Source of the DNA: Arthrobacter agilis
GTDB taxonomy: Bacteria > Actinomycetota > Actinomycetes > Actinomycetales > Micrococcaceae
Length of the DNA: 64,000 nt
NCBI RefSeq assembly: GCF_002157505.1
Contig: NZ_NFSC01000030.1
Coordinates: forward strand, 124,001-188,000
Direction: 5' to 3'
Of the stretch, positions 1 to 64,000 are shown piece by piece (positions within the stretch are counted from its first letter, which is position 1; every line of letters starts with the position of its first letter). The notes under the pieces were generated by a model. It was not told the origin of the DNA, did no database searches, and was given only the letters and a program-made list of their open reading frames with translations. Both the position numbers and the translations under genes were made by a program.

Positions 1-73
1 GTCTGGTCGCGTCGGATTCCTCGCGAAACCCGTTTAACGAGGGTAACCGCCCGCCCGATCAACTCGGACCGTA

Positions 74-1438
<1,365 letters not shown>

Positions 1439-1509
1439 CTAGTTCACGCGCGTCCGGACGTGCGCTGGGTCACCCGGTTGTGACGCCGGCGTCCGGATTC
1501 CGCCGGCCG

Positions 1510-2244
1510 TCAGCCGCCGTCGGCGACGTCCTGCTGGTAGTCCAGCACCGCCCGGCGGAGGGCACGCTCAGGGTCCACCCCGGCAGCCAGCGCACACCGG
1601 GTCAGCTCCAGCAGTTCCCTGCCGAACCGCGCCTCGGCGTCCGGAGCTCCCTCGGCGTCCGCTGCGTCGGCTGTCTCGACATCGCCGCCGGCCGCGGCTG
1701 GGCCGCCCTCCCCCGCGCGCTTGAGGGTCTTGGCGGCCAGGGCGAGCGCGGGCAGGTGGTGCGGTATCCCCTCGAAGGGCGAGGTGCGCCCGGGCCGCTC
1801 CTGCGCCTTCACCGCATGCCAGGTGGCGACGATCTCCTCCACCGAGGCGGGGAAGCTCCGGCGGAGGGCACCGTCGGGCGAGAAGACGTGCGGGTTGCGG
1901 CGGACCAGCTTCGCGGTCAGCCCGTCCGCCACCTCGGCGAGCCCGAAGGACCCGAGCTCCGCCTGCAGCTGCGCGTGGAGCACCACCTGGAAGAGCACAT
2001 CCCCGAGTTCGCTGCGCAGCGCGTCGACGAGGCCGGCGCCGGGGTGGTCCGTCCTCGCGACGTCGTCGACGGCCTCGTAGAGCTCGTAGGTCTCCTCGAC
2101 GAGGTATTCGAGCAGGGCCGCGTGGTCCAGCGCCGCCGTCCACGGACAGTGCCGGCGGAGGAGGCCGACCACCTCGACGAGGCGCTCGACCGCTGCGCCC
2201 GGGGGCGGACCGGGCGCGGCGGGCCGCTGGGCGGGGGCGTCCAC
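1510..2244 (-). CDS. mazG: MazG-family nucleoside triphosphate pyrophosphohydrolase
   Basis: Predicted house-cleaning NTP pyrophosphatase of 244 residues. It shows the MazG signatures CPW (residues 34-36), EETYELYEAVDD (about 50-61) and SELGDVLFQVVLHAQ (about 78-92), whose Glu/Asp residues bind Mg2+ in this all-alpha family, followed by the usual VRRNPHVF. The GTG start at 2244 shares its first base with the TAG stop of add, so the two genes are translationally coupled. An in-frame extension upstream would run deep into add and is arginine-rich shadow sequence. Only one clear MazG domain is present; the C-terminal part after residue 170 is alanine-rich and less conserved. Coupling to adenosine deaminase fits a nucleotide-pool role (inference). 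Confidence 0.9.
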   Translation of the reverse strand: MDAPAQRPAAPGPPPGAAVERLVEVVGLLRRHCPWTAALDHAALLEYLVEETYELYEAVDDVARTDHPGAGLVDALRSELGDVLFQVVLHAQLQAELGSFGLAEVADGLTAKLVRRNPHVFSPDGALRRSFPASVEEIVATWHAVKAQERPGRTSPFEGIPHHLPALALAAKTLKRAGEGGPAAAGGDVETADAADAEGAPDAEARFGRELLELTRCALAAGVDPERALRRAVLDYQQDVADGG

Positions 2245-3398
2245 TAGGACGCCTGGCGGGCGACCCTGTCGAAGGTGGACGTGATGTGCTCGGCCAGGGC
2301 TTCGCGGTCCTCGAGCGGCAGGAAGGCGGCGTCGACCGCGTTGAGGGTGAGCTCGAGCAGGTCGGCGAGGTCGTAGCCGAACGTATTGACGAGCAGTTCG
2401 AACTCGTCCGTCAGGGTCACACCGCTCATGAGCCGGTTGTCGGTGTTGACGGTGACCTTGAACCCCAGCTGGTACAGCAGGTCGAAGGGGTGGGCGTCGA
2501 TGGTGTTCCCGAAGGCCTCGATCGCCCCGGTCTGGAGGTTCGACGACGGGCACAGCTCGAGCGGGATGCCGCGGTCGCGGACCCACGACGCGATGCGTCC
2601 GAGGTTGGCGATGCCGACCTCCTCGCCGTCGGAAGATTCGTCGTCGGCGGACTCCTCGATCTCGATGTCCTCGGCGATGCGGACGCCGTGACCGAGGCGC
2701 AGGGCCCGTCCGGCGACGAGCGCGTCGTGGATGCTGTCCAGGCCGGCAGCCTCGCCCGCGTGGATCGTCACGGGGAACTGCTCGGAGGCGAGGTAGGTGA
2801 ACGCCTCGGTGAAGCGTGAGGGCGGGAAGCCGTTCTCCGCGCCGGCGATGTCGAAACCGACCGCCCCGCGGTCACGGTGGCGTACGGCGAGCTCGGCGAT
2901 CTCCTGGCCGCGGTCGGCGTGACGCATGGCGGTGATGAGCTGGCCCACCTGGACGACGCGGCCGGCGGCGATGGCTGCGGCAGCGCCCGCCTCGAGCCCC
3001 TCCTGCACGGCCTCGACGGCCTCGTCGAGCGTCAGGCCCTTCTGCGTGTGCTGTTCAGGGGCCCAGCGGACCTCCCCGTACACGACGCCGTCGAGCGCGA
3101 GGTCCTCGACGAATTCCCGGGCGACCCGGATCAGGCCCTCGCGCGTCTGCATGACGGCGATGGTGTGGTCGAAGGTCTCGAGGTACCGCTCGAGCGAGCC
3201 GGAGTCCGCGGACTCGCGGAACCAGGCTCCGAGCGACTCGGGGTCGGACGCCGGCAGTTCGTGCCCGATCGCGGCCGCGAGTTCGAGGATGGTGGCCGGC
3301 CGCAGGCCGCCGTCGAGGTGGTCGTGGAGGGAGATCTTCGGCAGGGTCTGGATGTCGATGGCAGCGTCTGAAACGAGGTCGTTCGGGATCTGGGTCAC
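2244..3398 (-). CDS. add: Adenosine deaminase
   Basis: Deaminates adenosine or deoxyadenosine to inosine or deoxyinosine in purine salvage. The 384-residue protein carries the zinc motif HDHLDGG (H25, H27), the catalytic region IHAGEAAG, CPSSNLQTGA and NTDNRLMSG. An acidic insert (about residues 245-260, ESADDESSDGEEVG) separates HGVRIAED from GRIASWVRDRG; this loop varies in actinobacterial homologues. The GTG at 3398 lies 7 nt after a TAGGCT box and no Shine-Dalgarno sequence precedes it, so the mRNA is probably leaderless. It sits 24 bp downstream of the DedA gene and is coupled to mazG. Together with cdd, deoA and the BMP transporter upstream it forms a nucleoside salvage locus. Confidence 0.96.
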   Translation of the reverse strand: MTQIPNDLVSDAAIDIQTLPKISLHDHLDGGLRPATILELAAAIGHELPASDPESLGAWFRESADSGSLERYLETFDHTIAVMQTREGLIRVAREFVEDLALDGVVYGEVRWAPEQHTQKGLTLDEAVEAVQEGLEAGAAAAIAAGRVVQVGQLITAMRHADRGQEIAELAVRHRDRGAVGFDIAGAENGFPPSRFTEAFTYLASEQFPVTIHAGEAAGLDSIHDALVAGRALRLGHGVRIAEDIEIEESADDESSDGEEVGIANLGRIASWVRDRGIPLELCPSSNLQTGAIEAFGNTIDAHPFDLLYQLGFKVTVNTDNRLMSGVTLTDEFELLVNTFGYDLADLLELTLNAVDAAFLPLEDREALAEHITSTFDRVARQAS

Positions 3399-3411
3399 GC
3401 TGCCAAGCCTA
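3399..3411 (-). promoter_or_regulatory. Leaderless -10 box for add
   Basis: TAGGCT occupies 3411-3406 on the minus strand and 7 nt separate it from the GTG of add, so transcription would begin at or next to the start codon. No good -35 is visible. The same arrangement recurs at other genes in this window. Confidence 0.55.
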
Positions 3412-3422
3412 CGCGATGCGCC

Positions 3423-4106
3423 TCAGGACGGGTTCGTCCCGCGGGCCGGTTCGAGCTCGTCCCGGAGCTGCAGGGCAGGAGCCTCGAGCGGGGTGGCGCC
3501 CCGGACGAAGGCGGTTCCGCGGTCCACGAGAATGCCGATGACGACCGCGATCCCGACGGCCACCGCGACGCCGAGCAGGTGGTTGTGCTGGAACCAGGTA
3601 CCGGCGACGGCGCCGATACCCACCGAGTAGCCGGCCCACACCGTTCCGGAGAGTGCTGTCAGTGCGACGAAGCGGCGCTGGGAGTAGCCGGTGGCGCCGG
3701 CGGTGAGGTTGACGGCCACGCGGCCGATCGGGATGAAGCGTGCCACGAGGATGAGCGACGCCGCCCGTTTCACGAGCTCGTCGCCTGCCCGGCCGAACGA
3801 CCGCTGCATCCGGGGACGCCGCATCCACCGGAAGCGCGTGGTGCCGATACCCCTGCCGATGCCGTACGCGATGTTGTCGCCGAGGAAGGCGCCGAGTGCC
3901 GCGACCAGGATCAGCAGCCACGGGTTCAGCACACCCTGGGTGAGGACGAGGGACGCGAGGCCGACCACGACGGACTCGCTGGGGAACGGCGGGAAGAACC
4001 CGTCCACCACGCAGCACACGAGGACGAGGAGGTATACCCAGGGCTGTTCGGCGGCAGCGAGGACGAAGTCGCTGATGCCTCCGAGTGCGCTGGTGATCGC
4101 GTCCAT
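3423..4106 (-). CDS. DedA/SNARE-associated family membrane protein
   Basis: Integral membrane protein of 227 residues in the DedA superfamily, whose members are linked to lipid-carrier translocation and envelope homeostasis. Family features include the early FPPFPSESVVV segment, GAFLGDNIAYGIGRGIG, and the amphipathic stretch ARFIPIGRVAVNLTAGATGY (family R-F-x-P-x-x-R motif). Four to five hydrophobic segments are visible, with a charged C-terminus. The ATG at 4106 has GGAGGAG a few nt upstream. It lies between deoA and add in the same orientation, but a strong hairpin at 4279-4318 separates it from deoA, so it may start its own transcript. The substrate is unknown. Confidence 0.9.
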   Translation of the reverse strand: MDAITSALGGISDFVLAAAEQPWVYLLVLVCCVVDGFFPPFPSESVVVGLASLVLTQGVLNPWLLILVAALGAFLGDNIAYGIGRGIGTTRFRWMRRPRMQRSFGRAGDELVKRAASLILVARFIPIGRVAVNLTAGATGYSQRRFVALTALSGTVWAGYSVGIGAVAGTWFQHNHLLGVAVAVGIAVVIGILVDRGTAFVRGATPLEAPALQLRDELEPARGTNPS

Positions 4107-4278
4107 CCTGGCTCCTCCGCCGTCGCTCCGTGCGGGCGGCCGCCGGGGTGGCGAGGGCCGGCACGGGGCCGGACGCGGGGTGCTGCGGTTCGGGTCGAGC
4201 CGCGATGCGCTGCCTGCGTCTGCATATGACGCTACCGGCCGCCCGCACGCGGGTCGTCGCCCCTGAGGGCGATCTACG

Positions 4279-4318
4279 CCGCGGCCGGCGTCACCCCTCG
4301 GGATGAGGCCGGCCGCGG
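4279..4318 (-). terminator. Hairpin after deoA
   Basis: Perfect 11-bp inverted repeat, CCGCGGCCGGC at 4279-4289 and its complement at 4308-4318, with an 18-nt loop, about 40 bp downstream of the deoA stop. There is no U-tract, as is common in GC-rich actinobacteria. It probably ends the transporter-cdd-deoA transcript. Confidence 0.6.
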
Positions 4319-4357
4319 ATCCCCTAGGGGTCGACCCTGTGAGGGGCCCGGTGGCGC

Positions 4358-5644
4358 CTAGGCGATGCGGTCGATGATGAGCTGCTGCGCCGGGCGCGAG
4401 CCCTCGGGAGCGATGACGACGGCGTCGGCTAGGGCCTCCCGCGCGCGCTCGAACCTGTCCGGGGTGTCGGTCAGCAGCGTCATCAGCGGCTCGCCCGCCC
4501 GCACCAGGGCGCCGGGCTTCGCATGCATCCGCACGCCGGCTCCCGCCTGCACCTGGTCCTCCTTGCGTGCGCGGCCCGCACCGAGCCGCCACGCGGCGAC
4601 ACCGACCGAGAGGGCGTCCAGTCCCACGAGCACGCCGTCGGCCGGCGCGAGGAGAACGTCCGACTCCCGGGCGACGGGCAGCGTGGCCCAGGGATCCCCG
4701 CCCTGCGCCTCGATCATCCGGTTCCAGACGTCCATCGCGCGGCCGTCCTTCAGGGCGGCGGCGGGATTGGCGTCGTGCACGCCCGCACAGGCGAGCATCT
4801 CCTCCGCGAGGCGGACGGTGAGCTCGACGACGTCGGCGGGCCCTCCGCCTGCGAGGACCTCCACGGATTCCTCGACCTCGATCGCGTTGCCCGCGGTGAG
4901 GCCGAGCGGAGTGCTCATGTCGGTGAGCAGGGCCACGGTGTTCACGCCGGCGTCCTTGCCGAGCGCGACCATGGTCTCCGCGAGCTCCCGCGCCTGGCCG
5001 ACGTCCTTCATGAACGCGCCGCTGCCCACCTTCACGTCCAGGACGAGCGACCCGGTTCCCTCGGCGATCTTCTTGCTCATGATCGAGGACGCGATGAGCG
5101 GGATGGCCTCCACCGTGCCGGTGACATCGCGCAGCGCGTAGAGCTTCTTGTCGGCGGGAGCGAGCCCCGTGCCGGCGGCACAGATGACGGCGCCGACCTC
5201 GGCGAGCTGGCGCAGCATGTCCTCGTTGCTGAGGTGCGCCTGCCAGCCCGGGATGGACTCCAGCTTGTCCAGCGTGCCCCCGGTGTGGCCGAGGCCGCGC
5301 CCGGAGAGCTGCGGCACGGCGACGCCGAACACGGCGACGAGCGGAGCCAGTGGCAGGGTGATCTTGTCCCCGACGCCGCCGGTGGAATGCTTGTCGCTCG
5401 TCGGACGTCCGAGGGACGAGAAGTCCATGCGCTCGCCGGAGGCGATCATCGCGGCCGTCCAGCGGGAGATCTCGGCACGGTCCATGCCGTTGAGCAGGAT
5501 CGCCATGTTGAGTGCGGCCATCTGCTCGTCGGCGATGACGCCGCGCGTGTAGGCGTCGATGGTCCAGTCGATCTGCTCGGGTGAGAGCGTTCCCCTGTCG
5601 CGCTTGGTACGGATGATGTCGACGGCGTCGAAGGCTTCGGTCAT
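4358..5644 (-). CDS. deoA: Thymidine (pyrimidine-nucleoside) phosphorylase
   Basis: Phosphorolysis of thymidine or deoxyuridine to base plus deoxyribose-1-phosphate. The 428-residue protein has the phosphate-binding segment SDKHSTGGVGDKITLPLAP, the family signature SGRGLGHTGGTLDKLES, and a C-terminal domain with GVRMHAKPGALVRAGEPL. Length fits the family; motifs alone do not decide between thymidine-specific (deoA) and broader pyrimidine (pdp) forms. The start has GAGGA about 7 nt upstream. It follows cdd by 84 bp in the operon of a BMP-type nucleoside ABC transporter, which gives uptake, deamination of cytidine and cleavage of the resulting uridine or deoxyuridine. Confidence 0.94.
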   Translation of the reverse strand: MTEAFDAVDIIRTKRDRGTLSPEQIDWTIDAYTRGVIADEQMAALNMAILLNGMDRAEISRWTAAMIASGERMDFSSLGRPTSDKHSTGGVGDKITLPLAPLVAVFGVAVPQLSGRGLGHTGGTLDKLESIPGWQAHLSNEDMLRQLAEVGAVICAAGTGLAPADKKLYALRDVTGTVEAIPLIASSIMSKKIAEGTGSLVLDVKVGSGAFMKDVGQARELAETMVALGKDAGVNTVALLTDMSTPLGLTAGNAIEVEESVEVLAGGGPADVVELTVRLAEEMLACAGVHDANPAAALKDGRAMDVWNRMIEAQGGDPWATLPVARESDVLLAPADGVLVGLDALSVGVAAWRLGAGRARKEDQVQAGAGVRMHAKPGALVRAGEPLMTLLTDTPDRFERAREALADAVVIAPEGSRPAQQLIIDRIA

Positions 5645-5728
5645 GGAGGATCCTCGGGTTGTTCGGGTGGTGGTCCGGATCCTTGTGGGAGCCGGCCGGG
5701 AAGGCGCGGCGGGATGGGCCGCGCCGGG

Positions 5729-6124
5729 TCAGGCGAGGTGCTGCGGACCGAAGGCGTCCGGCAGGACCTCGTCCATGGTGCGGATGCCGCTGACGGTCAG
5801 GAGCACCATGTCCGGCGCCCGGAACTCGTACAGCAGCTGGCGGCACCGGCCGCAGGGCATGAGGGCGTTGCCCTTCCCGTCGACGCAGGCGAAGGCACGG
5901 ATGCGCCCGCCTCCGCTCATCGCCAGGGCGCTGACGAGGGCGCACTCGGCGCACAGCGTCAGGCCGTAGGAGGCGTTCTCGACGTTGCAGCCGGAGATGA
6001 TCCGGCCGTCGTCGATCAGCGCCGCCACCCCGACGGGGAACTTCGAATAGGGCACGTAGGCCTTGGTCATGGCCTCCCGCGCCGTGGCGGTGAGGTCGTC
6101 CCAGGGAATGTCGTTCTCGCTCAT
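5729..6124 (-). CDS. cdd: Cytidine deaminase
   Basis: Small homotetramer-type cytidine/deoxycytidine deaminase, 131 residues. It shows the substrate-binding CNVENASYG, the zinc ligand and catalytic pair CAECAL (Cys and the general-acid Glu), and the second zinc motif PCGRCRQ. It starts 7 bp after the stop of the upstream permease gene, with TTAGGA of that stop region acting as ribosome site. It is cotranscribed with the nucleoside transporter and deoA and supplies uridine for phosphorolysis. Confidence 0.96.
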   Translation of the reverse strand: MSENDIPWDDLTATAREAMTKAYVPYSKFPVGVAALIDDGRIISGCNVENASYGLTLCAECALVSALAMSGGGRIRAFACVDGKGNALMPCGRCRQLLYEFRAPDMVLLTVSGIRTMDEVLPDAFGPQHLA

Positions 6125-6131
6125 GGTGGTC

Positions 6132-7415
6132 CTAACCCTTGATGTACGGGATGCCGCTGGCTCCCGGTGCCCTCGACCTGCCGACGAGGCCGGCGACCGC
6201 GAAGACCGTGACCACGTAGGGCAGCATGCGCAGGAACTGGTCCGGCACCGGCGTGCCGAGGAGGCTCAGCACGTTCGAGAGGTTCGTCGCGAAGCCGAAC
6301 AGCAGTGCCGCGAAGAAGGCCCCGATGGGGTTCCAGCGGCCGAAGATGAGTGCCGCCAGCGCGATGTAGCCCTGGCCCGCCGTCATGTCCCGGCCGAAGC
6401 CCGAGACGGCGACGAGCGTGAAGAAGGATCCTCCGACGCCTGCCACGACTCCGGCGAGGAGCACGTTCACGAAGCGCATGCGGTTGACGTTCACGCCGAG
6501 GGTGTCGGCGGCCTTCGGGTGCTCGCCGACCGCGCGGGTCCGCAGGCCCCAGCGCGAGTGGTACAGGGCCACGTAGATGACAGCGACCGCGATGTACATG
6601 AGGTAGCCCACGATGGTCTGCTGGAAGAGGATCGGGCCGATCACCGGGATGTCCGCGAGGAGCGGGATCTCGATCACGGGCAGGCGCGGCGGCGAGTTCC
6701 AGCGCTCGGAGTCCTCGCTGAGGACGGCGGAGAACAGGAAACCCGTGAGGCCGGAGACCAGCACGTTGAGCACGACGCCGACGATCACCTGGTTCACGAC
6801 GTAGCGGATGCTGAAGACGGCGAGGACGAGCGATACCAGGACACCCGCGACGGCTGCGGCGAGCAGGCCGACGAAGGCGCTGCCGGACAGCGACGCGGCG
6901 ACGGCCGCCGCGAAGGCGCCGAAGAGGAGCTGGCCCTCGATGGCGATGTTGACGACGCCGGACCGCTCGCAGAGGACGCCCGAGAGCGAGCCGAAGATCA
7001 GCGGCACCGCCAGCGTGACGGAGCCCGCGAGCAGCCCGTAGAGGGCGACGTTCGGGGTGCGGGCGCTGCCCACGACCCAGGTGAGGAACGCGATGAGGAA
7101 CAGGATCGCGAAGACGGCCGGCACCCAGGTGGGGACCTTCCGCCGGGCGCGGGTGTGCAGGATCGCGAGGACGGCGAGGGCGATCATGGCGATCGCGGCG
7201 AGCCACCCGATCAGCTGCGCGGACACCACGATCGACGGCAGGACGATCGGATCGTTCTCCTCGGACAGCCGGAACGTCACGTCGTTGCCCGGCGCCCCGA
7301 GCGCGAACACGAGGAGGGCGAAGAGTGCGACGACGGAGAGGATGATCGGGTTCTTCCAGCTCCGCACGGTGGCGTCGCCGGTGCCGCGGGCGGGCGCGGT
7401 GGTTGCTGTGCTCAT
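6132..7415 (-). CDS. Nucleoside ABC transporter permease (second, NupQ/YufQ-like)
   Basis: Inner-membrane permease of 427 residues in the branched-chain/ribose-type permease superfamily used by BMP-dependent nucleoside importers. Conserved segments include FGSLSGVLCERSGVVNIAIE, VNQVIVGVVLNVLVSGLTG and ALIFGRWNPIGAFFAALLFG. About ten hydrophobic helices are visible after a short cytosolic N-terminus. The ATG at 7415 overlaps the stop of the preceding permease by 4 bp (ATGA), showing tight coupling. With the permease, ATPase and BMP lipoprotein upstream it forms a complete importer, and the linked cdd, deoA and add suggest nucleosides as substrates. Confidence 0.9.
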   Translation of the reverse strand: MSTATTAPARGTGDATVRSWKNPIILSVVALFALLVFALGAPGNDVTFRLSEENDPIVLPSIVVSAQLIGWLAAIAMIALAVLAILHTRARRKVPTWVPAVFAILFLIAFLTWVVGSARTPNVALYGLLAGSVTLAVPLIFGSLSGVLCERSGVVNIAIEGQLLFGAFAAAVAASLSGSAFVGLLAAAVAGVLVSLVLAVFSIRYVVNQVIVGVVLNVLVSGLTGFLFSAVLSEDSERWNSPPRLPVIEIPLLADIPVIGPILFQQTIVGYLMYIAVAVIYVALYHSRWGLRTRAVGEHPKAADTLGVNVNRMRFVNVLLAGVVAGVGGSFFTLVAVSGFGRDMTAGQGYIALAALIFGRWNPIGAFFAALLFGFATNLSNVLSLLGTPVPDQFLRMLPYVVTVFAVAGLVGRSRAPGASGIPYIKG

Positions 7416-8800
7416 GCTGCTGCTCCGGTCGAGGCTGGCGTGCGGGTCGTGGTGCCGCCCTTGCCGGCGCGCGGGGCTCCGGGCGCCGGGAGGCGGAACA
7501 GCGCGCGGACGAGCGGCGGCGCTGCGATGAAGAGGACGATGAGCGACTGGACCACGAGGACGATGTCGATGCTCGTACCCGTGGAGGCCTGCATCGCGAC
7601 GCCTCCAGCGCGGAATGCGCCGAAGAGGATGCCTGCCGCGAACGTGCCCCAGGGCGAGGAACGCCCGAGGAGCGCGACCGTGATGGCGTCGAAGCCGAAG
7701 CTCGCGGCCACGCCCGAGGTGAGGACCTTCTCCGTGCCCGACACCTGGGCGACCCCGGCGAGGCCGGCGAGCGCTCCGGCGATGGCCATGGCGAGGATGT
7801 AGCCCCTGCTGACGTTCACGCCCGCGGTGCGGGCCGCACTGGCATTGGCGCCGACGGCGCGGAGTTCGAAGCCCACCGTCGAGCGGTTGAGCAGCCACCA
7901 CACGAAGACGGTGGCCAGGACGGCGACGACGAAGCCCCAGTGCAGGCGGAAGGCGGACCCCAGGAGCGGCGGATACAGGGCCGTCGCATCGAGCTGGGGG
8001 CTGATCGGGTTCGTGGACCCCGGGCGCTGGAACGCCGGGGTGCTCAGGAAGTACAGCACGAGGTTCGTCGCGATGTAGTTGAACATGATCGTCAGGATGA
8101 CCTCGTGGGCGCCGGTGCGGGCCTTGAGGAGCCCTACGAGTCCGGCCCACACGGCGCCACCCACCATGCCCGCGAGGATCACGAGCAGCAGGTGGATGCC
8201 CGCCGGGAGGTGCAGCGTGAAGCCGACCCAGCCGGCGAAGGTGGCGCCGATCAGGATCTGGCCCTGCGCGCCGATGTTGAACAGGCCCGCCCGGAAGGCC
8301 AGCGCCACGCCGAGGCCCGCGCAGATGAGCGGGGTCGCGACGGTCAGGGTCTGCGTCAGGGGGTAGATCCTCTGGGAGAAGGACTCCCCGCGGACGTTGA
8401 AGACGGAACCCTGGAAGAGCGCGCTGTACGCGCCCGATGCCGCTGTCCAGGCCGCACCGAGCGTGTCCTGGGGGCGGCCGAAGAAGTACGACGACGCCCG
8501 CGCCACGTTCGGGTCGGTCAGGGCGATGAGCAGCCCGCCGAGGATCAGGGACAGCACCACGGACAGGAAGGCGACGAGTGCGTTCCCCGTCATGATGCGC
8601 TGCAGGAGCGTCGATTCCGGCGCGGCGGCGGTGCCGGCAGGGGCCGGGACGGCGGGCGGCGGGAGCTCCCCTCCGGCCGTCTCCACCGCGTTCTCGAGGC
8701 GTACCTCGTCCTGGCGCGCGGTGTCCTTCGCTTGCCGACGGGTCAGCGGAGCTCCGCCGTCGGTAGCCGGGGGTACCGGCCGGTCGTCCTGCGGGGTCAC
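7412..8800 (-). CDS. Nucleoside ABC transporter permease (first, NupP/YufP-like)
   Basis: Permease of 462 residues, partner of the permease encoded immediately downstream. A cytosolic N-terminal extension of about 75 residues, rich in Pro, Ala and charged residues, precedes the first membrane segment. The hydrophobic core contains TVATPLICAGLGVALAFRAG, NIGAQGQILIGA and the cytosolic coupling region ELRAVGANASAARTAGVNVS, as in YufP-type subunits. The start at 8800 overlaps the stop of the ATPase gene by 4 bp and its own stop overlaps the next gene by 4 bp. Pairing of two different permeases with one double ATPase is the expected architecture for this importer class. Confidence 0.9.
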   Translation of the reverse strand: MTPQDDRPVPPATDGGAPLTRRQAKDTARQDEVRLENAVETAGGELPPPAVPAPAGTAAAPESTLLQRIMTGNALVAFLSVVLSLILGGLLIALTDPNVARASSYFFGRPQDTLGAAWTAASGAYSALFQGSVFNVRGESFSQRIYPLTQTLTVATPLICAGLGVALAFRAGLFNIGAQGQILIGATFAGWVGFTLHLPAGIHLLLVILAGMVGGAVWAGLVGLLKARTGAHEVILTIMFNYIATNLVLYFLSTPAFQRPGSTNPISPQLDATALYPPLLGSAFRLHWGFVVAVLATVFVWWLLNRSTVGFELRAVGANASAARTAGVNVSRGYILAMAIAGALAGLAGVAQVSGTEKVLTSGVAASFGFDAITVALLGRSSPWGTFAAGILFGAFRAGGVAMQASTGTSIDIVLVVQSLIVLFIAAPPLVRALFRLPAPGAPRAGKGGTTTRTPASTGAAA

Positions 8801-10341
8801 AGGTTTCCTCCTTGAACGTCGTGGGCCTGCGCCAGCGCTTCGTCGGCGGGCATGCCGGCCATCATGAGGCCGAGGACATCGCGCGAGACCGTGCCGGGCA
8901 CGATGCCCATGAGGCGCCCGCGGTAGAGCACCGCGATGCGGTCGGCCAGTTCCAGGACCTCGTCGAGTTCCGTGGAGACGATGATGACGGGCGTTCCGCC
9001 GTCGCGCTCTGCGACGATGCGGCGGTGCAGGAATTCGATGGATCCGACGTCGACGCCGCGCGTGGGCTGCGATGCGATGAACAGCTTGAGCGGCCGCGAG
9101 AACTCGCGGGCCATGACGACCTTCTGCTGGTTGCCGCCCGAGAGCGTGCCGGCGGCGGCGGACGCCGACTGCGTGCGCACGTCGAACTCGGCGATCTTCT
9201 CGTCGGCGTTCTTCTCGACGGCAGACGGGGACATCGACAGGCCCCGGGCGAAGGGGGCGTCGTCGTACCGGTTGAGGATGAGGTTCTCGGCCACGGAGAA
9301 GGTGCCGACGAGTCCCTCGACGCTGCGGTCCTCGGGGACGAACCCGACACCGGCGCGGATGACGTCCTTGACCTTGCGGCCGACGAGCTCGTTCCCGCCG
9401 AGGGTGATCGATCCGGTCACATGGTCCTGCAGTCCCATGATCGCTTCGGTGAGTTCGGTCTGGCCGTTGCCCTGCACGCCGGCGATGGCGAGGATCTCGC
9501 CTTCCGCGACGTCGAAACTCAGGCCGTCGACCACGCGCTGGCCGTTGTCCGCCTGCACGGTGAGGTCGCGGACCCGGAAGGTGACCTCGCCGGGCGTCGC
9601 CGGCTTCTTGTCGAGCGTCAGGCTGACCGAGCGCCCCACCATGAGGGACGCGAGTTCGGTGGTGGGTGCGCTGGGATCGGCGGTCCCCACGACCTTGCCG
9701 CGGCGGATCACGGTGATGACGTCGGACACGGCCTTGACCTCGCGCAGCTTGTGCGAGATGAAGACGATGGACTTGCCGTCCGCCGTGAGCTGCGCCATGA
9801 TCCCGAGCAGTTCGTCGGTCTCCTTGGGCGTCAGCACGGCCGTCGGCTCGTCGAGGATCAGCACCTCGGCGTTGCGCACGAGGGCCTTGATGATCTCGAC
9901 GCGCTGCTGCACACCGACCGGGAGGTCCTCGACCACGGCGTCGGGGTCGACGTCGAACCCGTACTGGTCCGAGATGCGGCGGATGCGGGTGCGGGTCTCC
10001 TGCAGGTTCAGCATGCCGCCGCCCCTCACGGCTTCGTTGCCAAGGGCGACGTTCTCCGCGACGGTGAAGACCGGCACGAGCATGAAGTGCTGGTGCACCA
10101 TGCCGATCCCGGCGGCCATCGCGTCCCCCGGGCCCCGGAAGGTCACGGGCTTGTCATCGACGCGGATCTCACCCTCGGTGGGGTCGTACAGTCCGTACAG
10201 CACGTTCATGAGGGTGGACTTGCCCGCCCCGTTCTCACCGAGCAGGCTGTGGACCTGTCCTGGTTCCACGACGAGGTCGATGGAGTCGTTGGCAACGAGC
10301 GATCCGAAGCGCTTCGTGATGCCGATCAGTTCGAGTTTCAC
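8797..10341 (-). CDS. Nucleoside ABC transporter ATP-binding protein (tandem NBD)
   Basis: Cytosolic ATPase of 514 residues with two nucleotide-binding domains, the RbsA/YufO arrangement. Domain 1 has Walker [10 protein letters not shown] (Lys41), Walker [13 protein letters not shown] and an atypical signature VGVQQR. Domain 2 has a degenerate Walker A, GVQGNGQTE, lacking the usual Lys-Ser/Thr, but an intact LSGGNQQKV signature; its Walker-B-like region reads FIASQPTRGVDVGS, with Ser-Gln in place of Asp-Glu. One competent and one degenerate ATP site is normal in this family. The gene follows the BMP lipoprotein gene after a 150-bp gap with a strong hairpin and is coupled to the permeases by a 4-bp overlap. 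Confidence 0.92.
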   Translation of the reverse strand: MKLELIGITKRFGSLVANDSIDLVVEPGQVHSLLGENGAGKSTLMNVLYGLYDPTEGEIRVDDKPVTFRGPGDAMAAGIGMVHQHFMLVPVFTVAENVALGNEAVRGGGMLNLQETRTRIRRISDQYGFDVDPDAVVEDLPVGVQQRVEIIKALVRNAEVLILDEPTAVLTPKETDELLGIMAQLTADGKSIVFISHKLREVKAVSDVITVIRRGKVVGTADPSAPTTELASLMVGRSVSLTLDKKPATPGEVTFRVRDLTVQADNGQRVVDGLSFDVAEGEILAIAGVQGNGQTELTEAIMGLQDHVTGSITLGGNELVGRKVKDVIRAGVGFVPEDRSVEGLVGTFSVAENLILNRYDDAPFARGLSMSPSAVEKNADEKIAEFDVRTQSASAAAGTLSGGNQQKVVMAREFSRPLKLFIASQPTRGVDVGSIEFLHRRIVAERDGGTPVIIVSTELDEVLELADRIAVLYRGRLMGIVPGTVSRDVLGLMMAGMPADEALAQAHDVQGGNL

Positions 10342-10430
10342 AACCCAGCCTGTTCTGTTCTGTTGTCTCCGGTGGAAGTCACCGGCAAGGATACCGGCTG
10401 CGGCTTCGGGGCACGCAGCCGGGACGAACG

Positions 10431-10477
10431 CGAACCGCCTTCCTCCCGGCGGAGATCCGCGGGAGGAAGGCGGTTCG
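10431..10477 (-). terminator. Strong hairpin between BMP lipoprotein and ATPase genes
   Basis: An 18-bp perfect stem is formed by 10431-10448 and 10460-10477 with an 11-nt loop, 15 bp after the lipoprotein stop. A smaller 8-bp hairpin (10394-10422) lies closer to the ATPase start. Such a partial terminator or 3'-end stabiliser between a binding-protein gene and the rest of its operon usually gives more binding protein than membrane subunits; the effect here is inferred. Confidence 0.7.
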
Positions 10478-10491
10478 GTGGTGCTGTCGTG

Positions 10492-11604
10492 CTACTTCGG
10501 GCTGGCCGCGGATTCGACCGTGATCTCGCCGGAGATGATCTGATCCTTCAGCTCGTCGAGCTTCGTCTGCAGATCGGCGGGGACGTTGGCTTCCTGGTCG
10601 TGGAACGGAGCCAGTGCGACGCCGCCGTTCTCCAGGGTGCCGACGTACGGGGTGCTGTCGAAGGTGCCCTCGACGTCGGTGCTGATGACGTCCTCGACGG
10701 CGCCGCCCATGAGCTTCATGACGGAGGTGAGGATGAACTCCTCGGCCTTGCCGGCGGTCTCGTATCCGTCGGAGTCGACCCAGACGGCCTTGACGTCCTT
10801 GCCGGCGGCGTTGGCCTCGGTGACGGCGTCGAGCGTTCCGGACCCGACCGGGCCGGCCACCGGCATGATGATGTCGGCGCCCTCGTTGATGAAGTTCTGG
10901 GTGTTGGTCTTGCCTGCTGCTGCATCATTGAAGTTGCCGACGAAGGTGCCGTTCTGGCTCTCCTTGTCCCAGCCGAGGAGCTGTACGTCGCCGCCGGTCT
11001 CCTCGTTGAAGTAGTCCACACCCTCGGCGAAGCCGTCCATGAAGATGGTGACGGTCGGGATGTTGATGCCGCCGTAGGTGGCCACCTTGCCGGTCTCGCT
11101 GGTCGCCGCGGCTGCGTACCCCGCGAGGAATGCGGCCTGCGCCGTGTCGTAGATGATCGGCTTGACGTTGGGCAGGTCGATCGAGTTGTCGTCGATGATC
11201 GCGAACTTGGACTCCGGGTTCGCCTCCGCGGCTTCCTTCGTGGTGTCGGCGAGCAGGAAGCCGACGGTGATCGTCAGGTTGCAGCCGCCCTTGACCATCG
11301 TGTCGACGTTCGGGCCGAAGTCGGTCTCGGCCTGCGACTCGGCCTGGTTGATCTTGATGCCGAGGTCCGCCTCGGCCTTCTTCAGTCCCTCGTAGCTGGA
11401 CTGGTTGAACGAGCGGTCGTCGAATCCACCGGAGTCGGAGACGATGCAGCCCAGGTAGTCGCTGTTCGCCTCGGCGCTCGCGCCACCGCCGGCCGATTCC
11501 TCGGCCGGCGGCGCACCGCAACCGGAGAGGACGAGAGCCGATACGCCGAGAACGGCGGCGGACAGGCCTGTTCCGCGCGAAAATTTGCGCAGTGAGTTCT
11601 TCAA
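10492..11604 (-). CDS. BMP-family nucleoside-binding lipoprotein
   Basis: Extracytoplasmic solute-binding lipoprotein of the Bmp/PnrA family, 370 residues. A type II signal peptide (KNSLRKFSRG, a hydrophobic core, then VLSGC with the lipidated Cys at residue 29) is followed by a Gly/Ala/Ser linker and the family start YLGCIVSDSGGFDDRSFNQS. Later segments KAVWVDSDG and APFHDQEANVP match BMP proteins. The best start is TTG at 11604: it gives a normal-length signal peptide and has GGAGG 4 nt upstream, whereas the upstream GTG/ATG codons would add up to 37 unrelated residues. It is the first gene of the nucleoside import operon; the 288-bp upstream gap should hold the promoter, but no convincing pair was identified. 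Confidence 0.92.
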   Translation of the reverse strand: MKNSLRKFSRGTGLSAAVLGVSALVLSGCGAPPAEESAGGGASAEANSDYLGCIVSDSGGFDDRSFNQSSYEGLKKAEADLGIKINQAESQAETDFGPNVDTMVKGGCNLTITVGFLLADTTKEAAEANPESKFAIIDDNSIDLPNVKPIIYDTAQAAFLAGYAAAATSETGKVATYGGINIPTVTIFMDGFAEGVDYFNEETGGDVQLLGWDKESQNGTFVGNFNDAAAGKTNTQNFINEGADIIMPVAGPVGSGTLDAVTEANAAGKDVKAVWVDSDGYETAGKAEEFILTSVMKLMGGAVEDVISTDVEGTFDSTPYVGTLENGGVALAPFHDQEANVPADLQTKLDELKDQIISGEITVESAASPK

Positions 11605-11892
11605 AATGCCTCCAGGAAAGAAATGCGCCACGGGGACGAATGCCAGTGAGTGTCCAACACGGGTCAGATGGATCCGAGGCTCTGTTTTCACTGTAAGACC
11701 GTGGCGCCGCGACACCGTCGGTGCAGCACGTATGCGAACATCCTAGGGGTTAGGTGACCGGGAGCACTACACGGAGGCCCGGCCCGGCCTGATCGTTCGG
11801 ATTTCGTTATCCGCAGACGCACTCTCCCCGAGCCGAGGTGCCCGCTAGCGCCCCCGGTGGCGCCCACCGGTGGCGAACGGGGGCCTACCGGC

Positions 11893-13098
11893 TCAGTGCT
11901 TGCGGCCGAGCACGGCCTGCAGGGCGGCGGCTGCCATCACGCGGATCCCGCTCTCGATGGCGCGCTCGTCCGGCGCGTAGTCGCCGCGGTGGAGGTCGTA
12001 CGTCTCCCCGCCGGGCGTGCGCGTCCCGAGCCGCATCATGGCGCCGGGCACCTCCTGCGTCATCCAGGCGAAGTCCTCGCCGCCCATCGACTGCGGGGTC
12101 AGGACGACGGCGTCCGACCCGAGTTCCGCGCGTGCGGCTGCCTCGAGGAGTCCCGTCTCGGCCTCCTGGTTCACCACCGGCGGCACCCCGCGGATGTGCT
12201 CGAGCTTCACGTCGACACCGAAGGGGGCCGCGACCTCGCGCACGGCGCGGTCGAGCAGCTCGCCCGCCGATTCCCAGGCCTCCCCGTCCAGGCAGCGGAG
12301 CGTCCCCGACATGAAGCCGTGGGCGGGGATGGCGTTGGGCGCGGAGCCGGAATGGATCTGCCCCCACACCACGGACACCGCGCTGCGTACGTCGATACGG
12401 CGTGACAGGACGGCCGGGACGTTCACTGCGATGGCGGCGAGCGCGAACACGAGGTCCTCCGTCAGGTGCGGGCGCGAGGTGTGGCCGCCGCGTCCGCTGA
12501 GCTCGACCCGGATGGTATCGGAGGCCGAGGTGATGGCCCCGATGCGCGTGCCGACGAGCCCGACGTCGATCCTCGGATCGCAGTGCAGCGCCAGGATCCT
12601 CGGGATGCCCGTGAGGACCCCCTGGGCGATGACGTCGATGGCACCGCCGGGCATCATCTCCTCGGCGGGCTGGAAGATGATCCGCACCGTCCCGGGAAGC
12701 GGCACGTCGGAGTTCAGGTCCGCGAGCACGAGCGCGACGCCGAGCATGACGGTCGTGTGGATGTCATGGCCGCACGCGTGGGTGACGCCCGGCGACTCCG
12801 ACGCGTAGGGAAGCCCCGTCTCCTCGATGATGGGCAGGGCGTCGATGTCGGCGCGCAGGCCGATCCGGAGGGGCCCCTGGCCGATGTCGACGAACGCGCC
12901 GGTACCCTCGAGGCGCTTGGGAGCGAGGCCTGCACGCTCCAGCCTGTCGACGATCAGGTCCGTGGTGTGGTGTTCCTTGTAGGACAGTTCCGGGTGCCGG
13001 TGGATGTCGCGCCGGATCCCGGTCAGCTCGCCGAGCAGCGGCTCGAGGGCCATCCCGATACGGGAGACCGGCGGACTCTGGGTGCTGGACGTTTCCAC
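11893..13098 (-). CDS. M20D-family amidohydrolase/metallopeptidase
   Basis: Cytosolic zinc amidohydrolase of 401 residues, related to hippurate, IAA-amino acid and N-acyl amino acid hydrolases. Visible motifs: RRDIHRHPELSYKE near the N-terminus, DIDALPIIEETGLPY, the metal site HACGHDIHTTVMLG, QPAEEMMPGGA, the dimerisation-domain GRGGHTSRPH, and the C-terminal ligand segment MGGEDFAWM. Length is typical. The GTG start at 13098 lies 6 nt after TAGGCT, suggesting a leaderless mRNA. The substrate cannot be told from sequence. It follows the mannose-1-phosphate guanylyltransferase gene by 72 bp. Confidence 0.9.
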   Translation of the reverse strand: METSSTQSPPVSRIGMALEPLLGELTGIRRDIHRHPELSYKEHHTTDLIVDRLERAGLAPKRLEGTGAFVDIGQGPLRIGLRADIDALPIIEETGLPYASESPGVTHACGHDIHTTVMLGVALVLADLNSDVPLPGTVRIIFQPAEEMMPGGAIDVIAQGVLTGIPRILALHCDPRIDVGLVGTRIGAITSASDTIRVELSGRGGHTSRPHLTEDLVFALAAIAVNVPAVLSRRIDVRSAVSVVWGQIHSGSAPNAIPAHGFMSGTLRCLDGEAWESAGELLDRAVREVAAPFGVDVKLEHIRGVPPVVNQEAETGLLEAAARAELGSDAVVLTPQSMGGEDFAWMTQEVPGAMMRLGTRTPGGETYDLHRGDYAPDERAIESGIRVMAAAALQAVLGRKH

Positions 13099-13110
13099 TC
13101 CCTCAGCCTA
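13099..13110 (-). promoter_or_regulatory. Leaderless -10 box for the M20 amidohydrolase
   Basis: TAGGCT lies at 13110-13105 on the minus strand, 6 nt before the GTG start at 13098. No Shine-Dalgarno sequence precedes the start. Confidence 0.6.
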
Positions 13111-13170
13111 CCGACCGCGGGCCCGGCGCCTGACCGCTACTCCAATACGTCATCGTGTTGGGGGCGCGTG

Positions 13171-14310
13171 CTACAGGACGTCCGTGTCGCCGCTGGCACG
13201 CAGCCGTTCCACGGCCTTCTTGACTTCCTGGGCGTGCTCCTTGGTCGTGACGAGCAGCGCGTCCGGGGTGTCGACGATGACGACGTCGTCGATGCCGATC
13301 AGTGCGATGACACGCTTGGTGTCGGAGACGACGATGCCGGAGGCATTCTCGGAGAAGACGCGCGCGCCCTCCCCCATCACCCTGAGCTCGCTGTTCTCCT
13401 CCGCCGGGTTCAGGCGGCCGATGGCGGCGAAGTCCCCGACGTCGTCCCAGCTGAAGTCGCCGGGGATCATCGCGACGTCGCCGGAAGCCGCAGCGGGCTC
13501 CGCGACGGCGTAGTCGATGGCGATCTTGGGCAGGGTGGGCCAGACACGGCGGGCGACCTCGACCCGGTGGGGCGTGTCCCAGGCCTCCGCGATCTCCATG
13601 AGCCCGCTGTAGAGCTCGGGCTCGTTGATGGACAGATGCTTCAGCATCAGATCGACCGGCGCGACGAACATGCCGGCGTTCCAGGAGTAGCTGCCGCTCT
13701 CGATATAGCTGTCGGCGACCTCCTGCGAGGGCTTCTCCACGAACTCCACGACGGCGCGGGCACTGGGCGCCCCGTCGACCGCGAGGGAGTCACCCGCCCG
13801 GATGTAGCCGAATCCCGTGGAGGCATGCGTCGGTTTGATGCCGATGGTGACGATGTAGCCCAGCGCGGCCGTGTGGATGGCCTCGCGCACCACGTCCTGG
13901 AACACCTCGACCGGCGAGATCACATGGTCGGCGGCGAAGGACCCCATGATGATGCCCGGATCCCGCTGGTGCAGGATCGCGGCGGCGAGTCCGATCGCGG
14001 CCCCCGAATCTTTCGGCTCGGCCTCGAGCACCAGGTTCAGGTCCTCGATCTCGGGAAGCTGCGCGAGGACCGCGCGCCTGTGCACGATGCCGGTGACCAC
14101 CATGATGCGGCCGTCGCACAGCGGACGGAGGCGTTCGTAGGTCGCGCGGATCAGGGTGCTGCCCGAACCGGTGAGGTCGTGCAGGAACTTCGGTGCGGCC
14201 GCACGCGAGAGCGGCCAGAGGCGCGTGCCCGTGCCTCCCGCGGGAATGACGGCGTGGAAACGGTCCAGCACATTGTCAGGGGTCCGGGCAGCCGCCCTCT
14301 CGGTACTCAT
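13171..14310 (-). CDS. manC: Mannose-1-phosphate guanylyltransferase
   Basis: Makes GDP-mannose from mannose-1-phosphate and GTP for glycans and glycolipids. The 379-residue protein starts with the nucleotidyltransferase signature VIPAGGTGTRLWPLSRAAAPKF (shown over residues of the N-terminal GT-A fold), followed by FAADHVI and FVEKP motifs and a C-terminal SWDDVGDF element. It lacks the extra isomerase domain of long bifunctional forms, as usual in actinobacteria. ATG 14310 is 6 nt downstream of TACCGT and has no ribosome site, so it may be leaderless. It is divergent from sdhC. Confidence 0.93.
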   Translation of the reverse strand: MSTERAAARTPDNVLDRFHAVIPAGGTGTRLWPLSRAAAPKFLHDLTGSGSTLIRATYERLRPLCDGRIMVVTGIVHRRAVLAQLPEIEDLNLVLEAEPKDSGAAIGLAAAILHQRDPGIIMGSFAADHVISPVEVFQDVVREAIHTAALGYIVTIGIKPTHASTGFGYIRAGDSLAVDGAPSARAVVEFVEKPSQEVADSYIESGSYSWNAGMFVAPVDLMLKHLSINEPELYSGLMEIAEAWDTPHRVEVARRVWPTLPKIAIDYAVAEPAAASGDVAMIPGDFSWDDVGDFAAIGRLNPAEENSELRVMGEGARVFSENASGIVVSDTKRVIALIGIDDVVIVDTPDALLVTTKEHAQEVKKAVERLRASGDTDVL

Positions 14311-14322
14311 CGCACCACGGTA
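14311..14322 (-). promoter_or_regulatory. Leaderless -10 box for manC
   Basis: TACCGT at 14322-14317 on the minus strand followed by 6 nt and the ATG of manC. The spacing equals that of the other leaderless genes here, though the box is less consensus-like than TAGGCT. Confidence 0.45.
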
Positions 14323-14484
14323 ACCGACGAAGGGCGCGCAAGGGCATACCCCGCGTGCCCCGATCTCGTTCAGACCGGTGCTCGGGCCCCGCGATCCGCG
14401 GGTCCAGCCACCCCTGCCCTCCCTGCTTTTCCCCGATCATGCCCTGCCGCACCACGGCCCGACAGCACCCTGCGGATGTTCACC

Positions 14485-14574
14485 CGGGTGTTGACGCGGG
14501 CAGTGGCGCGGGTGTTAACAAGGTCACATGTGAGGGGCCCCTAAATTGAACCGGAAGTGTCACCGGCCTAGATT
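14485..14574 (+). promoter_or_regulatory. sdhCDAB promoter with candidate operators
   Basis: TTGAAC (14546-14551), a 17-bp spacer and TAGATT (14569-14574) form one of the best sigma-70-type promoters in the window, giving an sdhC leader of about 80 nt. Just upstream are a perfect 10-bp palindrome TCACATGTGA (14524-14533) and two direct copies of CGGGTGTTRAC (14485-14495 and 14509-14519), which are candidate regulator sites. This lies in the 349-bp divergent gap between manC and sdhC; nothing else was recognised in it. Confidence 0.75.
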
Positions 14575-14659
14575 ATTCTTATCGGAAGAGTGCTGTCGCA
14601 CCGGCGTAATCCCTGCGTATAACGCGCTAACGCCCATGCGATGCAGGGAGGTAATTTCA

Positions 14660-15043
14660 ATGCCGAAGACACTGACACCAGCAGGCACCCTCTACCGTGG
14701 CCGGGAAGGCCAATGGTCCTGGGTGGCCCACCGCATCACCGGGGTAGTGATTTTCTTCTTCCTCCTCGTGCACGTCCTGGACACATCCCTCGTCCGCGTT
14801 TCGCCCGAAGCCTACGACGCCGTCATCGCGTCGTACAAGAACCCGCTCATGGGTCTCGGGGAACTCGGGCTCGTCGCCGCCATCATGTTCCACGCCTTCA
14901 ACGGGATCCGCCTGATCCTCGTGGACTTCTGGAAGGACGGCCCCAAGTACCACCGCCAGATGCTCTGGGGCGTCGTAGGCCTCTGGGCGGTCGTCATGAT
15001 CGCCTTCTCGATCCGCCATCTCTCGCACGTCTTCGGAGGTTAA
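14660..15043 (+). CDS. sdhC: Succinate dehydrogenase cytochrome b556 subunit
   Basis: Membrane anchor subunit of respiratory complex II, 127 residues with three hydrophobic helices. It begins MPKTLTPAGTLYRGREGQWS and contains the family segment WSWVAHRITGVVIFFFLLVH with a haem-ligand candidate His. The ATG at 14660 is preceded by GGGAGGT at good spacing; the open frame upstream of it is not part of the gene. It leads the sdhCDAB operon, with 4 bp to sdhD. Confidence 0.95.
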   Translation: MPKTLTPAGTLYRGREGQWSWVAHRITGVVIFFFLLVHVLDTSLVRVSPEAYDAVIASYKNPLMGLGELGLVAAIMFHAFNGIRLILVDFWKDGPKYHRQMLWGVVGLWAVVMIAFSIRHLSHVFGG

Positions 15044-15047
15044 TACC

Positions 15048-15515
15048 ATGGCTACCCCAACCATCGATAGCCCCCGTTCCGGCCGTGTCACCCCGGGCTA
15101 CTCGCGCACGCCGGGATCGCGCGGCAACTTCGAGATGGTCGCCTGGCTGTTCATGCGCCTCTCGGGTGCCATCCTCCTCGTGATGATCACCGTCCACCTG
15201 TACGTGAACCTCGTCGCCGGGGACGGCATCACCGGGGTGGACTTCGGTTTCGTCGCCGGCAAGTGGGCCAATCCCATCTGGCAGGTCTGGGACCTGGTGC
15301 TGCTGTGGCTGTCCATGCTCCACGGCACCAACGGCGTCCGCGTGATCATCAACGACTACGCCGACAAGAACAGCACGCGCATGTGGCTCAAGGGAGTCCT
15401 CTACACGGCGACCGTCGTCATCGTGGTCCTCGGCACCCTCGTGATCTTCACCTTCGATCCCTGCCCCGTCATCGACGGAGTCGCGCACGTAGCGGACTAC
15501 TGCCCCGCACCGTAA
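15048..15515 (+). CDS. sdhD: Succinate dehydrogenase membrane anchor subunit
   Basis: Second complex II anchor, 155 residues with three hydrophobic segments. The family region RGNFEMVAWLFMRLSGAILL is followed by a His-containing first helix (VHLYVN) and a central helix LVLLWLSMLHGTNGVRVI whose His is a possible haem ligand. It sits between sdhC and sdhA; the 87-bp gap before sdhA holds no recognised gene. Confidence 0.93.
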   Translation: MATPTIDSPRSGRVTPGYSRTPGSRGNFEMVAWLFMRLSGAILLVMITVHLYVNLVAGDGITGVDFGFVAGKWANPIWQVWDLVLLWLSMLHGTNGVRVIINDYADKNSTRMWLKGVLYTATVVIVVLGTLVIFTFDPCPVIDGVAHVADYCPAP

Positions 15516-15602
15516 GCCCTGCCGGACCTCGGCAGTTCCCGCATGACCGGCCCCGTAGGGCCCCTTCATGCACGACCGGTTCCAACAGAAAGAGCGACCA
15601 GC

Positions 15603-17381
15603 ATGCAGGTCCACAAGTACGACGTCGTCATCGTCGGCGCCGGTGGCGCGGGAATGCGCGCAGCCATCGAGTCGGGGCAGCGCGCCCACACCGCCGTCCT
15701 GACGAAGCTCTACCCCACCCGTTCGCACACGGGCGCGGCTCAGGGTGGCATGTGCGCTGCACTCGCCAACGTCGAAGAGGACAACTGGGAGTGGCACACC
15801 TTCGACACCGTCAAGGGTGGCGACTACCTCGTCGACCAGGACGCTGCCGAGGTCATGGCCAAGGAGGCCATCGAGGCGGTCCTCGACCTCGAGAGGATGG
15901 GCCTGCCGTTCAACCGCACGCCCGAGGGACGTATCGACCAGCGGCGCTTCGGCGGCCACACCCGCGACCACGGCAAGGCTCCGGTCCGCCGGTCCTGCTA
16001 TGCAGCGGACCGCACGGGTCACATGATCCTGCAGACGCTGTATCAAAACTGCGTCAAGCACAATGTGGAGTTCTACAACGAGTACTACGTGCTCGACCTG
16101 CTGATGGTGGACCAGGAAGTCACCGTCGACGGCGTGACCCGCATCGAGAAGCGCGTCGCCGGCGTCGTCTCCTATGACCTCGCCTCGGGTGAACTGCACA
16201 TCTTCCAGGCGAAGTCCGTCGTGTTCGCCTCGGGCGGTGTCGGCAAGGTCTACAAGACGACGTCGAACGCCCACACGCTGACCGGCGACGGCATGGGCAT
16301 CGCCTTCCGCCGCGGTATCCCCCTCGAGGACATGGAGTTCTTCCAGTTCCACCCGACCGGCCTCGCCGGCCTGGGCATCCTGCTGTCCGAGGCGGCGCGC
16401 GGCGAAGGCGCGATCCTGCGGAACTCGGAGGGAGAGCGCTTCATGGAGCGCTACGCCCCCACCATCAAGGACCTCGCACCGCGTGACATCGTGGCCCGTT
16501 CCATGGCGAACGAGGTCCGCGAGGGCCGTGGGGCCGGGCCGAACAAGGACTACGTCCTCCTCGACCTGACGCACCTCGAGCCCGCGCACATCGACGCGAA
16601 GCTCCCCGACATCACCGAGTTCGCCCGCACCTACCTCGGTGTGGAGCCCTACACGGAGCCCGTCCCGGTCTTCCCGACGGCGCACTACGCCATGGGCGGC
16701 ATCCCGACCAACATCAAGGCCGAGGTCCTGGCGGACAACGACACCGTCGTCCCCGGACTGTATGCCGCGGGCGAGGTCGCGTGCGTCTCCGTGCACGGTT
16801 CGAACCGCCTGGGGACCAACTCGCTCCTCGACATCAACGTCTTCGGCAAGCGCGCCGGCATCGCCGCCGCGCAGTACGCCCTGACGGCCGACTTCGTCGA
16901 GATCCCCGAGAACCCCGCGGCCGAGACCGAGCTGCTCCTCAACCGGGCGCGCAGCTCGGAAGGCGGAGAGCGCGTCGCGCAGATCCGCAAGGAGCTCCAG
17001 GACGTCATGGACGCGAATGTCCAGGTGTTCCGCACCGAGCAGACACTGCTCGAGGCGCTGCGCGTGATCGATACGCTGGAGGAGCGGTACACGCGCATCA
17101 CCGTCCAGGACAAGGGCAAGAGGTTTAACCTCGACCTGCTGGAGGCCGTGGAACTCGGGTTCCTCCTCGACATGGCGAAGGTCATGACAGCGGCCGCGCT
17201 GCACCGCAAGGAATCCCGCGGGGGTCACTTCCGCGAGGACTATCCTGAGCGTGACGACGAGAACTTCATGACCCATTCCATGGCCTACAAGGACCCGAGC
17301 GCCACCGAAACCAGTGGCGTCCGCCTTGAGACCAAACCGGTTATCTTCACCCGATACCAGCCCATGGAGCGTAAGTACTGA
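15603..17381 (+). CDS. sdhA: Succinate dehydrogenase flavoprotein subunit
   Basis: Catalytic complex II subunit of 592 residues that oxidises succinate to fumarate with covalent FAD. It shows the dinucleotide motif GAGGAGMRAA (about residues 12-21), SHTGAAQGG with the FAD-linked His near residue 42, the active-site segment FGGHTRDHGKAPVRR, and HGSNRLGTNSLLD in the C-terminal half. The ATG at 15603 begins MQVHKYDVVIVGAGG, matching the family, with an AAAGAGCG ribosome site; a longer open frame to 15543 is not needed. Its stop overlaps the sdhB start by one base. Confidence 0.97.
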   Translation: MQVHKYDVVIVGAGGAGMRAAIESGQRAHTAVLTKLYPTRSHTGAAQGGMCAALANVEEDNWEWHTFDTVKGGDYLVDQDAAEVMAKEAIEAVLDLERMGLPFNRTPEGRIDQRRFGGHTRDHGKAPVRRSCYAADRTGHMILQTLYQNCVKHNVEFYNEYYVLDLLMVDQEVTVDGVTRIEKRVAGVVSYDLASGELHIFQAKSVVFASGGVGKVYKTTSNAHTLTGDGMGIAFRRGIPLEDMEFFQFHPTGLAGLGILLSEAARGEGAILRNSEGERFMERYAPTIKDLAPRDIVARSMANEVREGRGAGPNKDYVLLDLTHLEPAHIDAKLPDITEFARTYLGVEPYTEPVPVFPTAHYAMGGIPTNIKAEVLADNDTVVPGLYAAGEVACVSVHGSNRLGTNSLLDINVFGKRAGIAAAQYALTADFVEIPENPAAETELLLNRARSSEGGERVAQIRKELQDVMDANVQVFRTEQTLLEALRVIDTLEERYTRITVQDKGKRFNLDLLEAVELGFLLDMAKVMTAAALHRKESRGGHFREDYPERDDENFMTHSMAYKDPSATETSGVRLETKPVIFTRYQPMERKY

Positions 17382-18166
17382 TGAGCACCGAAGCGATGGA
17401 AAAGGAACCGGCCTCCAAGGTCGAGCTCGCACCGGACGTCGCCGGCGGGGAGGTCCCCACCTTCGACGTCACCCTCAAGGTCCGGCGCTACAACCCGGAG
17501 GTCTCGGACGAGGCCCACTGGGACGAGTGGAAGCTGACCATGTACGGCACGGACCGCGTGCTGGACGCCCTGCACAAGGTCAAGTGGGAGCACGACGGCT
17601 CGGTGTCCTTCCGCCGGTCCTGCGCCCACGGCGTGTGCGGCTCCGATGCCATGCGCATCAACGGCCGCAACCGCCTGGCCTGCAAGACGCTGCTGAAGGA
17701 TCTCGACACGTCCAAGCCCATCCTCGTGGAGCCCATCAAGGGCCTGCCGGTGGAGAAGGACCTGATCGTGGACATGGAGCCTTTCTTCCAGTCCTACCGC
17801 GAGATCATGCCGTTCCTGATCAGCAAGGGCCACGAGCCCGCGAAGGAGCGCCTGCAGTCCTCGGAGGAGCGCGACCGTTACGACGACACCACCAAGTGCA
17901 TCCTGTGCGCCGCGTGCACGTCCTCCTGCCCCGTGTTCTGGACCGACGGCCAGTACTTCGGACCCGCCGCGATCGTGAACGCGCACCGCTTCATCTTCGA
18001 CTCGCGTGACGATGCCGGGGACATGCGCCTCGAGATCCTCAACGACAAGGAAGGCGTCTGGCGCTGCCGGACCACCTTCAACTGCTCGGAGGCCTGCCCG
18101 CGAGGCATCCAGGTCACCAAGGCCATCTCCGAGGTCAAGCAGGCCATCCTGACCCGCAAGGTCTGA
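17381..18166 (+). CDS. sdhB: Succinate dehydrogenase iron-sulfur subunit
   Basis: Electron-transfer subunit of complex II, 261 residues. Cluster motifs occur in order: [2Fe-2S] SCAHGVCGSDAM with downstream CK, [4Fe-4S] CILCAACTSSCP, and [3Fe-4S] with CRTTFNCSEACPRG. An N-terminal extension of about 25 residues precedes the ferredoxin domain. It starts on the last base of the sdhA stop codon (TGATG) and ends the operon just before a strong terminator. Confidence 0.97.
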   Translation: MSTEAMEKEPASKVELAPDVAGGEVPTFDVTLKVRRYNPEVSDEAHWDEWKLTMYGTDRVLDALHKVKWEHDGSVSFRRSCAHGVCGSDAMRINGRNRLACKTLLKDLDTSKPILVEPIKGLPVEKDLIVDMEPFFQSYREIMPFLISKGHEPAKERLQSSEERDRYDDTTKCILCAACTSSCPVFWTDGQYFGPAAIVNAHRFIFDSRDDAGDMRLEILNDKEGVWRCRTTFNCSEACPRGIQVTKAISEVKQAILTRKV

Positions 18167-18201
18167 TCGGCAGCAACACCCCGCCGGACCACCGTCCGGC
18201 C

Positions 18202-18237
18202 AGCAAGGGCGGCCCGCACCAGCGGGCCGCCCTTGCT
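18202..18237. terminator. Bidirectional terminator between sdhB and the YihY gene
   Basis: Perfect 16-bp stem with a 4-nt ACCA loop: 18202-18217 pairs with 18222-18237. It lies 35 bp after sdhB and about 70 bp after the convergent YihY gene, so it can serve both. Confidence 0.85.
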
Positions 18238-18310
18238 CGTTCCTGTCACCCCTGCCTCGTTCCTGACACGCCTGCAGGTCGTCGCCACGAGTGATCCGCA
18301 GCACGGCAGG

Positions 18311-19414
18311 TCAGGTGGGAGGGTTGCCGGTGCCCGGCTTCCGGCGGCGCCGCTGGCGCAGCGTGCCGCCCTTCGCCTCATGGTCGCGCTCGGCCCGCCC
18401 GGCGGCGTCCGCGGACCCGATGGCGCACCAGGCCGTCGCCAGCAGATAGACCTGGCTGAGCAGGAAGAACCAGATGAACAGGGCGAGGATCACGGCGAAG
18501 GACAGCAGGAGCGGATTGTTGCTGAAACTGCCGAGGATCTGTGCCGAGAAGGTGCGCAGCAGGGTGGTCCCGAGCCCCGCGATGACCGCCCCCTGCAGCA
18601 GGACGGAGCGCGGCATCTCGATGGCCGAGGCGGAGTGGAACAGGACCACGGCCACGAGGATGTCGAGCAGGATCATGACGGCGAAACCCGCCCCCTGCGT
18701 CAGGATCGAACTTACGGCGGTCAGGTGGAGGACCGAGAGGAGTGCGCCGAGGGTATTGGTGGCGATCACTCCGAGCCCCGTGGTCACGAGCATGATGACT
18801 CCGAGCAGCGCGAGGGTGCCGAGATCCTTCAGCCAGAGCACCACCGGATGGACCGCTACGGGCTGCAGCGCGAAGATACCGCGCATCGCCTGCCGGATCC
18901 CGCCGATCCAGGCGAGGGCGGTCACGAGCATGACCGCGGAGGAGACCACGAGCGCCCGGCCCAAGCCGCTGGTGGCCTCGAAGAGGCGCTCGGGCGTCAC
19001 CAGCCCTCCCTCGCCGTCCGCCGTGGCGATCAGTCCGGGCACCCCCCGGTCGAGTGCGCCCACCGCGAGCTGGCGCAGGTCGTCATCGCCGGCGAGGACG
19101 ATGCCGAGAGCGGCGAACGCGACGACGAGCAGCGCCGCGATAGCGAAGAACAGGCGGTAGGCCAGCCCGGCCGCCATCAGAGGGCCGCGCCGTTCGACAT
19201 AGAGCAGGAACACCCGCACGGGTCGCAGCGTGTAGAACCGGCAGAGGGCCAGGTCGAGGCGAGCGAGCAGGAGCTTCGTGCCGCCGGCCCCGGATCGGGT
19301 CAGGCGGCCCAGCCGCACCTGCGCGTCGATGACTTTGCGGCGGAGGTCGGGCAGGCTGGCAGGGGACGGCTGCTCAACCTGCGGCGGTTTCGGAGCCGTC
19401 AGCGACTTGGCCAA
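18311..19414 (-). CDS. YihY/BrkB-family inner membrane protein
   Basis: Polytopic membrane protein of 367 residues in the YihY/virulence factor BrkB family. Once confused with RNase BN, members are of unclear function, with proposed envelope or transport roles. The region LMAAGLAYRLFFAIAALLVV and later hydrophobic blocks give six membrane segments, flanked by a charged N-terminus of about 75 residues and a basic C-terminus. Its start at 19414 lies inside the end of the 2H phosphoesterase gene (41-bp overlap), so it is probably translated from the same mRNA as xth, trpS and the 2H protein. Confidence 0.85.
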   Translation of the reverse strand: MAKSLTAPKPPQVEQPSPASLPDLRRKVIDAQVRLGRLTRSGAGGTKLLLARLDLALCRFYTLRPVRVFLLYVERRGPLMAAGLAYRLFFAIAALLVVAFAALGIVLAGDDDLRQLAVGALDRGVPGLIATADGEGGLVTPERLFEATSGLGRALVVSSAVMLVTALAWIGGIRQAMRGIFALQPVAVHPVVLWLKDLGTLALLGVIMLVTTGLGVIATNTLGALLSVLHLTAVSSILTQGAGFAVMILLDILVAVVLFHSASAIEMPRSVLLQGAVIAGLGTTLLRTFSAQILGSFSNNPLLLSFAVILALFIWFFLLSQVYLLATAWCAIGSADAAGRAERDHEAKGGTLRQRRRRKPGTGNPPT

Positions 19415-19973
19415 AGTGCAGCTCCTCCCTCAGCTTCCAGAGCCCCGACGGCACGTGCTCGTACAGGCCCATGGACCGCACCTCGAACGAGGCCTCGAAG
19501 GCGTGGAGCTCCTCGACCGCCGCATCCATTCCGGCCTCGGAGACATCGTGCGCCACGGTGACGTGCGGATGGAAGGGGAAATCGAGGTCGCGTTCGAGGG
19601 GGCCGCTCTGGAGCTTCGCGTGCAGGTCGACGCACTCGTCGAAGCCCTCGACGAGGTTCAGGAACACCACCGGGGATACCGGGCGGAAGGAACCGGTGCT
19701 GCGCAGGCGCACCTCGAAGGGCCGTTGCTGCCGGGCGACGGCCCGCACGTGATCGATCGTCGCGTCCCAGTCGGACGCCGGCGTCGTCGTGATGAGGGTG
19801 ATGTGGGGCGGGACGACCGCCGCCAGGGGGTCGCCGAAGGACGCCCTCCACGACTCCAGGTCACCGGCGAGGGGTTCCGGGATGGGTATGGTGATCCCCA
19901 CGCAGCTACCGCTCAGGCCGGCACGGGACGTGGCTGGTGCCGCTCCGCTGGGCTGACCTGTGGGCGCGCACAT
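19374..19973 (-). CDS. 2'-5' RNA ligase / 2H phosphoesterase family protein
   Basis: Protein of 199 residues with the two HxT catalytic motifs of 2H phosphoesterases: PPHITLIT (H57, T59) and HPHVTVAH (H137, T139), separated by the usual distance. Family members act on 2',5'- or cyclic phosphodiester bonds in RNA or nucleotides; the substrate here is unknown. The ATG at 19973 is 3 bp after the trpS stop, with GGGAG about 11 nt upstream. Its 3' end overlaps the YihY gene in another frame. A tRNA or RNA link is suggested only by the trpS neighbour. Confidence 0.8.
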   Translation of the reverse strand: MCAPTGQPSGAAPATSRAGLSGSCVGITIPIPEPLAGDLESWRASFGDPLAAVVPPHITLITTTPASDWDATIDHVRAVARQQRPFEVRLRSTGSFRPVSPVVFLNLVEGFDECVDLHAKLQSGPLERDLDFPFHPHVTVAHDVSEAGMDAAVEELHAFEASFEVRSMGLYEHVPSGLWKLREELHFGQVADGSETAAG

Positions 19974-19976
19974 GGG

Positions 19977-21879
<1,903 letters not shown>

Positions 21880-21931
21880 TCGATCCACCTTACCCCGGAG
21901 GGTTTTCCGATTCATCCCGGGCGCGGGCGCG

Positions 21932-22417
21932 TCAGTCGACGACGGTGCCCTCGACGGGGCCCTCCGTCGATCCCTTCATCATCGAGCGGGCGTTGTGCGA
22001 AGTGATTTCGATGGTCTCGAGCGCGCGCTCCACCATCCCCTCGTCCTTGCCGAGGTACTCCCGGACCACGCCGACCTGCACCTGGACGATCTTGAAGCTG
22101 TGGTCCAGCTTCATGTCCCGGGCCCGATCGACGGCGACGGGCGCGGCCGAGGACTGCCCCGACCCGCCGAACCCGCTGCCCTGGAGGCGTGCGGCGGCCT
22201 TCCGCGCCGCCGAGCGGAGGCTGAAGACCACGAAGCTGAAGACCAGGAGCCAGCCGAGGGAGATGATCACCACCAGCCAGCCGACGACGTCGTTCTGGTT
22301 CGCCGCGAAGACGACGGCGACCAGGAACACGACGATCATGATGGCCATCCCGGCGCTGCCCATGCGCATGCTCATACCCCGGCCCGCCGGCCGCCCATTA
22401 CTTCCTAATGACTGCAT
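21932..22417 (-). CDS. Hypothetical membrane protein
   Basis: Unrecognised protein of about 161 residues. After a short polar N-terminus (MQSLGSNGRPAGRGM) there are two adjacent hydrophobic segments (AIMIVVFLVAVVFA and GWLVVIISLGWLLVFSFVVF), then a basic region with AARKAAARL and a hydrophilic C-terminal domain of about 75 residues. The start at 22417 is preceded by GGGAGA but at rather long spacing, so the exact start is uncertain. It lies 52 bp upstream of xth and is divergent from the CHRD gene. No function is proposed. Confidence 0.7.
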   Translation of the reverse strand: MQSLGSNGRPAGRGMSMRMGSAGMAIMIVVFLVAVVFAANQNDVVGWLVVIISLGWLLVFSFVVFSLRSAARKAAARLQGSGFGGSGQSSAAPVAVDRARDMKLDHSFKIVQVQVGVVREYLGKDEGMVERALETIEITSHNARSMMKGSTEGPVEGTVVD

Positions 22418-22512
22418 CCGACCATTCTCCCGTATGGCCAGGACCGCCTCCGTTCCTTCCACCGCGGGCGAACTGCCAGGCTCCTCAAAGATTCCTCCCA
22501 TCTCCTCCCATC

Positions 22513-22544
22513 CGTGACAGGGCTCACCCCGAAGTACTGTCACG
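22513..22544 (+). promoter_or_regulatory. Candidate promoter/operator of the CHRD gene
   Basis: CGTGACAG (22513-22520) and CTGTCACG (22537-22544) form an 8-bp inverted repeat. The right arm overlaps a possible -10 TACTGT (22535-22540). This could be an operator over a promoter for the CHRD-sortase pair. The -35 is poor. Confidence 0.4.
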
Positions 22545-22586
22545 CGCCCCACACGGCGCCTCATTCGCACAATGGAGGAATTTCCG

Positions 22587-23357
22587 ATGAACAAGAAGAT
22601 GCGTTTCCTCGCAGTACCCGCCCTCGCCATCAGCGCCGTCGCTATGGCAGGCTCGCCCGCAATGGCCGCCGATGCCACCTACTCCTCGACCCTGGGTCAG
22701 CTCAGCGGAACCACCGGTACGGGCACCATCACCCTGGACGTCACCGGCGATAAGGCCATGGTGAACCTGCAGGTCTCCGGCCTCGCCCAGACCTTCATGG
22801 ACGCCCCGTACCCCCACGTCCAGCACATCCACGGTGGAGCCAAGGGTACGTGCCCGACAACCGCCGATGACGCCAACGCCGATGGGATCCTCAGCACCAC
22901 CGAGGGCGCAGCTTCCTACGGTGGCATCCAGACGACGCTGTCCACCTCCGGTGCCACCACCCCCGCTGAGGGCCTGAACCTCCAGCTCGGCGGCCAGGGC
23001 GGCAGCTACACCATCCAGCGTGAAATCACCCTGGATGCAGCCACCAAGGCGTCCCTCGAAGCCGGCACCGCCGTCGTCGTCGTCCACGGCTTGGATCCCG
23101 CCACGGTCACCGGCACCGCCGAAGCCTTCAGCGCACCGAGCGACCTGGAGCCCTCCCTGCCCCTGGGCGCGACCTCCCCGGCACTGTGCGGCACGCTCGT
23201 CGCCTCCCAGATGGGCTCCATGCCCAGCGGTGGCGCTGATACCGGCGTAGCTCAGGACACCGGCTCCAACACCGGCGTCCTCGCCCTCGGTGGCGGCCTC
23301 GTCCTGGCAGCAGCAGCCGGCGGAACCTACGCAGTGCGCCGCCGCGCCAACGCATAA
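22587..23357 (+). CDS. Secreted CHRD-like protein with C-terminal wall/membrane anchor
   Basis: Exported protein of 256 residues. A Sec signal peptide (MNKKMRFLAV, cleavage near AMA-AD at 28) is followed by a beta-rich domain resembling CHRD domains: YSSTLGQLSGTTGTGTITLD, HVQHIHGG, GGIQTTLSTSG. The C-terminus has VAQDTGSNTG, a hydrophobic stretch and RRRANA, the layout of a sortase signal although the pentapeptide is not a clean LPXTG (AQDTG or GSNTG are candidates). ATG 22587 has GGAGGAA upstream. The class F sortase gene 15 bp downstream suggests an enzyme-substrate pair, which is an inference. Confidence 0.8.
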   Translation: MNKKMRFLAVPALAISAVAMAGSPAMAADATYSSTLGQLSGTTGTGTITLDVTGDKAMVNLQVSGLAQTFMDAPYPHVQHIHGGAKGTCPTTADDANADGILSTTEGAASYGGIQTTLSTSGATTPAEGLNLQLGGQGGSYTIQREITLDAATKASLEAGTAVVVVHGLDPATVTGTAEAFSAPSDLEPSLPLGATSPALCGTLVASQMGSMPSGGADTGVAQDTGSNTGVLALGGGLVLAAAAGGTYAVRRRANA

Positions 23358-23372
23358 TCCTGATCCCACTCC

Positions 23373-24089
23373 ATGATCAGTAAAGTAACCGGCCACCGCT
23401 GGGGCCTCACGGCTCCGGCGGTGGCCGCCCTTTTCCTCCTTGCCGGCTGCGGATCCGGGACCTCCCCGGCCACGACGCCGGAGTCGGCCGCCGCGAGTAC
23501 CAGCACGCCAGGCACCGCTGCAGCCCCGACATCTTCTGCAGCCCCCACCGCGGCCGCATCCTCGGCGCCCGCCGCAACCCCCTCCACTCCTGCGGCGGCC
23601 CCGGCCCCCGCAGCTCCGGCACAGCCGGCGGTGCTTCCTGCATCGGCACCGGTCACGCTGGAGATCCCGTCCATCGGCGTGCGCACCGACCTGGTCAGCC
23701 TGGGCCTGCGCGAGAACCGGAGCCTCGAGGTGCCGCCGGACGGCCCCGGTGCTCCCGCCGGCTGGTACAACCGGTCCCCCACCCCGGGCGACCGCGGACC
23801 GGCCGTGATGCTCGGCCACGTCAACGCCACCGACGGCGGCAAGGGCGTCTTCGCCGACCTCCGCGCCCTCAAGGCCGGCGACCGCATGAACGTGACCCGC
23901 GAGGACGGCACGACGGCGGTGTTCGAGTTCCAGCGCGGCGAGGCCTACCGGAAGGACGGGTTCCCCACCCTGACGGTGTACGGGAACACGCCCGGATCGG
24001 AACTGCGGCTCATCACCTGCGACGGTTACAACCCGGACACCGGGCTGTTCGACGACAACTACGTGGTCTACGCGACCCTCGTACCCTGA
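23373..24089 (+). CDS. Class F sortase-like lipoprotein
   Basis: Putative transpeptidase of 238 residues. A lipoprotein signal (FLLAGC, Cys26) is followed by a Pro/Ala/Thr-rich spacer to about residue 90 and a sortase beta-barrel beginning VTLEIPSIGVRTDLV. The catalytic His is in MLGHVN (H149) and the Cys in LITCDGY (C216), as in class F sortases. No arginine occurs in the 22 residues after Cys216, where sortases normally carry their catalytic Arg; the nearest is Arg212. Activity is therefore uncertain. It is cotranscribed with the CHRD surface protein and ends convergently with the ABC permease gene. Confidence 0.85.
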   Translation: MISKVTGHRWGLTAPAVAALFLLAGCGSGTSPATTPESAAASTSTPGTAAAPTSSAAPTAAASSAPAATPSTPAAAPAPAAPAQPAVLPASAPVTLEIPSIGVRTDLVSLGLRENRSLEVPPDGPGAPAGWYNRSPTPGDRGPAVMLGHVNATDGGKGVFADLRALKAGDRMNVTREDGTTAVFEFQRGEAYRKDGFPTLTVYGNTPGSELRLITCDGYNPDTGLFDDNYVVYATLVP

Positions 24090-24117
24090 GGCCTGTTCCC
24101 GAGCCTTGTTTCTGGGC

Positions 24118-24951
24118 CTACCTGAGGAAGAGCTTCCGCAGGCGCAGCGTGGTCAGCAGCATCCCCACGGCGATCATGACGAGGAAGTAGCTGAGGTGGA
24201 GGACCGCCGCCGGTGTGAACGAGGCGACGCTGATTTGGCGCAGCAGCTCGACTCCGTGCCACAGGGGCAAGGCCTGGATGAACCACTGGATGCCCTGCGG
24301 ATAGACGCTGAGGGGGTAGAAGGTGGCGGAGAACAGGAACATCGGCAGCAGCACGAAGTTGACCCACTCCATCTGCTGGAACGTCTTCATGAAGCTGGTG
24401 ATCCCCATGCCGAAGGACGCGAAGCCGAACGCGATCACCACCGACGCCGGGATCACGAGCAGGGCCACCGGAGTGGTGATGAGTCCCATCAGCGCCATCA
24501 CCGCGGTGAAGCCCGTGGCGTACATGGCTCCGCGCAGGAGGGCCAGGAAGATCTCCCCGATCGCGACGTCCAGCGGGCCGAGCGAGGTGTAGAGCATGCC
24601 CTGGTACAGCTTCGAGAAGTTCATCTTGAAGAACACGTTCCACGTGCTGTCGTACACGGCGCCGTTCATGGCCGACACGGCGAGCAGCGCGGGCGCGATA
24701 TAGGCCGCGTAGCTGATCTCCTCGCCGTTCGGTCCGGTGACCGTGCCGACCAGCGCACCGAGTCCCACTCCCATGGAGAGGAGATAGAGGACCGGCTCGA
24801 AGAAGCCGGACACCATGATCAGCCAGTTGCTGCTGCGGGTGGCCAGGAGTCCGCGCGCTATGACGGCCCTCGCATTGCGCGAGTACAGCGCGGCCATCGG
24901 CCGCTTCGATCCGCTGAGTGCGTAGTCCTTCGCAGTCAGCTGGGCGCTCAT
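24118..24951 (-). CDS. ABC-2 type transporter permease (DrrB-like)
   Basis: Membrane subunit of 277 residues with six hydrophobic segments in the ABC-2 family. Typical features are NWLIMVSGFFEPVLYLLSMG near the first helix, the FLFSATFYPLSVYP loop and PLWHGVELLRQ near the C-terminal helices. Its ATG overlaps the upstream permease stop by 4 bp. It forms a heteromeric exporter with that permease and the ATPase; the cargo (drug, lipid or polysaccharide) is unknown. Confidence 0.88.
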   Translation of the reverse strand: MSAQLTAKDYALSGSKRPMAALYSRNARAVIARGLLATRSSNWLIMVSGFFEPVLYLLSMGVGLGALVGTVTGPNGEEISYAAYIAPALLAVSAMNGAVYDSTWNVFFKMNFSKLYQGMLYTSLGPLDVAIGEIFLALLRGAMYATGFTAVMALMGLITTPVALLVIPASVVIAFGFASFGMGITSFMKTFQQMEWVNFVLLPMFLFSATFYPLSVYPQGIQWFIQALPLWHGVELLRQISVASFTPAAVLHLSYFLVMIAVGMLLTTLRLRKLFLR

Positions 24952-25826
24952 CGGCCCAGCCTCCTCGCGTAGACGATGCGTGCCCTGCGCAGGCCGACGA
25001 CGGCGAGGACCACCAGGAACAGCACGTGGACGACGGCGAGCCCCGGCGGCAAGTGGTACCCGTAGGTCAGGGCGCGGCCGAGTTCGGTCCCGTGCCACAA
25101 CGGTGAGACCCAGCCGATCCAGCGCAGGAACACCGGAAGGGTGTCGAGCGGGAAGAAGGTCCCCGAGAAGAGGAACAGCGGCGTGACGATGAAGCGCATC
25201 ACGAGCGCGAACTGCCCCCTGTCCTCCTCGATGCCGGCCGAATAGGCCATCAGCGGGAGGCCGAAGGCGAGCCCGCTGAGCACGGCCACCGGGACGGCGA
25301 CGACGCCGGTGGCCGACGGGGATGCTCCGAACGCCGCGACGATGAGGAAGTAGATCAGGGTGGCGGCCGTCAGCCGCACAGTGACCGCGAGGATGTGCCC
25401 GTGGGCGATCTGGTCGGTGCTGAGCGGCGAAGCGTGCGGGCCGTAGTAGACCCGCCGCCACTTGAAGCCGTCCATCACGGGGTAGGTGAACTCGGTCGCC
25501 GCGGTCATGATGGTCGCCGATGCCAGCAGGGCCGGAGCGATGAACGCGAGGTAGCTGACACCGCCGAAGGCGCCGGCGGAGTTCTGGTCGACGAGCGTGG
25601 CGAGGCCGACCCCCATCGCGAAGAGGTACATGACCGGAGTACCGACGCTGGAGGCGAGCAGGGTCCAGCGGTAGCTGTTCATGGATCGCAGGACGTGCTC
25701 GGCGTAGTACCAGGAACCGAACCTCCGGGCGCGCCGCGCGGACACCTCGGGCCGGTGGGCGGAGAGGCGGTACGGCTGGGTGGCTTCCTGGAGGGGAGCG
25801 CTGGGAGCACCAGGATCGTCAGTCAA
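24948..25826 (-). CDS. ABC-2 type transporter permease (DrrB-like)
   Basis: Second ABC-2 permease, 292 residues, with a polar N-terminus of about 55 residues and six hydrophobic segments. The FLFSGTFFPLDTLPVF loop and PLWHGTELGRAL parallel those of the next gene, indicating paralogous subunits. Its start overlaps the ATPase stop by 8 bp. Gene order ATPase-permease-permease with overlapping ends is typical of heteromeric ABC-2 exporters. Confidence 0.88.
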   Translation of the reverse strand: MTDDPGAPSAPLQEATQPYRLSAHRPEVSARRARRFGSWYYAEHVLRSMNSYRWTLLASSVGTPVMYLFAMGVGLATLVDQNSAGAFGGVSYLAFIAPALLASATIMTAATEFTYPVMDGFKWRRVYYGPHASPLSTDQIAHGHILAVTVRLTAATLIYFLIVAAFGASPSATGVVAVPVAVLSGLAFGLPLMAYSAGIEEDRGQFALVMRFIVTPLFLFSGTFFPLDTLPVFLRWIGWVSPLWHGTELGRALTYGYHLPPGLAVVHVLFLVVLAVVGLRRARIVYARRLGR

Positions 25827-26760
25827 CGAGGCTCCGTCCGGTCAGGCGCAGGAAGACGTCCTCGAGGGAGGAACGCCGGACGAGGGACGTGAGAGGCCGG
25901 AGCCCGCGGGAGTTGACCTGTTCCAGCGCCGCCTCGCCGTCGTGCGCGTAGATCAGGACGCGGTCGGGCAACGGTTCGAGGCGCTCCCCGATGCCCTGCA
26001 GTTCAGCCGCGACGGTGGTGTTGCGCTCGGATCCGAAGCGCAGCTCGAGCACCTCGCGCGTCGAGTGTTCGCGGATGAGCTGGGCCGGTGACCCCTCGGC
26101 CATGATCCGGCCCTTGTCGACGACGACGAGGCGGTCGCAGAGCTGCTCCGCCTCGTCCATGTAGTGCGTGGTGAGGATCAGCGTCACGCCCGATTCCTTG
26201 AGGCGGAACAGGCGGTCCCACAGGATGTGGCGGGCCTGCGGATCGAGGCCCGTGGTGGGCTCGTCGAGCAGGAGGATCTTCGGCTCGTTGATGAGGGAGC
26301 GCGCGATGGTCAGGCGCCGCTTCATGCCGCCCGAGAGCGCATCCACCTTCGCCGCAGCCTTGTCCGTGAGCTGCGCGAACTCGAGCAGCTCGTCGGCCTT
26401 GGGCTTCAGGTAGCTCATCGGCAGGCCGAAGTAGCGCCCGTAGACGAGGAGGTTGTCCCGCACCCGGAGTTCCTCGTCGAGGTTGTCCTGCTGCGGCACG
26501 ACGCCGAGGTGCGCCCGCACCTCGGGCCCGTGCTGCTCCGGGTCGAGGCCCATGATGGTGAGCTCTCCCGAGGTGCGCTGCGAGACGCCGCCGATCATGC
26601 GCATGGTCGTCGACTTGCCGGCGCCGTTCGGGCCCAGGAGTCCGAAGGATTCGCCCGCCGGCACCTCGAAGGAGATCCCGTCGACAGCCCGGAAGTCGCC
26701 GTAGTGCTTGCTCAGCTGCCGGGCGGAGATCACCGGCGGTCCGGCGGGGATTGTCGACAC
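25819..26760 (-). CDS. ABC transporter ATP-binding protein (DrrA-like)
   Basis: ATPase of 313 residues for the adjacent ABC-2 permeases. Walker A is GPNGAGKST (Lys49), the signature is LSGGMKRRL and Walker B is LLLDEPTTGLDPQ, with a DrrA-type C-terminal extension of about 85 residues. GTG 26760 lies 6 nt after TAGGCT, so the message is probably leaderless. It is separated from folD upstream by a strong terminator. Confidence 0.92.
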   Translation of the reverse strand: MSTIPAGPPVISARQLSKHYGDFRAVDGISFEVPAGESFGLLGPNGAGKSTTMRMIGGVSQRTSGELTIMGLDPEQHGPEVRAHLGVVPQQDNLDEELRVRDNLLVYGRYFGLPMSYLKPKADELLEFAQLTDKAAAKVDALSGGMKRRLTIARSLINEPKILLLDEPTTGLDPQARHILWDRLFRLKESGVTLILTTHYMDEAEQLCDRLVVVDKGRIMAEGSPAQLIREHSTREVLELRFGSERNTTVAAELQGIGERLEPLPDRVLIYAHDGEAALEQVNSRGLRPLTSLVRRSSLEDVFLRLTGRSLVD

Positions 26761-26772
26761 CCGCCCAGCCTA
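26761..26772 (-). promoter_or_regulatory. Leaderless -10 box for the ABC exporter operon
   Basis: TAGGCT at 26772-26767 on the minus strand, then GGGCGG and the GTG start. It sits just downstream of the folD terminator, so the exporter would have an independent promoter. Confidence 0.6.
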
Positions 26773-26776
26773 GGCG

Positions 26777-26810
26777 AGAACTCCCGGTGGGAGAATCCAC
26801 CGGGAGTTCT
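26777..26810 (-). terminator. Terminator of the glyA-folD operon
   Basis: Perfect 14-bp stem (26777-26790 with 26797-26810), 6-nt loop GAGAAT, 14 bp after the folD stop. Confidence 0.85.
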
Positions 26811-26824
26811 TGGACGCTGTACGG

Positions 26825-27718
26825 TCAGGCGCGCGACGCCTGGCGCTCGGCCGCCTCGACGACGTTGGCCAGGAGCATGGCCCGCGTCATCGGCCCCACT
26901 CCCCCGGGGTTGGGCGAGAGCCAGCTCGCCACCGAGGCAGCTCCCGGATCGACGTCGCCCGTGAGCTTCGCCTTCCCGGTGTCCGGATTCTCGACCCGGC
27001 TGACGCCGACGTCGAGCACGATCGCGCCCGGCTTGAGCTGCTCCGCCGTGATCATGTGGGCGATGCCGGCAGCGGCGACGACGACGTCGGCCCGGCCGAG
27101 GTGGTCGGCGAGGTCGACGGTCCCGGTGTGGGCGAGGGTTACGGTCGCGTTGATCTGCTTGCGGGTCAGCAGCAGGCCCAGCGGGCGCCCGACCGTCACG
27201 CCGCGTCCCACGACGAGCACGTTCCGGCCCTTGAGGTCGACGTCGTGCCGGAGCAGGAGCTCCACGATGCCGTGCGGGGTGCAGGGCAGGGGCGAATCCA
27301 TCGGAGCGTTGACGTTCAGGACCAGCTTGCCCAGGTTGGTGGGATGCAGGCCGTCGGCGTCCTTCGCCGGGTCGATGCGGCCCAGGATCGCGTTCGTGTC
27401 GATGTGCGCGGGGAGCGGGAGCTGCACGATGTACCCCGTGGTGGTGGCGTCCTCGTTCAGCTCGTCGAGGACCGCCTCGAGCTCCTCCTGCGTGATCGTG
27501 TCCGGCAGGTCCCGGCGCACGGACGTGATGCCGACCTCCGCGCAGTCGCGGTGCTTGCCGGCCACGTAGGAATGGCTGCCGGGATCGTCCCCGACGAGGA
27601 CCGTCCCGAGGCCCGGTGTCACGCCCCGCTCGCGCAGTGCCGTCACGCGTTCGGCGAGTTCGGCCTTGATCTGCGCGGCGGTTGCCTTCCCGTCAAGAAT
27701 GCGGGCTGTCGTGCTCAT
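26825..27718 (-). CDS. folD: Bifunctional methylene-THF dehydrogenase/cyclohydrolase
   Basis: Interconverts 5,10-methylene-THF, methenyl-THF and 10-formyl-THF. The 297-residue protein shows [15 protein letters not shown], the cyclohydrolase-site region [28 protein letters not shown] and the NADP-binding [14 protein letters not shown]. It is third in the glyA operon; its first bases lie inside the end of the small Cys-rich gene (26-bp overlap). It is probably under the ZTP riboswitch in the glyA leader, as many ZTP riboswitches control folD. Confidence 0.96.
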
Positions 27719-27878
27719 GCGATTCGTCCTTCTCGGAGTGCTTGTCCAGTTGCTCGAGCAGGAATGCCTTGCCGCGGTCGCAGCAGCCGGTGAAGCAGCA
27801 CTCCTCGGTGGGGATGTCGAAGTCGGTCGACGCCGCAGCCTTCGATCGAAGGGCGCCTGGCGGCAGCGGCTCTACCAC
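27693..27878 (-). CDS. Small Cys-rich protein between glyA and folD
   Basis: Candidate gene of up to 61 residues, not recognised. The core reads [18 protein letters not shown] (two Cys-Cys pairs spaced CC-x3-CC), followed by an amphipathic helix [11 protein letters not shown] and a His/Asp/Ser-rich tail. From the middle of the gene to the folD overlap, about 32 of 36 third codon positions are G or C, as in neighbouring real genes. The GTG at 27878 overlaps the glyA stop region; an AGGAGGA sits directly before it, which is closer than ideal, so the start may be further in. The 3' end overlaps folD by 26 bp. The Cys pattern could bind metal; this is inference only. Confidence 0.6.
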
Positions 27879-29179
27879 TCCTCCTGGCCCGGGTAGAGCG
27901 GGAAGTTCGCGGCGAGCGCGGACACGCGGGCGCGCAGTGCCTCCACGTCGGGCGACGGCTTGAGCGCGGCGGCGATGATCTCGCCCACCTCCGTGAACTC
28001 GGCGGCGCCGAAACCGCGGGTGGCGAGCGCCGGGGTGCCGATGCGGAGGCCGGAGGTGACCATCGGCGGACGGGGGTCGAACGGCACGGCGTTGCGGTTG
28101 ACCGTGATCCCCACCGAGTGCAGGACGTCCTCGGCCTGCTGGCCGTCCAGCGACGAGTTGCGCAGGTCCACCAGGACGAGGTGGACGTCGGTGCCCCCGG
28201 TGAGGACCGAGACGCCGTGCTCGGCGACGTCGGACGCGGTCAGGCGCTCGGCGATGATGCGGGCGCCCTCGAGGACGCGCTCCTGGCGTTCCTTGAACTC
28301 CGGCGATCCGGCGATCTTGAACGCCGTGGCCTTGCCTGCGATGACGTGCATCAGCGGGCCGCCCTGCTGGCCGGGGAAGACGCTGGAGTTGAGCTTCTTG
28401 GCCCACTCCTGCTTGGCGAGGATGACGCCGGAGCGGGGTCCTGCGAGGGTCTTGTGCACGGTGGACGTGACGACGTCGGAGTGGGGGACGGGGTTGGGGT
28501 GGACACCGGCGGCGACGAGGCCTGCGAAGTGGGCCATGTCCGTCCACAGGAGGGCGCCGACCTCGTCGGCGATGGACCGGAAGGCCGCGAAGTCGAGCTG
28601 GCGCGGGTAGGCGGACCAGCCGGCGATGATGACCTGGGGCTTCTCGGCCAGGGCCTGCTCGCGGACGCGCTCCATGTCCAGGCGGTGCGTGTCCTCCTCG
28701 ACGCCGTAGGCGGCGACCTCGTACAGCTTGCCGGAGAAGTTGAGCTTCATGCCGTGCGTCAGGTGTCCGCCGTGCGCGAGGGACAGGCCCATGATCTTGT
28801 CGCCCGGCTTGATCATGGCGGCGAGCGCTGCGGCGTTGGCCTGGGCGCCGGAGTGGGGCTGGACGTTCGCGAATTCGGCGCCGAACAGCGCCTTGACGCG
28901 CTCGATCGCGAGGTTCTCGGCGACGTCGACGTGTTCGCACCCACCGTAGTACCGGCGTCCGGGGTAGCCCTCGGCGTACTTGTTGGTCAGCACGCTGCCC
29001 TGCGCCTCGAGGACGGCGCGGGGTGCGAAGTTCTCGGAGGCGATCATCTCGAGGGTGTCGCGCTGCCGTGCGAGCTCGTCCCGGAGGACGGCGGCGATCT
29101 CCGGGTCCACCTCGGACAGCGGGGCATTGGTGACGGAATCTGCGGCAGCGTGGGATGGGGCCATGGGCGACGTTGTCAT
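27872..29179 (-). CDS. glyA: Serine hydroxymethyltransferase
   Basis: PLP enzyme making glycine and 5,10-methylene-THF from serine and THF. The 435-residue protein has the family segments [26 protein letters not shown] and [17 protein letters not shown] with the PLP lysine. Start ATG 29179 ([15 protein letters not shown]) has GAGAAGGA at good spacing; a longer open frame upstream lies in the leader RNA. It heads an operon with the small Cys-rich gene and folD. A ZTP-riboswitch-like leader precedes it, consistent with control by purine/folate stress. Confidence 0.97.
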
Positions 29180-29280
29180 CGGTTGATCCTTCTCTGGGTC
29201 TCGCGTCGAGGTCAGCTTGAGTCGCGGGCGGGATGCGGATCGACTGTCCGCGCCCGGCCGCTCGTGAAACGTGACCCGCG

Positions 29281-29390
29281 GCCCAGGCGTGCGATCCGTG
29301 GTCTGCACCGGAAGCACAGGACGCCCCGAAGGATAATCCTGGCCCCACGCCGCTTCCTGGTGGTTGCCCACCCTACGCCAGTCGCGACGC
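29281..29390 (-). ncRNA. ZTP (pfl) riboswitch in the glyA leader
   Basis: Read on the minus strand, the glyA leader contains GCGTCGCGACTGGCG, then a perfect hairpin GGTGG-GCAA-CCACC (29372-29359), then AGGAAGCGGCG, and after a variable linker GCACGCCTGGGC (29292-29281). These match the order and conserved bases of the ZTP/pfl aptamer (CGUGACUGGCG, P2 with GNRA loop, GGGAGCG, and 3' CCGCCUGGGC). CGUCG and CGGCG can pair as P1. A TAGCAT box at 29400-29395 would start transcription right at the aptamer. About 100 nt lie between aptamer and ATG, including a bulged GC hairpin (29225-29256) that could be the expression platform. ZTP riboswitches typically turn on glyA, folD and purH when ZMP/ZTP rises. 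Confidence 0.8.
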
Positions 29391-29394
29391 TCCC

Positions 29395-29400
29395 ATGCTA
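29395..29400 (-). promoter_or_regulatory. Candidate -10 box for the glyA riboswitch transcript
   Basis: TAGCAT on the minus strand, with the first aptamer bases 5-10 nt downstream. No good -35 is seen. Between here and the flavoprotein start (29401-29581) no further gene, RNA or repeat was recognised. Confidence 0.4.
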
Positions 29401-29581
29401 GCCGTACCGCTGGCCGGGCCGCCACCGGCGCCGCGGCTTCCGGATGGGTGGATCATCCGCCCGTCCCACCCTCCCGGGGCACCGGAGGATTGGGCGGGCG
29501 GAATACGGCGTTACCACGAGGTGGTTGGCACTGGTGGGCCGGAGCTCCGAGAGTCGGGATCAGGCCGGGAGAGGTCGGGAG

Positions 29582-30790
29582 ATGCGCGGGTCGTCAGCTG
29601 GGCAGACCGGACAGGTTCTGGACGGACCGGTCCGCCGTGTTCGCGTCGTGGTGATCGGCGCCGGTCAGGCGGGGCTGAGCAGCGCGTACCACCTGAGGCG
29701 CCGGGGGCTCGAGCCGCACCGCGACTTCGTGGTCCTCGATGCGAATCCCGCTCCCGGGGGTGCCTGGCTGCACCGCTGGCCCGCCCTCACCTTCGACGCC
29801 GCCCACGCACTCCACGACCTCCCGGGCTTCCCGCTCGGTACGCCGGACCCCAAGGAGCCGGCGTCCTCCGTGGTGAACCGCTACTACGGGGCCTTCGAGC
29901 GGGAGTTCGACCTCCCGGTGGTCCGCCCGGTCTCCGTGGTCCGCGTCGACTCGGGATCCGACGGTGACACATCCGGCGGCGGGGCATCCGACCGCACTGT
30001 ATTCGAGGGCGACGTATTCGACGGCGGGGACCGCGGCCCCCTGCACGTGACCACCACGGGCGGCACCTGGGTGGCGGACGTCGTCATCAATGCGACCGGG
30101 ACGTGGGACCGCCCGTACTGGCCCTATTACCGCGGCCGCGACGTCTTCGCGGGCCGCCAGCTGCACACGCAGAACTACCGTTCGGCCGACGAGTTCACGG
30201 GCCGGAGCGTCCTCGTCGTCGGCGGCGGGACGTCCGCCGTGCAGTTCCTGCTCCAGCTCCACGAAGCGGGTGCCAGGCCCCTCTGGTCGACCCGGCGTCC
30301 TCCGGAATTCACCCGCCGGCCGTTCGACCCGGAATGGGGCAGGGAGGTCGAGGCGGAGGTGAATGCCAGGACGAGTGCGGGTCTCCCTCCTGCCAGCGTC
30401 GTGTCGGTCACCGGACTGTCCCTGACCGCGCAGTACCAGGCGGGCATCGACGCCGGCATCCTGGTGTCGCGGGGCCCCCTGGCCGAGCTGCGCGAGCGGT
30501 CCGCGGTCTTCGCCGACGGTTCCGAGGAGCCTGTCGACGCGGTCCTGTGGGCCACCGGCTTCCGGGCCGCCCTGGACCACCTGGCTCCGTTGCACCTCCG
30601 TGAGCCGGGCGGCGGCATCCGGATGGACGGCGTGCACGTGCTGAAGGAGCCGCGCCTTCTGCTCGTCGGCTACGGCGCATCCGCATCGACGCTCGGCGCA
30701 TCCCGGGCCGGCCGGGCCGCCGCAACCGCAGCCCTCGGCAGACTCCGGAGCATCGCGGACAGCGGGGCTACCGGTAATCTTGCGGGGTGA
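29582..30790 (+). CDS. FAD-dependent oxidoreductase / flavin monooxygenase-like protein
   Basis: Protein of about 402 residues with two dinucleotide-binding motifs: VVVIGAGQAGLSSAYHL (FAD, about residues 22-38) and VLVVGGGTSAVQFLL (NAD(P)H), plus the linking INATGTWDRPYW that resembles the ATG motif of CzcO/FMO-like enzymes. The Baeyer-Villiger fingerprint is not evident. The start at 29582 has GGGAG upstream; the frame is open further 5' with no sign of conservation. Its TGA overlaps the purU GTG by 4 bp, linking it to one-carbon metabolism by position only. The substrate is unknown. Confidence 0.82.
   Translation: MRGSSAGQTGQVLDGPVRRVRVVVIGAGQAGLSSAYHLRRRGLEPHRDFVVLDANPAPGGAWLHRWPALTFDAAHALHDLPGFPLGTPDPKEPASSVVNRYYGAFEREFDLPVVRPVSVVRVDSGSDGDTSGGGASDRTVFEGDVFDGGDRGPLHVTTTGGTWVADVVINATGTWDRPYWPYYRGRDVFAGRQLHTQNYRSADEFTGRSVLVVGGGTSAVQFLLQLHEAGARPLWSTRRPPEFTRRPFDPEWGREVEAEVNARTSAGLPPASVVSVTGLSLTAQYQAGIDAGILVSRGPLAELRERSAVFADGSEEPVDAVLWATGFRAALDHLAPLHLREPGGGIRMDGVHVLKEPRLLLVGYGASASTLGASRAGRAAATAALGRLRSIADSGATGNLAG
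30775..30786 (+). promoter_or_regulatory. Possible internal leaderless promoter for purU
   Basis: TAATCT (30775-30780) followed by TGCGGG and the GTG of purU. The box lies within the end of the flavoprotein gene and may allow independent purU expression besides coupling through the GTGA overlap. Confidence 0.4.
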
Positions 30791-31647
30791 CTTCCCCCGA
30801 CGCGCCCCGCTCCTATTCCCTGACACTGTCCTGTCCCGACCGGCCCGGCATCGTCCACGGGGTGAGCGGAGCACTGGTCGCGGTGGGGGCCAACATCACC
30901 GAATCGCAGCAGTACGGCAGCCCGGACACCGGCTCGTTCTTCATGCGGGTGGCGCTGAGCACGGCCTCCCCGGAGCAGGCCCTGCACTCGGCACTCGAGC
31001 CCGTCGCCGCGGAGTTCGGCATGGAGTGGTCGCTGGTCGAGTCCGAGCGTCGCACCCGGACGCTCATCATGGTCTCGAAGGCTGCGCACTGCCTCAATGA
31101 CCTCCTGTTCCAGCACCGTTCGGGCACCCTCGCCATCGACATCCCCGTCATCGTCTCCAACCACCGCGACCTCGAGGACCTCGCCGCCTTCTACGGCGTC
31201 GAGTTCCACTACATCCCCGTGACCGCGGAGACCAAGGACGACGCCGAGGACGCCCTGCGCGCCCTCATGGACCAGCACGACATCGAACTGGTGGTCCTCG
31301 CCCGCTACATGCAGATCCTCAGCGACAAGCTCTGCGAGGACCTGCGGGGCCGGGCCATCAACATCCACCACTCGTTCCTGCCGTCCTTCAAGGGTGCCCG
31401 GCCGTATCACCAGGCGCACGCACGCGGGGTCAAGCTGATCGGCGCGACCGCCCACTACGTCACGGCGGCCCTCGACGAGGGGCCGATCATCGAGCAGGAG
31501 GTGATCCGGGTGGACCACGCCCGCACCGCCGAGCAGTTGGCGTCGATCGGACGCGAGCTCGAGGGACGCGCGCTGGTCCAGGCCGTGCAGTGGTACGCGG
31601 AGCGCCGCGTCCTCCTCGACGGGCGCCGCACCATCGTCTTCAACTGA
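30787..31647 (+). CDS. purU: Formyltetrahydrofolate deformylase
   Basis: Hydrolyses 10-formyl-THF to THF and formate, balancing one-carbon pools and supplying formate. The 286-residue protein has an N-terminal ACT domain (YSLTLSCPDRPGIVHGVSG) and a C-terminal formyltransferase fold with SNHRDLEDLA, the catalytic-region NIHHSFLPSFKGARPYHQA and DEGPIIEQ. It starts with GTG inside the flavoprotein stop. It is divergent from the ZTP-controlled glyA-folD operon, so the locus handles folate one-carbon units in both directions. Confidence 0.95.
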   Translation: MTSPDAPRSYSLTLSCPDRPGIVHGVSGALVAVGANITESQQYGSPDTGSFFMRVALSTASPEQALHSALEPVAAEFGMEWSLVESERRTRTLIMVSKAAHCLNDLLFQHRSGTLAIDIPVIVSNHRDLEDLAAFYGVEFHYIPVTAETKDDAEDALRALMDQHDIELVVLARYMQILSDKLCEDLRGRAINIHHSFLPSFKGARPYHQAHARGVKLIGATAHYVTAALDEGPIIEQEVIRVDHARTAEQLASIGRELEGRALVQAVQWYAERRVLLDGRRTIVFN

Positions 31648-31698
31648 CCGATCTCAACTGACGGGCAGCGATCGCTGCCCAGCCGACAGGGCGTCGCC

Positions 31699-31710
31699 TA
31701 GGCTGGCGCC
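31699..31710 (+). promoter_or_regulatory. Leaderless -10 box for gamma carbonic anhydrase
   Basis: TAGGCT (31699-31704), GGCGCC, then ATG at 31711. No Shine-Dalgarno sequence is present. Confidence 0.6.
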
Positions 31711-32232
31711 ATGGCACACCTGATCCCCTTCCGGGGCAACACCCCCGACGTCAGCGATTCCGCGTTCACCGCCCCGACGGCCTCCCTCATCGGCGAGGTG
31801 GTGCTGGGGCCCTTCGCCAGCGTGTTCTACGGCGCCACCGTTCGCGCGGACACCGCGCCCATCACCATCGGCGAGGGCACCAACCTGCAGGACAACGTGG
31901 TGGTGCACGCTGACCCGGGTCACCCGGCCAGAATCGGCGACCGCGTCAGCGTGGGGCACGGCGCCGTCGTCCACGGGTGCACCATCGAGGACGACTGCCT
32001 CATCGGCATGGGCGCGACGGTGCTGAACGGCGCCGTCGTCGGCTCCGGCTCCCTCGTCGCCGCGGGTGCCGTGGTCCTCGAAGGCATGGTCGTTCCTCCC
32101 CGCTCGCTCGTCGCAGGAGTGCCCGCGAAGGTGCGCCGGGAGCTCGACGACGACGAGGTCGCCGCCGTGAGGGCGAACGCCGATCGCTATCGAACTCTCG
32201 CGCAGGAACATCGTCAAGCGTTAACTTCTTGA
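31711..32232 (+). CDS. Gamma carbonic anhydrase-like hexapeptide protein
   Basis: Left-handed beta-helix protein of 173 residues in the gamma-carbonic anhydrase/PaaY/YrdA family. Repeated hexapeptides ([37 protein letters not shown]) build the helix. Zinc-ligand histidines are seen in [10 protein letters not shown] and VGHGAVVHG. Whether it hydrates CO2 cannot be told, as many YrdA-type proteins are inactive or bind other ligands. It is probably leaderless. It lies between purU and the ROK regulator in the same direction. Confidence 0.9.
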
Positions 32233-32264
32233 CTACAAGGGAGCCCTGCGGCACCCTAGAGATC

Positions 32265-33488
32265 ATGCCCGTAGACTCCCCCTCGACGGCGAGGACAAGC
32301 TTGAGCGCCGCGCTCCCGAAGCCGGGTTCCCAATCCGCCCTGCGCGAGCAGAACCAGCAGCGGGTCATCGCGGCACTCATGAGCGGCGGACCCCAGACGC
32401 AGGCAGAACTGTCACGGCAGACCGGACTGTCGACCGCCACCGTCTCCAACATCGTCAAGGTCATGGCCGCCACGGGCATCGTCAGCACGGCGCCGACCAC
32501 CAGCTCGGGCCGGCGAGCCCTCTCGGTGATCCTCAACGACAACGGACAGGTCGCGGCCGGCATCGACATCGGCCGCCGGCACCTCCGCGTCGTCCTCGCG
32601 AGCCCCAACTACCGGGTCGTCCAGGAAGCCTCCGTCGCACTCCCTCTGGGACACAGCGCCGTGGAGGGACTCACGGCGGCCTCGGACCTCCTCGACAGGC
32701 TGCTCGAGAACGGCGGGATCGGCCGTCGTGCCCTCCTTGGCGCCGGCATCGGCATCCCGGGGCCCATCGACCGCCGGACCGGGACGGTGATCCAGGGCGC
32801 CATCCTGCCCGAGTGGGTGGGCATCAACATCCACGAGACCTTCAGCGAACGGCTCCAGGTGCCCGTCTTCATCGACAACGACGCCAATCTGGGCGCGCTG
32901 GCGCAGGTGACGTGGGGTCCTCACAGCGCCGTCGAGAACCTGATGTTCATGAAGGTGGGCTCCGGCATCGGGTCCGGCCTCGTGCTCAACGGAGCGCTCT
33001 ACTACGGCAACGTCGGTGTCACCGGAGAACTGGGCCACACGACCATCAACGAGCACGGCGTCGTCTGCCGGTGCGGAAACCGGGGCTGCCTCGAGACGGT
33101 CGCTTCGACGTCGACGATGATCGAGTTGCTCAGCCGCGGCAGCAACGAGACCGTCGATACCCAGCGCATCATCGACTGGGCCCTGGCCGGCGACACGGCC
33201 GCGCTGCGCGTGATCGACGACGCCGGCGTCGCCATCGGCCGGGCGCTGGCCCACACGGCCAACCTCATCAACCCGGAGACCATCGTCATCGGGGGCCCGC
33301 TCACCAGCCTCGGGGACATCCTTCTCGGGCCCATCCGCCGAGGACTGGCCCGGCACGCGGTGCCCATCATCGGCGAGACGACGAGCGTCTGCATGTCATC
33401 ACTCGGCGACCGCGCGGAGGCCCTGGGGGGCGCCGCCGTCGTCCTCGCCCAGCCCGGGCTGTCCCCGCGGCTGGCGAGTTCCGCATAA
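32265..33488 (+). CDS. ROK-family transcriptional regulator (XylR/NagC type)
   Basis: Repressor-type protein of 407 residues. An N-terminal winged helix-turn-helix ([15 protein letters not shown], then [19 protein letters not shown]) is joined to a ROK sugar-binding domain with [24 protein letters not shown] and the zinc motif [10 protein letters not shown]. Such regulators respond to xylose, glucose or related sugars. It is 125 bp upstream of a GguAB/ChvE-type sugar ABC operon in the same direction, with an 11-bp palindrome over that operon's -35, and probably regulates it (inference). The start at 32265 has no clear ribosome site. Confidence 0.93.
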
Positions 33489-33521
33489 CGTTCGCATCTC
33501 TATTTCGTGCGCTTTGCGTTC

Positions 33522-33558
33522 AACAGTTGACGACAAGGCGATACAGCGTGTTCAATTC
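33522..33558 (+). promoter_or_regulatory. Promoter and candidate ROK operator of the sugar ABC operon
   Basis: TTGACG (33529-33534), 18-bp spacer and TTCAAT (33553-33558) form a plausible promoter with a leader of about 50 nt. The palindrome TCAAC-A-GTTGA (33522-33532) overlaps the -35, a good place for repression by the adjacent ROK protein. A second TTCAA occurs in the -10 region. Confidence 0.55.
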
Positions 33559-33613
33559 TTTCGGGCCGTGGTTGGGCCTGCACCAAGACAACGCCGTCAC
33601 CGCGGGAGGCCAC

Positions 33614-35152
33614 ATGAATAACCACACCATCCTCGAGATGCGTTCCATCACCAAGGAATTCCCGGGAGTCAAAGCCCTCTCCGACGTATCCCTCGAAGTC
33701 CAGGCGGGCGAGATCCACGCCATCTGCGGAGAGAACGGCGCCGGCAAGTCCACGCTCATGAAGGTCCTCTCGGGGCTCTACCCGCACGGTGACTACACGG
33801 GCGAGATCTTCTTCCAGGGCAAGGAGGTCCAGTTCAAGGACATCCGGTCCAGCGAGGCGGCGGGCATCGTCATCATCCACCAGGAACTCGCGCTCATCCC
33901 GGAACTCTCGATCGCCGAGAACATCTTCCTCGGCAACGAACCCACCCGCTTCGGCGTCATCGACTGGGACTACGTCAACCGCACCACGCTGGAGCTCATG
34001 GCCCGCGTAGGCCTCAGCGAGGACCCGGTCACCAAGGTCAAGGACATCGGCGTCGGCAAGCAGCAGCTCGTCGAGATCGCTAAGGCGCTCAACAAGTCCG
34101 TGAAGCTGCTGATCCTCGATGAGCCCACAGCGGCCCTCAACGAATCCGACTCCCAGCACCTGCTGGACCTCATGTCGGGACTGCGCTCCAAGGGCATCTC
34201 GTGCATCATGATCTCGCACAAGCTCAACGAGATCGAGCAGATCGCCGACTCGATCACCATCATCCGCGACGGCAAGTCGATCGAGACGCTGCACGTCAAG
34301 AACGACGGCGTCGACGAGGACCGCATCATCCGCGGCATGGTGGGCCGGTCGCTCGAATCCCGTTTCCCCGAGCACACCCCGAAGATCGGTGAGACGTTCT
34401 TCGAGGTCCGCAACTGGACCGTCGGCCACCCCACGGTCTCCGACCGCCTCGTCTGCAAGAACGCGAGTTTCCACGTGCGCCGCGGTGAGATCGTCGGTTT
34501 CGCCGGGCTGATGGGCGCCGGGCGCACGGAGCTCGCGCGCTCCGTGTTCGGCCGGTCCTACGGCAACTTCAAGTCGGGGCAGATCTTCATCAACGGCAAG
34601 GAGGTCACGCTCCGCACTGTGCCCCAGGCGATCAACGCCGGCCTTGCGTACGTGACGGAGGACCGGAAGTCGCTCGGGCTGAACCTTCTCGACGACATCA
34701 AGTCCACCACGGTGTCCGCCGACCTGAAGAAGATCACCCGCGGACTCGTCGTCGACAAGGACGAGGAGTTCCGCGTCGCCGAGGAGTACCGGAAGTCGCT
34801 GCGCACCAAGACGCCGAGCGTCAATGAGGGCGTAGCGAAGCTCTCCGGTGGCAACCAGCAGAAGGTGGTCCTGTCCAAGTGGATGTTCACCGATCCCGAA
34901 CTCCTGATCCTCGACGAGCCCACGCGTGGCATCGACGTCGGTGCGAAGTACGAGATCTACGGCATCATCCAGAAGCTCGCAGACCAGGGGAAGGGCGTCA
35001 TCGTCATCTCCTCGGAACTGCCCGAACTGCTCGGCCTCTCGGATCGGATCTACACGATCTTCGAGGGCGCGATCACGGGAGAAGTCTCCCGCGACGACGC
35101 GAACCAGGAATCCCTGATGAAACTCATGACCGCCAGCAGGAAATCTGCCTGA
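33614..35152 (+). CDS. gguA: Multiple monosaccharide ABC transporter ATP-binding protein
   Basis: Tandem ATPase of 512 residues of the MmsA/GguA/XylG group. Domain 1 carries Walker [10 protein letters not shown] (Lys45), signature-like [10 protein letters not shown] and Walker [14 protein letters not shown]. Domain 2 has the degenerate [13 protein letters not shown] and an intact [14 protein letters not shown] with [14 protein letters not shown]. The ATG at 33614 has GGGAGG upstream. It is first in a three-gene importer operon with gguB and the ChvE-like binding protein; close relatives carry xylose, arabinose, glucose or galactose. Confidence 0.94.
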
Positions 35153-35176
35153 CCGTAGCTCCCTAGGAAAGACACC

Positions 35177-36478
35177 ATGAATTCCCTCAAACAAATCTTT
35201 GGCGGAGACACCCGCCAGTTCGGGATGATCTTCGCCCTGGTCGCGCTTGTCGTGTTCTTCCAGTGGCGCACGGGCGGCAAGACGCTCACGTCCGTGAACA
35301 TGATGAACCTCTTCAACGGCAATTCGTACATCCTGATCCTGGCCATCGGCATGGTGCTCGTGATCATCGCCGGCCACATCGACCTCTCGGTCGGTTCGGT
35401 CGCGGCGTTCGTCGGCATCGTGGTCGCGATCGCCATGAGGGACTGGGGCATTCCCTGGTACCTCGGCGCGCTGCTCGGCCTCGCCCTCGGTGCGCTCATC
35501 GGGGCCTGGCACGGTTTCTGGGTGGCCTACGTGGGCATACCGGCCTTCATCGTCACCCTGGCGGGCATGCTCCTGTTCCGCGGCGCCAACCAGTCCGTGG
35601 GCAACTCCCTCACCGTCCCGGTGCCCGAAGGATTCCGCTACCTCGGCGCAGGCTACCTTCCCGAGGTCGGCCCCAACACCGGCTACAACAACATCACGCT
35701 GCTGATGGGCCTGGCCCTGGTGGCGTTCGTGATCTACAGCGAATTCCGCAACCGCCGCAAGCTGGCCAAGATCCACGCCGACCTGCCCCCCACCTGGGTT
35801 CCGGTCACCAAGGTCGTCCTGCTCTCCGCCGTCATCCTCTACGCGACCTACCTGTTCGCGACCGGCCGTCCCGGCACCTCGTTCCCCGTTCCCGGCCTGA
35901 TCCTCGGCATCCTCGTGATCATCTACGCGTTCATCTCGAACAAGACGATCCTCGGACGCCACGTCTACGCCGTCGGCGGCAACCGCCACGCGGCCGAGCT
36001 GTCCGGCGTGCAGAGCAAGCGCGTGAACTTCATGGTCATGATGAACATGTCCATCCTCGCCGCCCTCGCCGGCATGATCTTCGTCGGCCGCTCGACGGCG
36101 TCGGGCCCGTCCGACGGCGTCGGCTGGGAACTGGACGCCATCGCGGCCGTCTTCATCGGTGGCGCAGCCGTCACCGGTGGCGTCGGCACCGTGGTCGGAT
36201 CCATCATCGGGGGCCTCGTCATGGCCGTCCTCAACAACGGCCTCCAGCTGCTCGGCGCCGGCGCTGACGACACCCAGATCATCAAGGGAGTCGTCCTGCT
36301 CGTCGCGGTCGCCTTCGATGTCTACAACAAGAGCCAGGGCAAGCCGTCCATCATAGGCCTGCTCACCAGGAACTTCGGCGGAGGCAGCGGCGGCGGCAAG
36401 ACGCCCACCCCCACCCCGCAACCCGCTCCCACCGAGCAGGCTGTCGGGACGAAGGAAGTCATCTCCCACGAGGTCTAG
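35177..36478 (+). CDS. gguB: Multiple monosaccharide ABC transporter permease
   Basis: Permease of 433 residues in the MmsB/GguB/XylH group. About ten hydrophobic helices contain the family stretch VIIAGHIDLSVGSVAAFVG and the coupling helix region GRHVYAVGGNRHAAELSGV. A polar Gly/Pro/Thr-rich tail (KTPTPTPQPAPTE) follows the last helix. It lies 24 bp after gguA. A short 6-bp hairpin (36480-36494) follows its stop and may tune expression of the binding protein. Confidence 0.93.
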   Translation: MNSLKQIFGGDTRQFGMIFALVALVVFFQWRTGGKTLTSVNMMNLFNGNSYILILAIGMVLVIIAGHIDLSVGSVAAFVGIVVAIAMRDWGIPWYLGALLGLALGALIGAWHGFWVAYVGIPAFIVTLAGMLLFRGANQSVGNSLTVPVPEGFRYLGAGYLPEVGPNTGYNNITLLMGLALVAFVIYSEFRNRRKLAKIHADLPPTWVPVTKVVLLSAVILYATYLFATGRPGTSFPVPGLILGILVIIYAFISNKTILGRHVYAVGGNRHAAELSGVQSKRVNFMVMMNMSILAALAGMIFVGRSTASGPSDGVGWELDAIAAVFIGGAAVTGGVGTVVGSIIGGLVMAVLNNGLQLLGAGADDTQIIKGVVLLVAVAFDVYNKSQGKPSIIGLLTRNFGGGSGGGKTPTPTPQPAPTEQAVGTKEVISHEV

Positions 36479-36553
36479 GACCGGGACACCCGGTTCGAAG
36501 GCACCAACGCTCCACCCCACTCCCAGAGCAAGAGCAACAGAAAGAGAACGAGA

Positions 36554-37651
36554 ATGCGTAAGTTCGCAAAGTCCTTCGCAGCCATCGCTGCGATATCAGC
36601 GCTGGCGTTGACAGGATGCGGTCGCGAAGAAGCGACCCCCGCAGCCGAGGGCGGCGACGCTGCCACCTCCGGTTTCGAGAAGGGATCCGCCATCGGTGTC
36701 GCGCTCCCGCAGAAGACGTCGGAGAACTGGGTACTCGCCGAGACCCTCTTCAACGACGGCCTGACCGAGGCCGGCTACAAGCCGGATGTGCAGTTCGCCA
36801 ACGGCGGCGTCTCCGAGCAGCAGAACCAGATCAGCTCGATGATCACCAACGGCGTGAAGGTCCTCGTCGTCGGAGCCATCGACAGCGCGCAGCTTGGTAC
36901 CCAGCTGCAGCAGGCCGCCGACGCCGACATCCCCGTCATCGCCTACGACCGCCTCCTGACCAATACGGAGAACGTCGACTACTACGTGGCGTACGACAAC
37001 TTCCAGGTCGGCGAGCTCCAGGGCCAGGCCCTGCTCGACGGACTGAAGGCCGCCAAACCCGAAGGCCCCTACAACATCGAGCTGTTCGCCGGATCGCCCG
37101 ACGACGCCAACGCGAAGGTCTTCTTCGACGGCGCCATGAGCATCCTCCAGCCCGAGATCGACAACGGGAACCTCGTCGTCGTCTCCGGACAGAAGACCTT
37201 CGACCAGGCCGTCACCCAGGGCTGGAAGGCCGAGAACGCGCAGAAGCGCATGGACACCCTGCTCTCCGGCAACTACAGCTCCGAAGAGCTCGACGGCGTC
37301 CTCTCCCCCAACGACACGCTCGCCCGTGCGATCCTGACTTCTGTCGAGGGTGCCGGCAAGGCCATCCCGGTCGTCACCGGCCAGGACTCCGAGGTCGAGT
37401 CCGTGAAGCTCATCATGGAGGGCAAGCAGTACTCCACGATCAACAAGGACACCCGTGCCCTCGTCGAGCACGTCATCGAGATGGTCGGCAACCTCCAGGC
37501 CGGCGAGGAGCCCGAGATCAACGATCCCGACTCCTACAACAACGGCATCAAGACTGTTCCCGCCTACCTCCTCGAGCCGCAGATCGTGACCAAGGAAAAC
37601 GCAGCCGACGCGTACAAGAACGACCCCACGCTGTCCGCTCTCACCAAGTAG
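36554..37651 (+). CDS. chvE: ChvE-like monosaccharide-binding lipoprotein
   Basis: Periplasmic-type sugar-binding protein anchored as a lipoprotein, 365 residues. Signal peptide MRKFAKSFAA with lipobox ALTGC (Cys22), followed by a sugar-binding fold with SEQQNQISSMITNG, IPVIAYDRLL and VVTGQDSEVESVKLI, which closely resemble ChvE of the GguAB system. It completes the importer and is followed by a strong terminator. The sugar is inferred to be xylose, glucose, galactose or arabinose. Confidence 0.93.
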   Translation: MRKFAKSFAAIAAISALALTGCGREEATPAAEGGDAATSGFEKGSAIGVALPQKTSENWVLAETLFNDGLTEAGYKPDVQFANGGVSEQQNQISSMITNGVKVLVVGAIDSAQLGTQLQQAADADIPVIAYDRLLTNTENVDYYVAYDNFQVGELQGQALLDGLKAAKPEGPYNIELFAGSPDDANAKVFFDGAMSILQPEIDNGNLVVVSGQKTFDQAVTQGWKAENAQKRMDTLLSGNYSSEELDGVLSPNDTLARAILTSVEGAGKAIPVVTGQDSEVESVKLIMEGKQYSTINKDTRALVEHVIEMVGNLQAGEEPEINDPDSYNNGIKTVPAYLLEPQIVTKENAADAYKNDPTLSALTK

Positions 37652-37682
37652 CACCGGTCCGGATTTCTCCGGCAGCAGGACC

Positions 37683-37714
37683 AGAAGCGCCCCGGCTCCG
37701 GCCGGGGCGCTTCT
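37683..37714 (+). terminator. Terminator of the sugar ABC operon
   Basis: Perfect 14-bp stem (37683-37696 and 37701-37714) with a TCCG loop, followed by TTCG, 31 bp after the chvE-like stop. Confidence 0.85.
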
Positions 37715-37790
37715 TCGTGCAACTGCAGGGTTCGGCGTAACGCTGGTGCACGCGATGGACGCGGGACCACCCAGCGGCAAGGATGGGTTC

Positions 37791-38876
37791 ATGAACCTCC
37801 CGAACCGTATCGCCGTTCCCCCCTGCGCCGAAGCAGGAGCCCCCAGCCCGGTCGTGGCCACAGGTCGTCCGCTGAAGTGGGGAGTCATCGCCACGGGCGG
37901 CATCGCCGCAAAGGTCACGCAGGACATCGCATTGCTCGAGGACGCCGTCCTCCACGCGGTGAGTTCACGCAGTGCGGACAGTGCCGCGGCCTTCGCCGAC
38001 CGCTTCGGCTTCGCCACGAGCTACGGGAACGACGGCGGCGCGACGGGCTACCAGCGCCTCGTGGACGATCCCGAGGTGGACGTCGTCTACATCACGACTC
38101 CGCACGCCCAGCACTACGACGTGGCCAAGGCAGCGCTGACCGGCGGCAAGCACGTGCTGTGCGAGAAGCCGTTCACCATCAACGCCACCGAGGCGGAGGA
38201 ACTGGCAGGACTGGCGGCCGAGCGCGGGCTGTTCCTCATGGAAGCGGTGTGGACGCGCTTCCTGCCGAGCATCAACCGTGCGTGGGAGATCATCCACTCC
38301 GGCGAACTGGGAGACATCCGCTGGGTGCAGGGCGACCTCGGGTTCCCCGCACCGGAAGACCCCTCGAGCCGTCTCTGGGACCCGAAGGCCGGTGGCGGTG
38401 CCCTGATGGACCTCACCGTCTACCCGCTCACCTGGGCTCTTGGCTCTCTCGGGTTCCCGGACTCCGTCGTCGCCGTCGGAACGCTCAACGATGACGGCGT
38501 CGACCTGCAGAACGCAGTGACCCTGAGTTACGAGGGCGGCGCGTACGCGCAGTTGTCGTCGTCGCTCATCGCCTCGTGCCCGGGCCAGGCGACAGTCTCC
38601 GGTTCGAAGGGCTGGCTGAAGACCGGTGGCGGCAACCTCCACAATCCGAAGGAACTGACCGTCATGATCGGCCGGGACGACGCCCGGGTGGAGCACTTCG
38701 AGCAGGTCGGCGAGGGGTACACCTACGAATTGCGCGAGGTCACCCGCTGCATCCAGCAGGGACTGACCGAGAGCCCCACCATGCCCGTCGGGGACACCGT
38801 GAAGACCATGCGGCTGCTCGACGGCGTACGGGGGCAGATCGGCCTGCGGTACGCGAATGACGACGCCGCAGCCTGA
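37791..38876 (+). CDS. Gfo/Idh/MocA-family NAD(P)-dependent oxidoreductase
   Basis: Oxidoreductase of 361 residues. A Rossmann domain starts KWGVIATGGIAAKVTQDIAL and the family EKP motif is in CEKPFTINATEAEEL. The C-terminal domain has GALMDLTVYPLTWALGSLG, as in dehydrogenases of trans-dihydrodiols, xylose or glucose derivatives. ATG 37791 with AAGGA upstream is preferred over two earlier in-frame starts (37746, 37755) that lack ribosome sites. It follows the sugar importer but behind a terminator, so it is probably transcribed separately; a sugar substrate is likely but unproven. Confidence 0.9.
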   Translation: MNLPNRIAVPPCAEAGAPSPVVATGRPLKWGVIATGGIAAKVTQDIALLEDAVLHAVSSRSADSAAAFADRFGFATSYGNDGGATGYQRLVDDPEVDVVYITTPHAQHYDVAKAALTGGKHVLCEKPFTINATEAEELAGLAAERGLFLMEAVWTRFLPSINRAWEIIHSGELGDIRWVQGDLGFPAPEDPSSRLWDPKAGGGALMDLTVYPLTWALGSLGFPDSVVAVGTLNDDGVDLQNAVTLSYEGGAYAQLSSSLIASCPGQATVSGSKGWLKTGGGNLHNPKELTVMIGRDDARVEHFEQVGEGYTYELREVTRCIQQGLTESPTMPVGDTVKTMRLLDGVRGQIGLRYANDDAAA

Positions 38877-38890
38877 CCGTTTCTCCTCCA

Positions 38891-38940
38891 CCTCCCGCTT
38901 CTCCCCGCTTCGTCCCGCTCTGTCCCGCTTCGTCCCGCAC
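38891..38940. repeat. Five-unit 10-bp tandem repeat
   Basis: Five consecutive 10-bp units related to CGTCCCGCTT run from 38891 to 38940 (variants CCTCCCGCTT, CTCCCCGCTT, CGTCCCGCTC, TGTCCCGCTT, CGTCCCGCAC), in the gap between the oxidoreductase stop and its terminator. Confidence 0.8.
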
Positions 38941-38941
38941 T

Positions 38942-38987
38942 GAAGGACGGGTCCCCCGCGGTTCCTGCCGCAAGGGACCCGTCCTTC
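38942..38987. terminator. Terminator between convergent oxidoreductase and chaplin-like genes
   Basis: Perfect 14-bp stem: GAAGGACGGGTCCC at 38942-38955 pairs with 38974-38987, with an 18-nt loop. It lies 23 bp from the chaplin-like stop on the other strand and can serve both genes. Confidence 0.8.
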
Positions 38988-39009
38988 CCTGTCTCCGGGA
39001 GCTATCGGG

Positions 39010-40266
39010 CTAGGCGACTGCCTTCGGCCGGCGGGCGACCAGCAGGCCACCCGCTCCACTGAGGAGCAGGAGTGCACCGGACAGCAGGACCTGCTGTCCG
39101 TCGAAGCCCGTGGTGGCAAGGGCCTTCGGCGTCGACGACCCGGAGGCCGCAGGAACCGCTGCGGGAGCGGCGACCTTCACCGTCGTGATTGCGAACGAGA
39201 CCGCACCGGCTGAGCTGACGTCGGTCGTGGCACCCGTGCTGACGCCCGTGCTGACGCCGGGGTTGCTGGCTGAGTTGCGGGCTGGGTTGCTGGCTGAGTT
39301 GGTACCGACGGAAGTGCCGATGGGCGTTCCCGCCGATCCGCCATTGCCCGAGCCACCGGTGTTCGACCCGTCCGTGTCCGCCCCGCCGTTACCGCCTGAG
39401 GCCGGCACATCAGGACCGGGCGTCGTCGGGGTCGCAGGGTTGGTCGGCGTCGCAGGGTTGGTCGGCGTCGCCGGGTTGGTCGGCGTCGCAGGAGTTGCGG
39501 CACAGTCGGCGCTGGTGTCACCGATCAGGGCGACCCCGTTGCAACCGACGGTGACCGGAACGATGACCTCAGGCGCGATGACGTTGCCGTCCAGGATTCC
39601 GCCGTCGAGCAGTCTTCCGTCGAGGACTCCGCCATCAGTGGAACCGTCGGTGTTGCCGCCGCTCGAACCACCCGTGCTGTCACCGGTCGTTTCCCCGGTC
39701 GCGCCCGTCGTGCAATCCGACGCGCTGTCACCGACCAGGGTCACGGTGTTGCAACCGGCATTCACCGGAACCACAACCTCAGGCGAGACCACATTCCCGT
39801 CCAGCAGGCCGCCGTCAGTTGACCCTGCGGTCGAACCGCCCGTGCTGCCACCGGAGGTTCCACCAGCCGCACCCGAGCCACCCGTCGACGACGAATCCCC
39901 GACCACCGACACCGAGTTCCCGGACACGTTCACCGGAACCACGACCTCAGGGGCGACCACATTCCCGTTCAGGATCCCGCCATCCAGCGCTCCGACGTTC
40001 GTGGAACCGTCCAGCAGTCCGTCGTCGGACCCAAGTCCGACGCCGAGATCGAGCGACCCGTCGAGGGAGACAACGGCCTCCTCGATGATCGACCCGCTCG
40101 TCGTTCCGGACGGAAGGGGCGCGGTGATGATGGCGCCGAGGCCGGAAGCAGCCTCTGCATCCGATGTCGTTGCCAGGTCCGCAGCTGTCGCCGCTCCTGC
40201 TCCGAGGACCACGAGGCCCCCGGCTAGGAGGACCCCGTAGAGCCCTCGCTGCACGTATGTACGCAT
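39010..40266 (-). CDS. Chaplin-like surface protein with LAXTG sorting signal
   Basis: Exported wall protein of 418 residues. A signal peptide (to about residue 29) is followed by three copies of a unit like DGNVVSPEVVVPVNAGCNTV at about 99-125, 155-185 and 226-255. This resembles the Streptomyces chaplin domain (GNVVQVPVHVPVNVCGNTV type). Units 2 and 3 each have two Cys 13 residues apart (C172/C185, C242/C255), as in disulfide-bridged chaplins; unit 1 has none. Ser/Gly/Thr spacers and a four-times-repeated TPTNPA tract follow. The C-terminus has LATTG (383-387), a hydrophobic helix and ARRPKAVA, an LAXTG sorting signal like that of long chaplins. The start at 40266 has AGGAGA upstream. Confidence 0.85.
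   Translation of the reverse strand: MRTYVQRGLYGVLLAGGLVVLGAGAATAADLATTSDAEAASGLGAIITAPLPSGTTSGSIIEEAVVSLDGSLDLGVGLGSDDGLLDGSTNVGALDGGILNGNVVAPEVVVPVNVSGNSVSVVGDSSSTGGSGAAGGTSGGSTGGSTAGSTDGGLLDGNVVSPEVVVPVNAGCNTVTLVGDSASDCTTGATGETTGDSTGGSSGGNTDGSTDGGVLDGRLLDGGILDGNVIAPEVIVPVTVGCNGVALIGDTSADCAATPATPTNPATPTNPATPTNPATPTTPGPDVPASGGNGGADTDGSNTGGSGNGGSAGTPIGTSVGTNSASNPARNSASNPGVSTGVSTGATTDVSSAGAVSFAITTVKVAAPAAVPAASGSSTPKALATTGFDGQQVLLSGALLLLSGAGGLLVARRPKAVA
39431..39484. repeat. 18-bp tandem repeat (x3) in the chaplin-like gene
   Basis: Three head-to-tail 18-bp copies of GTCGCAGGGTTGGTCGGC (39431-39448, 39449-39466, 39467-39484; the third differs at one base) encode the PTNPAT repeats of the linker. 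Being a multiple of three, changes in copy number keep the frame. Confidence 0.9.
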
Positions 40267-40353
40267 GATGTTCTCCTGTAGATCAAAGTGGGTTGGAGGT
40301 GCCCGAGGCACCATGAGCCGTCAGCCACGCACGAAGGCGCGGCAGGGCAACCA

Positions 40354-41436
40354 CTAATCAGGAGATGAACCGGGATCGAACGTCGGGCCCGCGGGCAGAC
40401 CGGCCGACGCCCCACGGAGACCTGCGCGGACAAGCGCCAGGAAGACCAGGAGGGCAGCGCCGCCGATGGCGGCGAAAGGGCCCCCCGTCCCGGCACCTGT
40501 CATGGAGGACAGGGTGCCGGCCCATGACGCGAGGGGCGCCGCGGGCAGTTCGGGAAGATCGTGCGCCATCCGGGCGACGCCCGCCACAACAGCCGGCACG
40601 ACGACGTCGACCGAGGCATCGGCGATGGTCACGAACGCGTGCACCGCGAACCCGGTACCGGAGCTCCTGGCGGCAACACCCTCGCCGGCGTCAGGCATCA
40701 GCCCTTCGGAGGGCGCCGCGATCGCGGAGCCGCCAGGCGTTCGGTCGGCAGCAGTCGGGTCGGCAGCAGCCGCAGGAGAAGCGGCTTCAGGACCCGAATC
40801 ACCCGGCACATCGGCGCTCGGCACATCGGGAAGGACTTCGGCCACCGGCGACGGGAGGGGCACGACCGGAATAGCTGCGTCGATCCCCGGAACGGGTACG
40901 ACGACGTCGACCACCGGATCGATGATGCCCACGACAGGAGCGACCACCTCGAGTACCGGTTCCGCGACGCCACCGACCGTCCCGTCGACGGCATCGACGA
41001 CCGGCGTGGTCACCTCCGTGACCGTCCCGGCGGGTATCACCGACTCCACGATGGGCACCTCGGCGACGACCTCGTCGACGAGGGACGTCACCGGGGTAAG
41101 AATCGTCCCGGTCGGCTGGGACGTGAGGTGAGGCACCTGTGCCGCGAGATCGGAAACCAGGGGGACGGTGCCGGAAAGGCTGCTGGTTGTGCCCGCCGCA
41201 GGCAGCCCCTCCGCCTTTGTCGTCGAAAGGGGGTCCACAATGGCGAACAGAGTCGACGACACTGGAGAGCTGCTCTCGACAGCGCCTGTCACCGAGCCGA
41301 GCAGCCCGGCATCGGAAGGTACTTCGGCGGCTGACGCTCCACTGGCGCCGAAGGCGATCCAGCCCAGCGCTCCGGCTCCTGCAAGGAGGGACAGGCGCAC
41401 GGACGTAGCGAGAGACCGACGCTTCTGCATCTTCAT
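40354..41436 (-). CDS. Secreted Val/Pro-rich protein with C-terminal membrane segment
   Basis: Unrecognised exported protein of 360 residues. Signal peptide [20 protein letters not shown] with cleavage near ASA-AE (36). The middle has repeats of the type VV-x-P-VV ([38 protein letters not shown]), then an Ala/Pro/Ser-rich section, one hydrophobic segment near residues 328-347 and a short tail [10 protein letters not shown]. No LPXTG motif is seen. It lies 87 bp upstream of the chaplin-like gene on the same strand, and both encode low-complexity surface proteins, so a shared role at the cell surface is likely. Confidence 0.75.
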
Positions 41437-41519
41437 CGCACGTACACCCCCAGGCTGAGACCTGAGGCAACCATAAACCGCCGTGCGGCGCACTGTAAAT
41501 GGCACGGCCTTAAAATTCA

Positions 41520-41552
41520 TCAGCCGGTGGACCATAACGGTCCACCGGCTGA
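41520..41552 (-). terminator. Terminator of icd
   Basis: Perfect 14-bp stem (41520-41533 and 41539-41552) with a 5-nt loop, 18 bp after the icd stop. On the minus strand it is followed shortly by a T-rich run (GAATTTTAAG). Confidence 0.9.
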
Positions 41553-41570
41553 CGGGAAGGCGGGACGGGC

Positions 41571-43880
<2,310 letters not shown>

Positions 43881-43926
43881 CTAACGGCGGGCAGGCAGGG
43901 AACGACGGCGTTGACGGGCGGGTTTC

Positions 43927-43963
43927 GCAGGTCGCCGGCCGTACGAGCCGCCCGGCGACCTGC
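43927..43963 (-). terminator. Hairpin between purH and icd
   Basis: Perfect 12-bp stem (43927-43938 and 43952-43963) with a 13-nt loop, 9 bp after the purH stop. Confidence 0.75.
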
Positions 43964-43971
43964 GGGAATCA

Positions 43972-45576
43972 TCAGTGGAAGAAGTGGCGGGCCCCGGTGA
44001 AGTACAGCGTCACGCCGGCTGCGTTCGCCGCGTCGATCACTTCCTGGTCGCGCACCGAACCGCCCGGCTGGACGACGGCGCGGACACCGGCGTCGACCAG
44101 GATCTGGAGTCCGTCGGCGAAGGGGAAGAAGGCATCGGACGCCGCGACGGAGCCCCTCGCGCGCTCGGTGTCGGCGAGGGTGTTGGCCCGCTCGACGGCG
44201 AGGCGGCAGGAGTCGACGCGGTTGACCTGGCCCATACCGACGCCCACGGATGCGCCGTCGCGTGCCAGCAGGATGGCGTTGGACTTCGCAGCGCGGCACG
44301 CCTTCCAGGCGAAGCTGAGGTCGGCGAGCGTGGCGTCGTCGGCCGCGTCTCCCGCCGCGAGGGTCCAGCCGGCCGGGTCATCGCCGTCGGCGTCGAGCCT
44401 GTCGGCGACCTGCATGAGCACTCCCCCGGACACCTGGCGGAATTCCACGGGGTTCCGCCCGTAGCCCTCGGGCAGGGTCAGCAGGCGGATGTTCTTCTTC
44501 TGCGAGAGGATCTCGACCGCCTCGGCCGAGAACGACGGCGCGATCACGACCTCCGTGAAGATGTCCTTCACCGTCGCGGCCATGCCCGCGGTGACCTCCC
44601 GGTTCGCGGCGATGACGCCGCCGAACGCGGACACCGGATCGCAGGCGTGGGCCTTGGCGTGGGCGTCCGCGATGGGATCCTCCGCGTCCGCGGAACCGAC
44701 GGCGACGCCGCAGGGGTTGGCATGCTTGATGATCGCGACGGCGGGCTCGTCGAAGTCGAAGGCCGCACGCAGGGCCGCGTCGGCGTCGACGAAGTTGTTG
44801 TAGCTCATCGCCTTGCCGTGGAGCTGGTCCGCCTGGGCGATGCCCGGCGTCGCGCCCTTCTCCACATACAGCGCCGCCTGCTGGTGGGGGTTCTCGCCGT
44901 AGCGCAGCACCTCGGAACGCTCGAGGGCGAGGCCCGCGTAGCCGGGCCAGGTGAAGGCGTCGTCGTCCGTCTCGAACTGCTCGGCCGTCCAGGACGCCAC
45001 GGCGGTGTCGTAGGCGGCGGTGTGCGCGAAGGCGAGCGCAGCCAGCCGGCGTCGTGCCTTCAGGTCGAACCCGCCTTCCGCGGCGGCCGTGACCACGTCG
45101 GCGTACGCGGCGGGATCCACGACGACGGCGACCGACGGGTGGTTCTTGGCGGCGGACCGGACCATCGCGGGCCCGCCGATGTCGATCTGCTCGACGACGG
45201 CGTCGGGCTCCGCGCCCGACCGCACGGTCTCGACGAAGGGGTAGAGGTTCACGACCACGAGGTCGAAGGCCTCGATCTCGAGTTCGGCGAGCTGGTCGAT
45301 GTGCTCCTGGCGCCGGCGGTCGGCGAGGATGCCGGCGTGGACCTTGGGGTGCAGGGTCTTCACGCGGCCGTCGAGGGTCTCGGAGAAGCCCGTCACCTCG
45401 GAGACCTCGGTCACCGGCACACCCGCGGCGGCGATCCGCTGCGCGGTCGAACCCGTGGAGACGATGGAGACGCCCGCGCGGTGCAGGCCCTGCGCCAGCT
45501 CCTCCAGGCCGGTCTTGTCGAACACCGAGATGAGTGCTCGACGGATGGGGACACGGTCAAGGTGGGTGAGGCTCAC
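43972..45576 (-). CDS. purH: Bifunctional AICAR transformylase/IMP cyclohydrolase
   Basis: Last two steps of IMP synthesis, using 10-formyl-THF. The 534-residue protein has an N-terminal MGS-like IMP cyclohydrolase domain ([30 protein letters not shown]-type segment) and a C-terminal transformylase with [12 protein letters not shown] (catalytic Lys-His) and [17 protein letters not shown] 45576 has GGAGAT upstream. A candidate promoter is TTCGGC-17-TAGACT at 45644-45616 on the minus strand. Upstream lies one copy of a 65-bp repeat. Confidence 0.96.
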
Positions 45577-45673
45577 GCAGATCTCCGTCAGTTCGCTTCG
45601 CTGGGGGTCGCTCCAAGTCTATAGGTGCGGAGTTTGTCGCCGAAGAGATGACGAACGAGCGAACTCGGGACGC

Positions 45674-45738
45674 TCGAGAGGACAGAAAATACCGGCGAAT
45701 GGGCGATACGGGGGTTATTTCTGTCCTCTCGGCGGACG
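45674..45738. repeat. 65-bp interspersed repeat, copy A
   Basis: Shares about 80% identity (52 of 65 bp) with 46798-46862 in the same orientation. It contains an 11-bp perfect inverted repeat, GAGGACAGAAA (45678-45688) and TTTCTGTCCTC (45718-45728). It lies between purH and the DUF559 gene, downstream of the latter. Confidence 0.85.
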
Positions 45739-45771
45739 CAACGGAAGCAGGAGGAGCGCCACTCACCCAGC

Positions 45772-46731
45772 TCACGTCCGGTCGGGTGTGGCACAACGAG
45801 TCAGCGCCTGGCTGATCCGTGCCAGGGCATCCTCCCTCCCTGCACCGAGATGGCGTTTCGTGAAGCGCAGGACGGTCCAGCCCAGTGCACGGAGCCGGTC
45901 GTCGCGATCGATGTCCCGCGACCACTGCCGCGGATCCGTGAGGTGGTGCTCCCCTTCGTACTCGAGAGCTATGCGCTGGACGCGGTACTGGAGGTCCGGC
46001 CGTGAGACCCGGCGACCGGCGTCGTCCGTGATCCACTGATTGACCTCCGGCTCGGGCAGCCCGGCAGCGACGATGAGCAGGCGGAGCAGGCTCTCCGGCG
46101 CGGAATCGACTCCCGCCCGAAGAAGCGGCAGCGCGTCGCGAGCCGTGGCCATGCCACGAGCTCCAGCCCGGGGAAGCAGTGCCGCGGTCAGCGCAGCAAC
46201 GCTGCACAGCGGATCCGGCAGGTTGATGGCAGCCGGCCGCCGGGGCGCATCGGAGCGCCGGAGCAGCCCGTCACCCGCGGCGACGAGTTCGGGAAGCGCG
46301 AGGTGTGCAGCGAGGTCGCACCACGTGCGTGCCGGAGAGGTGATCGGCACGCCATAGACCATCACGACGTCGCCGTCGCGCAACGTGGAGACGTGCCCGA
46401 CGACGCCTGCCCGTCGGGGTCGAGAAGCTCCAACGGGCCGCGTGAGATGAAGTGGGGCATCGTCGGGCCGAAGCGGCAGGGGCAGCCCCCAGAGCAGTGC
46501 CGCCGTCTCGTGGCTCGCGGCCGTGCCGGGCGTCAGTGACCCGAGGCATGCCACGATGTCGGACAGCTCCGCCGGAGCGGCATCGAGGAAGCGGAGGCTC
46601 CTGGATGATCGCCGGTACAGCGCGCGACGCAGGATGTGGCCGGGCAGGCCGAGGTCCCGGGCATCCTCCACGGAGAAACACCGCCGTGCAGTCAGGCGCA
46701 TCAGCGCCGCGTCGTGGGGATCCGGTTGCAT
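45772..46731 (-). CDS. DUF559-type endonuclease-like protein
   Basis: Protein of 319 residues. The C-terminal domain (about 215-310: RRVSRPDLQYRVQRIALEYE, GEHHLTDPRQWSRDIDRDDR, LGWTVLRFTKRHL) matches DUF559, a PD-(D/E)xK/Vsr-like nuclease fold with the expected D, E and catalytic-region residues. The N-terminal part (LTARRCFSVEDARDLGLPGH) resembles the winged-helix AbiEi-like region found fused to DUF559 in actinobacteria. ATG 46731 lacks a strong ribosome site, and GTG 46734 is an alternative. The gene is bracketed by two 65-bp direct repeats. Its function is unknown; defence or mobility roles are speculative. Confidence 0.8.
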   Translation of the reverse strand: MQPDPHDAALMRLTARRCFSVEDARDLGLPGHILRRALYRRSSRSLRFLDAAPAELSDIVACLGSLTPGTAASHETAALLWGLPLPLRPDDAPLHLTRPVGASRPRRAGVVGHVSTLRDGDVVMVYGVPITSPARTWCDLAAHLALPELVAAGDGLLRRSDAPRRPAAINLPDPLCSVAALTAALLPRAGARGMATARDALPLLRAGVDSAPESLLRLLIVAAGLPEPEVNQWITDDAGRRVSRPDLQYRVQRIALEYEGEHHLTDPRQWSRDIDRDDRLRALGWTVLRFTKRHLGAGREDALARISQALTRCATPDRT

Positions 46732-46797
46732 CACCCCATCGTGGGCAGTTCCTGGGGTACCTCGGCGTTCTCCACAGGAGCAGCACGGCCATCCGCG

Positions 46798-46862
46798 TCG
46801 AGACGACAGAAAAAACCGGTGGATGGGCCCTTTGGTGGTCATTTCTGCCCTTTCGGCGGGCG
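46798..46862. repeat. 65-bp interspersed repeat, copy B
   Basis: Second copy of the repeat at 45674-45738, same orientation, 13 mismatches. The inner inverted repeat is preserved with one mismatch (GACAGAAA/TTTCTGCC). It lies just upstream of the MFS gene promoter region. Confidence 0.85.
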
Positions 46863-46875
46863 GGCGCGCTGGCGG

Positions 46876-46881
46876 TACAGT
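46876..46881 (+). promoter_or_regulatory. Candidate -10 box for the MFS gene
   Basis: TACAGT, predicting a leader of about 27 nt before ATG 46915. The -35 position would fall at the edge of repeat copy B; no strong -35 is seen. Confidence 0.4.
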
Positions 46882-46914
46882 TCTCGCAGTAACCGGCCCC
46901 TCTCCGAAGGCATC

Positions 46915-48267
46915 ATGAGCATCAATACCCAGCTCCCCACCGGCGACCAGGTGGTGCAGGACCTCCCCTGGCGATGGAAGGTCCAGGGGAGGATCTTCCT
47001 CATCGGCGGCCTCGGCTTCATGTTCGACGCCTGGGACGTCACCCTCAACGCCTACCTGATCCCGCTGCTGATCGGCGACTGGGGACTGTCCCCCGGGCAG
47101 GCGGGGTGGATCGCGACGTCGAACCTCATCGGCATGGCCGTCGGAGCCTTCGCCTGGGGGTCCGTCGCGGACATCATCGGGCGCAAGAGGGCGTTCACCC
47201 TCACCCTGCTCGTCTTCTCGGCCTTCACGGTGCTCGGGGCGTTCTCGCCCGGCATCGTCTGGTTCTGCATCTTCCGGTTCCTCGCCGGTTTCGGCCTGGG
47301 CGGGTGCATCCCCGTTGACTACGCGCTCGTGGGCGAGTTCACGCCGCGTCGCCAGCGCGGCCGGGTCCTCACGGCGATGGACGCCTGGTGGCCGGTGGGC
47401 GCCTTCCTGTGCGGAGCGGTCACGACGGCGGTCGTCGCGCAGTTCGGCGACTGGCGCTACGCGATGCTCGTGATGGTGCTCCCCGCACTGCTCGTGTTCT
47501 GGGTGCGGCGCGGGGTCCCCGAGTCGCCGCTCTACCTCGTCCAGCGCGGCCGTCGGGAGGAGGCCCGGGCCGTCATCGACGACCTCGTGGCCAGGACCGG
47601 CGGTGAGCAGCGCGCCTGGCGGCTGCCGGATCCGGAGGAGACGCCACGGCTGTCCCTCGGCAGCATCTCGGGACAGCTCACGGGGCTGTGGCGCTACAAC
47701 TGGCGCATCACCCTGACTGCCTGGACCCTGTTCCTGACCATCCTCCTCGTGTACTACGGGGCGCTCACATGGATGCCGCGCATCCTGATCGCCTCCGGCT
47801 ACGCGCAGTCGGTCGCCTTCATCACCACGACGTTCATGACCGGCGTCGGCTTCCTCGGCGTGATCGCCGCGGCGCTCCTCGTGGAGCGTGTGGGCCGGAA
47901 GTGGCTCCTGGCCATCACCGGCCCGGGGTCCGCAGCGATCCTCGTGGTCTTCGCGCTCACGCTCGACCTGCCGGCCGTCGCGACGGCCTGGCTGCTGGGC
48001 TTCGGCTTCGTGGTGCAGGTGGCCATCCCCGTCCTGTACACCTACGTCTCGGAGCTGTACCCGACGGAGCTGCGGGGCAGCGGCTTCGGCTGGGCGTCGA
48101 CCATCTCGCGGATCGGCGCGGGCCTCGTGCCGCTGATCTTCGGCACCCTCCTGTGGCCTTCCCTCGGGCTCCCGCTCACCTTCACCCTGACCGGCGCGCT
48201 CGTGGTGCTCGCCGTCGTCTTCATGGCCTTCAACGCGCCGGAGACGCGGAGCGCCAAGCTGCGCTGA
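46915..48267 (+). CDS. MFS transporter (sugar porter/aromatic acid symporter-like)
   Basis: Twelve-helix major facilitator of 450 residues. It shows the helix 2-3 motif GSVADIIGRKRAF, FLAGFGLGGCIPVDYALVGE in helix 4, TPRRQRGRV, the interdomain VPESPLYLVQRGRREEA segment and the second-half VERVGRKW motif. PESPRYL-type sequences are typical of sugar porters and metabolite:H+ symporters. The substrate is unknown. It stands alone, with a bidirectional terminator after it. Confidence 0.88.
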   Translation: MSINTQLPTGDQVVQDLPWRWKVQGRIFLIGGLGFMFDAWDVTLNAYLIPLLIGDWGLSPGQAGWIATSNLIGMAVGAFAWGSVADIIGRKRAFTLTLLVFSAFTVLGAFSPGIVWFCIFRFLAGFGLGGCIPVDYALVGEFTPRRQRGRVLTAMDAWWPVGAFLCGAVTTAVVAQFGDWRYAMLVMVLPALLVFWVRRGVPESPLYLVQRGRREEARAVIDDLVARTGGEQRAWRLPDPEETPRLSLGSISGQLTGLWRYNWRITLTAWTLFLTILLVYYGALTWMPRILIASGYAQSVAFITTTFMTGVGFLGVIAAALLVERVGRKWLLAITGPGSAAILVVFALTLDLPAVATAWLLGFGFVVQVAIPVLYTYVSELYPTELRGSGFGWASTISRIGAGLVPLIFGTLLWPSLGLPLTFTLTGALVVLAVVFMAFNAPETRSAKLR

Positions 48268-48282
48268 CACCTACGACGACGT

Positions 48283-48310
48283 AAGGGGTGCCACCAAGGT
48301 GGCACCCCTT
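48283..48310. terminator. Bidirectional terminator after MFS and lipoprotein genes
   Basis: AAGGGGTGCCACC (48283-48295) pairs perfectly with 48298-48310, giving a 12-13 bp stem. It is 15 bp after the MFS stop and 16 bp after the convergent lipoprotein stop. Confidence 0.85.
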
Positions 48311-48326
48311 CCGGTAGTGGCGAGGA

Positions 48327-48923
48327 TCAGGCCTCGGGCAGTTCCGCGTCCGGGGTCTCCTCGAGCGCCGTGACCTTCCATGCCCCATCGGCGTAGCGGA
48401 TCGTGGCGCTGTAGATGGTGCCCGCCGGGGAGAACGGCCGCTGCTCGCTGATGGAACCGTCCTCGGAGAACTCGGTGTACGCATCGGGATTGACGGGGAT
48501 CAGGGCGGTGACGTCCACGCCCTCTGCCACATCCTCCGTGGTGAGGAAGACGTTCTCCACCTTCGGCTGGCCGCCGAGCACCCAGCCGCCGTCGTCGTAC
48601 ACGGCCTGCAGCCGTTCCGCTTCGGCCTGCTCGCTCGCGGCTCCGTCGAGGACCTCGAGCATCGCGGGCGCATCCCCGGTCTGCAGGACGTAGGCCTTCA
48701 GATCGAAGTAGTAGTACAGGAACGCGCGGGCTCCCTCAGGGCTCATCTCGCCGACGAGGTCGTTGCTCGGGGGCCGCTGGATGTTCGCGGCTGCGGCGGA
48801 GGAGCTGGCGGGCGAGGGCCTGGCGTCCGCCGGGGTCGCCGGCGCGGACTCGGAGGTGCCGGCACAGGATGTGAGTACCAGCAGTGGAAGGGCGGCGGTG
48901 GCCGCGATGCGGAAGAGATTCAT
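48327..48923 (-). CDS. Lipoprotein, DUF6318-like
   Basis: Predicted lipoprotein of 198 residues: MNLFRIAATAALPLLVLTSC with Cys20 as lipidation site, a Pro/Ala/Ser-rich linker (to about 50), then a globular domain beginning EMSPEGARAFLYYYFDLKAY and ending in GTIYSATIRYADGAWKV. This layout resembles the actinobacterial DUF6318 family, of unknown function. A TAGGGT box at 48977-48972 is a possible -10. It lies downstream of corA on the same strand. Confidence 0.75.
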   Translation of the reverse strand: MNLFRIAATAALPLLVLTSCAGTSESAPATPADARPSPASSSAAAANIQRPPSNDLVGEMSPEGARAFLYYYFDLKAYVLQTGDAPAMLEVLDGAASEQAEAERLQAVYDDGGWVLGGQPKVENVFLTTEDVAEGVDVTALIPVNPDAYTEFSEDGSISEQRPFSPAGTIYSATIRYADGAWKVTALEETPDAELPEA

Positions 48924-49010
48924 GGTGGTCCCAACGGTGTTCGAGAACGGAGGTGGCCAAGGGCCTCCCCTACCCTACCGGTGCCCCAGGCAACTTCCGG
49001 CGCGAGCGTC

Positions 49011-50024
49011 CTAGAGCCAGTCGTTGCGCTTGAAGATCCCGTAGAGGCCCAGTCCCATGCCCACCATGAGGACGAGGGCGAACGGGTACCCGAGAGTCCA
49101 GTGCAGCTCGGGCATCACGTCGAAGTTCATGCCGTAGATCGACGCGATCAGGGTCGGCGCGAAGAGGATCGCGGCCCACGAGGAGATACGCTTCACTTCC
49201 TCGCCCTGCGTGAGGGACGTCTCCGTCAGGCGCGTCATCTCCTCGTTCTGGCGCTGCGCCACGAGAGTGGAGTGGACGGTCAGGGCGTTCTGCAGCAGCG
49301 CCCGGAACGTATTGACGCGCTCGACGACGCGGATCACGTGGTCCTGGACGTCGCGCAGGCTGCGCCCCAGTTCGGGGTCCATCCGGTACTTCTCGGACCC
49401 GACCAGCAGCGCCTCCATCATGGCCTGCAGGGGCTGGGCGGCGCGCTGGAACTCGATGACCTCGCGGTGCAGCTCGTAGATGCGGCGCGACACGTCGGGA
49501 GCTCCACCGAACAGCTCGTCCTCGATCTCGTCGATGTCGTTCTCGAGCCCCTGGACCACGGGCCCGTACTCGTCGACGACCTGGTCGAGCAGCGCGTACA
49601 GGACGGCCTGCGGACCGGTGCGCATCAGCACCGGATCGGCCTCGAGCCTCCGCCGCACGATGCCGAGGTCCGGTGACTCGGCATGCCGGATGGTCACGAC
49701 GAAGTCGCTGCCGATGAAGATGTGTACCTCCCCGAACTCCACCTTCTCCTCGGCATCGAGGTAGCGGGCGGGACGCAGCACCACGAAGAGCGTGTCGCCG
49801 TAGCGTTCGAGCTTGGCGCGCTGGTGCCCGTTGGTGGCGTCCTCCACGGCGAGGGGGTGCAGCCCGAACTCCTCCTCGACGGCGTGGATCTCCTCGCGTT
49901 CGGGACGGTACAGCCCGATCCAGCCCATGCCGCCGTTCTCGCGCATGATCTCGAAGGTCTGGTCGAGCGTCTCGGGGATGTGCTTCTCCCCGCCGACGTA
50001 GACGGCGTTTGCGACGAGGGGCAT
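49011..50024 (-). CDS. corA: CorA-family magnesium/cobalt transporter
   Basis: Mg2+/Co2+ channel subunit of 337 residues. A large cytosolic domain with a long helical region precedes two C-terminal membrane helices; the selectivity signature YGMNF stands at the end of the first, followed by the short MPELHW loop. The last residues (FKRNDWL) match the family. It starts one base after purN, so the two are cotranscribed, which is a functional oddity unless linked through Mg-nucleotide demand. Confidence 0.95.
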   Translation of the reverse strand: MPLVANAVYVGGEKHIPETLDQTFEIMRENGGMGWIGLYRPEREEIHAVEEEFGLHPLAVEDATNGHQRAKLERYGDTLFVVLRPARYLDAEEKVEFGEVHIFIGSDFVVTIRHAESPDLGIVRRRLEADPVLMRTGPQAVLYALLDQVVDEYGPVVQGLENDIDEIEDELFGGAPDVSRRIYELHREVIEFQRAAQPLQAMMEALLVGSEKYRMDPELGRSLRDVQDHVIRVVERVNTFRALLQNALTVHSTLVAQRQNEEMTRLTETSLTQGEEVKRISSWAAILFAPTLIASIYGMNFDVMPELHWTLGYPFALVLMVGMGLGLYGIFKRNDWL

Positions 50025-50025
50025 G

Positions 50026-50604
50026 TCAGGCTGCGCCGGTTCCGCCGGCGGCGAGCGATCCGAGCGTCGCGATCAGGAGCCTGCGCTCCTCGACCTTGAT
50101 GCGCTCGTGCAGGGTCTCCTCCGTGTCCTCGGGCAGGACGGCGACGGGAGCCTGGGCGAGGATGGGGCCGGTGTCCACGCCGGCATCCGCGATCATGACG
50201 GTGCAGCCGGTCACCTTGACGCCGTAGGCCAGTGCGTCGCGGACGCCGTGCGCGCCGGGGAAGCTGGGCAGCAGCGCGGGGTGCGTGTTCAGGTAGCGGT
50301 TCGGGAACCGGTCGAGGAAGTGCTGGTCGACGATCCGCATGAATCCGGAGGACACCACGTAGTCCGGCTCGTACGCGGCGACGGCTTCGGTGAGGGCCCG
50401 GTTCCAGTCCGCCCGGTCGTCGTACTGCCGGAAGTCGACCTCGAAGGACGCGATCCCCGCGTTCCGCGCCCGCTCCACCCCGCCGGTTCCGGGCCGGTCG
50501 GCGCCGACGGCGGCGATGGTCACGGGGAGGCTGCCGTCGGCGACGGCGTCGATCACGGCCTGGAGGTTCGATCCGCTTCCGGAGACGAGGACTACGATGC
50601 GCAT
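50026..50604 (-). CDS. purN: Phosphoribosylglycinamide formyltransferase
   Basis: Third step of purine synthesis, formylating GAR with 10-formyl-THF. The 192-residue protein shows VSGSGSNLQAVID (phosphate loop), the catalytic NTHPALLPSFPGAHG and a downstream AYGVKVTGCTVMIADAGVD segment with the conserved Asp. ATG 50604 is 6 nt after TAAGGT, indicating a leaderless transcript that also carries corA. Confidence 0.96.
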   Translation of the reverse strand: MRIVVLVSGSGSNLQAVIDAVADGSLPVTIAAVGADRPGTGGVERARNAGIASFEVDFRQYDDRADWNRALTEAVAAYEPDYVVSSGFMRIVDQHFLDRFPNRYLNTHPALLPSFPGAHGVRDALAYGVKVTGCTVMIADAGVDTGPILAQAPVAVLPEDTEETLHERIKVEERRLLIATLGSLAAGGTGAA

Positions 50605-50643
50605 GGCTCAACCTTAGGGTCTCGCCTCGCCTAGGGTTGAACC
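50605..50643. promoter_or_regulatory. Divergent leaderless promoters of purN and 50644 gene
   Basis: Two -10 boxes face outwards in a 39-bp gap: TAAGGT (50616-50611, minus) 6 nt before the purN ATG, and TAGGGT (50632-50637, plus) 6 nt before the ATG at 50644. Each -35 region would overlap the other's -10, so the promoters may interfere. Confidence 0.6.
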
Positions 50644-51117
50644 ATGCCGAGGGAGGAAACGATGAAGGAGCAGGGCACCAGGCCGGGCGGGTCGCGCAGT
50701 CCGGGGACCGGACGCAAAAGCCCCGACGACGCCGCGGGCGCGCGGGCCGCGTCCGCAGGACTGTGGCTGCGCCTGTTCCTGCTGGCGTTTTTCGCGGCAG
50801 CCCTGGCAAGCAGCCTGATGCTGCCCTGGAAGGTTCTCGGGCTCGTGCTGGCGCTGTTCGCCCTGGGCGCCGGCGTCGTCGCCCTCGTCAAGGCGATCGG
50901 TGCGAAGCTGTCCCCGCTCGTGGTGCTCGCGACATCCTTGGGCCTGGCTGCCGCCCTGTTCCTCACGGCCGGCACGGGCGTCTCGGTGCTCCTCTGGCCC
51001 GTCACGCGGAACTACGAGGACTGCATGTCCCGGGCCCTGACGCTGCAGGCGCAGGACGACTGCCAGGAGGGCCTGCAGAAGCTCGAGGGCTTCGGGCTGG
51101 GCAGCACGGGCCGGTAA
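50644..51117 (+). CDS. Hypothetical membrane protein
   Basis: Unrecognised protein of 157 residues with a polar N-terminus of about 40 residues and three hydrophobic segments (LWLRLFLLAFFAAALASSLM, VLGLVLALFALGAGVVALV, LVVLATSLGLAAALFLTAG), then a short tail with two Cys (ENYEDCMSRALTLQAQDDC-like spacing). Two starts compete: ATG 50644 fits a leaderless TAGGGT promoter, while ATG 50662 has a strong GGGAGGA ribosome site. It is convergent with the DUF6350 gene. Confidence 0.7.
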   Translation: MPREETMKEQGTRPGGSRSPGTGRKSPDDAAGARAASAGLWLRLFLLAFFAAALASSLMLPWKVLGLVLALFALGAGVVALVKAIGAKLSPLVVLATSLGLAAALFLTAGTGVSVLLWPVTRNYEDCMSRALTLQAQDDCQEGLQKLEGFGLGSTGR

Positions 51118-51158
51118 CACCCGACACCTGGCTCCCGGCAGCCCGTCGGCGGGCGGGG

Positions 51159-52448
51159 TCAGCGGCGCCGGGGCTCCCGCTCGAGCAGCGGCCCGACGGC
51201 GTGGCCCAGCACAGCGCCTACGGCCACCTCCAGCGCGAGCCACAGGCCGACCGCCAGCGGATCCGGCCCGAGGTCGATGAAGCGCCCGAGACCGAGCGAG
51301 GCACGGGAGATGAGGGCGACGACGACGCCGCCCAGTCCGGCAGCGATGCCGATGAGCACCGCGAGGACCAGGGTGGAGGCCGTCGAGGTCAGCCACCGCT
51401 GGCTGCTGCGGAGGACGAGCCACTCGTCGAAGTGGTTCTCCCCATCCCGGAAGAACCACCATCCTGCGAGGAGGCCGGCGAGGACGGGGATGGCCAGCGC
51501 GGCGTAGCCGTACTCGAGCGTCCCTGCCGGCAGCGCTCCCAGGATGGGCAGCGCCGGCAGCGGACCCACGGTGCTGGCGAGCGGCGTCAGTGAACTGCCC
51601 GTGCCGAGGGCGAATCCCGCCCCGGTGGACCAGGCCATCGTCCAGACCGCGAGGTTGGGCAGGAGCCCGAGCTGGAGCAGGGTCACCACCGTGGCACCCG
51701 GGATCCCGCCGTCGATCCGCTCGTAGATCGCCGAGATACCCGCCCAGTTCAGCCCGATCGCGACGGCGAGCAGTACTGCCGACAGGCATGCGGCGACCAT
51801 CACCGCGAGGAAGCCGGAGCGGAGGATCGACCAGGCGTAGGACCCTGCCCACCGCGAGTGCTGGCTCGTGCGGCCGACCCAGGCGGCGAAGTCGACGCCG
51901 ACGAGCCTGCTCCAGGCCCCCGCTTCGCGGTAGGCACCGGTGATCAGGCCGATGGCCGCGGACACCGGCGGGATCAGGGCCCCGGCGGCCAGCGGAGCGG
52001 AGGCATCGGGAGTGGTGGACGCATAGGCCACGGCCGCGCCGATAGCGGCATAGGCGACCATCGCGCCGAGGAACGCCTGCCACAACTGGTCGGTGTAGGA
52101 GGCCCGGGCGAGCCGGCGTCCTGCCCGCCAGGCGAGCAGGAGCGGCACCAGGATCAGTCCGAGCGGAAGGACGTGGAGCAGGCCCGACACGGCGTCGGCG
52201 CCGGCCACGCCTGCCGGGAACTGGAGGACGAGCGGCACCCCGTGCATGACGAGCCACGCCTGGCCGGCCAGGCGGGCGGCGGACTCGGGCGAGCGGTCCG
52301 CGAACCCGCCGGTCAGCCATACCGCGGCTACCGGAACGGCTACGAGCAGTGCCGAGATCACGGCGGCCTGGCCGAGCTCGAGCACCCCCTGCAGCCACAG
52401 GGGCATGGGGAGGGAACGGGGTTTGGTGGGGAGTTTCATCCCTTCCAT
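51159..52448 (-). CDS. DUF6350-family integral membrane protein
   Basis: Polytopic membrane protein of about 429 residues with roughly ten hydrophobic helices, matching the actinobacterial DUF6350 family often found near sucCD and purN/purH. Segments such as HVLPLGLILVPLLLAWRAGR and LLQLGLLPNLAVWTMAWSTG with GAGFALGTGSSLTP are characteristic. Function is unknown. ATG 52448 and ATG 52439 are both possible starts; GGAAGGG lies immediately before the second. Its nearness to purN here agrees with the usual genomic context. Confidence 0.85.
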   Translation of the reverse strand: MEGMKLPTKPRSLPMPLWLQGVLELGQAAVISALLVAVPVAAVWLTGGFADRSPESAARLAGQAWLVMHGVPLVLQFPAGVAGADAVSGLLHVLPLGLILVPLLLAWRAGRRLARASYTDQLWQAFLGAMVAYAAIGAAVAYASTTPDASAPLAAGALIPPVSAAIGLITGAYREAGAWSRLVGVDFAAWVGRTSQHSRWAGSYAWSILRSGFLAVMVAACLSAVLLAVAIGLNWAGISAIYERIDGGIPGATVVTLLQLGLLPNLAVWTMAWSTGAGFALGTGSSLTPLASTVGPLPALPILGALPAGTLEYGYAALAIPVLAGLLAGWWFFRDGENHFDEWLVLRSSQRWLTSTASTLVLAVLIGIAAGLGGVVVALISRASLGLGRFIDLGPDPLAVGLWLALEVAVGAVLGHAVGPLLEREPRRR

Positions 52449-52518
52449 GGTGCCATCGGCAGCCGCCGTCGGAGTCGAGCGACGCGGGGCCGGAGCCGGT
52501 TCTGGCGCCGTGGTGCCG

Positions 52519-53271
52519 TCACCCGAGCATGTCGGCGAGGCCTTTGGCGACGGCGAGGCCGGCCCCGATGAACGCGATCACGACGACGAAGAACCGCGCC
52601 TGGTCGTCGCGGACGAACCGCGCGAGCTTCTCACCCGTGAAGATGCCGGTCACGATGGCCGCGCCGATCGCGATCCACATCCACGGCGCCAGGACCGGGG
52701 CCTGGGACGGGTCGAGGAGCAGCTTCGCGACCAGCGTGACGGTGCCGATGCAGACGAAGAAGGGCTGGAGCGTGGCCGCGAACGGCCGCTGCGGCCACCG
52801 CGCCAGGAGGGCGTAGGCGCTCACGGCAGGGCCACCCACGCCTGCCATCGAGTTCGTGACCCCGGCCGTGAATCCCGCCACGGCCTTCGGAACGTTGCCG
52901 CGCACCACGACGTCGGACCGCTGGAGCACCAGGGAGATGGTGAGCGCCACGAGCACGACGGCGCCGACGGTGACCGACAGGGGCGCCGACGGGACGGACA
53001 CGGCGAGGATCGAGCCGGGGATCGACCCGAACAGGGAGGGGACCACGAGCCACCGGAACATGCTCCAGTCGATGTCCCTCCAGACGCGGCCCACGATGAT
53101 GGTCGAGGAGACGACGCCGCAGATGTTCACGAGGAGTACCCCTGCGTGGGGTCCGAGGATGATCACGAGGAACGGGGCGATCAGCAGGGCGAAGCCGAGG
53201 CCGGCGATGCGCTGCGCGACGGCCCCGACGAGGATGGAGGCCAGCACGATGCAGAAGATGCCGAGAGTCAC
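52519..53271 (-). CDS. TauE/SafE-family sulfite/anion exporter-like permease
   Basis: Membrane protein of 250 residues in the TauE/SafE (UPF0721) family, with about eight hydrophobic segments in two repeats. Typical elements are RIAGLGFALLIAPFLVIILG near the N-terminus and AGFTAGVTNSMAGVGGPAVS at the start of the second half. GTG 53271 is chosen because longer in-frame versions run into the divergent DUF1684 gene. Members export sulfite, sulfonates or other organic anions; the substrate is unknown. Confidence 0.88.
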   Translation of the reverse strand: MTLGIFCIVLASILVGAVAQRIAGLGFALLIAPFLVIILGPHAGVLLVNICGVVSSTIIVGRVWRDIDWSMFRWLVVPSLFGSIPGSILAVSVPSAPLSVTVGAVVLVALTISLVLQRSDVVVRGNVPKAVAGFTAGVTNSMAGVGGPAVSAYALLARWPQRPFAATLQPFFVCIGTVTLVAKLLLDPSQAPVLAPWMWIAIGAAIVTGIFTGEKLARFVRDDQARFFVVVIAFIGAGLAVAKGLADMLG

Positions 53272-53329
53272 CCCAGCTACAGTACGCAACCCCGCGTCCC
53301 GTCCCTGCCGTGGACGGCGGCACCGGCGG

Positions 53330-53341
53330 TAGCCTGAAGCC
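53330..53341 (+). promoter_or_regulatory. Leaderless -10 box for the DUF1684 gene
   Basis: TAGCCT (53330-53335) followed by GAAGCC and ATG 53342, with no ribosome site. Confidence 0.5.
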
Positions 53342-53977
53342 ATGACGGCCCTCACCACCGCACTGGCCACGGCAGACTGGCGCCGGCGCGTCTTCGGCCT
53401 CTACGGCGCCGTCCGCGAGCGCGCGGTGTCCGAGTCGCCCGAAGCCGCCCACGCCCTGTGGCGGGTGGGCCGTGACGAGCTGTTCCGCGACCATCCGGCG
53501 TCCGCCCTGTCAGGAGACGCCAGGGCATCATTCGCGGGACTGGCGATTGCACCCTACGACCCGGCGTTCCGCTTCGAGGCGGTCCTGAACGACGACGGAG
53601 CCGGCGAGGTGATGGACGTGGAGACAGGCACGGACGGCGTCGTGCCGTTCCGCCGCCTCGGCACCCTTCTGCTGCCAGGGCTCGGACAGCTCGCGCTGTG
53701 GAGGCTCGCCTCCTACGGGGGTGGGCTCTTCCTGCCGCTGCGGGACGGCACGGCAGGCAGGACCGGCGGGACCTACGGCGGTGGCCGCTACGTCCTGGAC
53801 ACCATCAAGGGCGCGCACCTCGGGGAGGGACGCGCTGCCGGCAGCCTCGTCGTCGACCTCAACTTCGCCTACAACCCGTCGTGCGCCTACGACGAGGAGT
53901 GGGCCTGCCCCCTGCCGGGTCCGGACAACCGGCTCGTGGACGACGTCCCGGTCGGTGAGCTCTACCGGAAGTACTGA
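53342..53977 (+). CDS. DUF1684-family protein
   Basis: Cytosolic protein of 211 residues with the DUF1684 hallmarks GGGLFLPLRDGTAG, TYGGGRYVLDTIKGAHLG and LNFAYNPSCAYDEEWACPLP. Length fits a single domain. The biochemical role is unknown. It is probably leaderless and is followed after 44 bp by an ion channel gene in the same direction. Confidence 0.88.
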   Translation: MTALTTALATADWRRRVFGLYGAVRERAVSESPEAAHALWRVGRDELFRDHPASALSGDARASFAGLAIAPYDPAFRFEAVLNDDGAGEVMDVETGTDGVVPFRRLGTLLLPGLGQLALWRLASYGGGLFLPLRDGTAGRTGGTYGGGRYVLDTIKGAHLGEGRAAGSLVVDLNFAYNPSCAYDEEWACPLPGPDNRLVDDVPVGELYRKY

Positions 53978-54021
53978 CCGCACAAGCCCAGGAAAGAGCA
54001 CTGAACGATGAGCAGGGTCCG

Positions 54022-54771
54022 ATGAAGCAGCTCCAGTGGCAGCGCCGCACCGAGGTACCGCTGATCGTCGCGGCCGTCGTCTATCTCGTCGCCTACTCGG
54101 TGCAGGTGACGATGCAGCCCGAGGCCGCCCTGGGCCGCGCCCTCGAGGGCATCATCTGGGGCGTCTGGGCCCTCTTCCTCGTCGACTACCTCGTGAGCCT
54201 CCTCTCCGCACCGGCGCGCGGCCGCTGGTTCGTCCGGCACCTGCACGAACTCGTCATCCTGCTGCTGCCCATGCTGCGGCCCCTGCGGCTGCTGCGGCTC
54301 CTCCCGCTGCTGCGCATCCTCAACCGCTCCGGCGGCAACGCCCTGCGGGGGCACATCGTCCTGTACGTCATCGGCGCCATGACCGTGCTCGGCTATGCGG
54401 GCGCGCTCGCGGTGCTCGACGTCGAGCAGGACGCCCCCGACGCGACCATCCTCACCCTTCCGGACGCGCTCTGGTGGGCACTGACCACCGTCACCTCGGT
54501 CGGCTACGGCGACTACTACCCGGTGACGGGTGCAGGACGGCTCGTGGCGGCCGGGCTCATGATCGGCGGCATCGGCGTGCTGAGCGCCGTGACGGCGGCG
54601 TTCGCCTCGTGGCTGGTCGAGAACGTCGCCACTGCACGCGCTGCGGAGGCGAAGACCGCGGAATCGGACGCCCAGATGCAGGACCAGCTGAAGAGCGTGA
54701 GCCTGCAGATCGACACCCTCACGCGGCAGCTGGCGCACGGCTCCCACCCGGGACGCCCGGGACAGGAGTAG
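54022..54771 (+). CDS. Voltage-gated-type potassium/ion channel protein
   Basis: Channel subunit of 249 residues with six hydrophobic segments. An S4-like helix (residues 85-102, LRPLRLLRLLPLLRILNR) has Arg every three or four positions, and the pore has the K+ filter TTVTSVGYGDYYPVTG (155-170). A C-terminal polar helix (about 205-235) could form a coiled coil for tetramerisation. Ion selectivity for K+ is expected from TxGYGD. It follows the DUF1684 gene and may be cotranscribed with it. Confidence 0.92.
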   Translation: MKQLQWQRRTEVPLIVAAVVYLVAYSVQVTMQPEAALGRALEGIIWGVWALFLVDYLVSLLSAPARGRWFVRHLHELVILLLPMLRPLRLLRLLPLLRILNRSGGNALRGHIVLYVIGAMTVLGYAGALAVLDVEQDAPDATILTLPDALWWALTTVTSVGYGDYYPVTGAGRLVAAGLMIGGIGVLSAVTAAFASWLVENVATARAAEAKTAESDAQMQDQLKSVSLQIDTLTRQLAHGSHPGRPGQE

Positions 54772-54919
54772 CAGCCAGGAGTAGGGGCCTCCGCCCGGAT
54801 TTCGCCTGGCGTTCATCGGTCCTCCACCCGGCGGTGGCCTCGACTCCGCCCGAAGGGGTCAGGATTTATGTGAGTGTGCGCCCCGCTTGCCGCAACCCTT
54901 AACCTGTCGGCCGGGGGTC

Positions 54920-54948
54920 TGGACGGCATCGCCCCGAGGCGGTATCGT
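54920..54948 (+). promoter_or_regulatory. Promoter of the stealth-family gene
   Basis: TGGACG (54920-54925), 17-bp spacer, TATCGT (54943-54948), with a leader of about 32 nt. The rest of the 214-bp gap after the channel gene shows no gene. Confidence 0.5.
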
Positions 54949-54985
54949 TCGTCTTCGCATTCCCGGCGTCCCTGCAGGCCCTATC

Positions 54986-56617
54986 ATGGGAAACAAACCC
55001 ATCCACTTTCCGGAGGCTCCGATTACAGACCTGGTTACCCAACACGACATTTATTTCGGCGCACCAGAGCCGGAAAATGAAGCCGAGATCCTTGAATCGG
55101 CCTCTCGCGCCGCGGTAGCCCGTCTCGAAGGCCGTTCCGACATCACGACCGTCAAGCGGCGTTTCACCCTCATCAACTCCGACCGCACGCCGCACCAGGC
55201 GATGGTGGAGGACCTGCTGTTCATCCGCTCCGTACTGGACACCGCAGGCATCGGGTTCCTCCTCGTCCGCGGCAACGACCAGCGTCCCGTCATCGCCGTC
55301 GACCTCAACGACCGTGAAGCCCTCCGCGCGGCGCTCGTCGAGGCGTGCCGTGACGAGCCCTTCTACTCCCGCACGGTCGACACGAAGCGCCGGACCACAC
55401 TGCTGGTCAGCGACGGAGACCTGTCCCACAGCGGCAAGGCCCGCATCTTCCGCCTGTTCCGCCCCCGCATCGAACCCGTGGGCGGCCTCGCCTACGGGCC
55501 GTCGGCCGGTGTGCAGATCGAACTCTGGGCGCTCGGCGGGATGACGATCGAACTGCCCGTGGAGAACAGCCTGACCCGGCGTGCGCTGCCGGCGGCCGAA
55601 GTGGTGCGCGGGGAGGTGGAGCGCCACGGCCTCACCTGGCCCACGATCGACAACATGTTCGCCGACCACGCGACGGACATCGACTTCGAGATCGACCTCG
55701 TCTTCTCGTGGGTGGACGGCAGCAGCCCCGAGTACCGCGCCGCCCGCGCCGCCCGGATGCAGGGCGTGGTGGTGGGCGAAGGCGATGACCACGAAGCCCG
55801 CTTCCGCCAGATCAACGAACTCAAGTACGCGCTGCGCTCGGTCTACATGTTCGCGCCCTGGATCCGCCGGATCTTCATCGCCACCGACTCCGAGCGGCCG
55901 GCGTGGCTCGCCGACCACCCGTCCGTGACGTTCGTACCGTCGGAGGAGCACTTCCGGGACCCCTCCGTCCTGCCCACGCACAACTCGCAGGCCGTCGAAG
56001 CCCAACTGCAGCACATCCCCGGACTGTCCGAGTACTTCCTCTACTCGAACGACGACATGTTCTTCGGGCGTCCCGTGGCACCGGACATGTTCTTCTCCCC
56101 CGGCGGGATCACCAAGTTCATCGAGGCGGACACCCGCATCGGGTTGGGTGAGAACGACGCCGAGCGGAGCGGTTTCGAGAACGCGGCGCGCGTCAACCGG
56201 CGCCTGCTGCATGCGCGCTTCGGCCGCATCACCACGCGGCACCTCGAACACACCGCGGCGCCCCTGCGGAGGAGCGTCCTGCTCGAGATGGAGGCAGAGT
56301 TTGCCGCCGATTTCGCCGCCACCGCCGCATCCCGCTTCCGCGCCAAGGACAACATCTCGGTCACGAACTCGCTGTACCACTACTACGCCCTGCTGACGGG
56401 CCGCGCGGTGACGCAGGAGATGGCGAGGGTGAAGTACGTGGACACGACGATGCGCTCCGGGCTCAAGAGCCTCAACAAGCTTCTCGACAAGCGGAACCAC
56501 GACTTCTTCTGCCTGAACGACGGGAGCTTCCCCGAGGTCCCGGCCGAGGAGCGGGCGCACCTGGTGACCGAATTCCTCGAGAAGTACTTCCCGGTCAAGG
56601 CCCCTTGGGAGATCTGA
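54986..56617 (+). CDS. Stealth-family sugar-phosphate (capsule) transferase
   Basis: Protein of 543 residues with the conserved regions of stealth proteins, hexose-1-phosphoryl transferases of bacterial capsules and wall glycans. Region 1 is IDLVFSWVDGSSPEY (236-250). Region 2 is RFRQINELKYALRSVYMFAP and IFIATDSERPAWL (about 272-308). Region 3 includes THNSQAVEAQLQHIPGLSEY and FLYSNDDMFFGRP (331-363). The N-terminal 200 residues are a separate domain also seen in actinobacterial members. ATG 54986 is preferred, although its ribosome site is weak. No other capsule genes flank it, so it is an orphan acting on a glycan made elsewhere. Confidence 0.9.
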   Translation: MGNKPIHFPEAPITDLVTQHDIYFGAPEPENEAEILESASRAAVARLEGRSDITTVKRRFTLINSDRTPHQAMVEDLLFIRSVLDTAGIGFLLVRGNDQRPVIAVDLNDREALRAALVEACRDEPFYSRTVDTKRRTTLLVSDGDLSHSGKARIFRLFRPRIEPVGGLAYGPSAGVQIELWALGGMTIELPVENSLTRRALPAAEVVRGEVERHGLTWPTIDNMFADHATDIDFEIDLVFSWVDGSSPEYRAARAARMQGVVVGEGDDHEARFRQINELKYALRSVYMFAPWIRRIFIATDSERPAWLADHPSVTFVPSEEHFRDPSVLPTHNSQAVEAQLQHIPGLSEYFLYSNDDMFFGRPVAPDMFFSPGGITKFIEADTRIGLGENDAERSGFENAARVNRRLLHARFGRITTRHLEHTAAPLRRSVLLEMEAEFAADFAATAASRFRAKDNISVTNSLYHYYALLTGRAVTQEMARVKYVDTTMRSGLKSLNKLLDKRNHDFFCLNDGSFPEVPAEERAHLVTEFLEKYFPVKAPWEI

Positions 56618-56659
56618 GCCTCCCGGGCCGGCTGCGGCGGTGCGTGCAAGACTGGCCGC

Positions 56660-57460
56660 ATGCAGACCTTCCTGCCCTACCCCGACTTCGCGGCGAGCGC
56701 CGCGGTCCTGGACCAGGCGAGGCTCGGCAAGCAGCGGGTGGAGACCCTGCAGGCTCTGCGCGCCCTCGTGATCCCCGACTACGGCTGGCGGCAGCACCCG
56801 GCGATTCGCATGTGGATGGGCTACGTCCCCGCCCTGACCGTCTACGGGCTGGCCATGGTCGCCGAATGGGTGTCACGGGGCCATGCGGACTCCACGCACC
56901 GGCAGATCCTGGAGTTCGCCCCGCACGTGCTGGACGATCCCGCCGTGCCGATGCCACCCTGGCTCGGGGATCCAGCATTCCACGTGAGCCACCAGTCCAA
57001 CCTGATCCAGAAAGCGCCGGAGATCTACCGGAGCAGATTCCCGGGCGTCCCCGAGGACCTGCCGTACTACTGGCCCTCCCCCGAGCAGGAACGCATCCCC
57101 GCGGAGCCGGAGGGACCGCGCCTGTGGGTCTGGCGGGCGGCGTCGCATCCACCGGAGGGTGAAGCCACGCTGCTCATGCCGCCCGAACCGCCCAGCGGAC
57201 GCGCGGCACCGAAGTGGGAGCGGCAGCTCCACACGTTCGAGGAGGCCATCGAGGACGGGGACGCGGTGGCGATCGCCGATCCTGACGGTGAGCACTTCCG
57301 CACCGGGCGGGTAGGCCCGGTGCTCATGCACGAGGACGGGCTTCTGCGGCCGGCCCGGCTGCACGGTTCACTGCGGCGCTCCGATTTCGACCCGCCTGCG
57401 CTGCTGCAGGACCCGAGGACGCTCTTTTCCGTCGGCCTGCCCGTGTCACTGGTTCCCTGA
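56660..57460 (+). CDS. MSMEG_6728-type protein with pyrimidine-dimer glycosylase-like domain
   Basis: Protein of 266 residues. The N-terminal half (MQTFLPYPDFAASAAVLDQA, RLGKQRVETLQAL, HPAIRMWMGY, SHQSNLIQK) matches the actinobacterial MSMEG_6728 family, related to the T4 endonuclease V/Pyr_excise fold. Whether it excises DNA lesions is unproven. The C-terminal half is polar and may be an RNA- or nucleotide-binding extension, not recognised. It follows the stealth gene by 42 bp. The stop codon lies within the first copy of a 19-bp tandem duplication. Confidence 0.8.
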   Translation: MQTFLPYPDFAASAAVLDQARLGKQRVETLQALRALVIPDYGWRQHPAIRMWMGYVPALTVYGLAMVAEWVSRGHADSTHRQILEFAPHVLDDPAVPMPPWLGDPAFHVSHQSNLIQKAPEIYRSRFPGVPEDLPYYWPSPEQERIPAEPEGPRLWVWRAASHPPEGEATLLMPPEPPSGRAAPKWERQLHTFEEAIEDGDAVAIADPDGEHFRTGRVGPVLMHEDGLLRPARLHGSLRRSDFDPPALLQDPRTLFSVGLPVSLVP

Positions 57461-57481
57461 CGTGTCACTGGTTCCCTGACG
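57444..57481. repeat. Perfect 19-bp tandem duplication at a gene end
   Basis: GTGTCACTGGTTCCCTGAC occurs at 57444-57462 and again at 57463-57481 without mismatch. The first copy contains the TGA of the MSMEG_6728-type gene; the second is untranslated. Confidence 0.95.
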
Positions 57482-57544
57482 CACGGTCGTCCGGCGTCCG
57501 GTCGGCGCGGGGATCGGAAGGCGAGGGTACGGCCGGTACGCCGG

Positions 57545-58483
57545 TTACCCGGGACCGCCGGCCGCCGTGAGCCGGCGGCGGGCCCTGCTTCCGTCGTCGA
57601 TCGTCACGGCATGGGCCTCGAGCCGGCGCCGGGCTTCCTCCCGCGGGACCACCTCTCCCACGGACGCGTGCCGGCCGGAGGGGACCACCGAGTGGACGAT
57701 GGTCTCCTCATACACGTGCACGAGGTTGTAGGACTGGGCGCCGTCCTGTCCGCGGGTGCCGCCTGCCTCGAACAGGAGGTCCTGCGTGTAGCAGGTGGCG
57801 CTCGCCACCGAGACGGGGACACCGGCGAACATCGCCGTCGTCGAGTAGTGGAGGTGGCCGGCGAGGATGGTCCTCACGTCGGAGCCGCGGACGACGTCGG
57901 CGAGCGAGCGCTGGTCGCGCAGTTCCACCAGCACGGCGAGCTCCTGCACGCTGGGGACGGGAGGGTGGTGCAGGGCGAGGATGGTCCCATGGGGCGCCGG
58001 GACCGCCAGCTGGTGGGCGAGCCAGCGGAGCTGGCCGGTCGTGAACTCGCCGTGGTGGTGGCCGGGGACCGTGGAGTCCATGGCGATGATGCGCAGGCCG
58101 TCGACGAAGTGCACGGCGTCCACCGGCGCATCGGGATGGGCGGAGGCGGGGTGTCCGTCGAGGAGGCCTGCCCTGAAGGCGGCGCGATCGTCGTGGTTGC
58201 CCATGGCCCAGATGACCCGGGCCCCGAGCCGGGCGGCTGCCGGATCCACGATGGCCCGCAGCTTCGCGTACGCCCCCGGCTCCCCCTTGTCCGCGAGGTC
58301 CCCCGTGAAGACGATCGCCTGCGGCCGCGCGCCCGACGCCTCGAGGTCCTCGAACAGCTCCCGGAGGCGCTGCTCGCTGTCCACCGCCCCATAGAGGGGA
58401 CCGTCCCCGCCGGGGAGGTGCGTGTCGCTCAGGTGCAGGAGGAAGTGCTGTGGCCGGGGGTGTTCTGCTGTCCGGGGGTGCAT
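57545..58483 (-). CDS. Metallophosphoesterase (cyclic-nucleotide/glycerophosphodiester phosphodiesterase-like)
   Basis: Calcineurin-like phosphoesterase of 312 residues with all family motifs: [34 protein letters not shown] and ILAGHLHYS, which bind two metals. The arrangement is closest to CpdA/GpdQ-type phosphodiesterases; the substrate (cAMP, phosphodiester lipids) cannot be fixed. A TAGGTT box lies only 3 nt before ATG 58483, so promoter and start are uncertain. It is convergent with the MSMEG_6728-type gene. Confidence 0.88.
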
Positions 58484-58707
58484 GGGAACCTACTCCGCTA
58501 GCTGGTGGTCAGGCTCCCCCCATTCCAGCAGAGGCACCTGCCGATCGCCTGAACCCGCTCCGGCAGGTCGGAGAACATCAGGGAAACTTCTACCGGTCCG
58601 GCTCCGCGGTGCGGCTCCCTTCTCCTCCGGTGTGATCCCGGCCCGGGGTTGTTTGCCAAGGCTCACGGTGGTGCGTGCGGGTGCTGGCGGGGCGACAGCG
58701 CCCGTCG

Positions 58708-58713
58708 TAGGCT
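58708..58713 (+). promoter_or_regulatory. Candidate -10 box for the 58753 gene
   Basis: TAGGCT, giving a leader of about 33 nt that carries GAAAGGAAG before ATG 58753. The 269-bp gap shows nothing else. Confidence 0.45.
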
Positions 58714-58752
58714 TCCAGTCGAAGCTCCAACCCCGCAGCGAAAGGAAGCACC

Positions 58753-59163
58753 ATGGCATTCCAGCTCAGCCACATCCCCCTCCGCCTCACCACGGGGGCC
58801 TTCATTCTGAACTCCGGACTCGGGAAGACCAACCTGGACGAGGGTTCCGCAGGATACATGCAGGCCATGGCGTCGAAGGCCTTCCCGCAGATCGGCCAGC
58901 TCCAGGCACAGCAGTTCGGCAAGGCGCTCGCGGCGTCGGAGATCGCCATCGGCTCGGCGCTGCTCGCCCCGTTCATCCCGAGCAAGCTGGCCGGCCTCGC
59001 CCTGCTCGCCTTCTCGACGGGGATGATGACCATGTACTTCAGGACTCCGGAGCTCACGCAGGAGGACGGCATCCGCCCGACGCAGGACGGCACGTCCGTG
59101 GCGAAGGACGTCTGGCTCGTGGGCGTCGCCCTGTCGCTCCTGCTCGACACCAAGAAGAAGTAG
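58753..59163 (+). CDS. DoxX-like small membrane protein
   Basis: Protein of 136 residues with about three or four weakly hydrophobic helices: RLTTGAFILNSGLGK near the start, ALAASEIAIGSALLAPFIPS, LAGLALLAFSTGMMTMYF, and a last segment KDVWLVGVALSLLLDT ending in KKK. The pattern resembles DoxX/DoxD-type membrane proteins. Function is unknown. A good ribosome site (AAGGAAG) precedes the ATG. Confidence 0.75.
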   Translation: MAFQLSHIPLRLTTGAFILNSGLGKTNLDEGSAGYMQAMASKAFPQIGQLQAQQFGKALAASEIAIGSALLAPFIPSKLAGLALLAFSTGMMTMYFRTPELTQEDGIRPTQDGTSVAKDVWLVGVALSLLLDTKKK

Positions 59164-59232
59164 GCTCGGCGGACCAGCGTGGCCCTGCCGCCGGCGGGGC
59201 CACGCTGGGGCTGGAACAGAGGAGACCTGGGT

Positions 59233-59988
59233 ATGTGCGGACGCTTCGTCATCGCGGGGAACAAGGCCGACCTCATCGACGCCTTCGACGTCGACGAGTC
59301 GCTGGTGGACGAGGTCGAACCCTCGTGGAACGTCGCACCCACGAACACCGTCCAGCTCGTCGTCGAGCGGCTCGATCCGGAGACCGGGGAGCTCACGCGA
59401 CGGCTCGAACCCGCACGCTGGGGCCTGATCCCCTCCTGGGCGAAGTCCGCAGCGGTGGGTGCACGCATGATCAACGCCCGCAGCGAGACGGTCCTGGAGA
59501 AGCCGTCCTTCCGCGCGGCCGCGCTGAAGCGCCGCGGGATCGTCCCGGCGGACGGGTACTACGAGTGGCGGAAGAACGACGACGGCTCCAAGACCCCCCT
59601 CTACCTGCACGACCCCGACGGGGCAGCCCTCGGCTTCGCCGGCCTGTACGAGTTCTGGCGGGATCCGGCAACGGCATCGGAGGAGCACCCGCAGGGGTCC
59701 TGGGTGGTGAGCTGCACCATCATCACCCGACCGGCAAGCGACGCCCTCGGCGAGATCCACGACCGCACGCCCGTGATCGTGCCGCCCGTGTTGCGCGGCG
59801 ACTGGCTCGATCCGCGCAACGACTCACGCCCCGCCGTCCAGGAACTGCTCGACGCCATCCCCGATCCGCACCTCGTTCCCCGCCGCGTGGGGACCCGTGT
59901 CGGCTCGGTGCGGAACAACGGCCCGGACCTCATCGAGCCCCTCCCGGATGACGTGACGGCCGACGGCGAGCAGCAGATGCTCCTCTAG
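59233..59988 (+). CDS. HMCES/YedK-family SOS response-associated protein
   Basis: SRAP-domain protein of 251 residues that crosslinks to abasic sites in single-stranded DNA. It starts MCGRFVIAG with the catalytic Cys2 exposed after Met removal. It has the conserved NVAPT, PARWGLIPSWAK, MINARSETVLEKPSFR, ADGYYEWRK and the active-site GEIHDRTPVI. ATG 59233 with GAGGAGAC upstream is the only start that puts Cys at position 2. It is shielded from the next gene by divergent orientation. Confidence 0.95.
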   Translation: MCGRFVIAGNKADLIDAFDVDESLVDEVEPSWNVAPTNTVQLVVERLDPETGELTRRLEPARWGLIPSWAKSAAVGARMINARSETVLEKPSFRAAALKRRGIVPADGYYEWRKNDDGSKTPLYLHDPDGAALGFAGLYEFWRDPATASEEHPQGSWVVSCTIITRPASDALGEIHDRTPVIVPPVLRGDWLDPRNDSRPAVQELLDAIPDPHLVPRRVGTRVGSVRNNGPDLIEPLPDDVTADGEQQMLL

Positions 59989-60035
59989 CTCCGGGCGGCT
60001 CGCGTCAGGTCACGCCAGGTCCGCCCGCCTCCGGG

Positions 60036-60296
60036 TCAGGTCCTCTCCGTGCTGAAGGTGGCGCGGGGAGCCGGTGGCAGGTCGGCGATGTACTCGTTGA
60101 CGGCGAGCGCGAGGATGTCCCGTTCGAACGGCGGGAGCAACAGAGAGCTGTAGAGGTAGGCGTCGATCTCCTCCTCCCCGGCGTTGCCGCCGAGGCTGAA
60201 GTACCGCAGCCAGAGGTCGTAGATGGTCAGGCCCGTCGAGCGGAAGGCAGCGCACGTACCGCTCCGCTGCTCGTGTTCACCCATGCCCGTCGCCAT
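60036..60296 (-). CDS. Small conserved-looking hypothetical protein
   Basis: Protein of 86 residues, not recognised. After a polar N-terminus (MATGMGEHEQRSGTCAAF) it is largely helical: TGLTIYDLWLRYFSLGGNAG, then EEIDAYLYSSLLLPPFERDI and LALAVNEYIAD. GGAAGG lies about 7 nt before ATG 60296. A 24-bp perfect palindrome lies 20 bp upstream. It is divergent from the MBL-fold hydrolase gene. Confidence 0.7.
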   Translation of the reverse strand: MATGMGEHEQRSGTCAAFRSTGLTIYDLWLRYFSLGGNAGEEEIDAYLYSSLLLPPFERDILALAVNEYIADLPPAPRATFSTERT

Positions 60297-60315
60297 CTCC
60301 GTGCCTTCCGGGAAC

Positions 60316-60339
60316 GCTCCGGACGCGCGCGTCCGGAGC
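60316..60339. promoter_or_regulatory. 24-bp perfect palindrome upstream of 60296 gene
   Basis: GCTCCGGACGCG followed directly by CGCGTCCGGAGC. It has no loop, so it suits a dimeric regulator better than a terminator. It lies between the small gene and the divergent MBL-fold gene. Confidence 0.5.
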
Positions 60340-60451
60340 TGCACCGTCGTCGTGTCCTGTCCGTCCGGCTCCCAAGCTAGCGATGCGCACGGAATAAGGG
60401 AAGCCCGCGGGGCCGCCCTGGTGCTCCCTTGTTGCCGCGCCCCGCCGCGCC

Positions 60452-60457
60452 TAGGGT
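60452..60457 (+). promoter_or_regulatory. Candidate -10 box for the MBL-fold gene
   Basis: TAGGGT, with a leader of about 23 nt that carries GGAAGGAGAG before ATG 60487. Confidence 0.45.
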
Positions 60458-60486
60458 CGGACGCAGGCGACGACGGAAGGAGAGGC

Positions 60487-61230
60487 ATGATCAGGACGGA
60501 TATCGCTCCCGGGATCCACTACCTGGAGCATGCGCGGACCAACGTCTACCTGGTGGAGGACGACCACGGTGTCCTGCTGGTGGACACCGGCCTGCCCCGC
60601 TCGAAGGCCCTGCTGCTGCAGGCGCTCTCCCGCATCGGCAGGTCCGTTCAGGATATCCGTGCCGTCGTCCTGACCCACGGTCACTTCGACCATGTGGGCA
60701 CGGCGGAGCACCTCAGGACGAAGTACGGGATCCCCGTGTACTGCCACCCCGACGACGCCTTTATCGCCGCTCACCCCTACAGCTACGAGCACGAGCGTTC
60801 CCCCTTCCTGTATCCGGTCCGGTATCCGCGCGCCATTCCCGGCCTGCTGCGCATGAGCGCGGCGGGAGCCCTTGCCGTCAAGGGCGTGCCGGACATCCTC
60901 CCGCTCACTCCTGAGGCCGCCGCGGCCCTGCCCGGTTCTCCGCTTCTGGTCCCGACGCCCGGGCACACGAAGGGCCACTGCGCCCTGCACTTCCCCGACC
61001 GCGAGTCCGTGATCAGCGGGGACGCGCTGGTGACACTCGACCCCTATACCGGCCATCCCGGTCCGCAGGTCGTCGCGCGCGCGGCGACCGCCGACACCGC
61101 GACCGCCCTGCGCTCCCTCGAGGGGCTGCGCTCCACCGGGGCCCGGTCCGTCCTGCCGGGACACGGCTTCCCCTGGAGCGGCGGCGTGGAGTCCGCTGTG
61201 GCGCAGGCTATCGCAGTCGGCGGTCACTAG
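60487..61230 (+). CDS. MBL-fold metallo-hydrolase
   Basis: Metallo-beta-lactamase-fold protein of 247 residues. It has the metal motif THGHFDHVG (HxHxDH), the later ligands in PTPGHTKGH and ISGDALV, and the final LPGHGFPW. It resembles glyoxalase II-like and generic MBL hydrolases; the substrate is unknown. The start at 60487 has a strong ribosome site. It is followed by the PLD gene after 52 bp. Confidence 0.88.
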   Translation: MIRTDIAPGIHYLEHARTNVYLVEDDHGVLLVDTGLPRSKALLLQALSRIGRSVQDIRAVVLTHGHFDHVGTAEHLRTKYGIPVYCHPDDAFIAAHPYSYEHERSPFLYPVRYPRAIPGLLRMSAAGALAVKGVPDILPLTPEAAAALPGSPLLVPTPGHTKGHCALHFPDRESVISGDALVTLDPYTGHPGPQVVARAATADTATALRSLEGLRSTGARSVLPGHGFPWSGGVESAVAQAIAVGGH

Positions 61231-61270
61231 GCGCTCTCGTCGTGACGACACCCGGCCCGGCCGGGGGCGA

Positions 61271-61282
61271 TACGCTGGGCGC
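61271..61282 (+). promoter_or_regulatory. Leaderless -10 box for the PLD gene
   Basis: TACGCT (61271-61276), GGGCGC, ATG 61283, with no ribosome site. Confidence 0.5.
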
Positions 61283-62539
61283 ATGGGCTGGCTGAAGCAT
61301 CAAACGGTTATGGGCTTCGCCCGCAGCACGGTCAAGCGTGCCGCGATCGCGCTCTTCTCGGCGCAGGCGGTGGTCATCGCCGGGCTTGTGGGCGTGGATA
61401 CATATCAGAAGCGTCAGCGCACCAGGCGTCCGGGTTTCCCCCAGCCCGGAACGTTCAAAACGACGATCGCCGACACGGAGACGACGGTTTACACCTATGG
61501 CGAGGACCTCTACGACGCCATGATCGCGGCGATCGACAGGGCCGAGCACCAGGTCCTGCTCGAGACCTACATCTGGAAGGGCGACGTCGTCGGCACCCGT
61601 TTCCGGGACGCCGTGAACCGCGCTGCGGAGCGTGGCGTGAAGGTCTTCGTCATCTACGACGGTTTCGCCAACCTCGTAGTCAACCCCTTCTTCTACAGGT
61701 TCCATCCGCTCGTCAACACCTACCGCTTCCCGGTCGTCCGCCCGTCGATCGTCTTCACGAACATCCGCGGAACGGGCTTCGACCACCGCAAGGTGCTCGT
61801 GGTCGACGACGAGGTCGGGTTCGTCGGCGGGTACAACATCGGCTCGGACTACGCGACGAAGTGGCGCGATACCCACCTCGAGATCCGCGGGCCGTCGGTC
61901 TGGGAGCTCCGGGAGGCGTTCGTCAGTTTCTGGAACTTCCGCGCCATCCCGCGCCGGCCCGAACTCCCCGACCTCAGCGCCTCCTTCTGGGAGCCGCGCA
62001 TCCGGGCGGTGAACAACATCCCGGCGAACCTCGTGTTCCCGATCCGCGGCGTCTACCTGGACGCGATCAACCGGGCCGACCGGCACATCTTCATCACGAT
62101 GGCGTATTTCATCCCCGACCGGCAGATCCTCGACGCCCTGCTGCGGGCGAGCCGCCGGGGCGTCGACGTCCGGGTGATCCTGCCCGAGGAATCGAACCAC
62201 GTGGTCTCCGACTGGCTGTCCCGCGGCTTCTACTCGGCGCTGATCGGCGCCGGGGTGCAGATCCTGCTGTACCAGAACTCGATGATCCATGCGAAGACGG
62301 CGACGATCGACGGCGAGTGGAGCACGGTCGGTACCGCCAACATCGACCGCCTCAGCCTCACCGGGAACTACGAGATCAACCTGGAGATCTTCGACCGCGC
62401 ACTCGCGGCGACCATGGAGGAGATCTTCGCGGTGGACTCCTCCAACTGCCGGCAGCTGACCCGGGAGGAATGGGAGAGCCGCCACCTCGTGGCCCGCGCC
62501 AGCGAACTCATCCTCGCTCCGCTGCGCCCGTTCCTGTAG
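61283..62539 (+). CDS. Phospholipase D-family cardiolipin synthase-like protein
   Basis: Membrane-anchored PLD-superfamily protein of 418 residues. One N-terminal hydrophobic segment (AAIALFSAQAVVIAGLVGV) is followed by two catalytic HKD motifs: FDHRKVLVVDDEVGFVGGYN and HAKTATIDGEWSTVGTANID. This is the ClsB/ClsC-like layout for joining phosphatidyl groups into cardiolipin. It is probably leaderless and is convergent with the GntR regulator gene. Confidence 0.9.
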   Translation: MGWLKHQTVMGFARSTVKRAAIALFSAQAVVIAGLVGVDTYQKRQRTRRPGFPQPGTFKTTIADTETTVYTYGEDLYDAMIAAIDRAEHQVLLETYIWKGDVVGTRFRDAVNRAAERGVKVFVIYDGFANLVVNPFFYRFHPLVNTYRFPVVRPSIVFTNIRGTGFDHRKVLVVDDEVGFVGGYNIGSDYATKWRDTHLEIRGPSVWELREAFVSFWNFRAIPRRPELPDLSASFWEPRIRAVNNIPANLVFPIRGVYLDAINRADRHIFITMAYFIPDRQILDALLRASRRGVDVRVILPEESNHVVSDWLSRGFYSALIGAGVQILLYQNSMIHAKTATIDGEWSTVGTANIDRLSLTGNYEINLEIFDRALAATMEEIFAVDSSNCRQLTREEWESRHLVARASELILAPLRPFL

Positions 62540-62605
62540 TCCCGGCGCTGCCCACCGGGCTGTCCGGTCCGGCGCTGCCCCGTCCGACTGCCCGTTCGAG
62601 GAGGC

Positions 62606-63322
62606 TCAGTTCGAGGAGGCCGCACCCGGGGCCGGCCGATCCGGCGCGGAGAACCGCTCCATGTATCCGTGCTGCGAGGATTCCACGTGACCGGCCATCA
62701 GCCGCTCCGCCTCGGCCTCGTTCCCCGCGTCGATCGCCGCGAGGATCGGCCGGTGCTCCCCCCACGACTGCTTCCCGCGGTTGTCGACGTCGGCGGCGTA
62801 GAGCCACTCGATCTTCCCCGAGATCTGCCGGAGGAGCGCGGTCAGTGAGGCGCTGCCGCTGAGTTCGGCGACCCCGAGGTGGAAGCGGATGTTCAGTTCG
62901 GGCAGGTCCCCGAGGGCGTCGGCCGCCACGGCGCGGTCTCCGTCGTCGAGGATGTCCGCGAGGGCACGCCGCGCGGAGAACCACTCCGTGCTCGGTGCAT
63001 CGGCCGCGAACTGCGCTGCCGCCCGGCGTGCCGCGCGCCGTGCGATCGTCGCTTCGATGACGCGCCGGACGGCGAAGAGGTCCTCGGCGTCGTCGAGCGG
63101 GATCTCCGCCACCGTGGAACCCGCGTAGGGTTTCGACTCGACGAAGCCCTCCGCCTCCAGCGCACGCAGCGCCTCCCGCACAGGCACGCGCGACACCCCG
63201 TACTTGGCGGCCAGCGCGGCCTCCGTGACCCGGACGCCCGGATGCAGTGCGCCGAAGATGATGTCGCGGCGGATGGCGTCGAGGACGCGCTGTGGCGCTG
63301 CGGCGTCCTGCTCAGGCCGCAA
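62606..63322 (-). CDS. GntR-family regulator, FCD subfamily
   Basis: DNA-binding regulator of about 238 residues. The N-terminal winged helix has RRDIIFGALHPGVRVTEAAL and YGVSRVPVREALRALEAEGF. The FCD effector domain follows, with metal-ligand candidates in ELNIRFHLGVAEL and SWGEHRPILAAIDAGNEAEA. No ATG or GTG fits the start; TTG 63322 gives a normal N-terminus, and CTG 63346 overlapping the ggt stop is an alternative. It is immediately downstream of ggt and may control it or a linked catabolic operon. Confidence 0.88.
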   Translation of the reverse strand: MRPEQDAAAPQRVLDAIRRDIIFGALHPGVRVTEAALAAKYGVSRVPVREALRALEAEGFVESKPYAGSTVAEIPLDDAEDLFAVRRVIEATIARRAARRAAAQFAADAPSTEWFSARRALADILDDGDRAVAADALGDLPELNIRFHLGVAELSGSASLTALLRQISGKIEWLYAADVDNRGKQSWGEHRPILAAIDAGNEAEAERLMAGHVESSQHGYMERFSAPDRPAPGAASSN

Positions 63323-63342
63323 ACGCCGCGCCCGTCCGGTGT

Positions 63343-64000
63343 TCAGCGTCCTGCGGCATAACCCTGTGCTCCCCGCGGGTTGGCGGCGGCGGACAGCACG
63401 CCGGTCTCGGAGTCCCTGGTGACGCAGGACAGCCTGCCGAGGGCCCAGTCCCCCGCCCGGGTGATGACATGGCCCCGGCGTTCGAGGTCCGCGATGACGT
63501 CCTCGCCCAGCCGGTCCTCGACCACGGCACCGCCCGGTTCCCAGGTGCGGGGCCAGAAGGAGCCGGGGATGGACGTGGTGTGGAGGGACGGTGCGTCGAT
63601 GGCCTGCTGCGGCGTGTAACCTCCGACGATGGTGCGGAGGATGTAGAGCAGCTGCCACTGGTCCTGCTGGTCGCCACCGGGTGAGCCGAGGGCGACGACG
63701 GGCTGGCCGTCCTTGAGGATGAGCGTCGGGGTGAGCGTGGTGCGGGGCCGCTTGCCCGGCTGCAGCGTGGACGGCGCGCCGTCCTCCAGCCAGGTCATCT
63801 GCAGCCGGGAGCCGAGACAGAACCCGAGCTCGGGGATGGTGGGTGAGGACTGCAGCCAGCCTCCGCTCGGTGTCGCGGAGACCATGTTGCCCTGCGAGTC
63901 GACGACGTCGATATGGCACGTGTCGCCGCGCGTCTCCCCGCTGCGCGAGACCGTCGGTTCGCCCACCCCGGCGAACCGGCTGCCGCCGGCGGCAGGCGGC
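63343..64000 (-). CDS. ggt: Gamma-glutamyltransferase, C-terminal part (cut by window)
   Basis: The frame is open to the window edge, so the N-terminal two thirds lie outside. The visible residues form the small subunit region: GDTCHIDVVDSQGNMVSATP contains the threonine at which the precursor is cleaved and which acts as nucleophile. It is followed by PRTTLTPTLILKDGQP, ALGSPGGDQQDQWQLL and a C-terminal GAVVEDRL block typical of GGT-family proteins. It may hydrolyse glutathione or related gamma-glutamyl compounds. The stop is 20 bp from the downstream GntR start, so the two are cotranscribed. Confidence 0.9.
   Translation of the reverse strand, partial: PPAAGGSRFAGVGEPTVSRSGETRGDTCHIDVVDSQGNMVSATPSGGWLQSSPTIPELGFCLGSRLQMTWLEDGAPSTLQPGKRPRTTLTPTLILKDGQPVVALGSPGGDQQDQWQLLYILRTIVGGYTPQQAIDAPSLHTTSIPGSFWPRTWEPGGAVVEDRLGEDVIADLERRGHVITRAGDWALGRLSCVTRDSETGVLSAAANPRGAQGYAAGR

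Follow-up and report, generated by a model that had tools for sequence, protein, structure and literature searches.

The window, that is, the whole stretch of 64,000 nucleotides that was analyzed, from a soil bacterium of the genus Arthrobacter, carries on its minus strand a glyA gene followed by a small Cys-rich open reading frame (ORF) and folD, and two further genes run divergently from this operon. The first-pass annotation had placed a ZTP (pfl) riboswitch in the glyA leader, and the sequence blocks on which it relied, from TAGCAT through GCACGCCTGGGC, were all located on the minus strand in the order given there. The features of the locus, listed in the direction of glyA transcription, are the following.

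30787-31647, divergent from the glyA operon: purU-like gene (10-formyl-THF hydrolase; ACT and formyl-transferase domains)
29444-30790, divergent from the glyA operon: flavin-dependent oxidoreductase-like gene (domain search)
29395-29400, minus strand: -10 box TAGCAT, of the GnTANNNT type (positional conservation)
29268-29391, minus strand: ZTP aptamer (pfl, RF01750; 31.4 bits, models R1 and R2, pair counts)
29390-29376, minus strand: GCGTCGCGACTGGCG block (read from the sequence)
29389-29384 with 29353-29348, minus strand: P1 of the aptamer
29376-29379, minus strand: GGCG, 5' strand of the predicted pseudoknot, complementary to CGCC at 29289-29286
29372-29359, minus strand: P2, the hairpin GGTGG-GCAA-CCACC, whose GCAA is a GNRA loop (read from the sequence)
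29358-29348, minus strand: AGGAAGCGGCG block (read from the sequence)
about 29346-29311, minus strand: linker hairpin of the aptamer
29303-29296 with 29281-29273, minus strand: P3 of the aptamer, with loop CGCCTGGG
29292-29281, minus strand: GCACGCCTGGGC block (read from the sequence)
29286-29289, minus strand: CGCC, situated in loop L3, 3' strand of the predicted pseudoknot, complementary to GGCG
29194-29276, minus strand: predicted competing hairpin (minimum-energy fold, arm covariation)
29276-29272 with 29214-29210, minus strand: outer helix of that hairpin, GGTCA (P3 3' strand) with TGACC, the inner stem lying between
29286-29281 with 29200-29194, minus strand: extra pairing of CTGGGC predicted in the window's own clade (minimum-energy fold)
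29187-29192, minus strand: Shine-Dalgarno sequence GAAGGA, 7 nt upstream of the start codon (ATG) of glyA (read from the sequence)
27872-29179, minus strand: glyA, serine hydroxymethyltransferase, 435 aa (Pfam SHMT, E 1.9e-154)
27693-27878, minus strand: Cys-rich ORF of 61 aa (CCFTGCC), whose GTG start overlaps the glyA stop and whose end overlaps folD by 26 nt
26825-27718, minus strand: folD, methylene-THF dehydrogenase/cyclohydrolase, 297 aa (Pfam PF02882 and PF00763)

The interval 29281-29400 originally assigned to the riboswitch holds the quoted blocks but is slightly short at its 3' side, where P3 extends to 29273 and the predicted hairpin to about 29194. As for the neighbors, the purU-like product would act in the metabolic direction opposite to that of the ZTP-controlled operon.

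Of 35 Arthrobacter genomes, 29 contained a homologue of the small Cys-rich ORF; 22 genomes from other genera contained none. In eight of these 29, the matched stretch is interrupted by one stop, perhaps because the profile extends beyond the end of those proteins. The stretch CCFTGCC-[DE]-RGKAF was identical across the seven Arthrobacter rows of alignment A3, including that of the window. When the single sequence was searched against 149 genomes of the family, the ORF was found in six of the eight Arthrobacter genomes, together with one distant CC..GCC relative in another genus (genome G378, locus L183; E 6.3e-4). In the eight Arthrobacter loci that show its end (L177 to L182, L097, and L098), the reading frame reaches or crosses an ATG, and the bases past that ATG resemble the start of folD, except in L182, which shows too few to tell; L031 ends before this point. 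The protein had no family model in Pfam or NCBIfam and no plasmid match. The overlaps between the genes suggest that control in the leader extends to this ORF and to folD, which would place a Cys-rich small protein, almost confined to Arthrobacter so far, under likely folate-stress control.

To place the leader among known RNA families, the region 29150-29500 was compared with 4227 Rfam families by cmscan, and RF01750 (ZTP) was the top-scoring match with the full model (31.4 bits, E 0.0014). The glyA leader was also the best RF01750 match in the 3.88-Mb genome (31.4 bits), the next one scoring 21.3 bits. The Rfam covariance-model search envisaged in the first-pass annotation thus gave nothing at the curated cutoff, a default Rfam scan of the window at the gathering threshold listing no match, but it did yield this match below it. 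The gathering score of RF01750, 39 bits, is a detection limit and not a structural feature, and the score of the leader is low because of an insert of 38 nt in the linker and a short P1; in the RF01750 alignment the outer part of P1 contains three nonstandard pairs. The conserved core was present (ACTGGCG, GGAAGCG, and CGCCTGGG, within 29382-29282), and relatives share these blocks. Matches to miRNA, snoRNA, and nhaA-I models in a permissive scan of the leader were dismissed, since all fell far under their own gathering scores.

At E 0.05, RF01750 matched 40 of 57 genomes, 13 of them over the cutoff. Within Arthrobacter, 27 of 35 genomes matched at this E value and none of these reached 39 bits; the own-order model R1, in which Arthrobacter sequences are included, likewise matched 27 of 35. 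In the order, 221 of 297 genomes gave a match at E 0.05 (193 over the cutoff); the figures were 103 of 149 genomes for the family at E 0.1 (74 over the cutoff) and 21 of 198 genomes for a phylum sample at E 0.001 (18 over the cutoff). There is, then, a conserved subthreshold ZTP group within one genus that default Rfam scans miss. Among the matches listed, the closest named relative of the GlyA protein was that of Arthrobacter bussei (97% identical). One locus titled Sporosarcina beigongshangi (L101) encodes a GlyA 86% identical to that of the window behind an actinobacterial-type ZTP leader, and is likely a mislabeled genome.

The aptamer structure was evaluated on leaders collected as loci with the aptamer motif pattern followed by the glyA motif (113 leaders); loci lacking the pattern were left out, so the conservation of the pattern itself is by construction. 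On the 110 of these that make up alignment A2, 90.0% of the cells were paired, and two-sided changes occurred in 13 of 24 pairs (82 cells), a value as high as this being reached in 0 of 500 shuffles. Control structures slid along the alignment were only 36 to 51% paired; the slide by +1 contained 90 cells with two-sided change, more than the 82 of the real structure, and the slide by +2 gave 12 two-sided pairs, against 13, with an equal number of pair types (35). Support for P3 was weaker, with helices 4 to 6 paired in 71 to 81% of the cells each. The GGCG/CGCC blocks of the predicted pseudoknot were invariant in 110 of 110 rows, hence without covariation, an invariance due in part to the use of this motif in picking the rows. 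RNAalifold recovered P1, P2, and P3 unaided from 40 Micrococcaceae leaders, with two-sided change in 3 of 22 pairs. As for the entire leader, its unbound fold had no extra stability compared with shuffles (z, -0.01).

Model R1 scored the window at 84.7 bits, the window sequence being itself part of that model. The held-out model R2 was built from 43 aptamers outside the Micrococcaceae; alignment A4 consists of 43 of the 51 A2 rows taken as non-Micrococcaceae, L101 (labeled Sporosarcina) not being counted and eight long or near-duplicate rows (L136, L155, L159, L160, L165, L167, L169, and L173) being removed by hand. In a search of the window, R2 matched the P1/P2 half of the aptamer with 42.6 bits (E 8.8e-7), the next match having 14.4 bits. 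It aligned its P3 into the linker, so the held-out support applies to the P1/P2 half; the true P3 alone obtained 11.0 bits. Given 19 aptamer-bearing loci, R2 found all 19; the four loci L209 to L212 yielded nothing at E 1. The assignment to the ZTP class made in the first-pass annotation is therefore upheld by the Rfam rank, by the held-out model for the P1/P2 half, and by the two-sided pair changes among the 110 relatives. In addition, the genes downstream, glyA and folD, are those of the pfl motif context described in the available part of the original publication (PMC2864571). Taken together, these data make us highly confident that the glyA operon is headed by a ZMP/ZTP-sensing (pfl) riboswitch, a genuine and somewhat unusual, though mostly ordinary, member of the known class; ZMP binding and the direction of control would follow by analogy with the family.

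The placement of the -10 box at the 5' end of the aptamer, also part of the original proposal, was borne out by its strict positional conservation. A TANNNT sequence lay 14 to 22 nt upstream of ACTGGCG in 109 of the 113 leaders, against 5.2 expected by shuffling, with a spacing mostly of 18 (70 occurrences) or 19 (34 occurrences). In 125 aligned upstream regions, a G preceded the box by two bases in 81%, and no conserved -35 was found. A consensus sigma-70 promoter with a -35 element was sought in 28900-29700 and none was found, the conserved part being a -10-type box only. The phylum sample provided 21 loci, 4 of which lacked the motif and were not counted; among the other 17, two of them from the own order, the box was 17 to 23 nt away in 15, the exceptions being L226, with the box at 26 nt, and L230, with no box nearby. 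The start of transcription is predicted near 29388, at one of the first bases to pair in P1, so that, judging from the sequence, the RNA probably begins at P1. Such a start would explain why P1 is short. P1 length rose weakly with the distance to the box (Spearman, 0.20; P = 0.012; 148 of 153 aptamers). Our literature search found no account of an Arthrobacter ZTP switch or of its start site.

An intact aptamer was not found in all members of the genus. Eight of 35 Arthrobacter genomes had no aptamer match, and four of these eight keep the small ORF. The glyA leaders were read in these four, which have no intact aptamer and retain both glyA and the ORF; the other four (G001, G011, G017, and G032) are also devoid of the small ORF. 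In L209 and L211 no aptamer was seen in the glyA leader and CAGGTAGCCTGACCTGTAG was kept; the box of L209 forms a perfect CTACAGGT-N6-ACCTGTAG palindrome. In these two leaders the box may act as a promoter, an operator, or an RNA hairpin. The leaders of L210 and L212 have the appearance of degenerate ZTP aptamers, with TAGCAT and a P2-like hairpin kept and both ACTGGCG and CGCCTGG absent. From these sequences, the state of L209 to L212 is better read as losses than as old absences, and the ZTP switch seems to be dispensable in Arthrobacter.

A hairpin between the aptamer and the start codon had been anticipated as well, and its arms do covary. In Micrococcaceae, the segment that follows P3 pairs with the segment preceding a distal TGACC. 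Energy tests were run on sets of 84, 25, and 81 representatives from which near-duplicates had been removed. With 25 representatives, the arms of the same species gave -13.1 kcal/mol, compared with -9.7 kcal/mol when permuted between species (z, -6.1). Four control segments, namely the next upstream segment (21 representatives), the downstream segment, the final 14 nt ahead of the start, and the stretch from the box to the start, lacked this signal, with z values of 0.2, 1.2, 1.6, and 1.8, in the opposite direction. When the inner arm was compared with the whole downstream region in 29 Micrococcaceae-type representatives, z was -4.9 by energy and 1.4 by helix score. At the base of the hairpin, GGUCA and UGACC could pair, counting G-U, over all 5 positions in 35 of the 40 leaders and over 4 or more in 37; three of the five leaders with a shorter helix had only 3 pairs. 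In the minimum-energy fold of the window, the stem also captures CTGGGC of the aptamer loop. As modeled, pairing at the hairpin base would compete with P3 for its 3' strand.

An exchange of this kind was also examined outside the Micrococcaceae element. In 52 leaders lacking that element, the fit of the P3 3' strand was better to the downstream region of its own leader than to regions from other species (z, -3.6 in energy and +3.8 in helix score), and the control segment was flat (-0.6 and 0.3). Permutation of the P3 strand across all 81 leaders gave z values of -2.4 and +4.2; these between-species comparisons may retain some lineage effects. No signal of own versus other strands was present in the 29 Micrococcaceae-type representatives (-0.4 and 0.4), in which both strands are nearly invariant. 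Dinucleotide shuffles showed no excess of anti-P3 complementarity in 84 leaders (mean z, 0.02; 1 of 84 below P = 0.05). We therefore regard the P3 strand-exchange step as somewhat favored, on comparative grounds. The proposal is in line with a covariation model published for ZTP switches, as far as the accessible part of that work goes (PMC13273304), and also with what is available of the study of strand displacement in the Clostridium beijerinckii switch (PMC10085676).

ZTP riboswitches bind ZMP and act as ON switches. In the mechanism that we propose, a shortage of 10-formyl-THF would lead to accumulation of ZMP, which, bound to the aptamer, would keep P3 closed and so allow glyA, the small Cys-rich gene, and folD to be expressed more strongly, which would in turn restore one-carbon units. 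With no ZMP, UGACC would pull the P3 3' strand, GGUCA, into the downstream hairpin, and expression would drop, an exchange of strands of the type known from ZTP switches. The hairpin might lower expression through Rho-dependent termination, by impeding 30S subunits from binding, or by speeding up decay. Intrinsic termination is unlikely for want of a U-tract: on the minus strand no U-rich terminator was found in 28900-29700, the single find being on the plus strand, inside glyA. Stretches with at least 6 T in 8 were present in 5 of 113 leaders, and with at least 5 in 14 of 113.

Several other explanations have to be considered. The most serious of them, which we consider possible though doubtful, accepts the aptamer and denies that the downstream hairpin is its expression platform. 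According to it, the GGTAGCCTGACC box of other Micrococcaceae would serve as a second promoter, with TAGCCT as its -10, or as a protein site, providing ZMP-independent expression of glyA, and the match between UGACC and P3 would be accidental. The box includes a TANNNT and a GGT-N6-ACC palindrome, and it is retained by L209 and L211, whose glyA leaders carry no aptamer. Its persistence in these two aptamer-less genomes indicates another role besides that of anti-P3 strand. Moreover, it reads TGAGC in L022, L030, and L033, with just 3 pairs to the P3 strand. The box pattern was found once each in G002 and G018, the sole two of 22 Arthrobacter genomes to have it. An operator serving several genes was discarded, the pattern occurring once each in G002, G018, and G036 (34 genomes, G036 being from another family) and being absent from the other 20 Arthrobacter genomes. 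Against a second promoter or protein site, the clade of the window has no TAGCCT and yet keeps UGACC in nine of nine leaders, the arm that precedes the box covaries with the one that follows P3, in the manner of an RNA hairpin, and leaders not of the Micrococcaceae type have matched complements of the P3 strand with a different sequence. A narrower objection concerns the output alone: the unbound leader would pair the ribosome site directly, and ZMP would free it. The competing stem in the minimum-energy fold of the window (CTGGGC with GACCCAG) ends next to the Shine-Dalgarno sequence, as such masking would have it, but enforcing the aptamer raised the predicted accessibility by over 0.1 in no more than 2 of the 40 leaders and lowered it by over 0.1 in 11 of 40, which leaves the idea unsupported and, in our judgment, improbable.

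That the blocks are the remnant of a decayed, nonbinding ZTP switch is very improbable. The RF01750 score is indeed subthreshold, and the genus does contain leaders with broken or absent aptamers (L209 to L212); nevertheless, P1, P2, P3, the predicted pseudoknot, and the core are all intact in the window, the own-order model has a match in 27 of the 35 Arthrobacter genomes, and what remains in L210 and L212 differs in appearance, lacking ACTGGCG and CGCCTGG. A chance resemblance of GC-rich sequence, for which the score below the gathering threshold could be invoked, is practically negligible in view of the genome rank, the conservation, the covariation, the held-out model, and the promoter position.

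With a ZTP riboswitch as the preferred reading of the leader, one further proposal can be made, as a long shot. In Actinomycetota, P1 placed at +1 would fuse promoter and aptamer, and ZMP, with no intrinsic terminator involved, would keep P3 from a U-less competing hairpin, possibly also capping the 5' end with a stable helix that slows 5'-end-dependent decay. If true, this would be a distinct output mode for the ZTP class, and Arthrobacter would seem to have lost it by two or more different routes. The wiring (start at P1, no terminator, competing hairpin) is testable, and the aptamer-less relatives offer natural controls.

The C. beijerinckii ZTP switch ends in an intrinsic terminator, and work by Strobel of 2019 is cited in connection with this pfl riboswitch. 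A downstream hairpin that takes the P3 3' strand has been proposed for it, according to the part of the report available (PMC10085676), and the leader studied here resembles it in this respect, whereas no U-tract was found in it and its conserved 3' arm lies well downstream, at a varying distance. In many pfl RNAs, although not in all, a terminator overlaps the 3' part, as described in the accessible portion of the original work (PMC2864571), in contrast with the absence of a U-tract terminator from the minus strand of the window in 28900-29700. Compared with RF01750, the window has a P1 of about 5 to 6 bp, versus 10 in the model, a linker insert of 38 nt, and a -10 box that begins 18 nt before ACTGGCG. 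The two share P1 with the ACUGGCG internal loop, P2, P3, the CGCCUGGG loop, and the blocks of the predicted GGCG/CGCC pseudoknot, with glyA and folD downstream in the purine and one-carbon context that the same portion of the literature describes (PMC2864571).
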